Origin: Actinomycetota bacterium
GTDB taxonomy: Bacteria; Actinomycetota; Humimicrobiia; Humimicrobiales; Humimicrobiaceae
Length of the DNA stretch: 5,122 nucleotides
Assembly: GCA_023475715.1 (NCBI GenBank)
Contig: JAMCVO010000309.1
Span: 4,182 to 9,303, forward strand
Reading direction: 5' to 3'
In this document: piece after piece, positions 1 through 5,122 of the stretch
Numbering within the stretch: position 1 is the stretch's first letter
Layout of the letters: each line of letters starts with the position of its first letter
Notes under the pieces: generated by a model
Seen by the model: the letters and a program-made list of their open reading frames with translations, nothing else
Database searches by the model: none
Told to the model about the DNA's origin: nothing
Program-made: the position numbers and the translations under genes

Positions 1-710
1 TCTAAAAAATATGGACCTTTTCCTGAGCGTGCATAATCAATTGCTTTTTTTGTTTCTTCATAAACCCCAATTACATTATTGCCGTCTATGGTAACAGCAG
101 GAATATTATAAGCAGACATTCGTTTTGATAAACTATTTACGTTCACTGCATCTTTAATATTTATTGATATACCATAAAAGTTATTTTCGCATACATATAT
201 TACAGGCAGATTCCAAATGCTGGCCATATTTACAGATTCATGAAAAGAGCCCTCGTTAGTGGCAGTATCTCCAAAAAAACATACAGCAATTTGCTTTGAC
301 TCTCTCATTTTTATTGAAAGCCCTGCCCCTGTGGCAATTGGTATCCCTCCGGCAACTATTCCATTTGCACCAAGATTATAAGTCTTCATATCGGCAATAT
401 GCATGGAACCGCCTTTGCCTTTGCAGCACCCGTTCGTTTTTCCGAATAACTCTGCCATCATTTCATTAACATTTGCACCTTTGGCAATACAATGACCATG
501 ACCCCTATGGGTACTTGTGATATAGTCATTAGTTTTTAATGCGGTACAAACCCCGGTTGCTATGGCTTCTTCTCCAATATATAAATGTGCCGTACCTTTA
601 ATTTCTGCCTGCTCCAATAGTTTTTTAACTGCATACTCAAATTGTCTTATAAGAAGCATTTTTGTGTAAAACTCAAGTTTTAATACATTATCTGGCTTCA
701 AAATCTCCAC
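1..710 (-). CDS. Thiamine-diphosphate-dependent dehydrogenase E1 component, alpha subunit (pyruvate/acetoin dehydrogenase type), 3' end missing
   Basis: This is the alpha subunit of a two-subunit E1 that decarboxylates a 2-oxo acid or cleaves an acyloin such as acetoin, passing the acyl group to a lipoyl E2. About 236 N-terminal residues are present of a family length near 320-330; the rest lies beyond the left edge, where E1 beta and E2 genes would be expected. Visible family motifs are MLLIRQFE near the N-terminus, [30 protein letters not shown], and the cofactor region [15 protein letters not shown] ... VCENN. The usual GDG of the thiamine-diphosphate motif reads GDT here. I chose the GTG at 710 (protein starting MEILKPDN) because it gives the usual length ahead of LLIRQFE and has GGA 5 bases upstream. 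TTG at 701 and ATG at 659 are alternatives. The start overlaps the end of the RuBisCO-like gene by 23 bases, so the two are probably co-transcribed and translationally coupled. Substrate (acetoin, pyruvate, branched 2-oxo acid or another acyloin) cannot be told from this part. Confidence 0.9.
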
Positions 711-1869
711 CTTTATCCGTTGAAAATTCTTTGTAAACGCTCTTCATTGCCTTTACACCTTCAGATATTCCACCAGGATATTTAGTAATTCCTGTGCCGG
801 CAAGTACAATGATATCTGTACCAAATTCTTTTAAATTTTTTAATAAATTACCAGGATTAAGCCCGCCTGATAAAGCCGGTACCATGTCCTTCATGCCCGT
901 CATATTCATTTTCATGACATTTATGAGTGATTTTATCTCAAGAATATTTCCGCCTATCAAATATCCTCCTAAAATATTTGACCTGAAGTAATCTCCACCC
1001 ATTAGTCTTGCAAGTTTTGCTATTACTTCAGGACTTACTCCCTGTCCTTCGGCTCTGCCCAGTGCTTCTTTCCCTCCACAATGTGCGTAAATGGGCACAT
1101 CGTAACCCTGGCTACGTAATATTTTCAAACTGCTAAAACTTGAAGCGAATATGTTAACCATTAAGGCATTTGCTCCGTTTTTTAAAGCTCTTTCTGCAAA
1201 ATTTATGATATTTTCAGGTCCCGTGGTGATATGTGCCGCATACAATACTTTTTTCCCGGTTTTATATTCTGCTTTTTTAAGAGCTTCTGATACTGCTTTT
1301 ACCCTTTTTCCCAAGGGACAGTATTCCGCATTAAGCATCTTTTCATCATCTTTTATAAACTGTAATCCGCCTGACGCGGATTCGTAGCAGATATCAGCAA
1401 CTTCCTCTGCGGTCAGACCTGAGGTAGGCTTTATTATGGTGCCAATTACAGGTTCATTTTCAGGAATTTTTAAATACTCTTTTGTTCTTTTTATTCCCCA
1501 TCCCGGACCTGGGAAAAATTTATAAAGATTATCCGGCAGTTCAAAATCAACAAGTCTTGATTTGTCATAATCTATAAGCGCATGAGTGGGCCCTCCAATC
1601 ATTGCTAACCATATTGAGGAAAAAGCACTTTCCTGCATATTAAAATTTTTGGTGGGGTATAATAAGGTGATATATCCCTTGCCCTTTTCTATTTCTTCTA
1701 CTTTCTCAACCTCACCCTTACATTCTTTATAAAGTTCGGAAGGGAGAGAACCATCACCTTTCCAGCAGCTAGTTGTTTCAATTTCAACTAAAAATTCTGC
1801 AACATCAGTTAAAATTTTTTTAGTTTCAATATAATACTTTGCTTTTAAATAACTTTTTTCTGAGCCCAC
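688..1869 (-). CDS. RuBisCO-like protein (form IV type large-subunit homologue)
   Basis: This 393-residue protein has the RuBisCO large-subunit fold in full: N-terminal domain (about 1-125), then FPGPGWGI and the barrel from [11 protein letters not shown] (143-153). The first catalytic lysine (K147, equivalent to K175) and the magnesium-site motif FIKDDE (171-176; K201, D203, E204 equivalents) are kept, as are H263 (H294), SGG at 334-336 and the phosphate-binding AGTG near 357-360. Aligned by eye, K177 is T149, R295 is C264, H298 is K267, H327 is R296 and loop-6 K334 is Y303. It therefore should not fix CO2. Characterised relatives use the same carbamate-metal site for enolisation, isomerisation or decarboxylation of phosphorylated keto sugars (5-methylthioribulose-1-phosphate and diketo-methylthiopentane-phosphate enzymes, and 3-oxo-isoapionate-4-phosphate enzymes). 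The substrate here is unknown. The GTG start at 1869 is supported by AAGAGG five bases upstream. Its partners are the overlapping E1 alpha gene downstream and the divergent DeoR repressor. Confidence 0.93.
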
Positions 1870-1874
1870 TAATA

Positions 1875-1880
1875 CCTCTT
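1875..1880 (-). promoter_or_regulatory. Ribosome binding site fixing the GTG start of the RuBisCO-like gene
   Basis: Read on the minus strand, AAGAGG is followed by TATTA and then GTG at 1869. The spacing of five bases is good, and no ATG in frame lies near the family N-terminus, so GTG is the likely start. Confidence 0.7.
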
Positions 1881-1909
1881 GATTAGATATATATTTTATT
1901 ATTTTTGTA

Positions 1910-1953
1910 GTTATAATTTGTTATTATTATGTATAATTATAACAATTTATAAC
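1910..1953. promoter_or_regulatory. 44-bp near-perfect palindrome, candidate operator for the DeoR-family repressor
   Basis: The arms 1910-1930 and 1933-1953 are inverted copies matching at 19 of 21 positions around a central GT. Each arm has two GTTAT units ten bases apart (forward at 1910 and 1920; as ATAAC at 1939 and 1949 on the other side), so four half-sites lie about one helical turn apart within each arm. The element covers the likely -10 of the RuBisCO-like operon. It contains almost no G or C and no U-tract stem of terminator type. Binding by the adjacent repressor is inference from position and symmetry. Confidence 0.6.
1936..1944 (-). promoter_or_regulatory. Extended -10 promoter element for the RuBisCO-like / E1 alpha operon
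   Basis: On the minus strand TGTTATAAT forms a TGn extended -10 joined to a perfect TATAAT (1941-1936). Transcription would begin near 1929, giving a leader of about 60 bases before the GTG start. No good -35 sits at the usual distance, which fits an extended -10 promoter, but TATAAT-like strings are frequent by chance in a stretch this AT-rich. It lies inside the right arm of the 44-bp palindrome. Confidence 0.45.
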
Positions 1954-1984
1954 ATAGTATTAATAAATATGCAACAAAAAATCA

Positions 1985-2019
1985 TTGGTATTTATAAAAA
2001 TTTGGTATATTATTGGAAA
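1985..2019. repeat. Short TTGGTAT direct repeats upstream of the DeoR-family gene
   Basis: TTGGTAT occurs at 1985-1991 and again at 2002-2008, followed by a related TTGGAAA at 2013-2019. They lie just upstream of the possible DeoR promoter and could be a second regulatory site, but the units are short and may be chance in AT-rich DNA. Confidence 0.3.
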
Positions 2020-2022
2020 AGT

Positions 2023-2051
2023 TTGACTATTGCAGAGTTTAAAATTCGAAT
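2023..2051 (+). promoter_or_regulatory. Weak candidate promoter for the DeoR-family regulator
   Basis: TTGACT (2023-2028) lies 17 bases before TCGAAT (2046-2051), which matches the -10 consensus at four of six positions. Transcription would begin only about nine bases before the ATG at 2067, where no Shine-Dalgarno site is seen, so the message might be nearly leaderless. This is a consensus match only. Confidence 0.3.
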
Positions 2052-2066
2052 GAAATTTAAATAATA

Positions 2067-2831
2067 ATGGTTACAAAAGAAAGAATTAAAAGAATAGTTG
2101 AGATATTAAAAGAGAATGAAATTATTTCTGTAAAAGAGCTGAGTTTATCGCTTAATGTTTCTACTATGACCATAAACAGGGATCTTAAATTTTTGGAAGG
2201 TAATAATTTTTTATCAAGATTTCATGGTGGTGCAGAGCTTAAAAAAAACAATATTGAAGAAATTCTATTCAATGAAAGAATGAATAGCCATTTGGATGAA
2301 AAGAAAAAAATTGCAATTAAAGCTGCCACTTTTATCCAGAATAACGACTCGATTATCTTGGATGGTTCAACAACCTCGATTATATTATCAAAGGAACTGT
2401 CAAAAAAAAATCTCTCAAACCTGACTGTAATTACAAACTCACATTATATAATTGATGAATTAAAAACAATGAAAGACATTTGTCTGATAAGCACGGGAGG
2501 AGAATACTTAAATAAATTCGGTTCTCTTATTGGAAATTATGCACTTATGATTTTAAGTAAAATAAGAGCAAATAAAATTTTCTTCTCTGTTGGTGGTGTC
2601 TCTGTTGAGGAAGGCTTAACAGATGCAAACCTTGCAGAAATAAAAATAAAAAATCGGATGTTCGAAATTGTCAAGGAAAAAAACCTTTTAGTGGCAAGCC
2701 ATAAATTCAATAAGGTTTTAACGCACCAGGTGGCCCCATTAGATATTGTAGACAGAATAATTACTGAAAGTATAGACAAAAACTTACAAAATAAATTGGA
2801 GGCACTTAAGATATCTGTTGAAATTGCCTGA
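2067..2831 (+). CDS. DeoR-family transcriptional regulator
   Basis: This 254-residue protein has the usual length and two-domain layout of DeoR-type sugar-catabolism repressors. The N-terminal winged helix-turn-helix is seen at about 19-42 (ISVKELSLSLNVSTMTINRD, then LKFLE), followed by the FHGGAEL linker typical of the family. The DeoR C-terminal effector domain carries the phosphosugar-binding pattern DGSTTS (99-104), TNS (123-125), TGGEYL (143-148), FSVGGVS (173-179), GLTDANLAE (183-191) and ASHKF (210-214, where many members have ADHSKF). The family usually represses a neighbouring operon and is released by a phosphorylated sugar intermediate. It is divergent from the RuBisCO-like operon and convergent with the Gfo/Idh gene, so it probably controls the former and perhaps both clusters. 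The start is the first ATG after an in-frame stop at 2058-2060; no clear ribosome binding site precedes it. Confidence 0.93.
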   Translation: MVTKERIKRIVEILKENEIISVKELSLSLNVSTMTINRDLKFLEGNNFLSRFHGGAELKKNNIEEILFNERMNSHLDEKKKIAIKAATFIQNNDSIILDGSTTSIILSKELSKKNLSNLTVITNSHYIIDELKTMKDICLISTGGEYLNKFGSLIGNYALMILSKIRANKIFFSVGGVSVEEGLTDANLAEIKIKNRMFEIVKEKNLLVASHKFNKVLTHQVAPLDIVDRIITESIDKNLQNKLEALKISVEIA

Positions 2832-2834
2832 AAA

Positions 2835-3839
2835 TTATTTATCATTTCTAATTACTTCTAAAACTTCAACAACTTTCATGGCCTCTGCTATGTCAGGGTC
2901 TACGGATTTATCATTGATAATTGCATCAAGAAATTTAAAATCTTCATCTCTAAACATATCATTACGTTTGGTATTATGTTCAATATTGTTCCAACAATTT
3001 TTTTCCTTTTCAAAAATTGAAATAGTATATTTATCCCAGGACCCGAACTCAATAATAATTGTTCCATCTGTGCCCATTAGCTCAAGATATCTTCTTCTTG
3101 GAATTTGAAAAAAATCCAGATGGATGCTGGCAATACATTTATCGGCAAAACCAATGTTTATTTCTGCAACATCAGGTGCCTCAATACCAATATCGCTATA
3201 ATTACCATAAATTGCTTTTATTTTTTCTATAGGTTTATTTGCATACCATATTGCAAGATCAATATCATGTATCAATTCAAAAACACCGGAATATTTTAAT
3301 AAATATAGGGTTTTATAGTCTGGACGGATCATAGGCAGGTTTTCACCCATTAATGCCCTGATGGAAACAAGCCTTCCTATTTTTCCGGAATCTAACATTT
3401 TCTTAACATTCAGCAACCCTCCATGGAAACGAAAACAATGTCCCACCATTACTTTGACTTTTGCTTCTCTTGAAATATTGATTAATTCATCTATTCCTTC
3501 TATCGAGTCTGAAATAGGTTTTTCTGAAAAAACATGACATCCGTTTTGGACAGCCTTCCTGATCATTTCTAAATGCAGTTTTGTGGGAGTCAAAATAAAT
3601 ACTGCATCAGGTTTCTCCTTTAAACCTTCTTCAAATGTATTGCAAGTCTTTATATCTGGAAATTCAACTAATAATGATTCCATTTTTTTAAAATCATTAT
3701 CATAAATATGTATATCTTTTATGCCCAGAGACCTTAATACTTCTGTATGTCTTCTTCCAATTGAACCACAGCCTACTATAAATACGCTTAAATCCTTTAA
3801 TATTTTTTGTGCAATTATTGGATCCTTTTTATTTACCAT
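2835..3839 (-). CDS. Gfo/Idh/MocA-family NAD(P)-dependent oxidoreductase
   Basis: This 334-residue protein has the family's usual length and two domains. The N-terminal Rossmann fold (about 17-135) carries the dinucleotide loop VGCGSIGRRH (22-31) and the SEKPIS segment with the conserved lysine K107. The C-terminal alpha/beta substrate domain has SGVFELIHDIDLA (184-196), with E188 and H191 in the place of the catalytic residues of the subgroup whose motif reads LELSHELD. Members oxidise or reduce hydroxyl groups on sugars, inositols, amino sugars and sugar acids; the substrate cannot be assigned. The ATG lies inside the end of the short-chain dehydrogenase gene (7-base overlap), with GGAGGG eight bases upstream, indicating translational coupling. 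The stop is only three bases from the stop of the convergent DeoR gene. Confidence 0.92.
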   Translation of the reverse strand: MVNKKDPIIAQKILKDLSVFIVGCGSIGRRHTEVLRSLGIKDIHIYDNDFKKMESLLVEFPDIKTCNTFEEGLKEKPDAVFILTPTKLHLEMIRKAVQNGCHVFSEKPISDSIEGIDELINISREAKVKVMVGHCFRFHGGLLNVKKMLDSGKIGRLVSIRALMGENLPMIRPDYKTLYLLKYSGVFELIHDIDLAIWYANKPIEKIKAIYGNYSDIGIEAPDVAEINIGFADKCIASIHLDFFQIPRRRYLELMGTDGTIIIEFGSWDKYTISIFEKEKNCWNNIEHNTKRNDMFRDEDFKFLDAIINDKSVDPDIAEAMKVVEVLEVIRNDK

Positions 3840-4636
3840 ACTGTCAACCCTCCATCCACGACTAAATTGTGACCGGTGACAAATGAGGATGCTTCGGAAG
3901 CAAGAAAAACTGCAGCTCCCTTTATCTCTTTGCCATCTATTCCCATTCTACCCATAGGAATAGTTTTACTATATTCTTCAACAAATTTTGGGTGTTGATT
4001 TCTCCAAAAACCTGCGGGGCTAATACAGTTTACCCTGATATTGTATGGAGCCAGGTATACTGCCATATCTTTAGTCATACTTATAACGCCACCTTTTGCG
4101 GCATGATAATCAAGCGTTGCGCCACCCATATCAGTTCCTTCATATACTCTTCTGTCTTTTCCAATTATCCCTGCAGTAGAACCAAGATTAATAATATTGC
4201 CTGACTTATTGGGCTTCATATACATACTTACAACGTATTTTGAACATAAAAACACCCCTGTAAGATTAATATCAATTACCTCTTGCCAGAGTTTTAATGG
4301 CCTCTTTTCAAATGGTGCATTATCTGGGGTACTGGTTACATTTCCGGCATTATTAATTAATATGTCAATGCGGTTAAGCTCAGAAAGAACATTTTCTATC
4401 ACACTTTTAATCTGTTCTTCATTTCGAACATCAAGTTCAAAAGCTAAAGCTTTTCTCCCTGTTTGCCTGTTAATTTCTTTTGCTGAATTTGACCCTTTTA
4501 ATAATTGTCTGCTGGTAATCGCTATGTCTGAACCTGCTTCAGCTAATGCCAATGCCATATCAAATCCTAAGCCCCTGGCACCTCCAGTAATAAATGCAAC
4601 TTTGCCATCTAATTTAAAAAGTTCCATGACATTCAT
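3833..4636 (-). CDS. Short-chain dehydrogenase/reductase (classical SDR family)
   Basis: This 267-residue protein is a classical SDR acting on a hydroxyl or keto group with NAD(P). Visible motifs in order are TGGARGLG (17-24, dinucleotide loop), LDV (68-70), NNAG (95-98), N124, catalytic S153 (LGSTAG), Y177 and K181 (DYHAAKGG), SPAGF (206-210) and the C-terminal GHNLVVDGGLTVW. R43 at the end of the second strand (ITSR) hints at NADP use, which is inference. S153 and Y177 are 24 residues apart instead of about 13, with an insert containing RRVYEGTDMGG. Related SDRs with a YEGT insert are known to me, so this is a subfamily trait rather than damage. ATG 4636 is preferred because AGGAAAGGAA ends four bases upstream; ATG 4627 is possible. 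It probably sits in one operon with the URO-D-like gene upstream (41-base gap) and the overlapping Gfo/Idh gene downstream. Confidence 0.93.
   Translation of the reverse strand: MNVMELFKLDGKVAFITGGARGLGFDMALALAEAGSDIAITSRQLLKGSNSAKEINRQTGRKALAFELDVRNEEQIKSVIENVLSELNRIDILINNAGNVTSTPDNAPFEKRPLKLWQEVIDINLTGVFLCSKYVVSMYMKPNKSGNIINLGSTAGIIGKDRRVYEGTDMGGATLDYHAAKGGVISMTKDMAVYLAPYNIRVNCISPAGFWRNQHPKFVEEYSKTIPMGRMGIDGKEIKGAAVFLASEASSFVTGHNLVVDGGLTVW
3848..3853 (-). promoter_or_regulatory. Internal ribosome binding site for the Gfo/Idh/MocA gene
   Basis: GGAGGG on the minus strand lies within the last codons of the short-chain dehydrogenase gene, eight bases before the overlapping ATG. It supports the 3839 start and coupled translation. 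Confidence 0.7.
4604..4625 (-). repeat. Source copy of the 22-base inverted repeat (start of the short-chain dehydrogenase gene)
   Basis: This stretch encodes ELFKLDG at the start of the short-chain dehydrogenase. Its exact reverse complement appears at 5099-5120. The copy here sits in an intact gene, so it is taken as the genuine locus. Confidence 0.9.
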
Positions 4637-4640
4637 AATG

Positions 4641-4650
4641 TTCCTTTCCT
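4641..4650 (-). promoter_or_regulatory. Ribosome binding site for the short-chain dehydrogenase
   Basis: AGGAAAGGAA on the minus strand ends four bases before the ATG at 4636. It selects that start over the in-frame ATG three codons further in. Confidence 0.7.
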
Positions 4651-4677
4651 AAGGTTTATTATTAAGTTCTAATTCTT

Positions 4678-5100
4678 TTAAATTTCTATATCCTCTGACT
4701 TAGTTATACTTATGGGATAACTTCCATATTCAAACAATGTATTTAACATCATCACATAGTTTTCCATTTTTACGTGAGATTCAATTGAATTGCTTGAGCC
4801 CAATGCATACCCTCCTCCGGGACCAAGTGTCTTTATTCTTTTTAATGTCAATTTTTTTATATCTTCAGGTGTCCCTCTAATCAATAAATCAACATCGATG
4901 TTCCCGATAATTGCGATTTTATTCCCCCATTTTTTCTTTACTTCGTCTATATCCATGGCTTTTGGTTCAAAAGGATTTAATGCATCATATCCACAATAAT
5001 CGATAAGATCATCCATGATATCATACAATTTTCCATCTGAATGCCTTAAAAAAAGTTTTTTACGGCTGTGTGCCATTTCTCCGATTTTTTTTTCAAAAGG
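4678..5100 (-). CDS. Uroporphyrinogen-decarboxylase-like (URO-D superfamily) protein, C-terminal part only
   Basis: About 140 C-terminal residues match the URO-D/MtaA-type barrel, whose members are normally 330-400 residues. Seen are MAHS, then FLRHSDGKLYDIMDDLI, DALNPFEP, MDIDEVKKKWG, IAIIGNIDVDLL, GTPEDIKK and GPGGGYALGSSNSI. Members include uroporphyrinogen decarboxylase and cobalamin-dependent methyltransferases. In MtaA-like enzymes zinc is held by an HxC motif and a later Cys; here these read HSD and GSS, so a zinc methyltransferase is less likely and the function is open. The frame stays open upstream of the ATG at 5076 (codons for PFEKKIGE), with family-like sequence, until it enters the inverted 22-base copy at 5099, where all three frames hit stops. 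The ATG at 5076 is a poor start: GGAG is only two bases away. I therefore read this as a gene cut by a chimeric end, or less likely a true remnant. It probably leads the SDR-Gfo/Idh operon. Confidence 0.8.
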   Translation of the reverse strand, partial: PFEKKIGEMAHSRKKLFLRHSDGKLYDIMDDLIDYCGYDALNPFEPKAMDIDEVKKKWGNKIAIIGNIDVDLLIRGTPEDIKKLTLKRIKTLGPGGGYALGSSNSIESHVKMENYVMMLNTLFEYGSYPISITKSEDIEI

Positions 5101-5120
5101 AACTTTTTAAATTAGATGGC
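5099..5120 (+). repeat. Inverted 22-base copy at the window end, likely fold-back junction
   Basis: These bases are identical to the coding strand of the short-chain dehydrogenase gene at 4625-4604, read in the opposite direction. The match starts at GGAAC and stops at GGC; the next base differs (T instead of A) and the window ends two bases later. On the plus strand it would read ELFKLDG with no start codon before it. It may be a chimeric fold-back in the assembly, or the start of a paralogous SDR gene facing right. Confidence 0.85.
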
Positions 5121-5122
5121 TA

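Follow-up and report, generated by a model that had tools for sequence, protein, structure and literature searches.

What does the RuBisCO-like protein (RLP) encoded in this stretch of 5,122 nucleotides (here called the window) do? According to an excerpt of PMC10176493, a handful of RLPs have been characterized, all of them acting on RuBP-like compounds via an enediolate, and the outcomes are proton abstraction, isomerization, decarboxylation, or oxygenation. Each characterized RLP informs how RuBisCO could arise from an enolizing sugar-phosphate enzyme. Our main reading, to which we assign a probability of roughly 45%, is that the protein from the window is an enolizing isomerase or epimerase of a ketose phosphate that carries a second anionic group. 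The gene and the active-site segments, the latter located by alignment, are as follows:

688..1869, minus strand, RLP of 393 amino acids, GTG start, stop codon included
1423..1431, minus strand, K147-P148-T149 motif (RuBisCO K175-P-K177)
1342..1353, minus strand, K173-D174-D175-E176 (RuBisCO K201, D203, E204)
1069..1083, minus strand, H263-C264-G265-G266-K267 (RuBisCO H294, R295, H298)
961..984, minus strand, R296 to Y303, the loop-6 segment (RuBisCO H327, K334)
862..870, minus strand, S334-G335-G336 loop (RuBisCO S379-G381)
790..801, minus strand, A357-G358-T359-G360 loop (RuBisCO G403-G404)

The protein has the fold of the RuBisCO large chain, matches PF00016, and has an incomplete set of the residues for carboxylation; it belongs to the RuBisCO superfamily and, in the broad sense, to form IV. 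The residues listed in the preliminary description of this DNA (K147, KDDE, H263, the SGG and AGTG loops, T149, C264, K267, R296, and Y303) are all present. In form I numbering, the equivalents of K175, K201, D203, E204, H294, S379, G381, and G404 are kept. The residues N123, K177, R295, H298, H327, K334, and G403 are replaced by P94, T149, C264, K267, R296, Y303, and T359, respectively. The spacing of seven between positions 327 and 334 is unchanged, and the confidence of the structural model is lower around K267 and Y303. By equivalence with RuBisCO, we take K173-D174-D175-E176 to be the carbamate lysine and the Mg2+ ligands, and the SGG and AGTG loops to be phosphate-binding.

Among PDB sequences, the closest is that of a form III RuBisCO, and the archaeal form III enzymes 2cwx and 2d69 are the top matches by both Foldseek and sequence, as might be expected of a carboxylating RuBisCO. 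However, the carboxylation residues present in these two enzymes are replaced here (N123, K177, R295, H298, H327, and K334), and with the residue set of forms I–III missing, carboxylase activity was rejected and can be given next to no weight. Six NCBIfam models match the protein, each far under its cut-off: the form III model (189.5 bits, cut-off 497.45), PRK04208 (176.9 bits, cut-off 438), the MtnW models NF007095 (171.9 bits, cut-off 409) and TIGR03332 (129.7 bits, cut-off 513.6), the OiaX model NF042437 (160 bits, cut-off 700), and PRK13475 (123.9 bits, cut-off 489).

A tree of 63 rows was calculated under LG+C20, with a midpoint root for drawing only. The references were forms I–III, four MtnW-type chains, two of the cupin-linked type, IV-Photo, and the OiaX/DUF1537 type; the rows L061 and 3qfw probably represent the RLP+cupin (DeepYkr) type. 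The window protein falls in a clade of 20 rows (support 100/98, the window clade) inside a superclade of 28 rows (100/100, stem 0.81). None of the references used (forms I–III, MtnW, RLP+cupin, IV-Photo, and OiaX type) lies in this superclade, and the window protein stands outside the Photo clade and the OiaX/DUF1537 clade. The remaining superclade rows are not monophyletic: the earliest branches are L079, L080, and L082, and the L010 group clusters with the window clade (93/85). The superclade adjoins a group of RuBisCO, Photo, and OiaX rows (98/96), as drawn with the midpoint root. In AU tests of groups that were chosen after the tree had been inspected, a joint clade of the superclade with MtnW was rejected (p-AU 9.35e-05) and one with the OiaX/DUF1537 rows was marginally rejected (p-AU 0.043).

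The preliminary description had stated that the protein fits no activity that could be named and had proposed tree placement as a check. The tree gives it no clear position in a characterized clade with the diagnostic residues of that clade, and the statement is borne out by the absence of any characterized reference from the superclade, by the NCBIfam scores below cut-off, and by the missing diagnostic residues of MtnW, RLP+cupin, IV-Photo, OiaX, and RuBisCO.

PMC10173188 lists seven form IV subgroups and a hamamelose oxygenase, and it names IV-GOS, IV-AMC, and IV-Aful; the clade of the window protein could coincide with one of these three uncharacterized form IV clades. In an excerpt of PMC1821046, the GOS groups cluster with no known form, and N123, K177, H327, and G404 are among the poorly conserved positions. 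Portions of other reports mention apiose RLPs (PMC6302742), a rhizobial RLP mutant with lower bicarbonate uptake (PMC8914248), and about 5,000 RLPs that were found and then filtered out (PMC12663927). The window clade is neither named nor assigned a function in the literature searched, for which queries other than the motif were used. An RLP of unknown function is thus a known kind of protein; the window clade, with a fixed signature and a sugar-phosphate setting, is not described in that literature.

The signature was determined from an alignment and FastTree set of 381 rows, composed of 18 references, the loci, and 315 of the 323 found proteins (at least 355 aa); the other eight were shorter and were left out. 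Another alignment took in only found proteins longer than 370 aa and locus ORFs longer than 350 aa. The found proteins are the matches listed in the protein searches (120 of 304, 120 of 604, and all of 102), and among these matches the window clade has at least 135 rows (support 0.882) and the superclade at least 292 (0.941). KPT is found in all 135 window-clade rows, and KPC in 156 of the 157 superclade rows outside the window clade. The window-clade rows have FIKDDE (134) or FVKDDE (1), HCGGK (123) or HCGGR (12), R (131) or K (4) at position 296, Y (132), N (2), or H (1) at position 303, S at position 334 in every case, and G (84), A (43), or P (8) at the N123 position. The 157 others have HSGGR in 118 rows plus variants, Q (145) or R (12) at position 296, and A (145) or S (12) at position 334. 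As judged from these alignments, the residues of the preliminary description are clade signatures. A sequencing artifact was considered and rejected, the residue pattern being common to 135 rows. The states at 296 and 334 are coupled in all 292 superclade rows (R/K with S in 147, Q with A in 145, no mixing), and this coupling is only suggestive because few changes lie on the tree, two at each position among the 28 superclade rows of the 63-row tree.

The loop-6 lysine is kept in 5 of 5 RuBisCOs and in 24 of 24 OiaX/DUF1537-type rows, and its position holds S or R in 7 of 7 MtnW, cupin-linked, and Photo rows. Taken alone, loop 6 would place the window clade with the RLPs for which no handling of CO2 or of a carboxylate is known. 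The argument is limited to the window clade, because 56 of the 157 other superclade rows have a lysine in this column, beside an insert of 3–4 residues where two alignments disagree and the placement of the column is unsure. The insert is found outside the window clade in the RLPs of L010, L015, L020, L084, P0121, P0122, P0133, P0145, and P0158. A further subgroup, 13 of the 157 other superclade rows, has VSDDE, in which serine replaces the carbamate lysine, together with ESGGR, in which glutamate replaces H294, and the canonical metal site is altered; its members are L080:2986-4185, L081:7397-8590, L083:6775-7977, and P0241-P0250.

How might the window protein act? We infer carbamylation, the metal, two anion sites, the substrate, and the reaction type as follows. 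The setting would be sugar catabolism, with the protein as a Mg2+-dependent enolizing isomerase or epimerase of an uncharacterized form IV clade. Carbamylated K173, with D175 and E176, would hold Mg2+ and make the enediolate as in RuBisCO. One phosphate would be held by the SGG and AGTG loops, and the second anionic group, a phosphate or a carboxylate, would be held at the far end by K267, R296, and S334. Since neither N123 nor a lysine in loop 6 is present, the reaction would probably end by reprotonation and not by attack on CO2. The distal phosphate of RuBP is bound in RuBisCO by R295 and H327. The substrate of MtnW has a single phosphate, and positions 295, 298, and 327 of this enzyme are all without a cationic residue; the window clade has K267 and R296, a difference that points to a substrate with a second anionic group. 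The general base of MtnW is a lysine at the N123 position, which was found in MtnW only; because the window clade has G, A, or P at this position (P94 in the window protein), some other residue would serve as the base, the K173 carbamate being the simplest candidate.

Across the window clade, K147, KDDE, H263, SGG, and G360 are kept and N123, K177, R295, and K334 are lost, a pattern that would be consistent with an enolizing isomerase or epimerase. The DeoR-type regulator gene beside the RLP gene also speaks for this reading. Against it stand the neighboring genes, which differ between loci, and the epimerase-like gene that L006 and L009 already carry.

MtnW (2,3-diketo-5-methylthiopentyl-1-phosphate enolase) is of similar size and fold and likewise without R295 and K334. 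A role in methionine salvage would make the window protein either this enolase or a 5-methylthioribulose-1-phosphate isomerase. MtnW has Ser and Leu at positions 298 and 327, where the window clade has K267 and R296, and it forms a separate clade. The RLP+cupin type (DeepYkr, 5-methylthioribulose-1-phosphate 1,3-isomerase; described in an excerpt of PMC5893883) is likewise without the loop-6 lysine, but it has KDDH in place of KDDE, an arginine in loop 6, and a cupin gene adjoining L061, and it lies far off in the tree. No cupin gene was found among the window ORFs scanned; L002 has a different small cupin after its RLP. With the scores below the cut-offs of both MtnW models, the rejected joint clade with MtnW, the lysine of MtnW at the N123 position against G, A, or P, and no other salvage gene among the neighbors scanned, a role in methionine salvage is highly improbable, in agreement with the earlier opinion on this point. 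The MtnW and RLP+cupin identities were rejected by scores, residues, and tree. Elsewhere among the found proteins, P0310 (534 aa) combines RuBisCO-like, acireductone-dioxygenase, and cupin domains (PF03079, PF07883) and is perhaps a methionine-salvage fusion.

The other genes of the window, identified from domain matches, are as follows:

3..710, minus strand, E1 component alpha subunit (PF00676), truncated at the edge of the window
2067..2831, plus strand, DeoR-family regulator (HTH_DeoR and DeoR C-terminal sensor), oriented divergently to the RLP gene
2835..3839, minus strand, Gfo/Idh/MocA family oxidoreductase
3833..4636, minus strand, SDR family oxidoreductase
4678..5076, minus strand, URO-D (uroporphyrinogen-decarboxylase) family protein, C-terminal part

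The E1 alpha ORF, with its start as listed, overlaps the 3' end of the RLP gene by 23 nt, and the two genes are therefore probably part of the same operon. DeoR-type regulators usually sense sugar phosphates. The best NCBIfam subfamily for the SDR protein is gluconate 5-dehydrogenase, at 237.8 bits against a cut-off of 279. Neither a kinase or aldolase gene nor a DUF1537 kinase gene is found within the 5.1 kb of the window. The URO-D ORF covers only positions 244–343 of a 346-position model, yet the sequence runs on to 5122; a run of nine T residues (5085-5093) directly precedes the start of this ORF, and a frameshift in the gene or in the assembly is possible. Genes of the URO-D family recur near superclade RLPs (L003:6082-7122, L018:3823-4989, and the window at 4678-5076).

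The neighbors within 4 kb were compared for 14 window-clade loci, several of which are cut close to the RLP gene, and the scans covered part of the flanking genes. The tblastn queries came from the compared loci themselves, which favors, in each contrast, the group that supplied the query. Gfo/Idh relatives are found at 6 of the 14 loci, xylose-isomerase-like proteins at 4, and PfkB and mannitol-1-phosphate-dehydrogenase relatives at 3 each. Ribulose-phosphate-3-epimerase relatives, alpha/beta hydrolase, E1 alpha, and URO-D occur at 2 each, and FGGY, LacD, and PPi-PFK at 1 each. In all, 11 of the 14 loci have a sugar kinase or phosphofructokinase, class I aldolase, epimerase, mannitol-1-phosphate-dehydrogenase, or xylose-isomerase relative near the RLP; the three without such genes are the window, L004, and L007 (cut). 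The neighbors in L004 are an alcohol dehydrogenase, Gfo/Idh, E1 alpha (48% identical to that of the window), E1 beta, and E2.

The strongest single cases for a sugar setting are L005 and the pair L006/L009. In L005, PfkB, FGGY, and a protein of the tagatose-1,6-bisphosphate-aldolase subfamily (289.9 bits, cut-off 184) are encoded just before the RLP, and ABC transporter genes of the sugar type lie to either side. The gene order Gfo/Idh, xylose-isomerase-like, alpha/beta hydrolase, epimerase, RLP is common to L006 (Acidobacteriota) and L009 (Pirellulales). A DhnA-type class I aldolase, missed by the tblastn query, is encoded by the next gene after the RLP in L008, and a protein of the PPi-dependent phosphofructokinase subfamily (382.7 bits, cut-off 273) is encoded before the RLP in L016. 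Because clade members of other phyla adjoin sugar-phosphate enzymes, the suggestion of a sugar-phosphate reaction, offered earlier as an inference, is still one but has gained strength. In the other 15 superclade loci, sugar neighbors are few (FGGY 1/15, GatZ-like 1/15), and the neighbors yield no consistent pathway. Some neighbors look unrelated, such as IlvD over cut-off (L002), polysaccharide-export genes (L001), a pterin dehydratase with an ABC exporter (L007), and a molybdopterin protein (L003). Inositol-monophosphatase-family and alpha/beta hydrolase genes lie downstream in L014. A conserved neighbor of about 450 aa (L003:4724-6073, L013:7369-8760) is 59% identical between two phyla; neither copy has a Pfam match, and that of L013 matches no NCBIfam model at 1e-10.

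The main rival to an enolizing isomerase or epimerase is an enzyme that decarboxylates a 3-oxo sugar-acid phosphate or cleaves it in a retro-Claisen reaction, comparable to OiaX/OiaT in the breakdown of D-apionate. OiaX (3-oxo-isoapionate-4-phosphate decarboxylase) and the DUF1537-linked RLPs share with the window protein the fold, KDDE, the K175 and H294 equivalents, and a place in sugar-catabolic clusters. The superclade lies beside the RuBisCO, Photo, and OiaX lineage as drawn, and the p-AU of the joint clade is marginal. The top rank in VIA-align goes to 3nwr, included in the tree as an OiaX-type row, in a tie with form III, and the Gfo/Idh, xylose-isomerase-like, and alpha/beta hydrolase genes of L006 and L009 could form an oxidative sugar-acid route. 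OiaX, however, keeps R295 and the loop-6 K334, where the window protein has C264 and Y303, and it is about 30% identical to the window protein, whose score with the OiaX model is less than a quarter of the cut-off. A DUF1537 kinase gene, searched for within 4 kb with a query from an OiaX locus, was found at 19 of 27 OiaX-type loci but at 0 of 14 window-clade loci and 0 of 29 superclade loci, some of which have short flanks. We regard this alternative as unlikely.

An enzyme with two phosphates on its substrate could also oxygenate a keto-pentitol bisphosphate. Such an activity is reported for the Ochrobactrum RLP in the D-hamamelose pathway, which converts 3-keto-D-ribitol-1,5-bisphosphate to 3-phosphoglycerate and phosphoglycolate (excerpts of PMC10173188, PMC10176493, and PMC8914248). 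L087 has genes for PfkB and an HAD phosphatase after its RLP, as would suit such a pathway. One member is labeled Beggiatoa, which is not a strict anaerobe, but other members are labeled Anaerolineae, Bacteroidales, Oscillospiraceae, and Saccharofermentanales, which are mostly known as anaerobes. We consider the oxygenase quite improbable. A search aimed at a hamamelose-type RLP yielded, in the 25 matches listed, more records of the DUF1537 type and none with a gene named for hamamelose.

For the preferred reading, an enolizing isomerase or epimerase, the closest prior hint is an actinobacterial form IV RLP, that of 'Candidatus Hakubanella thermoalkaliphilus', to which the window protein is likened by description only. 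In the part of PMC7325909 available, this gene lies near DeoR-sensor and epimerase-domain genes and a sugar epimerase was suggested; a DeoR gene is likewise found in the window. The BLAST relatives given there are from Candidate Phyla Radiation, Spirochaetes, Planctomycetes, and Moorella, which may mean another clade. It is conceivable, though we hold it tentatively, that the window protein represents an unexplored arm of the superfamily with a refitted site (T149, C264, K267, R296, and Y303) that serves in uncultured bacteria as a sugar-bisphosphate isomerase or epimerase feeding class I aldolases. Such a reaction would then, with similar reserve, be one not reported for RuBisCO relatives in the literature searched. 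The superclade is large (at least 292 rows), has a different fixed active-site pattern, and stands beside the lineage that holds RuBisCO. If confirmed, a sugar-phosphate isomerase in it would agree with the proposal that the ancestor was an isomerase and would offer a case open to direct test. It would also aid in renaming the members that, among the matches listed, are labeled 'ribulose-bisphosphate carboxylase' or 'diketo-methylthiopentyl-phosphate enolase' in their sources.

A contig scan with six peptide patterns from the window found 43 relatives, including 21 superclade loci (L001-L020 and L043), a lower bound, all from MAG or uncultured records. In genome samples searched at E ≤ 1e-60, with the center genome included, matches were found in 1/400, 8/291, 1/301, 2/297, and 1/198 genomes, and in smaller samples in 1/14, 1/17, 2/3, and 3/3. 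The counts in the larger samples suggest that the superclade RLP is rare. Among the matches listed, most members are without a name, and the labels in the sources include Chloroflexi, Armatimonadetes, and Actinobacteria in addition to those given above. Viral contigs gave 24 pattern matches and no relatives, and phage records gave no match to the L020 RLP, the only query used. The best plasmid match listed is 32.6% identical to the window protein, and plasmids served as a source of outgroup references only. The genome of L005 (G003, labeled Pelolinea) encodes four PF00016 proteins of three RLP groups (L045, L049, L051, and L052).
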